Below the pieces are notes generated by a model. That model had not been told where the DNA came from. It saw only the letters and a list, made by a program, of their open reading frames with translations, and made no database searches. The translations under genes were made by a program, and so were the position numbers. Of a stretch of 36,871 nucleotides of DNA, positions 1 to 36,871 are shown piece after piece; positions within the stretch are counted from its first letter, which is position 1; the number at the start of each line of letters is the position of its first letter. The stretch is from an uncultured Bacilli bacterium (GTDB lineage Bacteria; Bacillota_I; Bacilli_A; RF39; UBA660): positions 1 to 36,871 of the forward strand of contig CASRZA010000004.1 in NCBI GenBank assembly GCA_949439935.1, given 5' to 3'.

Positions 1-277
1 CACGCTTCCGCTTCGAGGCAAAGCCTCGGGGTATGAACCCGTCCTAACAATCAAATTATAGAGAATAATAGTTTTATAAAGTTAAATGAGCATCAGTGAA
101 TACAGAAAATATAATTTCCACTCTCGACACGGCAATGCTAATTTTTAGTTTAATATTACATAATATTATTAGAATATTTATAATCGATATATGTTTACTG
201 GATTAAAAAACAGTCAAAAATGCCAAAAATATCATATAAGAAAATGCGTTCTACTAGTAGTATAAACGTTTTTATTA
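1..277. other. Gene-free left edge with GC-rich stem-loops
   Basis: No credible gene is seen before 312. Bases 14-28 form a perfect hairpin (CGAGGC-aaa-GCCTCG), followed by GGGG-TATGAA-CCC (28-40). This is unusually GC-rich for the neighbourhood. It could be the end of an RNA gene or of a mobile/palindromic element cut by the window edge, but I do not recognise the family. Bases 60-277 are plain AT-rich sequence with no feature I can support. Confidence 0.3.
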
Positions 278-286
278 TGGTATAAT
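278..286 (+). promoter_or_regulatory. Extended -10 promoter for the surface protein/protease pair
   Basis: TGGTATAAT reads as an extended -10 (TGn + TATAAT at 281-286) lying 25 nt before the 312 start codon. The -35 region is weak, as is common for extended -10 promoters. An AAGGAG ribosome site follows at 298-303. Confidence 0.6.
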
Positions 287-311
287 CTACATACTTGAAG
301 GAGAAATAGAT

Positions 312-1595
312 ATGAAAAAACTAAAGATTATAGCGATCGTCTTTACGATGATGTTCGTTCATTTACTAAATGTAGATGCAGCTTCATTTGGAATGACGTC
401 TTCCAAAAACCAAGTTTCACCGAATGGAACTTTTACAGTTAAAGTAGGTGGAGAATGTATAGGAAGAGTAGACTTAAAAGTGAGCAACGGAAGCCTCTCA
501 TCTTCTAGTATATGGGTAGAACAAGGTTATATAACCGTAACAGTCACGGCAGGGGCCTCTGGAAACGTGACAGTCACAGCGACACCAGTAACAGGTTTTT
601 CTGATCCCGATGCAAATTTATACAACCCAGGTTCTAGAAGCGTTACGGTAAAGATCGCTGAACCTACTACAACCAAGCCTGGAACGGTGACGACTACAAA
701 GAAACCTAACAACAATGGTACTACTTTAAAAAAATCCCAAGACAACGATTTAGCCAGTCTAACTGTCAGTGAAGGTACACTGTCACCAGCATTCGATCCT
801 GAAATTACAGAATATACTTTAAACTTACCGAAAGATAATAAAGAACTTACTATTAAGGCTTCTACTAAAGACTCAAAAGCTAAAATAAATGGTGCAGGTA
901 AAGTCACTTTAAAATTCGGTCAAAATGTCATCGAAGTCGTCGTTACAGCAGAAAACGGTTCAAAAAAGACGTATCGTATAAAAGCATATGTCGATGAATC
1001 TCCAGACGTTTTCTTAGACTATCTAGATGGAAAAATAGGAATCGTTAAAAACGCCGAAGGAATTCCTGCTTTAGAAGGATTCGAATCAAAAGAACACGAG
1101 ATCGATGGAAAAAAGATAACTATTTTCACTAAAGATAAGCTGTCTTTAATATATGGTTTAAACGGCGAAGAAAGAAACTATTACCTTTTCGACAAAGAGA
1201 AAAATACGATCATAAATCTCTTGACTCCCGTCACTATAAAAGACCACATCCTCTTCGTGATAGATAAAAAGATCGAAGAAGATTATCTAAAAAAAGAGAC
1301 AGTCGCAAGGGGCGACGAAAAATTCGCATGTTACAAATTCGACCGAAGCGATGCGAACTACTGTCTTTTGACAGCTATAGATAAAGAAGGAAATTACAAA
1401 GAATATCTGTACGAGACTACAGAAGAAACGTTCCAACTATATCCAAAATTCTTACTCGATTATAGTGGTGATGAAAAATCCAAAAATGATATTATATTAT
1501 ACGTTCTAGGCGGTCTTCTAGGTGTATCTTTCATCGTTATTATAGTTATGGTATCGAATACGAAAAAGGGGAACAAAAATGAAAAAAATAAATAA
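312..1595 (+). CDS. Membrane-anchored cadherin-like/Ig-like surface protein
   Basis: Predicted exported protein of 427 aa. Residues 1-24 are a signal peptide ending near VDA-A. Residues 25-115 are a beta-rich Ig/cohesin-like domain (SPNGTFTVKVGG near its start). Residues 116-145 form a Thr/Pro/Lys-rich linker, and about 147-228 match the cadherin-like beta-sandwich pattern (LASLTVSEGTLSPAFDPEITEYTL, ending in ENGSKKTYRI). A unique 170-residue domain follows, then a C-terminal membrane helix (about 395-416) with a short basic tail. It would sit in the membrane with its domains outside. The next gene, a dockerin-bearing protease, overlaps its end by 17 nt, so they are co-translated. The N-terminal domain could be a dockerin partner, but that is inference; no cohesin signature is certain. 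Start chosen for its AAGGAG site. Confidence 0.8.
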   Translation: MKKLKIIAIVFTMMFVHLLNVDAASFGMTSSKNQVSPNGTFTVKVGGECIGRVDLKVSNGSLSSSSIWVEQGYITVTVTAGASGNVTVTATPVTGFSDPDANLYNPGSRSVTVKIAEPTTTKPGTVTTTKKPNNNGTTLKKSQDNDLASLTVSEGTLSPAFDPEITEYTLNLPKDNKELTIKASTKDSKAKINGAGKVTLKFGQNVIEVVVTAENGSKKTYRIKAYVDESPDVFLDYLDGKIGIVKNAEGIPALEGFESKEHEIDGKKITIFTKDKLSLIYGLNGEERNYYLFDKEKNTIINLLTPVTIKDHILFVIDKKIEEDYLKKETVARGDEKFACYKFDRSDANYCLLTAIDKEGNYKEYLYETTEETFQLYPKFLLDYSGDEKSKNDIILYVLGGLLGVSFIVIIVMVSNTKKGNKNEKNK

Positions 1596-4464
1596 GATTT
1601 TAACTTTAATTTTTGCTCTTTCCTTATTCTTCATACCGAGTTCGAGCTTTCAAGACCCACGAATAATCGATACGGCCATTTCGCATAAAGAATCCTTAAA
1701 CCAATTTAGGACAGCAGAAAAGAGAAATATAGAGAACATCGCGATATTTATCAGTTTCGATGGAGATGCGACAAAAGTACCACATCCGATCGACGATGAA
1801 CAGAGTATCAAAAATGCCGAAACGATCTTTAATTCGGACGACCTGTTCGACATGGTCGGACCAAATGGAATCGTCAAGGTGCCTTCTTTCAAAAAATATT
1901 ATGAAAAGCAAAGTTATGGTGCACTTTCGATCTCGACCAGTTTTCTTCCTAAAAAAGATGGCAAAGTAGTATCTTTCCAAGATCCTAATCCGATCGGTTA
2001 TTATCTAAAATATTCGACTGGCAATACTATAGGATACAGGGATAATGCCGAACTGTTAAAAAGAGAAACCGAACTAGTTGAGAACGCACTTGCTCATATC
2101 TCAAGCGAGATAACAAACCTAAACTTTACAGCAGACGACTTGGATACCGATAAAAACGGGTATATAGATGCCATTACTCTCATAGTAGAGACACAGAAAA
2201 ATATGCCTACCACTATATCGTGGAACGATCTTTTGTGGTCACACATGAGAGATAACGACGGTATACAGTCTTCACTGTTGGGCAAAAAAGTAAGATCATA
2301 TACTTTACTTCAAGCGTCCGATTATACCGAAGCCGCGGGATTGTTCTCTTTAAACAGAGGAACCTATGGAACTTTAGTACACGAATTTGGACATTCTTTG
2401 GGATATAAAGATCTCTATCGATATGGAAGTTCTACTTCAAAACCCGTAGGATTCTATGATATCATGGGTAGCTCGATCGGTTCTAATCCCCAAGATTTCC
2501 TGACATACTTCATAAGTGAATACGATGCTTCCACCGCGTGGCATACACCGATTCCGTCTATCGATAAAACGACTGAAAATATAACTTTATACAAACCGAA
2601 ATTTATCGATAAAGACGAGAAAAGAGCACTAAAACTGTTGATAGATGGTACTCCAGAACAATTCTTTGTAGTAGAATACTACGAAAAAAGAGATACCTTC
2701 AATACTTATACTGCCGACCAAAGTGGAATAATAATCTACAGAGTCAACGAAGATAATAAATACTTAGGAAGTTCAGATGACAGCAATGACGGTAAATATG
2801 ATCACATATATGTGTTTAGACCGGGTGAGACTAGTTTAGGAGCCGGACAAGGTAATTTGACACAAGCTACCTTGAATATGAATAGGCCTACGTTCGGTAA
2901 AGATTTAAACCTCGCAGACAAAACTTTCGACGGCGAAACGCTTTTCTTATCTAATGGATCAAATACTGGTATAAAGATAAATGTGACCGCTGAGACATCT
3001 GAATCGATCACTTTCACGGTTACATATCCATCACACGATGGGAGTGGAACCCAAAGCGACCCTTACTTAATCGGCGATGTCGACACTTTTGTTTATCTCA
3101 TGGGACTTAACACGAAGAATAAATTTTACAAATTGACATCTGACCTAGATTTTAAAGATGTCAAAAATTACCCCTTAATCGACTTTGAAGGCTCTTTAGA
3201 TGGAGATGGAAAAACTTTAAAAAATATCTCTTCCACTGACTCTGGAATATTCGACAATTTAGGAAATTTCGGTGCACATTCGACTATAGAGAATCTGAAC
3301 ATAGAGAATCTAACCGCCTATACAAAGGGCGGAAATCACTTAGGAGCTTTGGCAAATTATGCAAGTAATGTTACGATTAAAAACGTCCACATAAAAAACG
3401 GAACTGTTACGAATGAAGGAAACTCTATTAACTCGATCGTGTCGACAGGCGGTTTCATAGGAAGTGCAGACAACACTGTCGTAATCGAAGATTCTTCGAC
3501 AAAGATACATGTCAGTGCGAACCAGACAGTCGGAGGATTCTTAGGGATCAACATGGGCGCTAAAATAAAAGATTGCTTTGCCCAAGGATCTATAGAAAGC
3601 AAATTGAGAAAGGGTGGCTTTATAGGCTTACAAGCTATAACATCATCACCTTATATAGCGCCAGAAAACGCCTTCTTTGATTCTAGTGAAGATGAAAATT
3701 TAAAAGCAGTTGGTGGTTATGCACAAAACATGCACGATCTATCCATTTTAGATGAAAATTCGTTATCTAAAAACATAACAGCTATTTCACTTGGTAAGAA
3801 TCTCACAATTAAAGAAAATTCACATGCCAATGTTCCAATAAAAACGACTCCTAATAAAAACGTCACTTATGATGTCACGATAGAAAATAAAGACGTCGCA
3901 AGCTATCAAAATAAATTGTTACTGGGACTCAAAACAGGAACTACAAAAGTTTACATCGACGTTTTAGTAGGCAAAGGTCGCATGCGTCTAGAGACAAATA
4001 TAGTCGTCGAAAGAGGAGATGGATCTTTAAGTGAAAATGAATTTCTCGTTCTGTTAGGATTACACAAGAAAAATGACTTTGTCGTCGGATTCAATTTAAA
4101 CACGCCGATAAATGACATAAAGGACAAAATCTCCAATATAACAGGTACATCTTTAAAAAGCTTCACCGATTCGACAGGAACAGAACTGCAAGGCGGTATA
4201 ATCAGCACGGGTATGGTCTTCACGGTTACTATAGATAATACTGATTATACATATACGATCGTAATCAAAGGAGATGTAAATGGAGATGGTCTCATATATG
4301 CGACAGACTATGTCAAAATTAAAAATTACATCATGAACAAAGGCACTTTGACAGGCCCTTATGCGTTTGCTGCAGACATAGACGGCGACGGAAAAATATA
4401 TGCGACAGATTACGTCCAGATCAAAAATCACATCATGGGTAAAAAACCTATAGAACAAAAATAA
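1579..4464 (+). CDS. Secreted M6-family metalloprotease with C-terminal dockerin
   Basis: A 961-aa exported zinc protease of the immune-inhibitor-A-like M6 family. Residues 1-23 are a signal peptide. The catalytic domain spans roughly 40-400 and carries HEFGHSLGYKD at 268-278, a HExxHxxGxxD zinc site. Residues about 480-700 are repetitive and GLUG/beta-helix-like (GGFIG, GGFLG), a likely surface adhesion region. Ig-like stretches follow, and the last 65 residues are a type I dockerin with two calcium loops (GDVNGDG and ADIDGDG), each followed by YATDYVxIKNxIM. The family degrades extracellular proteins; dockerins bind cohesins on scaffolds or the cell surface. It overlaps the anchored upstream protein and has an AAAAAGGGG ribosome site inside it. 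No cohesin gene is obvious in the window. Confidence 0.9.
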   Translation: MKKINKILTLIFALSLFFIPSSSFQDPRIIDTAISHKESLNQFRTAEKRNIENIAIFISFDGDATKVPHPIDDEQSIKNAETIFNSDDLFDMVGPNGIVKVPSFKKYYEKQSYGALSISTSFLPKKDGKVVSFQDPNPIGYYLKYSTGNTIGYRDNAELLKRETELVENALAHISSEITNLNFTADDLDTDKNGYIDAITLIVETQKNMPTTISWNDLLWSHMRDNDGIQSSLLGKKVRSYTLLQASDYTEAAGLFSLNRGTYGTLVHEFGHSLGYKDLYRYGSSTSKPVGFYDIMGSSIGSNPQDFLTYFISEYDASTAWHTPIPSIDKTTENITLYKPKFIDKDEKRALKLLIDGTPEQFFVVEYYEKRDTFNTYTADQSGIIIYRVNEDNKYLGSSDDSNDGKYDHIYVFRPGETSLGAGQGNLTQATLNMNRPTFGKDLNLADKTFDGETLFLSNGSNTGIKINVTAETSESITFTVTYPSHDGSGTQSDPYLIGDVDTFVYLMGLNTKNKFYKLTSDLDFKDVKNYPLIDFEGSLDGDGKTLKNISSTDSGIFDNLGNFGAHSTIENLNIENLTAYTKGGNHLGALANYASNVTIKNVHIKNGTVTNEGNSINSIVSTGGFIGSADNTVVIEDSSTKIHVSANQTVGGFLGINMGAKIKDCFAQGSIESKLRKGGFIGLQAITSSPYIAPENAFFDSSEDENLKAVGGYAQNMHDLSILDENSLSKNITAISLGKNLTIKENSHANVPIKTTPNKNVTYDVTIENKDVASYQNKLLLGLKTGTTKVYIDVLVGKGRMRLETNIVVERGDGSLSENEFLVLLGLHKKNDFVVGFNLNTPINDIKDKISNITGTSLKSFTDSTGTELQGGIISTGMVFTVTIDNTDYTYTIVIKGDVNGDGLIYATDYVKIKNYIMNKGTLTGPYAFAADIDGDGKIYATDYVQIKNHIMGKKPIEQK

Positions 4465-4470
4465 AAATCT

Positions 4471-4503
4471 AAAATTCTAATTTAAACAGTTAGAATTTTT
4501 ATT
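4471..4503 (+). terminator. Rho-independent terminator after the dockerin protease
   Basis: AAAATTCTAA (4471-4480) pairs with TTAGAATTTT (4490-4499) around a 9-nt loop and runs into a T-rich stretch, 7 nt after the stop codon. Confidence 0.75.
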
Positions 4504-4511
4504 TATATAAA

Positions 4512-4540
4512 TTGAATAGACTTCTGATCCGTGATATAAT
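4512..4540 (+). promoter_or_regulatory. Promoter of the nuclease/helicase/RT operon
   Basis: TTGAAT (4512-4517), a 17-nt spacer and TATAAT (4535-4540) preceded by TGA as an extended -10. It lies 22 nt before the first gene of the operon, whose ribosome site is AGAGGTG (4551-4557). It is the only convincing promoter I see for the four genes to 8399. Confidence 0.75.
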
Positions 4541-4562
4541 TTTTTTATAAAGAGGTGACAAA

Positions 4563-5786
4563 ATGTTCAAAGAGTTTTTCCAATACGACGAAAATATTAA
4601 CTATTTGAAAAAATACTATGATCTCGACAATTCTTTGAAAAGATATGGGATCGAACGTATGGAAATTAAACACAGTAATTTTCTGAGATGGGCTTTAAGT
4701 CCAAATAACAGCAAAAGCTTAGGCACATTCTCATTGAAATGGTTCATAAAGTTGATCCAAACAAAACTTAGTGCTAATAGACGATTAAAAAAAATAGACC
4801 TCGACCAGTCCTGTCTCGAGGAAATAGATATCTTACGAGAGAAAAAGAACATTGATCTCTTAATAACTTTCAAAATAGGTTCCGAATGCTTTTCTATAGT
4901 CATCGAAAATAAAATATTTGCCAATATTCATGGAAAGCAACTTTCAGCCTACAAAGAAAAAATAGGAACAATATATAAAGAGAAAGGATTAACGTTCGAT
5001 GAAGAACTCGTAGAATACATTTTTCTCTATACAGAGTTTAAAGAAGATGCTAACGACGAAATAGAAAAAGCCAAACACGAGGGTTATATACCACTAACAT
5101 ATCAAGAACTTTATGAAAGTGTCCTAAGCAAAATGGCAGAATATTCGTTAGATTATACATTTACGATTAACATATTAGATTACATTCATGGTCTAGCCAG
5201 CTACATAGTCGATGGTTATGGAACTATGATTACAACAAAACAAGATGCAGAGTGCCTTGAAAGAATATTTAAAAAAAATGAAATGAAAGATTTAATTATC
5301 TCTTTGAGAGATTCATCTACAGAGGCTTACAATTTTTACAGTGACCCAAAGAACAAAGCATTTATAACATTATGTTTTATAAAATATACAAGTTTACTTA
5401 ATAAAAAAGTACAACTTGATGAAAATGAATCTGAAATCAAAAAACATTTGAATGCTATCTTAAACAAACAAAGATATATGCTCACTGTGGAAAACAAAAC
5501 AGAGAATTTCAGGAGTATAAGAAAAATGCTCCTGTACATAATAATTGATTATTTTTATAAAGAGAAAAATTACTCGGTAGAAGATATAGAAAAAAGATTA
5601 AATTCTCTTTTTCCTTGGAAATTGATAATCTCAACCGATGAAGAAATTCAAAAATACAAATACTGGTATGAAAAGGTCATGATAAGTGAAAAAGAATATT
5701 ACGTCTTGACTAACTGGGCACCACAAGACTATGATGATTTCAAAGACACTATGAATTCTGCTAATTTAGGATTTAAAGTTGAATAG
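4563..5786 (+). CDS. PD-(D/E)XK nuclease-superfamily protein (PDDEXK_4-like)
   Basis: A 407-aa protein resembling the PDDEXK_4 nuclease group common in defence islands. It shows the N-terminal HSNFLRWALSPN motif (37-48), then a core of NIDLL (Asp98), the acidic/Lys strand VIENKIFA (Glu115, Lys117) and KQLSAY (125-130). This is the usual D-ExK-QxxxY order of the family, so the active site looks complete. The C-terminal 200 residues are helical and unassigned. No signal peptide or membrane segment is present, so it should act on DNA in the cytoplasm. It opens an operon with a second nuclease-fold protein (14-nt gap), a DnaB-like helicase and a retron-type RT. A role as effector in phage defence is inference from context. 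Confidence 0.8.
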   Translation: MFKEFFQYDENINYLKKYYDLDNSLKRYGIERMEIKHSNFLRWALSPNNSKSLGTFSLKWFIKLIQTKLSANRRLKKIDLDQSCLEEIDILREKKNIDLLITFKIGSECFSIVIENKIFANIHGKQLSAYKEKIGTIYKEKGLTFDEELVEYIFLYTEFKEDANDEIEKAKHEGYIPLTYQELYESVLSKMAEYSLDYTFTINILDYIHGLASYIVDGYGTMITTKQDAECLERIFKKNEMKDLIISLRDSSTEAYNFYSDPKNKAFITLCFIKYTSLLNKKVQLDENESEIKKHLNAILNKQRYMLTVENKTENFRSIRKMLLYIIIDYFYKEKNYSVEDIEKRLNSLFPWKLIISTDEEIQKYKYWYEKVMISEKEYYVLTNWAPQDYDDFKDTMNSANLGFKVE

Positions 5787-5800
5787 TAAAAGAGGATAAC

Positions 5801-6436
5801 ATGAAAGAGCAAGATTTAGAGAATATACTCGAAACATTAAGACAGAAACGCCCAGTTTTTGTTTCAGAAGCAGATTTTCAATTCGCCTTAGCGTGGTCGA
5901 TACAATCGAAATTCAAAAATGCAGAGATAAGATTAGAATATCCACCAGAATACGATCCGAACGTTCACATCGATATCCTAGTAAAAATAGGGGTTGATTG
6001 GTATCCGATAGAATTAAAATACAAAACGAGAAAATGCGAAAAGGAAATCGACGATGAAACTTACTTTTTAAAAGAGCACGGCGCGACAGATGTGAACTGT
6101 TACAGGTACTTAAAAGACATCGAAAGGATACAGAGATTCAAAAAAGTACCTCAATTCAAAAGAGGTTTTACCATATTTTTGACGAATGATTTGAGATATA
6201 CTGATAGTCCAAAAAAGGAAGACTCTATTTATAAAGACTTTTCTCTAAAAGAAGGTTTAATAAAAGAGGGCGTTCTCGCTTGGGATAAACGAGCTAGCAA
6301 AGGCACCATGAAGGGCTGTGAGAAACCTTTAACAATGGATTCTAAATACTCGGTTTACTGGAAGATGTACAGTCAGCTCGATGACAGCAAAACTGGAACG
6401 TTCAAGTATTTAATTAACACTATAGAAAAGGAGTAA
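5801..6436 (+). CDS. Second PD-(D/E)XK nuclease-like protein
   Basis: A 211-aa cytoplasmic protein. The core NVHIDILVKIGVDWYPIELKYKT gives Asp58 and Glu71-x-Lys73 on adjacent strands, the D...ExK layout of PD-(D/E)XK enzymes. SEADFQFAL (22-30) supplies the helix and acidic residue typical of the fold's start. It differs clearly in length and motif from the upstream 407-aa nuclease, so it is not a recent duplicate. It lies 14 nt after that gene and 6 nt before the helicase gene, indicating one mRNA. I cannot name a precise family. Substrate and activity are unknown, and a degenerate structural role is possible. Confidence 0.7.
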   Translation: MKEQDLENILETLRQKRPVFVSEADFQFALAWSIQSKFKNAEIRLEYPPEYDPNVHIDILVKIGVDWYPIELKYKTRKCEKEIDDETYFLKEHGATDVNCYRYLKDIERIQRFKKVPQFKRGFTIFLTNDLRYTDSPKKEDSIYKDFSLKEGLIKEGVLAWDKRASKGTMKGCEKPLTMDSKYSVYWKMYSQLDDSKTGTFKYLINTIEKE

Positions 6437-6442
6437 TTAAAA

Positions 6443-7237
6443 ATGACTATACTAAAAAAAATAAGCGAAATTCAAATGACTGAAGAGATGAACAAGTCAT
6501 ATAAACTCGGTTTCGATCAGCTAGATACACTTGTAGGCAAAGTAAAAAGTGGGACGATAATTACTATAGGTGCAAGACCAGCGATGGGGAAATCCACATT
6601 TCTAAATCGCATAGCTTTGAATCTTTTATCTGAGTATAATGAGCCTATCTTATACGTTGGACTCGAAACCAATAAAGAAAGATTAGCGTTACAGCTCGCA
6701 TGTTTGGCAAAAGATGTTTCATTTAGAGATGTCTTTAATGACGATGAAAAATCAAAAAAGATTTTAGATGAATTTAAAGAAAAGAATTACGAACTGTTCA
6801 TTACAGATGATTGTATAAATATCGACGACCTTGAAAGTTTATTAAAAGAAAATAGACAGATAAGATTTCTCTTTATTGATTATATTCAGCTACTCGGAGA
6901 TGACAATGCAAATAATAGCATAGAACGAGTAGGTAATGTACTTAATAAAATTAAAAAACTAGCTAATGAATATAATCTCGTCGTCATCCTGCTTTCTCAA
7001 CTGTCGAGAAATGTCGAATATAGATTAGAAAAAAAACCACAGTTGACAGATTTAAAAAGCTGTGGAAACATAGAAAACGTATCTGACATCGTAATATTTC
7101 TCTATAGAGAATCTTATTACTCGAAGGAAGCTAAAAATGATGCGACAGAAATAATCGTTTCCAAAAACAGATATGGTTCAGTTGGCAGTGCCTTTCTCGA
7201 CTATGACAAAATGACTGGTCGCTTCTCAGATTATTGA
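6443..7237 (+). CDS. Stand-alone DnaB-type helicase C-terminal (RecA-like) domain protein
   Basis: A 264-aa P-loop ATPase matching only the C-terminal motor of replicative DnaB helicases. YKLGFDQLDTLVGKVKSG leads to Walker A GARPAMGKST (43-52). Walker B is FLFIDYIQLL, followed by VVILLSQLSRNVEYR, then QLTDLKSCGNIENVSDIVIFLYRESYY and the closing KNRYGS...DYDKMTGRF. Replicative DnaB is about 440-460 aa with an N-terminal helical domain; that domain is wholly absent here. It is thus unlikely to be the chromosomal replication helicase. It sits between two nuclease-fold genes and a retron-type RT in one operon, so I infer an accessory ATPase of that system, perhaps a hexameric loader or sensor. 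The start has AAAAGGAG (6427-6434) upstream. Confidence 0.85.
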   Translation: MTILKKISEIQMTEEMNKSYKLGFDQLDTLVGKVKSGTIITIGARPAMGKSTFLNRIALNLLSEYNEPILYVGLETNKERLALQLACLAKDVSFRDVFNDDEKSKKILDEFKEKNYELFITDDCINIDDLESLLKENRQIRFLFIDYIQLLGDDNANNSIERVGNVLNKIKKLANEYNLVVILLSQLSRNVEYRLEKKPQLTDLKSCGNIENVSDIVIFLYRESYYSKEAKNDATEIIVSKNRYGSVGSAFLDYDKMTGRFSDY

Positions 7238-7376
7238 TAAAAGAAAACGAATATGAATTGCATATCACGGGCGTTTCGCAGTGAATATTAAAATGTTACT
7301 TTATACATATCTAACGATATGTAAACCATTATGAATGGTTGTTTAAATGTTGGAATTCAAAAGGTGGTAGTCAAAA
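7238..7376 (+). ncRNA. Candidate retron-type structured RNA upstream of the RT
   Basis: This 139-nt gap holds three consecutive stem-loops: 7262-7288 (ATAT/CAC/GCG-TTT-CGC/GTG/ATAT with small bulges), 7304-7323 (TACATATC-TAAC-GATATGTA, perfect 8 bp) and 7324-7340 (AACCATT-ATG-AATGGTT, perfect 7 bp). TGAATT (7254-7259) can pair with AATTCA (7354-7359) to close the set. Retron msr-msd RNAs lie just upstream of the RT and carry short 7-10 bp stem-loops within an a1/a2 helix, so position and style fit. However, the closing helix is only 6 bp, no long msd stem is evident and the branching guanosine cannot be assigned. Boundaries are approximate. Confidence 0.45.
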
Positions 7377-8399
7377 ATGAATAGTTATGAAAATCTAGTC
7401 TGTCATATTTTAAATATTAGATATGACACATTGAAAAGAGTCTTAGGTGAACACAATTACAGGACGTTCAAAGTCCCTAAGAAAAGTGGAGGATATAGAA
7501 ATATTTCGGCTCCACACATATGTCTAAAGAACGTTCAAGAGAGTTTAGCGCAGTACATTGATAAGAAATACGAGTTTTTGGATTGTCAATATGGCTTTAT
7601 AAAGAATCGAAGCATCGTAGATAATGCAGTTTTGCATAAGAAGGCCAAATACATACTAAATATCGATTTAAAAAACTTTTTTCCTTCTATTAATTTTGGA
7701 AGAGTTCGGGGAATTTTTATGGCAAAGCCGTTTAATTTTCCTAAAGAGGTTGCAACCATATTAGCAAAAATAAGCTGTTATCACAACGAACTTCCACAGG
7801 GATCTCCTTGTTCTCCATCTCTTTCGAATATAGTTTGTTATACATTAGATCAAAAAATGATGAATATGAGTGGTCAATATGGATTTACCTATTCGCGATA
7901 CGCCGATGACATTACTATCTCAAGCGATAGACCTTTTCCAAAAGAGATAGTCACGCGTACGAAAGACAACATCGTCATCGTCGGAAAAAAATTAAGACAT
8001 ATAATCGAAAGTCAAGGATTCATTATCAATGAAGATAAAACAAACTATAGTTGGAACAACGAACGCAAAGAAGTGACTGGACTGATCGTCAACGAAAAAG
8101 TAAATGTCAAAAAGATATATGTAAAACAGTTGAGGGCTCTTCTAAATAATATCGATAAAGAAGGACTTTATTTCACAGCAAAAAAATATTTTAAATGTGA
8201 AAACATCAGCTTAAATGCTTCCCAAAGAAAGAAGTTAATAAAAAAACTTCGAAATATCGTCGAGGGAAGATTAAACTTTTTATCGATGGTTCGAGGCGCG
8301 AACGATTTAGTTTACCAAAAATATTTGGAAAAATATTTGGATATATTGCATAAAGAAAATCTGTATTCACCTAGCTTGAGAAAAAAATTAAAAATTTGA
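7377..8399 (+). CDS. Retron-type reverse transcriptase
   Basis: A 340-aa RNA-directed DNA polymerase of the usual retron RT length (about 300-350). Motifs in order: PKKSGGYRNISAP (34-46); GFIKNRSIVDNAVLH with the retron NAxxH signature (83-87); DLKNFFPS (97-104); LPQGSPCSPSLSN (139-151); catalytic YADD (175-178); GFIINEDKTN (214-223); and the retron VTG signature (233-235). The C-terminus has the thumb-like GRLNFLSMVRG pattern. There is no group II intron maturase or CRISPR Cas1 fusion. Retron RTs make msDNA from an adjacent RNA and work with toxin/effector proteins against phage. The ribosome site is GGTGG (7363-7367). It is the last gene of an operon with two nuclease-fold proteins and a DnaB-like ATPase. 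Confidence 0.92.
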   Translation: MNSYENLVCHILNIRYDTLKRVLGEHNYRTFKVPKKSGGYRNISAPHICLKNVQESLAQYIDKKYEFLDCQYGFIKNRSIVDNAVLHKKAKYILNIDLKNFFPSINFGRVRGIFMAKPFNFPKEVATILAKISCYHNELPQGSPCSPSLSNIVCYTLDQKMMNMSGQYGFTYSRYADDITISSDRPFPKEIVTRTKDNIVIVGKKLRHIIESQGFIINEDKTNYSWNNERKEVTGLIVNEKVNVKKIYVKQLRALLNNIDKEGLYFTAKKYFKCENISLNASQRKKLIKKLRNIVEGRLNFLSMVRGANDLVYQKYLEKYLDILHKENLYSPSLRKKLKI

Positions 8400-8500
8400 C
8401 TACAATCACCAATAAGTGACAAATAATGCTTTTGTTGCTTTTTCTTTTTTAAAAAAAATGGACTTTTCTATGAATGATACATGCAGACTAGGAAGAAAGA

Positions 8501-8529
8501 TTGCCACTTGTCGAATAATGTGATAAAAT
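8501..8529 (+). promoter_or_regulatory. Promoter for the membrane coiled-coil protein
   Basis: TTGCCA (8501-8506), 17-nt spacer, TAAAAT (8524-8529) with TGA immediately before as an extended -10. It is followed by an AGGAGGT ribosome site (8552-8558). No clear terminator for the RT operon is seen between 8400 and 8500, only T-rich and A-rich runs. Confidence 0.7.
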
Positions 8530-8564
8530 CAAAGTGTTAAAACGATAACTCAGGAGGTTTAAAA

Positions 8565-9578
8565 ATGACAAAGAAAGAAACTACAACTAAAACAAAAACG
8601 GAAAAGATAAAAGAAGAAGCTCTCGACATCGAGAATATTGAAAAAGAGATTACACTCAGCCTACAAAAGACAGCTAAGGAATTACAGGAAGATCTCGTCA
8701 CAAAGATCGACGAACAGATAGAATATAGAATTGATAAAAGACTCAAAGAGGAAGAGAAGAAAATGACTAAAAGACAGACCTTTAAAATAGTCAGACTGAA
8801 CATAATAATACTCATACTTCTCGTGGTCATAGGATACCTCGTTTACTGTCTGTTCGAAGTAGACTATTTTAAGTTTAGGCAAGTTACAATCGTGCCACCA
8901 AAGACAGATGTAAATAATAATAGGGAAGACGAAACACAGAATGATGATTCGACGACAGATAAATCTAAAGAAGAAGAAAAACTCGAAAAAGAGAGACTGA
9001 TGAAAGAAAAAGCCTTGAAAGAATACAGATATCTCGTAGAAAATCTACAGATAGAAGACGCTTCGATCAAAGAACTATATGAAGATAATACAACGCCTTC
9101 ATCTATGTCTAATGAATTAAAACTAAAAATCGCCTATAAAAATCTAAAAGATGCTGATATGACAAAAGAAGATGGAATAACTTCTTTTACAAAAGAGGCG
9201 TTACTCGATTCTGCAAAAAAAATCTTTGGCGAAGAAATAACTTTAAAAAATGAAACTTTCATTTACAATAAATCGCGCTTTATGTTTTATAACGATGCTT
9301 ATGTAGGATTTAAAGAAGAAGAGGAAAAATGCGATTATGTATATGAAATAATAGATGTAGATGTCGCCAAAAAAGACACATTAGAATTCAAGGTGCTGAT
9401 TGCCAAAACGAATTATCAAGGAAGTTTACTCGATTTTAAAGACCAAATCATAGATAACGAATACAAAAAAGATGGCTTATTATCATATAAAGAAAAACTG
9501 AATACTTATGTTTTCGAATTCAAAAGCGAAGGCGACAGGTACACTTTCAAAAGTGTAAAAATAGAAAGGCAAGATTAA
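8565..9578 (+). CDS. Single-pass membrane protein with cytoplasmic coiled coil
   Basis: A 337-aa protein of unrecognised family. Residues 1-75 are highly charged and heptad-like (KIKEEALDIENIEKEITLSLQ...), a probable cytoplasmic coiled coil. One membrane helix spans about 77-98 (LNIIILILLVVIGYLVYCLF). Residues 110-150 are an acidic low-complexity linker, and 150-337 a soluble, probably extracellular domain rich in Lys/Glu/Tyr. There is no signal peptidase site, so orientation N-in/C-out is assumed. It has a strong AGGAGGT ribosome site and its own promoter, and a TfoX-N gene follows after 2 nt. The linker-plus-beta C-terminal style recalls the other membrane-anchored proteins here (19156, 27813), but I see no clear homology. 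Function unknown. Confidence 0.75.
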   Translation: MTKKETTTKTKTEKIKEEALDIENIEKEITLSLQKTAKELQEDLVTKIDEQIEYRIDKRLKEEEKKMTKRQTFKIVRLNIIILILLVVIGYLVYCLFEVDYFKFRQVTIVPPKTDVNNNREDETQNDDSTTDKSKEEEKLEKERLMKEKALKEYRYLVENLQIEDASIKELYEDNTTPSSMSNELKLKIAYKNLKDADMTKEDGITSFTKEALLDSAKKIFGEEITLKNETFIYNKSRFMFYNDAYVGFKEEEEKCDYVYEIIDVDVAKKDTLEFKVLIAKTNYQGSLLDFKDQIIDNEYKKDGLLSYKEKLNTYVFEFKSEGDRYTFKSVKIERQD

Positions 9579-9580
9579 AT

Positions 9581-9892
9581 ATGGCTACGACAGAATCTTT
9601 TATAAACTACGTTTGTGAACAACTCACGGGAATAGGAGAAATAAGATATAAAAAGATGTTTGGAGAATACATGGTTTATATAGAGGAGAAACCAGTGGTA
9701 ATCGTCTGCGAGAATACAGCTTTTGTAAAAAAACTCGACTACATAGAACCCTTGATGGAAGGAAGCGACGTCGGATTTCCTTATAAGGGAGCAAAAGAAC
9801 ACTACATACTAGATTTAGAAAATGATATAAGTAGGGAAGTAGTTGCAAAACTTGTAGAGGTAACTCCCGTTCCAAAGAAGAAAAAGAAATGA
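9581..9892 (+). CDS. TfoX/Sxy N-terminal domain protein
   Basis: A 103-aa protein matching the TfoX N-terminal domain: FINYVCEQLTGIGEIRYKKMFGEYMVYIEEKPVVIVCENTAFVKK is the typical beginning, with the conserved KKMFGEY...Y core. In Gammaproteobacteria TfoX/Sxy promotes competence gene expression together with CRP. Stand-alone N-domain proteins in Gram-positives have no established role, so competence should not be assumed. It starts 2 nt after the preceding membrane protein and is probably translationally coupled to it. The C-terminus is a poly-lysine tail (PKKKKK). Full length for the single-domain form. Confidence 0.85.
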   Translation: MATTESFINYVCEQLTGIGEIRYKKMFGEYMVYIEEKPVVIVCENTAFVKKLDYIEPLMEGSDVGFPYKGAKEHYILDLENDISREVVAKLVEVTPVPKKKKK

Positions 9893-9895
9893 CAA

Positions 9896-9945
9896 AAAAA
9901 GACGCTTATTAGGCTTTTCAGAAAGTCTAAAGGTCTTTTTATTTT
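9896..9945 (+). terminator. Rho-independent terminator after the TfoX-N gene
   Basis: AAAAAGAC (9896-9903) pairs with GTCTTTTT (9933-9940). An inner stem AGGCTTT-TCAG-AAAGTCT (9911-9928) nests within it, and TTTTTATTTT follows. Confidence 0.75.
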
Positions 9946-10391
9946 GTCACTTTAAAATCGGTACAAAAAGGCGAGAACGATTTTTATTTATTTTTTTCTT
10001 AGATGATGTTATCTTTCGCACAAGGAGAATACTGAAATAGAAGTATTAAAAATTGAAGACATATCTAAAACGTAATGACGACAGACAATCGAAGATGCGT
10101 CGCTAACGAAATAGGTCTATAAATCTTGAGAACATATTCCTAGTTTCTAGATCCCTCATAAGATCTCGGATCTTTTTCCCTTTTGAATTCTTTTGTCGGT
10201 ATTCATCTAGGAAAAGAGATATTTCTCGCCTGAGGCAATTTATGCCGAGCTCTCGATTACATTTAAACATTATATTTCGGGCGACATTTACTACTGCATC
10301 TGGCACTAATCACTCATCACTCGATAAATTTCTTGTCTATTACATACATTTCATCAAAAAATCAATTTTAATGAAATAATTTCGAACTTCA
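9946..10391. other. About 450-nt stretch with no convincing gene
   Basis: The only ORF of note is on the - strand (10103-10306, GTG start, 67 codons). Its product is charged (RQKNSKGKKIRDLMRDLETRN) but it has no ribosome site in front and no family resemblance I recognise. It may be a remnant. The rest shows no promoter, hairpin array or repeat that I can support. Confidence 0.4.
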
Positions 10392-10400
10392 TGATATAAT
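10392..10400 (+). promoter_or_regulatory. Extended -10 promoter for the Cdd1-like gene
   Basis: TGATATAAT, an extended -10 with TATAAT at 10395-10400, 28 nt before the ATG at 10429. The -35 is not recognisable. Confidence 0.6.
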
Positions 10401-10428
10401 AAATTCAAGAAAAAGGAAAATGTAAAAT

Positions 10429-10704
10429 ATGAAAAAAGACTTACTGACTATTCCATATGTAGGTAAAAATACTAAAGAAGATCTTATAAATCTAGGCATC
10501 AAATATGTCGAAGATCTTAAAGGAAAAGATCCCTTAGAATTGTACTTACAGGATTGTAAATTAAAAAGATACACCGAAGATAGATGCCAACTATACGTCT
10601 TTAGAGTGGCCGTTTACTATGCAGAGCACGACAATTGGGATCCAGAAAAGCTAAAATGGTGGTACTGGAAAGATAAAGAATATACGACCGAAGGTAAAAA
10701 ATAA
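10429..10704 (+). CDS. Cdd1-like helix-hairpin-helix protein
   Basis: A 91-aa protein resembling the 'pathogenicity locus' Cdd1 family. LLTIPYVGKNTKEDLINLGIKYVEDLKGKDPLELY is a helix-hairpin-helix DNA-binding motif, followed by the family-typical cysteine-containing RCQLYVFRVAVYYAE and a tryptophan-rich tail (LKWWYWKDKEY). Family members are small cytoplasmic proteins of unknown role, named for a gene beside the C. difficile toxin locus. It is transcribed alone from the extended -10 promoter just upstream, with AAAAGGAAAA as ribosome site. No partner genes are in the same unit. Confidence 0.85.
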   Translation: MKKDLLTIPYVGKNTKEDLINLGIKYVEDLKGKDPLELYLQDCKLKRYTEDRCQLYVFRVAVYYAEHDNWDPEKLKWWYWKDKEYTTEGKK

Positions 10705-10761
10705 ATATGGGAAAAGGTTTAGCCAAAACAGAAAGATTATGGAAATAAAGTGAGTTTTGGC

Positions 10762-10912
10762 ATTTCAAAAGAGAAAGTCGAAGAGTTTTTTAGCCTGTAC
10801 GATGAGGTTTTAAACTAGCACGCGCGCGTGCGCGACGAAAAAGTGCGCGCGCACCTCAAAAAGTGCGCGACTAATTTTCCATAATATGCTATAGTTTATT
10901 TGTAAGAGAGAA
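10762..10912 (+). repeat. Left copy of a 151-bp direct repeat
   Basis: Matches 15837-15987 with three mismatches in 151 bp at a constant offset of 5075. The first 57 bp repeat the last 18 codons and stop of the XRE regulator ending at 15893 (ISKEKVEEFFSLYDEVLN), so a gene fragment is stranded here without its body. The remainder is a GC-rich palindromic cluster and an extended -10 promoter. The sequence before it (10705-10761) holds only a 13-codon ORF (MGKGLAKTERLWK). Confidence 0.9.
10818..10895 (+). promoter_or_regulatory. Iterated GC-rich sites plus extended -10 promoter (left copy)
   Basis: GTGCGCG recurs at 10828, 10843 and 10863, within palindromes GCACGCGCGCGTGC (10818-10831) and GTGCGCGCGCAC (10843-10854). 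TGCTATAGT (10887-10895) is an extended -10. The last GTGCGCGAC (10863-10871) falls on the -35 position, as a repressor operator would. A leader of about 120 nt follows before the GTG at 11025. Regulation by the nearby XRE protein is inference. Confidence 0.5.
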
Positions 10913-11024
10913 CGCTACATTCTTTCTTACATGACACCTAGAAATTTTTAACATTTAATAATTATTATCCGGTAACAACCATGTAAATGATTTGTTATAA
11001 ATTAAAAATGGAGGAGGTGAAATA

Positions 11025-11618
11025 GTGAAAATAGTAAAATATTCTCTACTCGTCTTATGCCTAGCATTGATGATAAATTTTGTTAATGCTTTTGCAGGCT
11101 ACAAAGTACCTACGACTAATATAGTTCCAGTAGATTTTTGTACATTGGCTCCGGGAAAAACTTGGGATTCTGGTTATTATGATAAAAAAAATAATGTCAG
11201 ACAGTCGTATAATTTTCAAGAAAGTATGACAACTATAACAGATAGACCTTGTGGTAGTTGCAAATTTACAGCAACTCTTGAACTTCAAAATCATATGTAC
11301 CTTAGTTCAGTAACAGGCGTATATCGAGAGAACAAGTATTTTAACGCGAAATCCACACTCGACACTGAATACAACATCGAAATAAAACGTGGAGAGTTGA
11401 CTGCCGTCACAAGCTATCACACAGGAGACTGGTACATAATGAAAGTCAATCCGTGGGAATCTATCCCAACTAATTTACGACGAGAAGAGGTAAATAATTA
11501 TGAAGTTTATAAGAGAGCATTTTTTATCGATAATACTGTTTTTAATTTTATCGATTTCCTTAATATTAGGAGTTCAAAAGGCACATCAATGGAAAGTGTT
11601 CGGCGACAAAATAGTTAA
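11025..11618 (+). CDS. Secreted bacteriocin-like protein, possibly frame-disrupted at its end
   Basis: A 197-aa exported protein starting at GTG behind a very strong GGAGGAGGTG site. Residues 1-24 are a signal peptide (cleavage near VNA-FA). The mature part is Tyr/Thr rich with Cys at 'VDFCTLAPGKTWDSGYY' and 'RPCGSCKF'. It is followed by a multi-spanning protein and an ABC transporter, an arrangement seen for lactococcin-972-like bacteriocins with their export/immunity genes, although I see no diagnostic family signature. The last 40 codons overlap the next gene by 119 nt. In the +1 frame after 'HTGDW' the reading closes at TAA 11471-11473, just before that gene's ribosome site, so a 1-nt shift near 11430 may have extended the ORF. 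Function is inferred. Confidence 0.65.
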   Translation: MKIVKYSLLVLCLALMINFVNAFAGYKVPTTNIVPVDFCTLAPGKTWDSGYYDKKNNVRQSYNFQESMTTITDRPCGSCKFTATLELQNHMYLSSVTGVYRENKYFNAKSTLDTEYNIEIKRGELTAVTSYHTGDWYIMKVNPWESIPTNLRREEVNNYEVYKRAFFIDNTVFNFIDFLNIRSSKGTSMESVRRQNS

Positions 11619-12384
11619 AGAAATGATCGTAGAGTGTCAAAATTATAATGGAAAATACGAAGATGAAATACAAGAAAACGATTGCGAACAACTCTTGAAC
11701 AATAATGATCCTTACTATATAGAGTACTTCCAGTTTTTTGGCATGATCGATGCAGCTTCATTTTTACCTCTTACTTGTACTTTTATTCAAATTATATTAT
11801 TAGTGATATGTTTTAGCTACTATATATGTCATCATCTAAAAAATAAGGGCATCTCAAATTACATCTATAGAGAAACATATCCTAAATATAAAAAAAGACT
11901 CATATTGAATACTTGGCCTCCAGTTTTGATAGTGCCGATACTTATGACCGTCAAAATTATCATATGTTACATTTATACGGGAAATTGGGACACCTACAGT
12001 GGAAACCCAATAAATGGAGAAGTTTCGATGTATCTATTTACATATGTCGCCTTAGCATTCTTAAAAATATTGACATTTTCCAATGTGACATTAATAGTAT
12101 CGAGAAAACAACACAATTTTATACTATCTGCAGTACTGAGCTTCTTAGCAATAATCGCCATCGAGTTATCGTTAGAATGTGTAGTTAATCCGCTGATCCA
12201 CTCTATAACAAATTCTGACATAGGGTTAATATTCAATATAATCGCTTATGGAGATTTTGCCGATCCTTTCGGATTGATTCCACCACTCATTTTTGCAGTG
12301 TGCACAGCAATCTTGTCTTTCATAGTAGTAGAATTGATGTATAAGGATGGAGAAAAACTTGTCATAGATTGTGAAGCTAATTAA
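11500..12384 (+). CDS. Multi-spanning membrane protein of the bacteriocin-like ABC operon
   Basis: A 294-aa protein with about six membrane helices. The first is at residues 9-25 (LSIILFLILSISLILGV), followed by an extracellular loop with two Cys (VECQNYNGK, NDCEQLL). Further helices lie near 90-110, 142-160, 178-200, 208-225 and 262-282. The ribosome site AGAAGAGG (11483-11490) and the hydrophobic N-terminus support the ATG at 11500 despite overlap with the upstream ORF. An ATPase gene follows 13 nt after its stop. Most likely a membrane component of peptide export or self-immunity; no named family is recognised. Confidence 0.75.
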   Translation: MKFIREHFLSIILFLILSISLILGVQKAHQWKVFGDKIVKEMIVECQNYNGKYEDEIQENDCEQLLNNNDPYYIEYFQFFGMIDAASFLPLTCTFIQIILLVICFSYYICHHLKNKGISNYIYRETYPKYKKRLILNTWPPVLIVPILMTVKIIICYIYTGNWDTYSGNPINGEVSMYLFTYVALAFLKILTFSNVTLIVSRKQHNFILSAVLSFLAIIAIELSLECVVNPLIHSITNSDIGLIFNIIAYGDFADPFGLIPPLIFAVCTAILSFIVVELMYKDGEKLVIDCEAN

Positions 12385-12397
12385 GAGGAGAAACTAT

Positions 12398-13042
12398 ATG
12401 AAAATTGAAATAAAAAATGTTACAAAAAAATTTAAAGAAAATACAGTCATTAAAAATACAACTCTAACATTCGAGGGAGGACATATATATGGTTTATTTG
12501 GAAGAAATGGTTCAGGAAAGAGCGTCTTTCAAAAACTCGTATGTGGGCTTTATACACCTACCACAGGTCAAATTCTCTTAGATGGGAAAGATATCAACGA
12601 AAAAAATGCCTATCCGACAAATATTCGAGGACAAATAGAAAATCCCTCATTCTTTCCCGATATGTCAGGTTTTCAAAATCTGGAGTTACTTGCAGAAATT
12701 CAAAATAAAATAGGTAAAGAAGAAATTCTAAAAGCTCTAGATACAGTAAACCTCACGACCGAAAAAGATAAAAATTTTTCTAAGTATTCCCTAGGTATGA
12801 AACAAAAATTAGGAGTCGCTCAAGTGATTATGGAAGACCCAGATATCATAGTTTTAGATGAACCTTTTAATGGTATAGAAAGAAAAACTGTAGACAAAAT
12901 AATCGATTATTTGATCACCAAGAAAGAAGAGGGCAAACTCATAATCGTTAGCACGCATATCATGGACGATTTAAAACGTCTCGCAGATATAAATTATGAA
13001 TTCGACGATGGAGAAATTACCGAGGTAAAAAATGTCGAATAA
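12398..13042 (+). CDS. ABC transporter ATP-binding protein (Bcr/peptide-immunity type)
   Basis: ATPase subunit of about 214 aa. Walker A is GRNGSGKS, the ABC signature is YSLGMKQKLG, Walker B is IIVLDEP and the switch histidine is in IVSTHIMDD. The short form with little beyond the nucleotide-binding domain is typical of transporters for bacteriocin immunity or peptide export. The ORF track extends to 12371, but the AGAGGAG site at 12384-12390 points to the ATG at 12398 (MKIEIKNVTKKF). That start avoids overlap with the preceding stop. It overlaps the next permease gene by 11 nt. Drives the two following permeases and perhaps the 294-aa protein. Confidence 0.9.
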   Translation: MKIEIKNVTKKFKENTVIKNTTLTFEGGHIYGLFGRNGSGKSVFQKLVCGLYTPTTGQILLDGKDINEKNAYPTNIRGQIENPSFFPDMSGFQNLELLAEIQNKIGKEEILKALDTVNLTTEKDKNFSKYSLGMKQKLGVAQVIMEDPDIIVLDEPFNGIERKTVDKIIDYLITKKEEGKLIIVSTHIMDDLKRLADINYEFDDGEITEVKNVE

Positions 13043-13781
13043 AATTAAAATGAGTTTTAATAGAGCCAAGCAACATCTAAACGGAAAATATTTAGCTATA
13101 CTATTTATAGGCCTTCTCATCTTAACTCTATCTGAACTGGCAAGTAACAAACCAGTCGCAAACTTCTGGTTTTGTATGTACACATCTTTGACTGGAACTT
13201 TAACAAATTTAGGTTTATTTACGTTGCTCATAATAAATGTCTTCTTTTACAACAGAGAATTTAAAACTGATTATATTTTGTATAATCGCTATGGCAATTA
13301 CGAAAAGAAAATAAAGAAAGATATGCTATCGATAATTATAATGTCGTTGATACTTTTTCTCGTATATCTCATATTGACCGTATCAGTTTCTGTAGTAGAT
13401 TCTCTAAATAACTTTAATTCTCTAGAATACATTTATTATGAAATAGACAGCAAAATATATATATTTTTTTCTATAGTAAGACTAACTTCCTTTGTGATCT
13501 TAATACCTTTAATCGTATATATAATAACACTAATAAAAAATAAAATCGTCTACACAGTTCTGATGGCAATCATCCTTTCATCGTTGATGGTTCCTTTATC
13601 TACTGGAATCGCAATAACATCTTTTTTTGAAAGTCCCATTACATTCATGGGATATCTTTGTAGCCTTAAATTTTCATCATTTCAAACAGAGATCGTTTAT
13701 TCCATAATCGTTTTTGCCATTTATCTCTTAATATTTGGCATCGCATACACATACAGAATTAGTAAGAAGGTAGATATATAG
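13032..13781 (+). CDS. ABC transporter permease (six-helix)
   Basis: A 249-aa integral membrane protein with about six helices (near 19-36, 52-72, 98-122, 146-168, 178-198, 220-240). This suits an ABC-2-like permease pairing with the preceding ATPase. The ribosome site GAGG (13021-13024) lies inside the ATPase gene, and the 11-nt overlap implies coupled translation. Sequence identity to named permeases is not evident by eye. The substrate is presumably the secreted protein encoded at the head of the operon, or a related toxic peptide. Confidence 0.8.
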   Translation: MSNKIKMSFNRAKQHLNGKYLAILFIGLLILTLSELASNKPVANFWFCMYTSLTGTLTNLGLFTLLIINVFFYNREFKTDYILYNRYGNYEKKIKKDMLSIIIMSLILFLVYLILTVSVSVVDSLNNFNSLEYIYYEIDSKIYIFFSIVRLTSFVILIPLIVYIITLIKNKIVYTVLMAIILSSLMVPLSTGIAITSFFESPITFMGYLCSLKFSSFQTEIVYSIIVFAIYLLIFGIAYTYRISKKVDI

Positions 13782-14404
13782 TGAAATATCAATATAACGT
13801 TTTTTCAGAAGTCGTTAAAAAATCTTTAAAATATTTTATTTTACAAGTCGGTTTTACTTTTCTGTCGATTTTACTTTTTTTCAGATTAAGTCACCCGATC
13901 GAATTAGTACAGGCAAAATATATTTCTTTTGTAGGAATCCCGACGATAGAGAATTTTTCCTCATTACATCTCATTACATTATATAACACGTTCTTTATGA
14001 TCTACATCTATATAATGCTGTTTAATTATGAGAAATTTCATTCATTTGAAAATGTTGCTCTTAGAAGCAATCCTAAAAAACACTTTCTATTCAAAGCTCT
14101 CTTTGCATTCATAATCACTTTGCTTTTAGATCTATTTTACTTTTCGATCGTTTTTGCAAACTTCAAAAAACATATCGTTTTTAACCCAGCAGATATTCTG
14201 AATTTAATCATCTACCATACGGTTCTATTCATTAGTATATATACGCTTTCTTATAAGTACAAAACATATAAAATATTATCATTGATCATATTTGTTTTAT
14301 CAATCTTATCTATAGCATTTTATAGACTACATTACTGTATCATATGGATCATAACGCTGTTTATCTATAATATTTTCACTATGAGTTTTAAGAATATCGA
14401 TTGA
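13781..14404 (+). CDS. Second membrane subunit of the bacteriocin-like ABC operon
   Basis: A 207-aa protein with about five or six membrane helices (near 18-36, 65-83, 105-127, 140-157, 165-182, 185-200). It begins with GTG overlapping the previous stop (TAGTG), with AGAAGG at 13765-13770 as ribosome site. This tight coupling, and similar size and hydrophobicity to the preceding permease, suggest the two form a heterodimeric membrane channel. It ends at TGA 14402-14404. No recognised family. Confidence 0.75.
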   Translation: MKYQYNVFSEVVKKSLKYFILQVGFTFLSILLFFRLSHPIELVQAKYISFVGIPTIENFSSLHLITLYNTFFMIYIYIMLFNYEKFHSFENVALRSNPKKHFLFKALFAFIITLLLDLFYFSIVFANFKKHIVFNPADILNLIIYHTVLFISIYTLSYKYKTYKILSLIIFVLSILSIAFYRLHYCIIWIITLFIYNIFTMSFKNID

Positions 14405-14442
14405 CAAAGTCGTTAAATTTATAACATGACGACTAAAAAATT

Positions 14443-14733
14443 ATGAATGTAAAGGAACAAGGAAATGAAAAAATAGAAGTTTCTGACTTAAATAAAAAAG
14501 ATAAAATTGTCGAGTTGTTGATGGAGAATATCATTCCTGTCGAGACCAATACAAATTATGCTGGAACAGATAAAGAAATAAGTACATACATAATTAAAGA
14601 AAGGCTCTTAAAAAATAATAATAATAAATACTATATATTTAGAACTATTCCAGATTATGAAGAGTTATATTCTTTTGCTATAAACTTATCGATAATAGTC
14701 GATAAAGAAAAACGAAAGAATTCATACTCATAA
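14443..14733 (+). CDS. Small hypothetical protein
   Basis: A 96-aa charged, soluble ORF (KIVELLMENIIPVETNTNYAGTDKEISTYIIKERLL...) with no signal peptide or membrane helix. No good ribosome site precedes the ATG, and an in-frame stop lies just upstream, so it may be a weakly translated or truncated gene. It sits between the ABC operon and the XRE regulator. A TTGACA at 14401-14406 lacks a well-spaced -10. I do not recognise it; it could be a remnant. Confidence 0.4.
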   Translation: MNVKEQGNEKIEVSDLNKKDKIVELLMENIIPVETNTNYAGTDKEISTYIIKERLLKNNNNKYYIFRTIPDYEELYSFAINLSIIVDKEKRKNSYS

Positions 14734-14786
14734 AGTAATAGTTGCTTAAAATAAAGTGAATCATACTTTTTTTCTTTGGATTTTAA

Positions 14787-14795
14787 TGTTATAAT
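14787..14795 (+). promoter_or_regulatory. Extended -10 promoter of the XRE regulator
   Basis: TGTTATAAT, an extended -10 with TATAAT at 14790-14795, 19 nt before the ATG at 14814. The ribosome site GAAAGAGG is at 14800-14807. Confidence 0.65.
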
Positions 14796-14813
14796 CAAGG
14801 AAAGAGGTACGAG

Positions 14814-15893
14814 ATGGATAATAAAATAGGAAAATATATTAAAGATCAAAGAGAAGAAAGAAATTTAACTCAAACAGAATTGGCAGATAAACTATATGTA
14901 AGTCGACAGACTATATCAAAATGGGAGAACGGAATAAACAAACCAGATAGAGTTACATTCAAGAAGGTCGAAAATGTTCTTGGTTCTAGCTTTGAAGATT
15001 ACAAAAAAAAGAAAAGAAAAGAGATATCAGACATTTCAAAGAAGAAGAAAAAAAGTTTGGCATTAGGATTATTCTTTATGTCGTGCTTAGTTATACTAAC
15101 TGTATACTTTGCCTACTACTTCATAAACACCTACGATAAAACTCAAATTTACATCGTCACTGGAGAATCGGAGCGATCTGTTGTAACAAGTGGGCTATAA
15201 GTAGAAACTCCTGAGAGAAGATATTTCAATTTAGGTAACATCATATCTATAGAATCAAAACAGATAGACGAAGTAGAACTTTACTACTTGAAAGATGATC
15301 AAGAACACCTGATAATAAAGGGGAACCCATACACGATATCGATAAGAGAAGACGTAGGATACGAAGAATGTTTCAAAGAAGAAAATCGAAATTATATTTT
15401 AAACAGTTTACACATGAAAATCTATTATAAAGATGATATTGTCGACGACGTAAAACTTACACTTTTTAAGGGCTACTCAAATGATAAGCTCTTTTTTCGA
15501 AACTCACAACCCATCGGATTAAAAGAACAAGAGGGTATCGAGGTAGATAGATTTCAAAAAGAAAAACTCGTTTCCAAAATAAAAAAGAACTTTAAACAAG
15601 ATAAAGAAAACGAAGAATTATCGACATATACTGTAAAAGAAAAAAATCTAGAGAAAAAGTTTTACTACATAGATATGTCGCCTTTTTTATTTTTAGAAGT
15701 TTACAATGGCAAAAGATCGATAGAAGAGTACACCTTATCTTTGCTGACTTCCGAATTAAATTACACCGACAAACGAACAAGTAATTCTTGGCGCTATTGC
15801 GAAGGAGAATTTGTTTGTGACAGCGATAATTGTGAAATTTCAAAAGAGAAAGTCGAAGAGTTTTTTAGCCTGTACGATGAGGTTTTAAACTAG
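14814..15893 (+). pseudogene. Membrane-bound XRE-family regulator interrupted by one in-frame TAA
   Basis: The first 128 codons (14814-15200) encode an HTH_XRE domain (LTQTELADKLYVSRQTISKWENG, residues 18-40), a basic linker and one membrane helix (about 83-105), then stop at TAA 15198-15200. The same frame continues open to 15893 (the ORF track's 15288-15893 product is this frame), giving a further 230 residues of extracellular-style sensor domain. A single nonsense change therefore splits a roughly 359-residue one-component membrane regulator. The truncated N-terminal part could still bind DNA and sit in the membrane. Its 3' end is duplicated at 10762-10818. Its likely targets are the neighbouring GC-rich operator/promoter repeats, by inference. 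Confidence 0.8.
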
Positions 15894-15987
15894 CACGCGC
15901 GCGTGCGCGACGAAAAAGTGCGCGCGCACCTCAAGAAGTGCGCGACTAATTTTCAATAATATGCTATATTTTATTTGTAAGAGAGAA
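15837..15987 (+). repeat. Right copy of the 151-bp direct repeat
   Basis: Matches 10762-10912 with three mismatches. Here the first 57 bp are the genuine 3' end of the XRE regulator gene, so this copy is probably the parent arrangement. The rest repeats the GC-rich palindromes and the extended -10 promoter. Beyond 15987 the two flanks diverge completely. Confidence 0.9.
15893..15970 (+). promoter_or_regulatory. Iterated GC-rich sites plus extended -10 promoter (right copy)
   Basis: GTGCGCG recurs at 15903, 15918 and 15938 within palindromes at 15893-15906 and 15918-15929. TGCTATATT (15962-15970) is an extended -10 facing the serine protease locus. From 15988 to 16125 there is no gene. A strong AAGGAGG at 16061-16067 has no start codon at a useful distance. 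Confidence 0.5.
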
Positions 15988-16020
15988 TCTTTTGCAAGCA
16001 ACCTGAAAAATCATTTACTA

Positions 16021-16034
16021 AGAAAACGTTTTCA
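16021..16034. promoter_or_regulatory. Cre-like palindrome
   Basis: AGAAAACGTTTTCA fits the CcpA cre consensus TGWAANCGNTNWCA at all but the first base and contains a perfect 12-bp palindrome. It lies downstream of the repeat-borne promoter, where a bound repressor could block transcription. A chance palindrome is possible. Confidence 0.3.
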
Positions 16035-16125
16035 ACGATCCATGGCAGTTTGAAGACATAAAGGAGGAAGGATAATTAAGATAATTTAAAAATTAAAATT
16101 TTTTTTAAAAAGAAAGTAGGAATTC

Positions 16126-17358
16126 ATGTATATGAAAAAAATGAAAAAAAATATGACAACGTGGATTGCCATTTTATTAATAGTTCCCTTTTTAGGAACT
16201 TCAAAAATTAATGCATTAGAATATAACAATAGACTTTCAAATATAAATATTGAAAGAAATACTAATTATTCAAAGAAATTAATAGAAACATATATTGAAG
16301 AAAATAAATTATACTTTGATAATGTATCAAAAGCAATTGATAAAAGTCAACAGATGCAAGAGATATTATTTAATGACAGTTTAGATAATATATCAAATTA
16401 TCCTGATTATATAGGTGGTTCATACATAGATGATAATGGCAACTATACAATCCAGATTGTTAAATCTAACGTTCCATCAAAAAAAGGTGAAAACTTTTCA
16501 TCTTATAAAAAAATTATTGATCTAGAATCAATAAGAATAGAATATGTCGAAAATTCACTAAATGAACTGAATAAATTAAATAATAAAATAATTTCTTATT
16601 TTTCGCAAAATAAAAACAATATTGGATTGATAGCTAATTACGTTGACATTAATAAAAATAGTGTAATTATTGAATTAGAGGATACTTCTACCGAAGTAAT
16701 TGAAAGATTTAAAAAAGATGTGATAGACTCATCTCATATCAGTTTTATCAGAAGAAAAGATAACTACAGCTGATTTAAACCCAGGACAGTCTTTAGAATC
16801 ACTTATTCAGTGTTCAGTCGGTTTTAGAGCCAAGCGCAATAATAAAGTTGGTTATGTTACTGCTGGTCATTGTTTATCTGACCAGTAGGATCAAGTATCA
16901 ATACTGGTATAGTAAGAGTAAATAAAGTTACTGAAAAATTAGATGCAGCGTTTGTCGAGACGCATGCAAGTTATAATCCTACAAATACATTAAACAAAAC
17001 CATAGCAGCAACTACCACATTAAGCGTCAAAAACTCAAATCCTATCTTCCAAAAAGGAACACCAGTAGGTAAAGTAGGCCAAGAAGCTGGAATGAAAATG
17101 GGAAAAATAACAAATACTAATTGGTCAGGAAATGTAAAAGATGTTAATACTGGAAGTTCAATATATCATACTGGAATGATATCGACCGATATTTATAATC
17201 AGCAAGGAGACAGTGGAGCACCAGTATTATTATACAGTTATTCTAATAAAACAGGCGATTTATTAGGAATAAGTTTTGGTGGATATGATAAAGGTAACTT
17301 ATCAATAATTAATCCTTTAAAGACTGTCCTTGATGGATTAGGAGTTATTAGATATTAA
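16126..17358 (+). pseudogene. Trypsin-like (S1) serine protease with prodomain, broken by two frameshifts
   Basis: Frame 0 encodes a signal peptide (to about residue 31) and a prodomain with YPDYIGGSYIDDNGNYTI, typical of S1 proteases of the alpha-lytic/streptogrisin type. After HISFIRRK an extra A in GAAAAG (16755-16758) shifts reading to +1, where KITTADLNPGQSL... runs to VGYVTAGHC, the catalytic His motif. At CLSDQ (about 16882) a missing base returns reading to frame 0: PVGSS..., then LDAAFVE (catalytic Asp) and QQGDSGAPV (catalytic Ser), ending at 17358. The two indels cancel, and all three triad residues survive. As written no full-length protease can be made without frameshifting. Base composition is AT-richer than the flanks. 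Confidence 0.85.
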
Positions 17359-17362
17359 CATT

Positions 17363-17397
17363 AAAAATCATATTGTTCCAACAATATGATTTTTAAC
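17363..17397 (+). terminator. Strong terminator after the protease locus
   Basis: AAAAATCATATTGTT (17363-17377) pairs perfectly with AACAATATGATTTTT (17380-17394), a 15-bp palindromic stem. The symmetry makes it potentially bidirectional. Confidence 0.85.
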
Positions 17398-17430
17398 AGA
17401 TTAATTCATTTATAAGAAAGGTTATATGAA

Positions 17431-17880
17431 ATGTTAAATAATAGAAAAAGTAAAATAATACTAATACTTTCAATCGGAATTATTTTAATGCTTTTTAGTG
17501 TTACTATCATAGAACACATGCAAAATAGAAATCGAATAAAGATGAATAGCATCAAAGAAATATCAATGACAATAAAAAAAATATCACAAGGCAAAATGAC
17601 AATAGAAATTACAGATACTACAAATAACGGCAACTATTATGGAGGCTACTTTAGAATTGAAAAAGAAATAGATGGAAATTGGGAGGAATTGAAAAAGAAA
17701 AATAATAATCCTACCACCATGCAAGGATTATGCGTGAAGGAAAATAACAAACTGGATATTAAAATAAATTTAAATGATGAATACGACAAGTTAGAAAAAG
17801 GTAATTATCGTTTAATAATTAGAACTACTTTACCAAAAAATATACCATATGAGTTTTCTACGAACTTCGAAATTACTTAA
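17431..17880 (+). CDS. Membrane-anchored Ig-like domain protein
   Basis: A 149-aa protein with an N-terminal membrane helix (residues 9-27) and an outward beta domain. ISMTIKKISQGKMTIEITDTTNNGNYYGGYFRIEKEIDGNWEEL followed by KLEKGNYRLIIRT resembles the bacterial Ig-like domain found on many Firmicute surface/lipoproteins; no lipobox Cys is present. The ATG is preceded by AAGAAAGG (17414-17421). Like the adjacent protease remnant it is AT-rich and low in TCG/GAC codons compared with neighbours, suggesting that both arrived together. The role is unknown; it may bind or inhibit the protease, which is speculation. Confidence 0.7.
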   Translation: MLNNRKSKIILILSIGIILMLFSVTIIEHMQNRNRIKMNSIKEISMTIKKISQGKMTIEITDTTNNGNYYGGYFRIEKEIDGNWEELKKKNNNPTTMQGLCVKENNKLDIKINLNDEYDKLEKGNYRLIIRTTLPKNIPYEFSTNFEIT

Positions 17881-17911
17881 TATAAAAAAGGTTTAAAAGG
17901 AGTTTAAAAAA

Positions 17912-18509
17912 TGAGAATAAAAAAAGCAGTTTTAATCGCAATCATAGGAGTTATAGTACTAATAGGAATTTTCTTTTCCTATAAATTATATTTAACAAAC
18001 AGGTATAATTATAAAACGAGCAAGTCTCTAGATTTAAAAATGGCGGACACATGGAAAATGAATCTTATATCTTAAAGGACATCAGTAAAAATGCTGGCTT
18101 GAGTTATATAAAGTTTTTAACTTTAATTTCAACATTGAGTAAATCAGACTTTACAGATGATGAAAAAAAAGGAAAAGTTTTCAAAGAATTCTTGGACGAT
18201 CACGAATTCAAAAACGATGTCGAATTGATAAAATATATAGTCGAATTTAAAGAGGATCAAAACAGCATATTGTCTAGCACAAAAAAGATCAAAGAAAACT
18301 ATGTAGTTAAATATTTAAAAGACAACGTTCTTGTGAATGGGACATTTCACCCTATGGAGGGAAAATACACCGGTTATGTCACGGAAGACGTCGATAAATA
18401 TGAAGTGAACCTTATCGAGGGAGATACAAAATATACGATTACTTTTAGAAATAAAAGTTACTTTCCAAAAGAAAAAGTCATCGAACTAGTAAGTTCTATC
18501 AAAATATAA
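17912..18509 (+). pseudogene. Decayed paralogue of the membrane protein at 19156
   Basis: An ATG at 17912 behind AAAAGGAG opens MRIKKAVLIAIIGVIVLIGIFFSYKLYLTNRY... (membrane helix) and continues to LKMADTWKM before stopping. The ORF at 18051-18509 is in another frame and carries the rest. It aligns by eye with the intact 235-aa protein at 19156-19863: HEFKNDVELIKYIVEF / HEFKDDTEFIKYLLEY, and KENYVVKYLKDNVL / KDGYVAEYLKNNIL. About 30 residues after the anchor are missing and the frame is shifted, so one internal deletion seems enough to explain the break. Confidence 0.75.
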
Positions 18510-18547
18510 ATGGTTTATTGAGATAACTATTGCTGCCTTATAAGAAT

Positions 18548-18582
18548 AGTTGAACTGAAAATTCTTCGGTTCAACTAATTTT
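18548..18582 (+). terminator. Terminator after the decayed paralogue
   Basis: AGTTGAAC (18548-18555) pairs with GTTCAACT (18569-18576), extended inwards by TGAA/TTCG, and is followed by AATTTTTAT. Confidence 0.75.
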
Positions 18583-18623
18583 TATATTATCGACAGAAAG
18601 CGAGAAATTTTATGAATTAAAAA

Positions 18624-19071
18624 ATGGTTAAAATAACTATATATTTATTAATACTGACACTATTTATATTTGTCTTTTCTGTAATTACACTTTCTAGACA
18701 GGTAGCTATCAAAGTTGAAAGAGCTTTTAATCAAAAGTAGAAAGATATAATAGCTTACTAGAATCTATCATAGAAGACACAGTACAAATAATCGTAGATA
18801 TTCCAACAGAAGTCTTTGAAGAGAGAAAATATGGTTCGAAACAGTACACGATAAATGATAAAGGAAATATCGATCAATTCTTTACGGTAATTAATGGTTC
18901 TACTCTTGCTGAGGACGACGGTATATTTCAATTAGGGTATGACTTTAAATATACGATGCTAGATAAAACGGCAAGATAATTGGAGAAATATCAGATCCTG
19001 ACTTCACGATAAACGAAGATACATATCAACTTTATTTTGATACAAAAAATATGAGAAAGATAATAGAATAA
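18624..19071 (+). pseudogene. Frameshifted small membrane-anchored protein
   Basis: Three frames read on from one another. MVKITIYLLILTLFIFVFSVITLSRQV... (membrane helix) stops at TAG after AFNQK. VERYNSLLESIIEDTVQIIVDIPTEVFEERKYG... follows in the next frame and stops after LDKTAR. KIIGEISDPDFTINEDTYQLYFDTKN... then runs to TAA 19069-19071. Two indels have broken an anchored protein of about 145 residues. Codon use matches the neighbourhood, so this was a resident gene. Family not recognised. Confidence 0.6.
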
Positions 19072-19102
19072 TCTTGTAGATCTTTTTTAAAAGCTATCAT
19101 TA

Positions 19103-19131
19103 TTGCTAAAATGGCTAAAATCTGTTATCCT
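19103..19131 (+). promoter_or_regulatory. Promoter for the 235-aa membrane protein
   Basis: TTGCTA (19103-19108), 17-nt spacer, TATCCT (19126-19131) with TGT before it as an extended -10. Moderate match. Confidence 0.45.
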
Positions 19132-19155
19132 TGAAGTAGAAGAGGAGTAATCTAC

Positions 19156-19863
19156 ATGAAAAAGAAGAATATCATATTATATGTAACGATAGGATTTATA
19201 TTTTTAATAGGAGCATACTTAACTTACAAAACTTACATCATAAATAAATATAGCTTTAATGATGAAATCAAACTGGACATAAGTTTAAAAGAACCTTGGA
19301 AAATAGAAATCAAAACATTAAAAGATAAAGAGTACCTTAAACTAGGTGAGGTTAGAATAAAAAATGAATTTAAAAAATTCAAACGAGACGAGAATAAAAA
19401 CAGCTATTCACTAAAAGACAAAGAAGGTAACCAGACGGCTAACATAAGCTATTTTAAATACGTCACTTATACAGATGGCTTGACGACCAACTTGATCATA
19501 AACGGAAGCACCGACCAAGACCAAAAAGTTATAGAAGAATTTATGGAGAAACACGAATTTAAAGATGATACAGAATTCATAAAATACTTACTAGAATATG
19601 AGCAGAAAAAACAAAATTTATTCGCAAACACAAAGATGATTAAGGATGGCTATGTAGCCGAGTACCTAAAAAACAACATTTTGGAAGACGGAAACATTTA
19701 CATCTTAGAAGGCGACTACAAAGGCTATGTGATCGAAGACGAAGAGAAATTTGAAGCTAATATTCTAGATGAAAGTACGAAACATATCATAACATTTAAA
19801 GGGAAGGATTATTTCGACAAAGAGAAAGTGATGGAGCTTCTAAGTACAATTGACATTCTCTAA
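19156..19863 (+). CDS. Membrane-anchored extracytoplasmic protein (intact paralogue)
   Basis: A 235-aa protein with an N-terminal membrane helix (residues 6-25) and a soluble, probably external domain of mixed charge (SLKEPWKIEIKTLKDKEYLKLGEVRIKN..., ending KGKDYFDKEKVMELLSTIDIL). The ribosome site AGAGGAG (19141-19147) fixes the start. A damaged paralogue lies 650 nt upstream (17912-18509), so the family has been duplicated here. It precedes, but is separately transcribed from, the BceRS-like locus. I do not recognise the family; repeated C-terminal motifs (GxYxGYVxED) are shared by both copies. Confidence 0.75.
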   Translation: MKKKNIILYVTIGFIFLIGAYLTYKTYIINKYSFNDEIKLDISLKEPWKIEIKTLKDKEYLKLGEVRIKNEFKKFKRDENKNSYSLKDKEGNQTANISYFKYVTYTDGLTTNLIINGSTDQDQKVIEEFMEKHEFKDDTEFIKYLLEYEQKKQNLFANTKMIKDGYVAEYLKNNILEDGNIYILEGDYKGYVIEDEEKFEANILDESTKHIITFKGKDYFDKEKVMELLSTIDIL

Positions 19864-19886
19864 AAACTTGAATATTTAATAAAAAC

Positions 19887-19941
19887 TTAACAAAATGTTA
19901 ACAAGTCGTTTATAGATTTCTTAACATTTTTATTTTAAAAT
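19887..19941 (+). promoter_or_regulatory. Response-regulator operator and promoter, copy 1
   Basis: Three direct repeats at an 11-bp period: TTAACAA (19887), TTAACAA (19898) and the weaker TTTATAG (19909). TAAAAT follows at 19936-19941, 27 nt from the start of the third repeat, with no good -35. Copy 2 at 21413-21467 has the same layout. Tandem half-sites at about one helical turn beside a weak -35 are typical of activation by OmpR-family regulators. Confidence 0.75.
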
Positions 19942-19961
19942 AAACTCGAGGTTGATTATTT

Positions 19962-20708
19962 ATGGTCCGATTAATAAACTCTAACTCATATAGACTTAGA
20001 AAGAGTCCAGTATTTTGGTTTTCACTTCTCGCGATGTTTCTGTCGGGAATTTATTTCTACTTTAACAATTATTTGCCCCGATGCGAAGGATGTGAAAACG
20101 AAGTAGGGGCAGTGTTATTTAACTATGCCGTCCTCGGGAACATCCTGGTCACGATTTTCATATGTAAATTCTTAGGAACTGAATATAAAGATGGAACATT
20201 AAAAAATAAAGTGATCATAGGTTGCTCGCGTTTTAAAATTTATTTATCTAACCTGATTACTTGTATTTTTGTAAGCATCCCTTATAACCTCGCGTTTATT
20301 ATATCTGTATTATCGATAGGTCTAATGGTGAAATTCAGCATTACACTGCAACCTACAGATATCATCTATAGTTCGATATGTTCTATTTTATTGTCGGTCT
20401 CTTTCTGTTCCTTTTTCACGAGTATAGTACTAAACATTTCGAACAGCTCATCTTCGACGATCATATCCTTAAGCATCATGATATGGTCTCTCTTGCTCTC
20501 AAGTGGATTGCCTGGAAAGATTTCCTATGCGACAGGGACGAGAAAAATTATATTAGAATTTATCTACGATTTTATACCTTTGAGCCAAGGGCTACAGCTC
20601 GCGAATCTGAGAGGAAGTCATTTTATGTTGAGCATATATTCATGCATTCTCATACTCGTTTCGACTTCCTATGGCCTCTTAATATTTTCTCACAAAGATA
20701 TAAAATAA
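19962..20708 (+). CDS. ABC-2/BcrB-like permease without its own ATPase
   Basis: A 248-aa membrane protein with six predicted helices (near 17-35, 62-80, 103-130, 140-163, 170-185, 222-240). The layout and ending match the permease at 22399: GLQLANLRG...LLIFSHKDIK here and AIQLANLSP...LFIFKRKEFK there, so they are paralogues. No ATPase gene adjoins it, so it probably uses the one at 21492. Its promoter carries the same triple repeat as that operon, placing it under the same response regulator. A likely role is resistance to cell-wall antibiotics or antimicrobial peptides. Confidence 0.85.
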   Translation: MVRLINSNSYRLRKSPVFWFSLLAMFLSGIYFYFNNYLPRCEGCENEVGAVLFNYAVLGNILVTIFICKFLGTEYKDGTLKNKVIIGCSRFKIYLSNLITCIFVSIPYNLAFIISVLSIGLMVKFSITLQPTDIIYSSICSILLSVSFCSFFTSIVLNISNSSSSTIISLSIMIWSLLLSSGLPGKISYATGTRKIILEFIYDFIPLSQGLQLANLRGSHFMLSIYSCILILVSTSYGLLIFSHKDIK

Positions 20709-20721
20709 AAAGGTAAAGCTG

Positions 20722-20730
20722 TGATATAAT
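20722..20730 (+). promoter_or_regulatory. Extended -10 promoter of the response regulator
   Basis: TGATATAAT with TATAAT at 20725-20730, 27 nt before the TTG start at 20757. It lacks the 11-bp repeats, suggesting constitutive expression of the regulator. Confidence 0.6.
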
Positions 20731-20756
20731 AACAAAAAAGAAAGAAGCGAAAGAAT

Positions 20757-21416
20757 TTGAAAAAGATCTTGATAGTAGAGGATGAATCGAGCATCCATTC
20801 CATTTTAAAAGACATCTTAGAAGAAGAAAATTACGAGACTTTCGACGCCTACTCTGGTACAGAGGCTCTTATGCTTCTAGAAAGAGAAACCGTCGACTTA
20901 ATTCTTCTAGATCTCATGTTGCCGGGATTGAGTGGCGAAGATATAATCGAAAGAGCTAACCATATTCCTATTATCGTTTTAAGTGCTAAAATCGACCCTA
21001 GTGACAAAGTGAACTGCCTTTTAAAAGGCGCAAACGATTATGTGACGAAACCATTCGACAAAGAAGAACTAAAAGCCCGAATCAAAGTTCAACTTCGGTC
21101 GAGCGACAAAAACAATTCATTAGAATACAAAGACCTACAACTGCTTCAAGATAGACACACCCTTTTAGTAAAAGACCAACAAGTAAATTTAACTAAGACA
21201 GAATATGCCATAATGAAGCAGCTCCTTCTAAATGTCAAAAACGTCGTCACTAAAAACAAACTGTTAGACCTAATCGCGATGGATACAGAGGATTGCAACG
21301 AAGATTCTCTGCGCGTCCACATCAGTAACATCAGAAGAAAGATCAGGGTGTTCTCTGAAGAAGAATACATAGAATCCATCTGGGGTGTCGGTTTCAAAAT
21401 CAAAGAACAAAATTAA
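20757..21416 (+). CDS. OmpR/PhoB-family response regulator (BceR-like)
   Basis: A 219-aa two-domain regulator. The receiver domain has acidic pocket EDE (8-10), phospho-acceptor Asp52 in LILLDLMLP and Lys98 in VTKPF. The C-terminal winged helix (about 125-217) includes LTKTEYAIMKQLLLN and the recognition region DSLRVHISNIRRKI, ending GVGFKI. The start is TTG with a modest AAAGAAG site. It lies amid Bcr-type transporter genes and its partner kinase is at 23242. It most likely binds the TTAACAA repeats before 19962 and 21492; the second set begins inside its own last codons. Confidence 0.92.
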   Translation: MKKILIVEDESSIHSILKDILEEENYETFDAYSGTEALMLLERETVDLILLDLMLPGLSGEDIIERANHIPIIVLSAKIDPSDKVNCLLKGANDYVTKPFDKEELKARIKVQLRSSDKNNSLEYKDLQLLQDRHTLLVKDQQVNLTKTEYAIMKQLLLNVKNVVTKNKLLDLIAMDTEDCNEDSLRVHISNIRRKIRVFSEEEYIESIWGVGFKIKEQN

Positions 21417-21467
21417 CAAATTATTAACAAATCGTTAACCATTTTCTTAATACTTTTCTACTAAAAT
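21413..21467 (+). promoter_or_regulatory. Response-regulator operator and promoter, copy 2
   Basis: Three direct repeats at an 11-bp period: TTAACAA (21413), TTAACAA (21424) and TTAACCA (21435). TAAAAT follows at 21462-21467, again 27 nt from the third repeat. Geometry is identical to copy 1 at 19887-19941. Repeat 1 overlaps the stop codon of the regulator gene. Confidence 0.8.
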
Positions 21468-21491
21468 GGGAAAAGAAAGGAAGAAAAAAAT

Positions 21492-22406
21492 ATGAAATAT
21501 GTTTTAGAAACAGATAAAATTTTAAAGAAATACAAAGATTTCAAAGCGCTCTCCAATTTGAATATCCACGTCGAAGAAGGAGCCATCTATGGCCTAATCG
21601 GCCGAAACGGAGCAGGTAAGACTACTTTGATACGTGTCATCTGTGGCTTACAAAAACCGGATGGGGGAACGTATAGACTCTACGGTATCGAAGATACAGA
21701 CAAAGCTATTATAGAAGAGAGAAGAAGGATGGGGGCAATAATCGAAACGCCGAGCCTTTATCAAGACATGACAGCGAGAGACAATCTCATCATGCAATAT
21801 AAACTAGTAGGTCTTCCATCGATGGATGGAATCGATGAGCTTTTAAAGCTAGTCGATCTCGAACATACCGGCAAAAAGAAAGTAAAAAACTTCTCTTTAG
21901 GTATGCGTCAGAGACTTGGAATCGCCGTCGCACTCGCGAATAATCCAGACTTTCTAATTCTAGATGAACCGATAAACGGACTAGATCCTCAGGGTATAGT
22001 CGAAATGCGTGAACTCATCTTGAAACTTAATAGAGAAAAGAAGATAACGATTTTAATCTCGAGTCATTACCTAGACGAACTCTCAAAAATTGCGACTCAC
22101 TATGGATTCATGGACAAAGGAACGATCATCAAAGAGATAAGTGCCGATGAACTCGAAAAAAAGATGCAAAAGAGGATCGAGATTAAAGTCGCAGATGCTG
22201 CCAAATTTACAAACTTCTTCGAAGATAGAAATATTACATATGAAGTCTCAGATAGTCGCACCATAAACATTTATGGAAAATTTAATTTAACTAAGTTGAT
22301 CGGTGAATTAGCCAAAACTGGAATCGAAGTCGAAGAAATACACGAGAAAGAAGAAACTCTAGAAAATTACTTTATCAATCTCATCGAGGAGGAACATCAT
22401 GAATAG
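21492..22406 (+). CDS. ABC transporter ATP-binding protein (BcrA-like)
   Basis: A 304-aa ATPase. Walker A is GRNGAGKTT (about 38-46), the signature is FSLGMRQRLG, Walker B is FLILDEPINGLDPQG and the switch is ISSHYLDEL. The C-terminal 80 residues (KKMQKRIEIKVADAAKF...) form the extra domain typical of BcrA/lantibiotic-immunity ATPases. The ribosome site is AAAGGAAG. It overlaps the permease gene by 8 nt and lies between the response regulator and the histidine kinase. Together they would export or detach antimicrobial peptides such as bacitracin-like compounds; the exact substrate is not visible in sequence. Confidence 0.93.
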   Translation: MKYVLETDKILKKYKDFKALSNLNIHVEEGAIYGLIGRNGAGKTTLIRVICGLQKPDGGTYRLYGIEDTDKAIIEERRRMGAIIETPSLYQDMTARDNLIMQYKLVGLPSMDGIDELLKLVDLEHTGKKKVKNFSLGMRQRLGIAVALANNPDFLILDEPINGLDPQGIVEMRELILKLNREKKITILISSHYLDELSKIATHYGFMDKGTIIKEISADELEKKMQKRIEIKVADAAKFTNFFEDRNITYEVSDSRTINIYGKFNLTKLIGELAKTGIEVEEIHEKEETLENYFINLIEEEHHE

Positions 22407-23226
22407 ATTGTTATCTGCAAGTTTTTCAAGACTTAAAAATCATAAAGCCTTTTGGCTGCTCACTATATTCGACATCGCACTCGCGGCCTTCGTCCTCCTC
22501 GGTCAATACAGACAATCTATAGTTTACGATTACAAAGTCTATGTCGAGAATATCGTCATGGGATATTCTATGTTTATAGGAATAATACTTTCAGTCTTCT
22601 CTAGTTTATTTTTAGGTGCCGAACAATCGGACGGGGGTATCAGAAATAAAATAAGCATAGGGCATAAGAGAAACAACATTTATTTATCGAACGTAATTAC
22701 AAATTCTCTCGTAGGAATATATTTTTGTGCACTCTTTATGACGATCGTTGCAAGCGTAGGCATACCTCTCTTTGGACCTATATCGATTCCATTGATAAAA
22801 CTTTTCGCGATGCTCGGGTGTTTAATCCTACTCGTAATCACATTCTCAGCAATTTTCACCTTCTTCGCGATGCTCATAACCAATAAAGTCGTAAATGCTA
22901 TCACGTCGATTCTGTTCTCCTTCGTACTTTTTGCCTTGGCAACGAGTTGGATAAACATTTTAAACGCTCCTCCGATGATTCGAATGGCTACTATGTCAGG
23001 TCAAAGCGATTACGATGTCATAGAGATGCCCAATCCAAAATATCCGAGTGAAAAACAAAGAAAACTTTACGAGACTCTCATGGACATCAGCCCCGCAGGA
23101 GAAGCAATCCAACTTGCCAATTTGTCACCACGAGACCTAAAAGTCTTGCCACTTTACTCGACAGGTATTACAATAGTCCTATCTGGGTTAGGCCTCTTTA
23201 TCTTCAAAAGAAAAGAGTTCAAATAG
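22399..23226 (+). CDS. ABC-2/BcrB-like permease
   Basis: A 275-aa membrane protein with six helices (near 17-34, 52-72, 97-120, 128-155, 160-182, 248-268) and an external loop before the last (MPNPKYPSEKQRKLYETLMDISPAGE). Motif SDGGIRNKISIGHKR matches DGTLKNKVIIGCSR in the 19962 paralogue, a conserved coupling region of this permease type. Its start lies within the ATPase gene behind GAGGAGG, showing coupled translation. It forms the membrane part of the transporter with 21492. Confidence 0.9.
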   Translation: MNRLLSASFSRLKNHKAFWLLTIFDIALAAFVLLGQYRQSIVYDYKVYVENIVMGYSMFIGIILSVFSSLFLGAEQSDGGIRNKISIGHKRNNIYLSNVITNSLVGIYFCALFMTIVASVGIPLFGPISIPLIKLFAMLGCLILLVITFSAIFTFFAMLITNKVVNAITSILFSFVLFALATSWINILNAPPMIRMATMSGQSDYDVIEMPNPKYPSEKQRKLYETLMDISPAGEAIQLANLSPRDLKVLPLYSTGITIVLSGLGLFIFKRKEFK

Positions 23227-23241
23227 AATAGGGTGATGACT

Positions 23242-24123
23242 ATGAGTATCTGGTTTTATCTGTCTTTACTTTCGACACTAACAGCATTTCTTCTCTTAAT
23301 AAAAATAATATCTATGAAAAAAGAGATAAAAAATATTGAAAAGTCAATTGACAGAATACTAAACTGTGATACGAATAGCTTGATCACTGTCATCTCGAAC
23401 GATACTGATTTAAAGAAACTTGCCACTTACTTAAACCTAAGTCTAAAACGGCTACGTAAACTCGAGATCGAATATAGTCGAGGAAACCTGGAACTCAAAA
23501 ATTCTATCACGAATATATCTCACGATCTTAGGACGCCTCTTACAGCCATAAGGGGCTATCTCGATCTATTTGACCCCAAAAATTTGACAAAAAAACAAAA
23601 AGACTATTTAACTTTCATCAGAAAGAAGACAGACGACTTGACTAAACTTACAGAACAACTGTTTGCTTATTCTAAAACCTTAGAATCGTCCGTTTTTGTA
23701 AAGAAAGAAAAAATATGCTTAAACGACATTCTAGAGGACGTCGTCGCGAGTTCCTACAGTCTTTTTAAAGAAAATGATCTCGAACCTTCAGTCGCGATGC
23801 CGAACAAAAAAATATATAAAAATTTAGATGAAAACGCCTTAAAAAGGGTACTAGAAAACGTCATCTACAATGCGATCAAATATAGTGAAAACGAAGTTGC
23901 CATAACTCTAAATGATGAAGGCCTTATAACCGTGTCGAACACGACGACGAAGTTAACACATACGTCCGTAGAAAAGATTTTCGATAGATATTTCACCGTC
24001 GAGAATGCTAAAAAGTCGGCAGGAATAGGGCTCTCCATTGCCAAACAGCTAGTCGAATTAAACGGTGGCCAAATAAGCGCCAAATTAAAAGACAACCACT
24101 TGGTCGTCACGCTCGAATTTTAA
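23242..24123 (+). CDS. Sensor histidine kinase (BceS-like, single N-terminal helix)
   Basis: A kinase of about 293 aa with one N-terminal membrane helix (SIWFYLSLLSTLTAFLLLIKII) and essentially no external domain. It carries the phospho-acceptor H-box NISHDLRTPLTAIRGYLDLF (His94), N-box NVIYNAIKYS and G-boxes SAGIGLSIAKQLVELNGGQ. Such kinases usually sense through their partner transporter instead of binding ligand themselves. The ORF track starts at a GTG (23233), but AGGGTG (23230-23235) is properly placed for the ATG at 23242. It follows the permease by 15 nt and pairs with the response regulator at 20757. Confidence 0.92.
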   Translation: MSIWFYLSLLSTLTAFLLLIKIISMKKEIKNIEKSIDRILNCDTNSLITVISNDTDLKKLATYLNLSLKRLRKLEIEYSRGNLELKNSITNISHDLRTPLTAIRGYLDLFDPKNLTKKQKDYLTFIRKKTDDLTKLTEQLFAYSKTLESSVFVKKEKICLNDILEDVVASSYSLFKENDLEPSVAMPNKKIYKNLDENALKRVLENVIYNAIKYSENEVAITLNDEGLITVSNTTTKLTHTSVEKIFDRYFTVENAKKSAGIGLSIAKQLVELNGGQISAKLKDNHLVVTLEF

Positions 24124-24147
24124 AAAATCCATTCTTTTATAACACAC

Positions 24148-24173
24148 AAAATGCGCTTAAATGTGCGTTTTTT
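24148..24173. terminator. Shared terminator between convergent genes
   Basis: AAAATGCGC-TTAAAT-GTGCGTTTTTT forms a stem with two G-T wobbles and a T run. It lies after the kinase gene and overlaps the 3' end of the convergent MerR gene. Confidence 0.65.
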
Positions 24174-24597
24174 CATACACATTTTTAATCTCTCTAGGGA
24201 GCTCATCAGGTATCATCGCTTTAACCTCTTTTTCACCTAACTTCTCTGCAGTTTCATAGTACCAACACTTGAACTTTATCATATCTAATGCATTCTCGAG
24301 CTCTAAGATTTTGCTTTCGATATCTTTTTTTTGTCTTAAAAACATCTCCTTTCTATCCGTGACAGTCTCTTGACCTAAAGAAACCAACTCCATAAATTTT
24401 TTGATATCCTTAATCTGCAGACCGGACTTCTTAAGACATTCGATCACTCTTAAAGCCTCCACGTGTCTCTCATCAAAAAGTCTATTCCCACTCGCATCTC
24501 TATCCAGATCCAAAAATAATCCTTCCTTGTCATAGTATCTCAAGGTCGGTATAGATAAAGCGAACATTTTAGACATCTCTCCAATCGTATACGTCAT
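24157..24597 (-). CDS. MerR-family transcriptional regulator (AdhR-like)
   Basis: A 146-aa regulator. The N-terminal winged helix has YTIGEMSKMFALSIPTLRYYDKEGLF and RLFDERHVEALRVIECLKKSGLQIKDIKKFMEL. A coiled-coil dimerisation helix follows (about 80-120), then a short C-terminus with one Cys (MIKFKCWYYE). AdhR-type members respond to aldehydes or electrophiles, sometimes through a Cys, and activate reductase genes. Divergent from an aldo/keto reductase operon with a perfect MerR-style promoter between them. The ribosome site is AGGGAG on the - strand just before the ATG. Confidence 0.92.
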   Translation of the reverse strand: MTYTIGEMSKMFALSIPTLRYYDKEGLFLDLDRDASGNRLFDERHVEALRVIECLKKSGLQIKDIKKFMELVSLGQETVTDRKEMFLRQKKDIESKILELENALDMIKFKCWYYETAEKLGEKEVKAMIPDELPREIKNVYEKTHI

Positions 24598-24621
24598 TTT
24601 AACATCTCCCTAAAATTTCTC

Positions 24622-24652
24622 TTGACCTAAAGTTAGATTTAGGTATTACAAT
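24622..24652 (+). promoter_or_regulatory. MerR-type operator/promoter of the aldo/keto reductase operon
   Basis: TTGACC (24622-24627) and TACAAT (24647-24652) are separated by 19 bp, the over-long spacer that MerR activators untwist. Between them lies the inverted repeat ACCTAAA-GTTAGA-TTTAGGT (24625-24644), centred in the spacer as in AdhR targets. Confidence 0.88.
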
Positions 24653-24704
24653 TATCTTAACACAAGGAAATTTTCCATTGTCAATGAAAGGGTGATAACA
24701 AAAC

Positions 24705-25635
24705 TTGAAGTATTTAAAAATTTGTCTTATATGTACATCGTTTGTAACTTGCATCTTTGTAACTACTATTTTTATCGATAAGAAAGGAGATGACCCGATG
24801 AACTATAAAATTGACAATTCTAGTTTTAACTTTGAAACAAAGTCGGTAACACTTAATTCAGGTTATACGATGCCTTTAAATGGTCTTGGAACCTACAGTC
24901 TTACAAAAGAAACTTGTATATCTTCTGTAAAGACGGCTTTAGAGTATGGAGTAAGGCTCATAGATACAGCCCACATATATGGTAATGAAAAAAGAAATAG
25001 GTAAAGCGATTAAAGAGTCGAATGTCAACCGCGAAGAAATCTTCATCGAAACCAAATTATATCCTAATCAATACGACGATCCAGAAAAGGCAATCGAAGA
25101 AGCACTTCAAAAACTAGACGTTGAGTATATCGACTTAATGCTTTTACATCATACGGGTAAAAATGATATCAAAGCTTATAAAGCTATGGAACATTACGTC
25201 GAAAAGGGCAAAATTCGTTCCATAGGTTTATCAAATTGGTATATCGAAGAACTAGAGGAATTTCTTCCTCAAATAAATATTACGCCGGCTCTTATCCAAA
25301 ACGAAATTCACCCATATTACCAAGAAAACGACGTAATTTCCTACATTCAAAGTAAAGGTATCGTAGTCCAAGGCTGGTACCCACTCGGAGGAAGAGGTCA
25401 TACGAAGGAACTTTTAGAAAACGAAGTTCTAAAAGAGATAGCCAAAAATCATAAAGTAACTGTCGCTGGGACGATTTTGAGGTGGAATTTACAAAAGGGA
25501 GTAGTCGTAATTCCTGGCTCTAGTAATCCCGAACATATCAAAGAGAATACTGAAATTTATCATTTCACACTTACAGAAGATGAGATGGCTAAAATCGACA
25601 GTTTGGACCGCAACGAAAAACACGATTGGTATTAG
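24705..25635 (+). pseudogene. Aldo/keto reductase split by a +1 in an A6 run
   Basis: NADPH-dependent aldo/keto reductase fold. The first ORF (to 25004) contains MPLNGLGTYSL and RLIDTAHIYGNE with catalytic Asp and Tyr. The second continues KEIGKAIKES..., FIETKLYP (catalytic Lys), LMLLHHTG (catalytic His), GLSNW and VVIPGSSNPEHIKEN, ending at 25635. Five instead of six A's at about 24989-24994 would restore one reading frame, so the break is a single-base insertion, an assembly error or a slippage site. Two starts are possible: TTG 24705 adds a membrane helix, while ATG 24798 behind AGAAAGGAG gives a normal cytosolic enzyme. It heads the MerR-controlled operon. Confidence 0.85.
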
Positions 25636-25644
25636 GAGGAATAA

Positions 25645-26253
25645 ATGGATAAAAAAATGATCATAACTACAGGTATATTATTCATCATAATTATACTAGG
25701 AATATTTACCTATACTTTAATGAGCAAAAACTCATTTGCTGACAAACCAGAAGAAACTGAAAAGGACGGTGAAAATGACAAGATAAAAAGAAAAATCGGA
25801 GTTATCTATTTTTCTGCAACTGGTACTACTAAAGAAATCGCAGATTACATTAGTCAAACGACAGGAGGCGACCTAATTGAAATAGTACCAGAAGAAAATT
25901 ACACATCGGCAGATTTAAACTATACCGACGACGATTCTCGTGCGAATAAGGAACAAAAAAGTGTAAACGCTAGACCAAAGATTAAAAATAAACTTCAAAT
26001 CGAGGAGTATGACACTATTTATTTAGGTTATCCTATATGGTGGGGAATGGCACCTAAGATAATATATACACTTTTAGATACATACGATTTTAAAGATAAA
26101 GAAATCATTCCTTTCTGCACTTCGGGAGGATCCAGTATAGATGTGAGTGTAGAAGACCTCAAAGAACTTGCCAAGAATGCCGTGTGGCATGATGGTAAAA
26201 GATTCTCGAAAACTTCTAAAGACGAAATCGAGAACTGGGCTATTTGGAAATAG
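25645..26253 (+). CDS. Membrane-anchored flavodoxin
   Basis: A 202-aa protein with an N-terminal membrane helix (residues 5-26) and a flavodoxin domain. The phosphate loop FSATGTTKEIA (residues 56-66) and the later FMN loops YLGYPIWWG and PFCTSGGSSID match the flavodoxin-like reductase family often encoded next to aldo/keto reductases. FMN-binding electron carrier or NAD(P)H-quinone-type reductase. The anchor suggests the domain lies outside or against the membrane. AGGAGG precedes the start, 9 nt after the reductase gene, so it shares the MerR-regulated transcript. Confidence 0.88.
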   Translation: MDKKMIITTGILFIIIILGIFTYTLMSKNSFADKPEETEKDGENDKIKRKIGVIYFSATGTTKEIADYISQTTGGDLIEIVPEENYTSADLNYTDDDSRANKEQKSVNARPKIKNKLQIEEYDTIYLGYPIWWGMAPKIIYTLLDTYDFKDKEIIPFCTSGGSSIDVSVEDLKELAKNAVWHDGKRFSKTSKDEIENWAIWK

Positions 26254-26323
26254 TCGAAATTTTAGTAATAAAAGATTGTAAAAAATCAAAGTTTATAAGA
26301 AAATATAATTGGAGGAATATTAA

Positions 26324-27199
26324 ATGGAAAAAGCAAAAGTATATTTTACAAAAGAAATAACACCAGAAAGTTTGGTTAAACTATATGAAAAATTGGGAAT
26401 AAGTCTCGAAGGAAAGGTAGCGGTCAAACTACACTCAGGCGAACGAGGCAATAGAAACTACCTCAAACCCGAATTTGTAAAACCCTTAATAGAACACGTG
26501 AAAGGAACTGTAGTCGAATGTAATACTGCCTATCCAGGATTCTCAAGAGATACTACAGAAAAACATATGAAATTGATGGAAGATCACGGTTGGTCCAACT
26601 ACTTCGACGTCGACATCATGGACTCTCTAGGTCCAGACATCGAACTCGAGATTCCAAACGGAACGGTCATTAAGAAAAACTACGTCGGAAAAAACATGGT
26701 CAACTACGACTCAATGCTCGTTTTATCTCACTTTAAAGGTCATGCGATGGGCGGCTTTGGAGGTGCATTAAAGCAACTTTCAATAGGATGTGCTTCTTCA
26801 TACGGAAAAAAATACATACACTGCGCAGGCGACCCTGATGGGGACATGATGGAAACAGACCAAGAGTTCTTCGTAAAATCGATGGGTGATGCTTCTTCGA
26901 GTGTTCACGAGTTCTTCAAAGGCAAAATTGTCTATATAAACGCGATGGTCAATCTCTCCGTCGATTGTGACTGCGACGGGAACGCCTCTTTACCTTGCAT
27001 GAAAGATATAGGAATCCTTGCAAGCCTTGACCCAGTCGCAATCGATCAGGCATGTGTCGATATGATCTATAAAAGCGATGATGTTGGCAAAGAAAAAATA
27101 ATCGCAAGAATGGAAGAGAAGAAAGCATTTCACATTTTAGAAACGGCTGAAAAATTGAGTGTTGGTACGAAGGAATACGAACTCATTGATATCGATTAA
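26324..27199 (+). CDS. DUF362-domain protein
   Basis: A 291-aa cytoplasmic protein of the DUF362 family: VAVKLHSGERGNRNYLKPEFVKPLIEH at the start, then LSHFKGHAMGGFGGALKQLSIG and DPVAIDQACVDMI. Cysteines cluster in DCDCDGNASLPC, a possible metal or iron-sulfur site. Many relatives have an added ferredoxin 2x[4Fe-4S] domain, which is absent here. The family is poorly characterised. Presence after a reductase and a flavodoxin, 70 nt downstream and with its own GGAGG, suggests a redox or detoxification role in the same regulon. Confidence 0.88.
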   Translation: MEKAKVYFTKEITPESLVKLYEKLGISLEGKVAVKLHSGERGNRNYLKPEFVKPLIEHVKGTVVECNTAYPGFSRDTTEKHMKLMEDHGWSNYFDVDIMDSLGPDIELEIPNGTVIKKNYVGKNMVNYDSMLVLSHFKGHAMGGFGGALKQLSIGCASSYGKKYIHCAGDPDGDMMETDQEFFVKSMGDASSSVHEFFKGKIVYINAMVNLSVDCDCDGNASLPCMKDIGILASLDPVAIDQACVDMIYKSDDVGKEKIIARMEEKKAFHILETAEKLSVGTKEYELIDID

Positions 27200-27228
27200 G
27201 TAAATTAACTAGTGATTTACTTTTTTTT
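27198..27228 (+). terminator. Terminator after the DUF362 gene
   Basis: AAGTAAAT (27198-27205) pairs with ATTTACTT (27215-27222), then a run of eight T's. It begins within the stop codon of the gene. Confidence 0.8.
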
Positions 27229-27274
27229 CTAATAAAGTAGTATAATAGACTTGAAAGAAAAGAGGAACTATAAT

Positions 27275-27706
27275 ATGCTAACTATTAATGGACGTCCATT
27301 TGCTACTACTTTACAAGAACTATTCGTAGGAGATTTTACGAAAGATGGCAAGAAAGGATACAACGTTTAAATTTTGAAAACGAAGAAAGTCAAAAAAAGG
27401 GATATATCAATCTCGGTGCTGGATTCGAAAAAAATTGTGACGTCGGAATCTTTCTCAATCGAGAATATTAGGTAAACCTTATGACCACCAAGATGAACAA
27501 TTTATATATTTTGAAGTATACGATACGGAAAACTTTTTTGTTACTGAGATTGAAAGTAAGGTCATATACGATTAGAAGATGCAAAAGATAACACAGTAAA
27601 ATTATCATTTGAATTAAACGATGAACTCATTAAAATAAAATACAACGATTATATACACATTAACTTACGACGAGGACGAGAAACCTTTTTAGGTAAACTA
27701 AGATAA
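27275..27706 (+). pseudogene. Heavily frameshifted soluble protein remnant
   Basis: TATAAT (27241-27246) and AAGAGGAA precede an ATG opening MLTINGRPFATTLQELFVGDFTKDGKKGYNV, then a stop. Continuations in other frames read NFENEESQKKGYINLGAGFEKNCDVGIFLNREY, GKPYDHQDEQFIYFEVYDTENFFVTEIESK and LEDAKDNTVKLSFELNDELIKIKYNDYIHINLRRG, ending at TAA 27704-27706. At least three indels have destroyed a gene of about 140 codons. Family not recognised. Nothing else is seen between 27707 and 27812. Confidence 0.6.
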
Positions 27707-27812
27707 AAAATATAAACATCTGAAATTGTAAATATAATGTTAATAAGACAGTTTGCCATTGAATTTGTAATCTCTTTTTTATATACTAAGCGCAAGAAAG
27801 AGGGAAAAGTTT

Positions 27813-28589
27813 GTGGAAAAAAAGAAAATAGTAATCATAATTTCGATAGCATTTGCAATAATTTTGATAGGAGTAGCTTATTTCGTCGGAACAAAACAGA
27901 CTGCAACAAATAAGCCTGAACCGCCAGTAAGTGACACTGATAAAGACACAGATATGGATAATGAAGAGTCTTCAACTAAGCCGTCTAAAAAAGATATAGT
28001 TCAAGGTAAAAAGTTCGTCACGATGAATACAGATAGTTATATATCATTTCCATCCAAAGGTAACTTCACTAAGTACTCTGTGAAAAACGACGGCAGCCAT
28101 AGTACAGACAGTGGGAAATACACAGTAAATAACAAAAGAATAACTTTGGATACATTAAAAAAGGACGCATACTATCGAGAAGATTATATCCTATTAAAAG
28201 ATGGATTATATCATGAGGATATCTATACCATGTATTACGAAAGTACAAAGAACGACGATTTCATCAAAAAGTTAAATGGTGTTTTGCCGGATTACATCAA
28301 AAATTCTGTCGAAAATAGCGAGAACTTAAAAAAGCTTCTCGAAAAGATAGAAGTAGATAACATCGACTATTGCTATAAAGGTATATCTGATGATGTTGAA
28401 TTCTCATGCTCTGTCGATTATAGAGTCTACCTAAAAAATTACGATTCTAAAAACGAAGATGAATACGAAGACCTTTTCGCGGGATCTAGTCCGACCTTTA
28501 AAAAAGACTACGTTCTAAGATCGAGTTTCTTCTCATTCAAACCGAGTGGCGAAGAATACAAGGTTACGGGATCTGGAACTGGGTTATAA
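27813..28589 (+). CDS. Membrane-anchored extracytoplasmic protein
   Basis: A 258-aa protein starting at GTG behind AGAGGG. One N-terminal membrane helix (6-24) is followed by a Pro/Asp/Ser-rich linker (35-62) and a soluble domain. This has a beta-rich half (FVTMNTDSYISFPSKGNFTKYSV...GKYTVNNKRITLDT, like a lipocalin/META-type strand pattern) and a second half with two Cys (DYCYKG...FSCSVDY) that could form a disulfide outside. Transcribed alone and followed by a terminator. No family is recognised with confidence. Confidence 0.75.
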   Translation: MEKKKIVIIISIAFAIILIGVAYFVGTKQTATNKPEPPVSDTDKDTDMDNEESSTKPSKKDIVQGKKFVTMNTDSYISFPSKGNFTKYSVKNDGSHSTDSGKYTVNNKRITLDTLKKDAYYREDYILLKDGLYHEDIYTMYYESTKNDDFIKKLNGVLPDYIKNSVENSENLKKLLEKIEVDNIDYCYKGISDDVEFSCSVDYRVYLKNYDSKNEDEYEDLFAGSSPTFKKDYVLRSSFFSFKPSGEEYKVTGSGTGL

Positions 28590-28600
28590 CATTATAAGCG

Positions 28601-28625
28601 AGCAAGAAAAATCCTTGCTTTTTTC
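28601..28625 (+). terminator. Terminator before the type VII secretion genes
   Basis: AGCAAG (28601-28606) pairs with CTTGCT (28614-28619), followed by TTTTTC and more T's. Confidence 0.75.
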
Positions 28626-28645
28626 TTTTATTTATTTTTAAACTG

Positions 28646-28654
28646 TGTTATAAT
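28646..28654 (+). promoter_or_regulatory. Extended -10 promoter for essC
   Basis: TGTTATAAT with TATAAT at 28649-28654, 31 nt before the preferred ATG at 28685. Confidence 0.6.
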
Positions 28655-28684
28655 TTTTATTAGAATAAACGGGAGTGTATGGCG

Positions 28685-31600
28685 ATGAAAATATATCTAT
28701 ACTTAAAAAATAAAATCTTGTCTTTCACGATACCTCAAAAAGTATCAGGTAACTTCAATTTCGATGAAGATCCTATGGAAGAATCTAAACTCATCAACAT
28801 CGAAGCTCTCGACTCAGAATGGCATATCTATTCGACCTCCGAAGTAAGCGTCATGTCAAACGGCATGGTGCAAGGTCGGATACGTCTCGAAAAAAACAAT
28901 TACTATGTCATCAAAAGAGCAGGGATAGAATATTTGATATTCGTGACAGATACTTTTGACCCCAGTTTTTTGCCATATAGCTTCACTAAAGAAATAAATC
29001 TAGTCATAGGAAACGACTCCTCTTGCAACGTCAAATTCAATTGTCCTTATGTAAAAGGTATCGCCGGTAAAATAAGGATGGAAGGAAACTATATAATGCT
29101 AGATACGGGAACTTGTCCTATCTATCTAAACAACGCAGTAGTAGAACCTAACACGACTAGTCACATCGTCAAAAGTGGCGATCAATTAAACGTCTATGGT
29201 CTTAAGATAATGATATTAAACGGATTTCTTCTTCTAAATAATCCTAGCAACTGGATGAGTTGCAATTTCAGTTCGGCCCATCTCTCGTCTTATCAATTAT
29301 CCTATGGAAATGAGCCACAAGATTTAGAAATAAAAGATAAAGAATTATATTCAAAAGAACAGTACTTTTCTAAAGCACCTAGGATTAGACGAATAATAAA
29401 GACTAAAGAGATCGATTTGAGTCCACCGCCGCGCCAAGAAGGCGAGCAAGAGATGCCTCTTTTATTGACGGTTGGTCCTATGCTTACGATGGGATTAGTC
29501 TCTGGAATGATGCTTCTGAACACACTCTCGAGAGTGTCGGCAGGCACGGCTACCTTTCAGCAAGCCCTGCCTTCGATCGTTTCTTCGATCGCGATGCTCG
29601 CTTCGACGATCCTCTGGCCGACGCTAACTAGAATGTTCAACAAGGTGATAAAGGCACGGCGAAAAAGAGAGCTTATAAATAAATATACAAAATACTTAAA
29701 TAAGAAAAGAGAAGAACTCGAGACAGAACAGAAACTTCAAAAAGAGATTCTCTTTGAAAATTTGATCCCGATTTCCGAATGCCTGAACATCATTCAGACG
29801 GCTCGCGCGAGATTTTGGGATAGGCGAGTCGACCAAAACGACTTCTTACAAGTTCGCGTAGGTGTAGGAAACGAGCTTTTAGACGTCAAAATAAACTATC
29901 CAAAAGAAGGTTTTACGATCGACGAAGACGATTTAAAAAGAGAAGCAGACCTTTTAGTGAAAGAATTTAAATACATTCCCGACGTACCGATCAGTTATTC
30001 GCTATTTCAAAATAAAATCACCGCGATCATGGGTGAAAACGAGAAATGCCATAACATGCTCAACAACATAATTTTACAACTTTTAACTTTTTACAGTTAC
30101 GAAGATATAAAGTTAGTTGTCATAACGACACCGTCGAACGAAGGCAAACTGGCATACACTCGCTACTTGAAGCATTGTTTTTCGAACGACCTACAGATGA
30201 GATTTTTCTCTTCGTCGGTAGAAGGTGCAAAAAACTTATGTGACTATCTCAACATGGAACTTCAAAACAGGATACAATTATCCGAGGGTGAAACTAGGCT
30301 ATTTAAACCTTACTATGTCATCATCACTGACAATTACTCACAGATAAGAAGACACCAATTCGCCAAGACTTTAACCGAGATGGACGCAAACGTAGGGTTC
30401 AGCCTATTGATACTCGAAAAACAGCTGAGTAAGCTACCTAGCAAATGTGCAAATTTCATCAACCTAGACACCAACTCTTCGACTATACTTAAAAACTCGT
30501 TCGAATCGCAAGAGATGGTGCCATTTAAAGATGAAGTAAACGGTAACATAGACATGCTTGCAGTCACGAGATTGCTCTCTAACATTCCGATCGAATTCGA
30601 AGAAGGAAACAAACAACTGCCAGATACGGTCACATTCCTCGAGATGGAACGCGTAGGAAAAGTAGAACAACTTAACATTTTAAATAGATGGGATACGAAC
30701 GATTCGACGACCAGTCTTAGAGCCGAAATCGGTTTAGACGAAGAGGGCAGTATGATGTACTTAGACCTCCATGAAAAATACCATGGACCTCACGGACTGA
30801 TCGCCGGTATGACGGGGTCAGGAAAATCCGAATTCATCATCACGTACATTTTATCGATGGCTGTCAACTATAGCCCAGACGACGTCGCGTTCATCTTGAT
30901 CGACTACAAAGGTGGAGGCCTCGCCGGTGCGTTCGAAAACAAAGCGACAGGAATCTCTTTACCACACTTGGCAGGAACGATCACAAACTTGGATAAAGCA
31001 GAGATGGATCGTACTCTCGTCAGTATAGACAGTGAAATAAAACGTCGTCAAAAAATGTTCAACGAAGCTCGCGATCGCCTAGGCGAAAGCACGATCGATA
31101 TCTACAAATATCAAAGATATTTCAAAGAAGGAAGGCTTGCCGAACCGGTCCCACACCTTTTTATCATCTGTGACGAGTTCGCAGAGTTAAAAAGCCAACA
31201 GCCAGACTTTATGGACAACCTGATAAGCGTCGCTCGTATAGGACGTAGCTTAGGAGTCCACCTGATACTGGCAACCCAAAAACCGAGTGGAGTAGTAAAC
31301 GACCAAATATGGTCGAACACAAAATTCAGAGTCTGTCTTAAAGTTCAAGATGCTCAAGACAGTAAAGAGATGTTAAAACGTCCAGAAGCCGCGAGCATTA
31401 AGCAGACGGGACGTTTCTACCTACAAGTAGGATATGACGAATACTTCGCCCTAGGACAATCTGCCTGGTGTGGAGCAAAGTATTATCCGAGTGAGAAGAT
31501 AGTCAAACAGGTCGACAAAAGTGTCAACTTTATAGACGACAATGGAAACACGATCAAAAGTATCCAATCGGGTACCAACATCAAAATCGAAGCTCAAGGA

Positions 31601-33265
31601 GAACAGATCGCTGCCATAATGAAAAATATCATCGAAGTATCAAATATGACGAAAAAAAGAGCTCGTCGTCTGTGGTTAAACGCCATCGATCCTATCATCT
31701 TAGTCGACAACCTCGAGAAAAAATACAACTTTAAGCCAGTTGCTTACGACGTCCGTGCTATCATAGGAGAATACGATGCACCGGAAAGACAAGAACAGAA
31801 CTTGCTTACATACGATTTAGCAAAAGAAGGAAATACTGTAATATACGGAAACGACGAAATTGAAAGAGAGAACATCCTAAATGCCATTCTCTATTCGATA
31901 TGTAAAACCCACAGTTCCAAAGAGATTAACATCTATGCGATAGACTACGGTTCAGAGCAACTTAGAATATTCAGTGGATTCCCTCAAGTCGGAGGCATGG
32001 TCTATCTAGGTGACGACGAAGGACTAAAAAATTTATTCAAACTAATTATGGAAGAAGTCAAATCGCGCAAGAAAAAGTTGATCCCATTCGGTGGAACACT
32101 AGAAGCATACAATTCAAGAAACGAGAAAAAACTTCCACAGATCATGTTCGTCATAAACAATTACGAAGGACTCACCGAAATCTATAATACTATCTATGAA
32201 GACATTTCGTCGATCGCGAGAGAATGTGAACGATACGGAATAACTTTCTTGATCACTTGCAATTCTACAGCGTCGCTCGGTCGTCGAGTATCACAAGCGT
32301 TTAATAACAAATATGCACTTCACCTCGCAGATTCATCCGACTATTATGGAGTTTTCAACACCAAATCGAAGACTCGACCTCGCGATATTCAAGGAAGAGG
32401 TCTGGCCTCTACAGACGGCATACACGAATTCCAAACGGCATCTATAGTTCCAGAAGAAATGAACTTGAACGAATATATCTACCAAGTGTCAGAAAAGATC
32501 AAAAACTTGGACAGCACTTCTGCTAGAGCTATACCTGCACTTCCAGAAAGGGTTACTCTTGACTTAGTTGCAAAAGATATCACGTCGTTAAATAAAGTTC
32601 CTATAGGTATTTCGAAAGAATCTTTAGAGACAGTAAAATACGATTTTACAGCCTATGCGGCGACGACTATCGCATCTAACAAATTGTCGAATATCGACAA
32701 CTTTATGGATTCTCTCGTAGATGTACTCATGAGAATAAATGGACTCACTGTCTTCTTCGTAGATACGATGCAATCGCTGCCGAGCGTCAAAGACAAAGTC
32801 TACGACAACAGAAAAGTTAGCTACTTCGATTCAGCCTTCGATGAATGTTTAGATAAACTTATCGCGATCGAGGAAAATCCTGAAAATAAAAAATTCAACA
32901 TATTATATATTTTCTATGGTTTAGAAAAGCTTAAGTCGAAGGCAGATCCTGCGAAAATCGAAAAGTTATTCGGTTCGATTAAAACTACCGAGAATAGCAT
33001 GATGATAATGTGCGACGGTGCTAAGAACTTAAAATCGCTAGACTTAGACATGTGGTATTCTAAGATCAAAAATAATACCGACGGGTTATGGATAGGGCGA
33101 GGTTTAGGTGAACAACAGAGTTTTAGGATGACGAGGATAACAAAAGAGATGAGTGCCGATTATCCAAACAATTTCGGCTTCTACATATCTGAAAGTAATG
33201 CCGAACTCATAAAGCTTTTAGAGTTTAAGACTCTTTCAAAGGAGGGACAAAACGATGAAGAATAA
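28685..33265 (+). CDS. essC: Type VIIb secretion ATPase EssC
   Basis: A protein of about 1526 aa, close to the usual 1480-1500 of EssC/YukBA. The N-terminal 200 residues hold two FHA-like beta domains (VIGNDSSCNVKFNCPYV). Two membrane helices follow at about 261-315 (MLTMGLVSGMMLLN and SIVSSIAMLASTILWP). FtsK/SpoIIIE domain 1 has an intact Walker A GMTGSGKSE near residue 707-715 and Walker B LFIICDEFAEL. The second domain (NTVIYGNDEIERENIL) and third have degenerate P-loops, as is common. It drives export of WXG100/LXG-type proteins across the membrane. GGGAG (28671-28675) fits the ATG at 28685 better than the track's 28679. It overlaps the YukD-like gene by 11 nt. Confidence 0.93.
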   Translation: MKIYLYLKNKILSFTIPQKVSGNFNFDEDPMEESKLINIEALDSEWHIYSTSEVSVMSNGMVQGRIRLEKNNYYVIKRAGIEYLIFVTDTFDPSFLPYSFTKEINLVIGNDSSCNVKFNCPYVKGIAGKIRMEGNYIMLDTGTCPIYLNNAVVEPNTTSHIVKSGDQLNVYGLKIMILNGFLLLNNPSNWMSCNFSSAHLSSYQLSYGNEPQDLEIKDKELYSKEQYFSKAPRIRRIIKTKEIDLSPPPRQEGEQEMPLLLTVGPMLTMGLVSGMMLLNTLSRVSAGTATFQQALPSIVSSIAMLASTILWPTLTRMFNKVIKARRKRELINKYTKYLNKKREELETEQKLQKEILFENLIPISECLNIIQTARARFWDRRVDQNDFLQVRVGVGNELLDVKINYPKEGFTIDEDDLKREADLLVKEFKYIPDVPISYSLFQNKITAIMGENEKCHNMLNNIILQLLTFYSYEDIKLVVITTPSNEGKLAYTRYLKHCFSNDLQMRFFSSSVEGAKNLCDYLNMELQNRIQLSEGETRLFKPYYVIITDNYSQIRRHQFAKTLTEMDANVGFSLLILEKQLSKLPSKCANFINLDTNSSTILKNSFESQEMVPFKDEVNGNIDMLAVTRLLSNIPIEFEEGNKQLPDTVTFLEMERVGKVEQLNILNRWDTNDSTTSLRAEIGLDEEGSMMYLDLHEKYHGPHGLIAGMTGSGKSEFIITYILSMAVNYSPDDVAFILIDYKGGGLAGAFENKATGISLPHLAGTITNLDKAEMDRTLVSIDSEIKRRQKMFNEARDRLGESTIDIYKYQRYFKEGRLAEPVPHLFIICDEFAELKSQQPDFMDNLISVARIGRSLGVHLILATQKPSGVVNDQIWSNTKFRVCLKVQDAQDSKEMLKRPEAASIKQTGRFYLQVGYDEYFALGQSAWCGAKYYPSEKIVKQVDKSVNFIDDNGNTIKSIQSGTNIKIEAQGEQIAAIMKNIIEVSNMTKKRARRLWLNAIDPIILVDNLEKKYNFKPVAYDVRAIIGEYDAPERQEQNLLTYDLAKEGNTVIYGNDEIERENILNAILYSICKTHSSKEINIYAIDYGSEQLRIFSGFPQVGGMVYLGDDEGLKNLFKLIMEEVKSRKKKLIPFGGTLEAYNSRNEKKLPQIMFVINNYEGLTEIYNTIYEDISSIARECERYGITFLITCNSTASLGRRVSQAFNNKYALHLADSSDYYGVFNTKSKTRPRDIQGRGLASTDGIHEFQTASIVPEEMNLNEYIYQVSEKIKNLDSTSARAIPALPERVTLDLVAKDITSLNKVPIGISKESLETVKYDFTAYAATTIASNKLSNIDNFMDSLVDVLMRINGLTVFFVDTMQSLPSVKDKVYDNRKVSYFDSAFDECLDKLIAIEENPENKKFNILYIFYGLEKLKSKADPAKIEKLFGSIKTTENSMMIMCDGAKNLKSLDLDMWYSKIKNNTDGLWIGRGLGEQQSFRMTRITKEMSADYPNNFGFYISESNAELIKLLEFKTLSKEGQNDEE

Positions 33266-33539
33266 CAAAGTGTTGGTCCGTTTGATCGTACCAGAACTCG
33301 ATTACGCTTTCGACGTCTTCATCCCGATAAATGAGATCATGTGGAAGGTCAAAAAACTCTTAGCGAAATCTATCTCTGACTTAACGGGCAGTTTTCTAGA
33401 CATAAATGCCGAATACACGCTCGTCAACAAAGTGACGAGTCAGCCTTATGACAACAACCAAATAATCGCAAATACGGATATCAGAAATGCGACAGAACTC
33501 ATCTTCTTAGCTGTCAGAAAGAACAATGTAGGACTCTAA
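33255..33539 (+). CDS. YukD/EsaB-like ubiquitin-fold protein
   Basis: A 94-aa protein with the strand-strand-helix-strand pattern of YukD/EsaB (VLVRLIVPELDYAFDVFIPINEIMWKVKKLLAKSI... then TELIFLAV). These small ubiquitin-like proteins are standard companions of EssC in type VIIb systems, where they affect secretion or its regulation without being secreted themselves. Starts within essC behind AGGAGGG (33239-33245) and ends TAATG into the next gene. Identification rests on fold pattern plus context, not on strong motifs. Confidence 0.75.
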   Translation: MKNNKVLVRLIVPELDYAFDVFIPINEIMWKVKKLLAKSISDLTGSFLDINAEYTLVNKVTSQPYDNNQIIANTDIRNATELIFLAVRKNNVGL

Positions 33540-34231
33540 TGACAAAAATGGGTTTATTCGGATTCGGAGGATCAGAAATGACAGGTTACAACTGCGAGCA
33601 AGTTAACGCTTTGAGAGATGTAATCAATAACACAGCTCAAGAAGCTGGAAGAAATATTGTAGAAAGGTTACACAGTGACATAATCGTTCCTATGTCGACG
33701 GTATGGTATGCTCCAGAAGCAGTTACTTTCTTTGAAGGATTTGCAGATATAGTAAAAGACTCTGGAACTAATATTACTCAAGCTTTCGATTTGTTTAGAG
33801 CAGCTATACAAGCAGCAGGTCAAAATTGGGCTGAAAACACTGGTGGACAAGCACCAGTGCTTGCAACACTTGAAGAGGTAATATTAACCTTAAACGTGTC
33901 TGACATTCAGCCAGAGAATGCTGGAAGTGTCCTCATAGACGAAAAACAAGCAACAAATATAGCCAACAAACTAGGTCAAGTCGAAGAGAACATCAAATCA
34001 GAATTACAGGCACTTGCCAACAATCTTGATGCAGAAAGCGCATTCATAGGTCACGGACAAGCTGATGCTTTACAAAAATGCTTTGTCAACATCAGTGGTG
34101 AAATTCATAAAATTTTCAAATATCTAACTGAAGGAGAAAAATCTCTACAAGGTCAAATCAATGCTGCTGTTACAAAATACCAAGAAGTTTCCAGTGGTAT
34201 TTCAAACTCTTTCAACAACAATAGCAATTAA
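33539..34231 (+). CDS. WXG-like helical protein linked to type VII secretion
   Basis: A 230-aa, almost wholly helical protein. MTGYNCEQVNALRDVINNTAQEAGRNIVERLHSDIIVPMSTVWYAPEAVTFFEGFADIV resembles a WXG100 hairpin with WYA in the turn in place of WxG. A second helical pair follows (about 130-225, SELQALANNLDAESAF...). Twice the size of EsxA, so it may be a fused double WXG protein. Likely substrate or chaperone of the EssC machine. The ORF starts at ATG 33539 overlapping the previous stop, but CGGAGGA (33565-33571) makes ATG 33578 a serious alternative. No Cys-rich or toxin domain is seen. Confidence 0.75.
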   Translation: MTKMGLFGFGGSEMTGYNCEQVNALRDVINNTAQEAGRNIVERLHSDIIVPMSTVWYAPEAVTFFEGFADIVKDSGTNITQAFDLFRAAIQAAGQNWAENTGGQAPVLATLEEVILTLNVSDIQPENAGSVLIDEKQATNIANKLGQVEENIKSELQALANNLDAESAFIGHGQADALQKCFVNISGEIHKIFKYLTEGEKSLQGQINAAVTKYQEVSSGISNSFNNNSN

Positions 34232-34367
34232 CAGTAGCTTTAGAGACCCTCGAATGTAATAAAGCATTTAAAAAGAACGATATTTTAAATCATTAAAATA
34301 TAAATATGAAAGAATTTTAAAACCAGTTTTCGCCCGAATAAATATTGTAAACCGATAGTCAAAATGT

Positions 34368-34416
34368 TTGACAACGACAAAACTATAGAATTATAATTAA
34401 TACGAATTGTAATTCT
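34368..34416 (+). promoter_or_regulatory. Promoter with inverted repeat before the P-type ATPase
   Basis: TTGACA (34368-34373), 18-nt spacer, TATAAT (34392-34397). An inverted repeat AGAATTATAATT-AATACG-AATTGTAATTCT (34387-34416, one T-G mismatch) covers the -10 and beyond. It could be an operator for a Fur/PerR-type regulator or, in RNA, an attenuator stem since TTTT follows. From 34232 to 34367 nothing else is evident. Confidence 0.65.
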
Positions 34417-34451
34417 TTTTAATTATAAAAAAGGTTTAGGAGTAATAGAAA

Positions 34452-36830
34452 ATGACAGAAAATATAGAGACTGAGCAAATAGAAAAGGATAATAGAATTA
34501 TAGGATTGACATCGAAAGAAGTTGAGACTCGCTTTCTAAACGGACAAGTAAACGTAGCTATAAATCCACCATCTAAAACGACGAAACAGATCGTCACATC
34601 CAACCTATGCACGTATTTCAATCTCGTTTTTTTGATAATTTCGATACTGTTAATCGTAGTAGGATCGTTTAAAGAATTAACGTTCTTACCGATAATAATC
34701 GCCAATACGCTCATCGGAATCTTCCAAGAACTTCGTGCGAAGAAAGTGTTAGACAATTTGACGATGCTGAATACGCCTAGTGCAGTTGCCATCCGAGATG
34801 GAAAAGAGGTCGAAATTTCTGTACATGAACTTGTCAAAGATGACGTCGTCATCTTCAAAGCTGGGAACCAAATTCCTGCTGACTGTAAGGTGATAGAAGG
34901 ACATGTCGCAGTCAACGAATCACTTTTGACAGGAGAAGAAAATGAGATACACAAATCGATCGGAGATACCTTGATGTCAGGAAGTTTCATCGTCTCAGGA
35001 GAATGTTATGCTCGCCTTGATAAAGTTGGAAAAGACTCTTACATATCTAAATTGACACTCGAAGCGAAAGCTATCAAGACAGGGGAACAATCAGAGATCA
35101 TAAGGTCGTTAAATAAGATCGTTAAGACCGTCGGAATAATCATCATTCCAGTCGGAGCAATCCTTTTCTATCAACAGTTCTTCGTTCTGGGAGAGAATGC
35201 TAAGATAAGCATCGAAGCGATGGTCGCAGCGATTTTAGGTATGATACCAGAAGGCCTATTCCTACTTGCAAGTGTGACTCTCGTCATCAGTGCGATGAAA
35301 CTCGCGACCGAAAAAGTTTTACTACATGACATGAAATCGATCGAGACACTCGCACGCGTCGATACGTTATGTGTCGATAAGACTGGAACGATTACAGATG
35401 GAACGATGAAAGTTGTCGACGTCTATCATGTGAATAAAAGAATAGATACAGAAAAATTGACAAATTTGATCGGAGACTTTGCTGCAGCACAAAACAACGA
35501 CAACATCACTATGGAAGCAATAAAAAAACACTTCACAAGCAACACGGGAAAAAAAGCGCGTTCTGTCGCCGGATTTTCCTCAAAATATAAATACAGCGGG
35601 GTCGAGTTTGAAGACATTTCGTTGGTACTGGGAGCGCCAGATATTCTCCTTTCTTCCAACTATGAAAACTACAGAGATAAAATAGAAGAATACAACAAAG
35701 TCGGCTATAGAGTACTAGCATTTGGAAAGTCCTCTTCAGTTCCTGATGGAAATGAATTGACTGGAAAAGTGGAACCATATTCTTTGATAGTACTAGAAAA
35801 TCCTATAAGAGAAAAAGCAATTGAGACATTCCAGTATTTTTACAAGCAAGGGGTCGATATCAAAGTCATCTCCGGCGACAATCCTCTGACCGTCTCCAAA
35901 ATCGCAGAAAAAGCGAAAATAGAAAATGCTAGTCAGTATTTAGATATGCGTACGATTAAAACAGACGAAGAATTAGAAGAGGCAGCTATAAAATATACTG
36001 TATTCGGTCGAGTTACTCCAGAACAAAAAAGAAAACTCGTTCGCGCGCTAAAAAAAGCTGGTCACACCGTCGCTATGACGGGTGATGGAGTCAATGATGT
36101 CCTCGCGTTGAAAGACGCAGATTGTTCCATTGCGATGGCCTCTGGTTCAGATGCTGCAGTTCAAACTAGTCAACTCGTTTTACTCGAATCAGACTTTGGA
36201 AAAATGCCAGCAGTCGTAAGAGAAGGTAGAAAAGTAGTCAACAACTTACAAAGATCGGGAAGCCTCTTCTTAGTAAAGAATATCTTCTCTCTAGCAACGG
36301 CATTCTTATCGATATTCTTTGCCATTCGATATCCACTTAAACCATCTCAGATTTCACTAATTTCTATGTTTACGATCGGAATACCAGGACTTTTACTTTC
36401 GCAGATACCTAACACAGAACTGATCAAAGGCAACTTCATAGGAAACATAATGGCCAAAGCCCTTCCAGGCGGAGTGACGAATACTATCCTCGTCATCATG
36501 ATGGTCTTAGCAGGGATTCTTTTCGATATAGACATGGACGAAATTTCTACAGCGTCGACGATACTATTAGGAATAGTAGGGCTTTTGGTACTTTATTCCA
36601 TAAGTAAACCTATGGACATTTTTAAAACTTGTATATGGGTAACATGTACGGTAGGAATGACTTTAAGTGTACTGTTATTTAAAGATCTTTTCAGTTTAAA
36701 CGAAGCACTATCTTTCCAAACGTTATATATATGCCTTTTATTAGTAGGGTTGGCAAAACACGTATTCAGGGCTGTCACGATCGCTACTGAATGGTTAATT
36801 GCTTTACCTAAAAAGATCAAAAAAGCATAA
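34452..36830 (+). CDS. P-type cation-transporting ATPase (CtpE/CaxP-like)
   Basis: A 792-aa P-type ATPase, somewhat shorter than P2A calcium pumps. It has actuator LLTGEENEI, M4 motif MIPEGL, phosphorylation site CVDKTGT (Asp309), nucleotide domain VISGDNPLTV and hinge MTGDGVNDVLALKDADCSIAM, then six C-terminal helices. The PEGL motif and lack of N-terminal metal-binding CxxC domains favour the CtpE/Exp7 (CaxP) group, linked to calcium export or uptake. The ion cannot be fixed from sequence alone. It has a consensus promoter with a palindrome, its own terminator and an AGGAG site (34438-34442), and is transcribed apart from the secretion genes. Confidence 0.92.
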   Translation: MTENIETEQIEKDNRIIGLTSKEVETRFLNGQVNVAINPPSKTTKQIVTSNLCTYFNLVFLIISILLIVVGSFKELTFLPIIIANTLIGIFQELRAKKVLDNLTMLNTPSAVAIRDGKEVEISVHELVKDDVVIFKAGNQIPADCKVIEGHVAVNESLLTGEENEIHKSIGDTLMSGSFIVSGECYARLDKVGKDSYISKLTLEAKAIKTGEQSEIIRSLNKIVKTVGIIIIPVGAILFYQQFFVLGENAKISIEAMVAAILGMIPEGLFLLASVTLVISAMKLATEKVLLHDMKSIETLARVDTLCVDKTGTITDGTMKVVDVYHVNKRIDTEKLTNLIGDFAAAQNNDNITMEAIKKHFTSNTGKKARSVAGFSSKYKYSGVEFEDISLVLGAPDILLSSNYENYRDKIEEYNKVGYRVLAFGKSSSVPDGNELTGKVEPYSLIVLENPIREKAIETFQYFYKQGVDIKVISGDNPLTVSKIAEKAKIENASQYLDMRTIKTDEELEEAAIKYTVFGRVTPEQKRKLVRALKKAGHTVAMTGDGVNDVLALKDADCSIAMASGSDAAVQTSQLVLLESDFGKMPAVVREGRKVVNNLQRSGSLFLVKNIFSLATAFLSIFFAIRYPLKPSQISLISMFTIGIPGLLLSQIPNTELIKGNFIGNIMAKALPGGVTNTILVIMMVLAGILFDIDMDEISTASTILLGIVGLLVLYSISKPMDIFKTCIWVTCTVGMTLSVLLFKDLFSLNEALSFQTLYICLLLVGLAKHVFRAVTIATEWLIALPKKIKKA

Positions 36831-36846
36831 TTACCAAAAAACTCTT

Positions 36847-36869
36847 AAAACCTCATTTGAGGTTTTTTT
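36847..36869 (+). terminator. Terminator after the P-type ATPase
   Basis: AAAACCTC-ATTT-GAGGTTTTTTT: 8-bp stem with a 4-nt loop and T run, 16 nt after the stop codon. Confidence 0.85.
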
Positions 36870-36871
36870 CG

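Follow-up and report, generated by a model that had tools for sequence, protein, structure and literature searches.

A retron whose partner is an ATPase derived from the replicative helicase DnaB is located in a 36,871-nt stretch of DNA (the window) from an uncultured gut bacterium of the Bacilli (RF39; UBA660; GCA_949439935.1, contig CASRZA010000004.1). Retrons are small bacterial elements that make hybrid RNA-DNA and usually defend against phages. Known partner proteins are nucleases, proteases, enzymes that consume NAD or modify nucleotides, and membrane proteins. The data support the DnaB C-domain ATPase as a real, recurring retron partner: the order ATPase, ncRNA, reverse transcriptase (RT) is found in Bacilli and Bacteroidetes alike, with retron signatures in the RT and an ncRNA in front of it. 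Judged by the PADLOC profiles and the open-access literature, such a retron is best read as an undescribed type.

The locus in the window comprises four co-directional genes on the forward strand, nucA (4563..5786), nucB (5801..6436), the ATPase gene (6443..7237) and the RT gene (7377..8399), separated by gaps of 14, 6 and 139 nt, exactly the layout reported in an earlier note on this DNA. That note also placed the genes behind one promoter. A sigma-70-like candidate (TTGAAT-N17-TATAAT, with a TG before the -10 as in extended -10 promoters) is present at 4512..4540 (+) and is the best promoter-like site on this strand ahead of the operon. Such sites are no more common across the region than in shuffled sequences (20 versus 18), so one promoter driving all four genes is plausible only. 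The flanking gene at 8565-9578 had no clear syntenic relatives for an empty-site comparison. Elsewhere in the window, a gene just upstream of the operon (1579-4464) encodes an M6-type peptidase that carries a dockerin domain and, weakly, a GLUG motif, and positions 28679-34231 hold the gene of a type VII secretion-like ATPase (1528 aa, EssC-like by eye) and, after it, one of 230 aa. A second RT of this genome (G000:C68:4489-5628, L034; RVT_1 only, E 1e-17) lies on another contig, which also carries ribosomal protein genes.

By its sequence, the 340-aa product of the fourth gene is a genuine retron RT. Both retron signatures previously read in it, NAVLH (residues 83-87) and VTG (233-235), are present alongside YADD (175-178), and its clade and the adjoining ncRNA agree with them; YADD, NAXXH and VTG are named as conserved retron RT motifs (PMC12405507). 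PADLOC retron RT models match it with E-values down to 4e-115, the best being those of types XII, XI and I-C (1e-79 to 4e-115), and solved retron RTs in the PDB match as well (Ec67, 3e-59; Ec86, 7e-39). The closest RT sequences are thus those of types XI (RT-protease), XII (RT-TIR) and I-C (RT-Toprim, Ec67/Eco2). In these types the effector is fused C-terminally, whereas the window RT contains RVT_1 only, ends at 340 aa without a fused protease, TIR, Toprim or other effector domain, and is preceded by a separate DnaB-like gene.

The 139-nt gap before the RT contains a retron-type ncRNA of 104 nt (7255..7358, + strand), to which the earlier note did not point. It is composed of an a1 arm (GAATT, 7255-7259), a stem (CAC-GCG/CGC-GTG), two hairpins and an a2 arm (AATTC, 7354-7358). 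Taken alone, the window copy has only a moderate folding advantage over shuffled sequences (z -1.9), and the case for it is therefore built on comparison with relatives. An equivalent ncRNA precedes the RT in every Bacilli relative, and the core TATCACGNGCGNNNCGCAGTG is common to the window and the fused RT-protease retron L056/L057, a sister lineage on the RT tree. Compensated changes occur in the a1/a2 arms (G-C to A-U in L054/L055), in hairpin A of L053 (U-A to G-C and A-U to U-A) and, several times among the Bacilli ncRNAs, in hairpin B, for which the folded L053 pair is ACTCCT/GGGAGT. This Bacilli set is small, and its pairs were counted by hand since MAFFT misplaced the a2 arm; the arms of the L054 and L056 ncRNAs were matched by string only. 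The Bacteroidetes loci contain a longer ncRNA in the gap between ATPase and RT, with arms GAGCCGTTG/CAACGGCTC. Here pairing is kept in 96.8% of cells versus 92.8% after shuffling, and the covariation score is 0.205 versus 0.124, with four pairs changed on both sides; the ncRNA of L120 folds at z -4.3. An Rfam search returned no family near or above threshold at the ncRNA. On these comparative grounds, the gap element is a retron ncRNA with a1/a2 inverted repeats and a predicted structured msr-msd region.

An RT-based scan of 85,462 genomes yielded 80 loci. In each of the seven loci most closely related to that of the window (L049-L055), ncRNA and RT are immediately preceded by a DnaB-like gene. 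L049-L052 and L054-L055 are near copies, which leaves four distinct Bacilli lineages when the window is counted. The same arrangement is found in 12/12 members of a Bacteroidetes RT clade; in one of these (L101) only a short piece of DnaB is open, and a second copy in the same genome has an open DnaB frame. The gaps between ATPase and RT measure about 90-270 nt and hold the ncRNA. When the presence of the DnaB-like gene was mapped as a label on the RT tree, four changes were needed versus 17.2 in shuffles, and none of 500 shuffles scored as low. The other RTs of the scan set, fused or standalone, have no DnaB-like gene, except L086 and L109, which were not counted because the DnaB match lies downstream of the RT behind one or more other genes and both sit on long branches. 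In L086 (9310-11078), a fused-length retron RT is followed by a 297-aa uncharacterised protein and then by the DnaB-like ATPase. A broader RT profile run on viral contigs identified one prophage with the pair (L137:4967-6954, on a prophage-like contig), where the DnaB-like ATPase directly precedes a retron RT; close relatives of the window RT or of nucB were not detected on the viral contigs. Relatives of the RT are present among plasmid sequences. Rather than occurring without an RT, the helicase-derived gene recurs with one in distant hosts, and its membership in the retron, proposed earlier from operon structure, is upheld.

The Bacilli form is rare (3/337 genomes of the order). When 376 Bacteroidota genomes were surveyed with a strict cut-off, the centre genome was the only hit; either the Bacteroidetes form is low in abundance or this sample is too thin. 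No further conserved gene was seen beside ATPase, ncRNA and RT in the Bacteroidetes loci, a two-gene form of about 2.3 kb, ncRNA included. In the RT tree, the Bacilli clade has the fused-protease retron L057 as its sister, and the DnaB-paired systems of Bacilli and Bacteroidetes fall in separate clades, from which it follows that the pairing of retron and ATPase may have arisen twice. Standalone RTs near types XI and XII (L100, L110, L112, L117, L126, L127; L059, L065) are followed by a neighbouring gene for a protein of about 200-390 aa; the copy in L086 lacks a Pfam match. These RTs are possibly further undescribed retron groups of Bacteroidetes and Cyanobacteria.

The identity of the third gene product (264 aa) as a DnaB C-domain ATPase was confirmed by profile and fold. 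PF03796 (DnaB_C) matches with an E-value of 4.9e-54, and a TM-score of 0.86 was obtained when its AlphaFold model (pLDDT 89) was superposed on DnaB C-domains; PDB matches of the model include DnaB with DnaC and with lambda P (6kza, 9oa1). TIGR00665 aligned only over positions 160-432, at 180.6 bits against an NCBIfam cut-off of 385, which is not reached, and the DnaB N-terminal domain, which is primase-binding, is absent. Walker A K50, Walker B D146, Q186 and K241/R243 are invariant in 14 aligned retron ATPases. In DnaB, the pair equivalent to K241/R243 reaches into the neighbouring subunit, so that the retron ATPases probably still use ATP between subunits. The LRESG loop, which touches single-stranded DNA in DnaB, is kept in most Bacteroidetes retron ATPases and altered in the Bacilli ones. 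Kept catalytic residues and an absent N-domain fit a working ring ATPase that would be unable to recruit primase. The prophage copy L137 has GRT instead of GKT in Walker A (lysine to arginine), and ATPase activity may hence not be universal among retron ATPases. In a tree of ATPase domains, the retron copies split from chromosomal and element DnaBs with branch support 100/98, and a single retron-ATPase clade is not rejected (p 0.18). A full-length DnaB is also present in all eleven genomes checked, ten of which hold the retron; in these ten the retron partner is therefore an extra copy.

We consider it fairly probable that the locus is a retron of ncRNA and RT in which the DnaB-derived ring ATPase is the partner, restrained by RT and msDNA and released upon phage attack. 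The RT would reverse transcribe part of the ncRNA into msDNA, and RT and msDNA would bind the ATPase and suppress its activity. Damage to this complex by a phage product, or binding of such a product to it, would release the ATPase, which would then form a ring on exposed single-stranded DNA, where it would either unwind or block replication forks, such that replication of cell and phage would stop together in an abortive infection. The ATPase could instead be a decoy of the replicative helicase, guarded by the retron: phage helicase loaders such as lambda P would bind it and thereby alter the RT-msDNA complex and trigger a response. The part retained is indeed the DnaB C-domain, whose matching structures include the complexes with DnaC and lambda P, and the altered Walker A lysine of L137 would be harmless in a decoy and favours that role for this copy. 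However, the other retron ATPases show no variation in the catalytic residues, and the Bacteroidetes loci offer no other conserved gene as a possible killer, so that the ATPase or the RT must be the active part there. We regard the decoy as unlikely overall, and a gated effector acting on replication forks is favoured over a bait for DnaB-seizing phage proteins.

The earlier note had counted two unlike PD-(D/E)XK proteins and the ATPase as a trio of effectors, of which only the ATPase holds as partner. NucA (407 aa) is a PDDEXK_4 protein (PF14281, E 1e-16) and matches the PADLOC candidate PDC-S26. For NucB (211 aa) no Pfam family was found at cut-off. Its D58, E71 and K73 are invariant across eight homologues, and the nearest PDB folds to its AlphaFold model (pLDDT 84) are EcoRV, HincII, Hjc and MGME1 with E-values of about 0.01-0.1, which makes a second PD-(D/E)XK protein likely, not proven. 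Homologues of nucA were found in eight other genomes among 327 of the order; the six neighbourhoods that were read have no nucB, DnaB or RT nearby, several homologues sit in an apparent mobile element behind a divergent HTH gene, and no other retron with nucA was found. Most nucB homologues in the relatives searched likewise have no RT nearby. Both genes are missing from the other retron-DnaB loci, except that L049-L052 have a nucB 1.7 kb upstream, as part of a mobile element also found in a retron-free version. Only in the window were nucA and nucB seen immediately ahead of the retron, and the set nucA/nucB/DnaB/RT was not seen to recur together in unrelated hosts.

A four-gene system with nucA and nucB as effectors gated by RT and ATPase, as first proposed, could draw on how closely the co-directional genes follow one another in the window (gaps of 14 and 6 nt), on the nucB upstream in L049-L052 and on the slot beside the ATPase, which is always filled in Bacilli. 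Against it, nucA stands alone in the other genomes read and nucB mostly does, and the Bacteroidetes and other Bacilli retrons exist without the nucleases. We hold this arrangement to be improbable, more so than the decoy; most likely, nucA and nucB are separate defence or mobile-element genes that adjoin the retron.

The slot filled by nucB in the window is occupied in the other Bacilli loci (L049-L052, L053 and L054-L055) by a gene for a small PolC-type OB-fold protein that overlaps or abuts the ATPase start (L049:2600-3088; L053:5015-5635; L054:6740-7129). The assignment is based on PF01336 or a PolC profile, below the cut-off of Pfam, and in L053 the domain is fused to an HTH. Neither the window nor the Bacteroidetes loci have this gene. 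Since it lies beside the ATPase gene in the other Bacilli loci, OB-fold protein, ATPase and retron appear as a three-part form typical of Bacilli, and nucB may have replaced the OB-fold gene locally in the window. In these relatives the OB-fold protein would help the ATPase onto single-stranded DNA.

In L049-L052, the retron lies in an element with nucB, a further gene X, the OB-fold gene, a DNA polymerase III alpha-like fragment and short DnaB-like genes; this element family occurs with and without a retron, as in L027 of genome G072, where the retron is missing. That version would agree with ATPase and OB-fold genes being replication genes of a mobile element which the retron merely adjoins, but this already weakened explanation is very improbable, as the DnaB-like genes of the element itself group with chromosomal DnaB and not with the retron ATPases, L049-L052 carry both kinds, and the Bacteroidetes, L053 and L054-L055 loci are unlike that element. 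Returning to the gated ATPase, we only tentatively propose its fullest version: a new type of retron, with one or two origins, whose gated effector is a ring ATPase derived from the replicative helicase that halts replication forks when phages attack, with an OB-fold loader in Bacilli and a nuclease in its place here.

Among described retrons, type I-A (ATPase + HNH, Septu-like; Ec78/Ec83) combines an RT with an ATPase partner in trans. It resembles the window retron in this respect and has a related RT; its ATPase, however, belongs to the SMC/ABC kind and comes with a dedicated nuclease, whereas the window has a DnaB/RecA-fold ring ATPase and no conserved nuclease. Replicative DnaB shares the C-domain fold and catalytic residues with the retron ATPase, which differs by its missing N-domain, its branch separate from the chromosomal DnaBs compared and its retron context. 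To our knowledge, and going by the PADLOC profiles, a DnaB-partner type is absent from the original retron classification (NAR 2020). None of the retron-partner profiles of PADLOC 2.0.0 matches the retron ATPases (only mads_8 does, weakly), and no paper was found in the open-access literature that describes DnaB or a replicative helicase as the partner of a retron. Published work counts 13 retron types (PMC12548924) or sixteen subtypes (PMC13405049), with other effectors. Retron-Sda1, in which HipA/DUF3037 lies next to a type III RT, is a precedent for a retron taking over another defence gene set as partner; its RT clade and partner differ from those of the window retron, and its RT and RT-DNA played no part in protection from the phage tested there (PMC12548924).

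As far as we have found, a DnaB-derived ATPase would be the first retron partner drawn from the replication machinery. The pairing would permit a direct test of replication as the target, or the bait, of a retron, and the two-gene Bacteroidetes form is small enough for transfer into a laboratory strain.

Follow-up and report, generated by a model that had tools for sequence, protein, structure and literature searches.

Retrons combine a bacterial reverse transcriptase (RT) with a small RNA and serve as alarms against phages. The effectors of known retrons are mostly nucleases, proteases, TIR, NDT, membrane or DNA-binding proteins, and in type I-A (Ec78) the partners of the RT are an ATPase and an HNH nuclease. 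As is generally understood, the RT and the msDNA hold the effector back until a phage trigger appears. PMC12548924 describes the same restraint and numbers the retron types at 13; sixteen subtypes are given in PMC13405049, with more still under classification. The described RTs closest to the one analysed here belong to a clade comprising types XI (RT and trypsin-like protease) and XII (RT and TIR). In these types the effector is fused to the RT, whereas in the locus reported here the RT is unfused and a separate gene for a DnaB_C-type ATPase precedes the RNA. This locus lies in a stretch of 36,871 nucleotides from an uncultured Bacilli bacterium (contig CASRZA010000004.1), hereafter called the window. 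Our favoured, if by no means assured, reading is that it represents an undescribed retron type in which a standalone DnaB-like ATPase partners an RT and an msr-msd RNA. The association between DnaB_C and RT is strongly supported: we found the pairing of a standalone DnaB_C with an RT in a total of 25 loci from 23 genomes of two phyla.

Organization of the locus

The following features were delineated in the window (evidence in parentheses):
4563-5786, + strand: PDDEXK_4 nuclease, 407 aa (Pfam 1.1e-16; PADLOC PDC-S26 2e-31)
5801-6436, + strand: putative PD-(D/E)XK nuclease, 211 aa (conserved D58...E71-L-K73 motif, weak Foldseek matches)
6443-7237, + strand: standalone DnaB_C-type RecA ATPase, 264 aa (Pfam DnaB_C, AlphaFold2 fold, own clade)
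7254-7359, + strand: putative retron msr-msd RNA (conservation, fold, compensatory changes, 5' motif)
7254-7259, + strand: RNA element a1 (fold)
7265-7284, + strand: msr-like hairpin of the RNA (fold)
7304-7323, + strand: 3' hairpin of the RNA (fold, compensatory changes)
7324-7340, + strand: further 3' hairpin of the RNA (fold, compensatory changes)
7354-7359, + strand: RNA element a2 (fold)
7377-8399, + strand: retron RT, 340 aa, with no fused C-terminal effector (PADLOC, NCBIfam, RT tree)

The reading frame of the ATPase is open from its ATG. Pfam DnaB_C matches residues 22-263 (E-value 4.9e-54), the NCBIfam DnaB model is matched at positions 160-432 of 435 and nowhere earlier, the alignments to PDB sequences are confined to the C-terminal ATPase domain of DnaB, and the AlphaFold2 model (pLDDT 84) finds the DnaB C-terminal domain and the G40P ATPase domain as its best Foldseek templates. 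Because all these matches concern the ATPase domain only, we conclude that the N-terminal collar is absent, i.e. that the N-terminal domain and linker of replicative DnaB are missing from this protein. The catalytic Glu (in LET) and the Arg finger are both retained, and the host possesses a separate full-length DnaB (a 457-aa frame, 32% identical to the window protein). The sequence-only reading had described a DnaB motor domain without its N-terminal domain but with the Walker A, Walker B and C-terminal motifs, next to an RT; all of this is borne out by the four kinds of domain match, by the presence of ARPAMGKS (Walker A), FIDYIQ (Walker B), SQLSR, DLKSCG and SKNRYG, and by the assignment of the neighbouring RT to the retron clade. 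What that reading overlooked in its otherwise accurate description of the neighbourhood is that the 139 bp between the end of the DnaB_C gene and the RT gene hold a conserved structured RNA, so that DnaB_C, RNA and RT are adjacent and co-oriented. A scan of positions 4450-8560 for promoters and terminators returned no more matches than shuffled sequences did.

The RT is recognized by the PADLOC models RT-TIR_XII (4e-115) and RT-Protease_XI (2e-114) as well as by NCBIfam retron models, and it carries the motifs NAVLH, YADD and EVTG, in accord with the NAxxH, YxDD and VTG signature of the retron clade. Its closest solved structure is Ec67/Eco2, and in our RT tree the type XI RTs form the sister group of the window-type RTs (support 97/91). 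The window RT stops soon after the RT domain, at 340 aa, compared with 553-554 aa in the type XI fusions of genomes G022 and G730, and therefore lacks a fused protease or TIR.

The RNA is better conserved than the genes on either side of it: at the DNA level it is 86% and 77% identical to its counterparts in two relatives, whereas the DnaB_C gene reaches 62-67% and the RT gene about 70%. Its predicted fold has the layout expected of a retron ncRNA, with a stem that closes the RNA and then an msr-like hairpin followed by two others; the folding energies are modest (z from -0.9 to -2.1). The comparison covers three distinct sequences, among which two pairs of the hairpin at 7304-7323 are altered on both sides and the hairpin at 7324-7340 shows several more double-sided changes and one broken pair (in G210); the a1/a2 pairing amounts to only about 6 bp. 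Rfam gave no retron RNA match at the gathering threshold, and the matches below it were at chance level. At a tolerance of 3 mismatches, the 5' motif of the RNA is found in six genomes among 386 from the bacterial family and has zero matches in the controls. Four of these six are the genomes with DnaB_C-RT loci, and in the other two (G022 and G730) the motif lies upstream of type XI RT-protease fusions, so that the 5' part of the type XI leader, just upstream of the RT, is homologous to the window RNA. As the motif precedes type XI fusions and the RT is kin to those of type XI, we conclude that the RT and RNA of the window derive from a type XI-like retron. In the viral contigs scanned we found no relatives of the RT or of the leader-RNA motif.

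The model of the 211-aa protein is poor (pLDDT 56), and its Foldseek matches are mostly PD-(D/E)XK enzymes, all with E-values above 0.03. The 407-aa PDDEXK_4 protein falls into one blastp cluster with PDDEXK_4 genes that lie next to several of the DnaB_C-RT loci in the second order described below. Directly after the RT, at 8565-9578, comes a gene for a 337-aa protein that probably contains a transmembrane segment and has no assigned family; it was not seen at that position in the other loci. The same contig encodes, at 1579-4464 of the window, an M6-like peptidase with a type I dockerin, a cellulosome-like protein.

Relatives in two RT lineages

The DnaB_C-RNA-RT unit of the window bacterium recurs in three genomes of the same bacterial family (G162, G210 and G766), with 66-68% identity to the window RT and 47-52% identity to the window DnaB_C. 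The units of G162 and G766 are near-copies even though the genera differ, which suggests horizontal transfer. In both, the unit is flanked by an OB-fold ORF on one side and a PolIII-like ORF on the other; in the related element of G075, which has no RT, these two genes are direct neighbours (the similarity of the flanking genes being weak, with E-values of 0.007 and 1e-12), which indicates that DnaB_C moves together with the RNA and the RT. The G162 and G766 elements (L034 and L153) also carry, around the retron unit, a PolIII-alpha-like protein and a DnaB_C-like protein of 217 aa that is no relative of the retron DnaB_C clade, and L034 has an SSB. The mobile element of G075 (L201) encodes at 1978-3189 (- strand) a 403-aa protein whose DnaB_C-like domain is followed by a stretch resembling, by eye, DnaA domain IV; with its PolIII-alpha-like, OB-fold and second DnaB_C-like ORFs, the element gives the impression of a collection of mimics of replication proteins.

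A narrow, single-protein search of genome contigs gave one match, L003, from a cyanobacterial metagenome-assembled genome (Cyanobacteriota, UBA2855), in which DnaB_C ends 2 bp before a distant RT. Among 232 genomes of this order we found about 26 standalone DnaB_C proteins, nearly all of them ranked above the full-length chromosomal DnaBs. In 21 fetched loci (19 genomes) an RT follows directly 3' of DnaB_C, at a spacing from -41 (overlap) to +62 bp. L238 keeps a fragment of the RT beside DnaB_C, L241 has lost the RT and still has the RNA, and three further members of the DnaB_C clade (L250, L252 and L254) have neither; the RT appears to have been lost in L238, L241 and L250. RTs of this second lineage show the motifs xAxxH and [YF]xDD, with LG replacing VTG. 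Downstream of the RT, the opposite strand encodes a structured RNA (about 120 nt) that follows a TATAAT-like box; 8 of its 13 predicted pairs are changed on both sides. A stretch upstream of DnaB_C was also considered as the RNA and set aside, since conservation there is patchy, whereas almost all of the stretch 3' of the RT is conserved. We found no a1/a2 pairing in the downstream RNA, which is convergent with the RT and thus a candidate template only. Upstream of its TATAAT-like box a near-palindrome, ATGACA...TGTCAT, recurs as a possible operator. WYL regulators and PDC-S26 nucleases occur near the second-lineage loci; the nucleases are divergently transcribed and missing from many of them. 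The island of L240 also contains a II-A-like retron (311-aa ORF and RT, at 2651-4793).

Phylogenetic analysis placed all RT-linked DnaB_C proteins in one clade (support 100/97), which was retained (99/96) after the addition of short phage DnaB proteins, the DnaB_C of a Wolbachia plasmid and Arcobacter plasmid helicases. All DnaBs of chromosomes, phages and plasmids or mobile elements, including other proteins without the N-terminal domain, fall outside. In the tree, 24 of the 29 clade members have an RT beside them and two more have a remnant of the RT or the RNA; in these samples, the family occurs almost only beside retron-type RTs. Sampling was uneven: the search went deep in two orders and took in the remainder of the class or phylum by samples. 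The RTs do not form one group: those of the second lineage make up a separate, distant clade (100/100), at which long branches were flagged in the RT tree. One DnaB_C clade combined with two distant RT clades implies that one effector-like gene serves two RT lineages, either through transfer of the gene or because it was captured twice from a single source. No DnaB_C-RT pair is present among the 215 viral loci listed. In one viral contig (L337) a DnaB of 590 aa and an RT are separated by 2.4 kb, an arrangement that is not of this retron type, and the Wolbachia plasmid pWALBA1 (L394, 2393-4228) encodes a standalone 295-aa DnaB_C directly followed by an Rpn-type nuclease, with no RT and outside the clade. 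Grouping with phage replication modules and a lack of links to RT genes elsewhere had been named as outcomes that would count against the sequence-only reading, and neither was observed: in our trees the window protein stands apart from phage replication helicases, and the link to RTs recurs in G162, G210, G766 and 21 second-lineage loci.

Possible roles of the DnaB-like ATPase

DnaB_C is the only partner protein common to all loci. Being constant beside the RT in both lineages, and by analogy with known retrons, it is the best candidate for the effector, and we regard it as probably the effector partner; we infer both this role and its target, which may be phage forks, ssDNA or msDNA. According to the mechanism that we propose, the RT would copy part of the RNA into msDNA, and RT, RNA and msDNA together would hold the ATPase, which is probably a ring like that of DnaB, in an inactive state. 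Once phage replication perturbs the msDNA, the ring could be released to engage ssDNA or forks without contacting primase, and the resulting halt of replication would lead to abortive infection. More tentatively, the DnaB-derived ring ATPase could be a transferable retron effector whose gene was swapped between two unrelated RT lineages with different RNAs, the msDNA serving as an ssDNA leash that holds the ring away from the replication fork until phage proteins free it; we entertain this as a possibility that is rather doubtful. The members may also differ in how they work. Of 15 aligned second-lineage members, 8 carry another residue in place of the catalytic Glu, and all but one do so in place of the K-N-R Arg. 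Taking these residues to have the roles established for DnaB/G40P, the full catalytic set of the window protein suggests possible translocation, whereas the many second-lineage members lacking Glu and Arg may be ATP-gated clamps rather than helicases.

Such degenerate catalytic residues in many members would equally fit a switch, that is, an ATPase adaptor like that of type I-A (Ec78, PtuA-like), which couples the state of the msDNA to a separate nuclease and is not itself the toxin. Candidate nucleases are close at hand: the 211-aa ORF ends 6 bp before the start of DnaB_C, a related nuclease is encoded upstream in G162 and G766, and PDC-S26 nucleases adjoin several second-lineage loci. Yet no nuclease is common to all loci; the 211-aa protein occurs in three of the four window-type loci and the G210 contig has no nuclease gene, the many second-lineage loci without a nuclease add to this, and where one is present there it is divergently transcribed. 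Moreover, the family of the 211-aa protein (11 of 276 genomes) is mostly found without a window-type retron, and this wide RT-less distribution weakens the case for the nuclease as a fixed part of the system. We consider the adaptor role rather unlikely. The 211-aa nuclease is probably cargo or an accessory of the retron, a looser companion than the RT and the RNA, and the PDDEXK_4 protein is an uncertain candidate, a neighbour that might have a role. Of the earlier proposal that a replication-type motor lying between nuclease and RT genes was captured for defence, the recurrent tie of the motor to a retron RT has thus held up, while the nuclease setting has lost weight.

It is not obvious how a DnaB-like ATPase would be toxic; the protein could equally be an accessory of the RT that unwinds or threads the RNA-DNA hybrid during msDNA production, the effector being encoded elsewhere. 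DnaB-type motors act on single strands, and the tight gene order with the RT, with starts and stops often overlapping, would suit such a motor. To our knowledge, however, the known retron RTs need no helicase partner to make msDNA, no other protein common to all loci is available as the effector, and the loss of the catalytic Glu or Arg in many members argues against processive unwinding, all of which makes the accessory role quite unlikely in our opinion. Termination of msDNA synthesis relies on host RNase H1, as stated in PMC8989520. We regard it as very improbable that DnaB_C is a dominant-negative decoy, mixing into and poisoning the hexamers of host or phage DnaB: the RecA core and ring motifs are conserved as this would demand, but 32% identity to the host DnaB is presumably too distant for ready mixing. 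Finally, a DnaB_C of plasmid or phage replication might merely happen to lie beside an RT, given that the G162 and G766 elements carry an SSB, a PolIII-like gene and another DnaB_C-like gene and that DnaBs without the N-terminal domain exist in phages (PHROG 243) and in a Wolbachia plasmid. Those proteins are left outside the distinct RT-linked clade, though, the RT is directly downstream in 21 loci, the pair is not among the 215 viral loci listed, and a full-length DnaB lies near the pair in L240. A phage replication module was discarded on the same tree and viral-locus evidence, and we hold a chance neighbourhood to be extremely improbable.

If the reading of DnaB_C as the retron effector is correct, a ring ATPase constant to two unrelated retron lineages would constitute a new effector class, and the case would show the movement of an effector between RT lineages. 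It would also make testable whether retrons act directly on replication forks, in a compact three-part system (DnaB_C, RNA and RT) available for study in bacteria of two phyla.

Comparison with described systems

A PADLOC 2.0.0 scan, which covered DnaB_C, the RT and a few neighbours, matched 18 of 18 DnaB_C members only to mad8 and to models at chance level, with no retron effector model among the matches. The similarity to the mad8 ATPase of MADS is weak and partial (best 6e-11), as expected from the shared RecA core. The literature searched contains no retron with a DnaB; relative to the types of Mestre et al. 2020, the novelty is judged from the PADLOC models and from general background. 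With no PADLOC effector model and no literature report, we file the locus as an undescribed retron type in which the effector role of DnaB_C is presumed.

The best PADLOC model for the second-lineage RTs is that of type II-A (Eco1/Ec86, with an NDT effector), with a score of about 2e-53 that is far below that of the II-A-like RT in the same island (L240, 4e-94). In type II-A it is NDT that lies by the RT, whereas in the second lineage it is DnaB_C, and the RNA is downstream and convergent. PHROG 243, a 273-position profile of phage DnaBs without the N-terminal domain, matches the window protein over its full length (110 bits) and is similar in size; the sampled members of this and other such phage or plasmid groups have no adjacent RT, and the short viral and Wolbachia sequences lie outside the clade. 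With replicative DnaB and phage G40P the window protein shares the fold and motifs of the ATPase domain, but it lacks their N-terminal domain and belongs to a separate clade. No type I-A effector model of PADLOC matches DnaB_C of the window clade. The idea of an ATPase partner, perhaps accompanied by a nuclease, is nevertheless common to type I-A and to the system described here, in which the ATPase is of the DnaB/RecA type.
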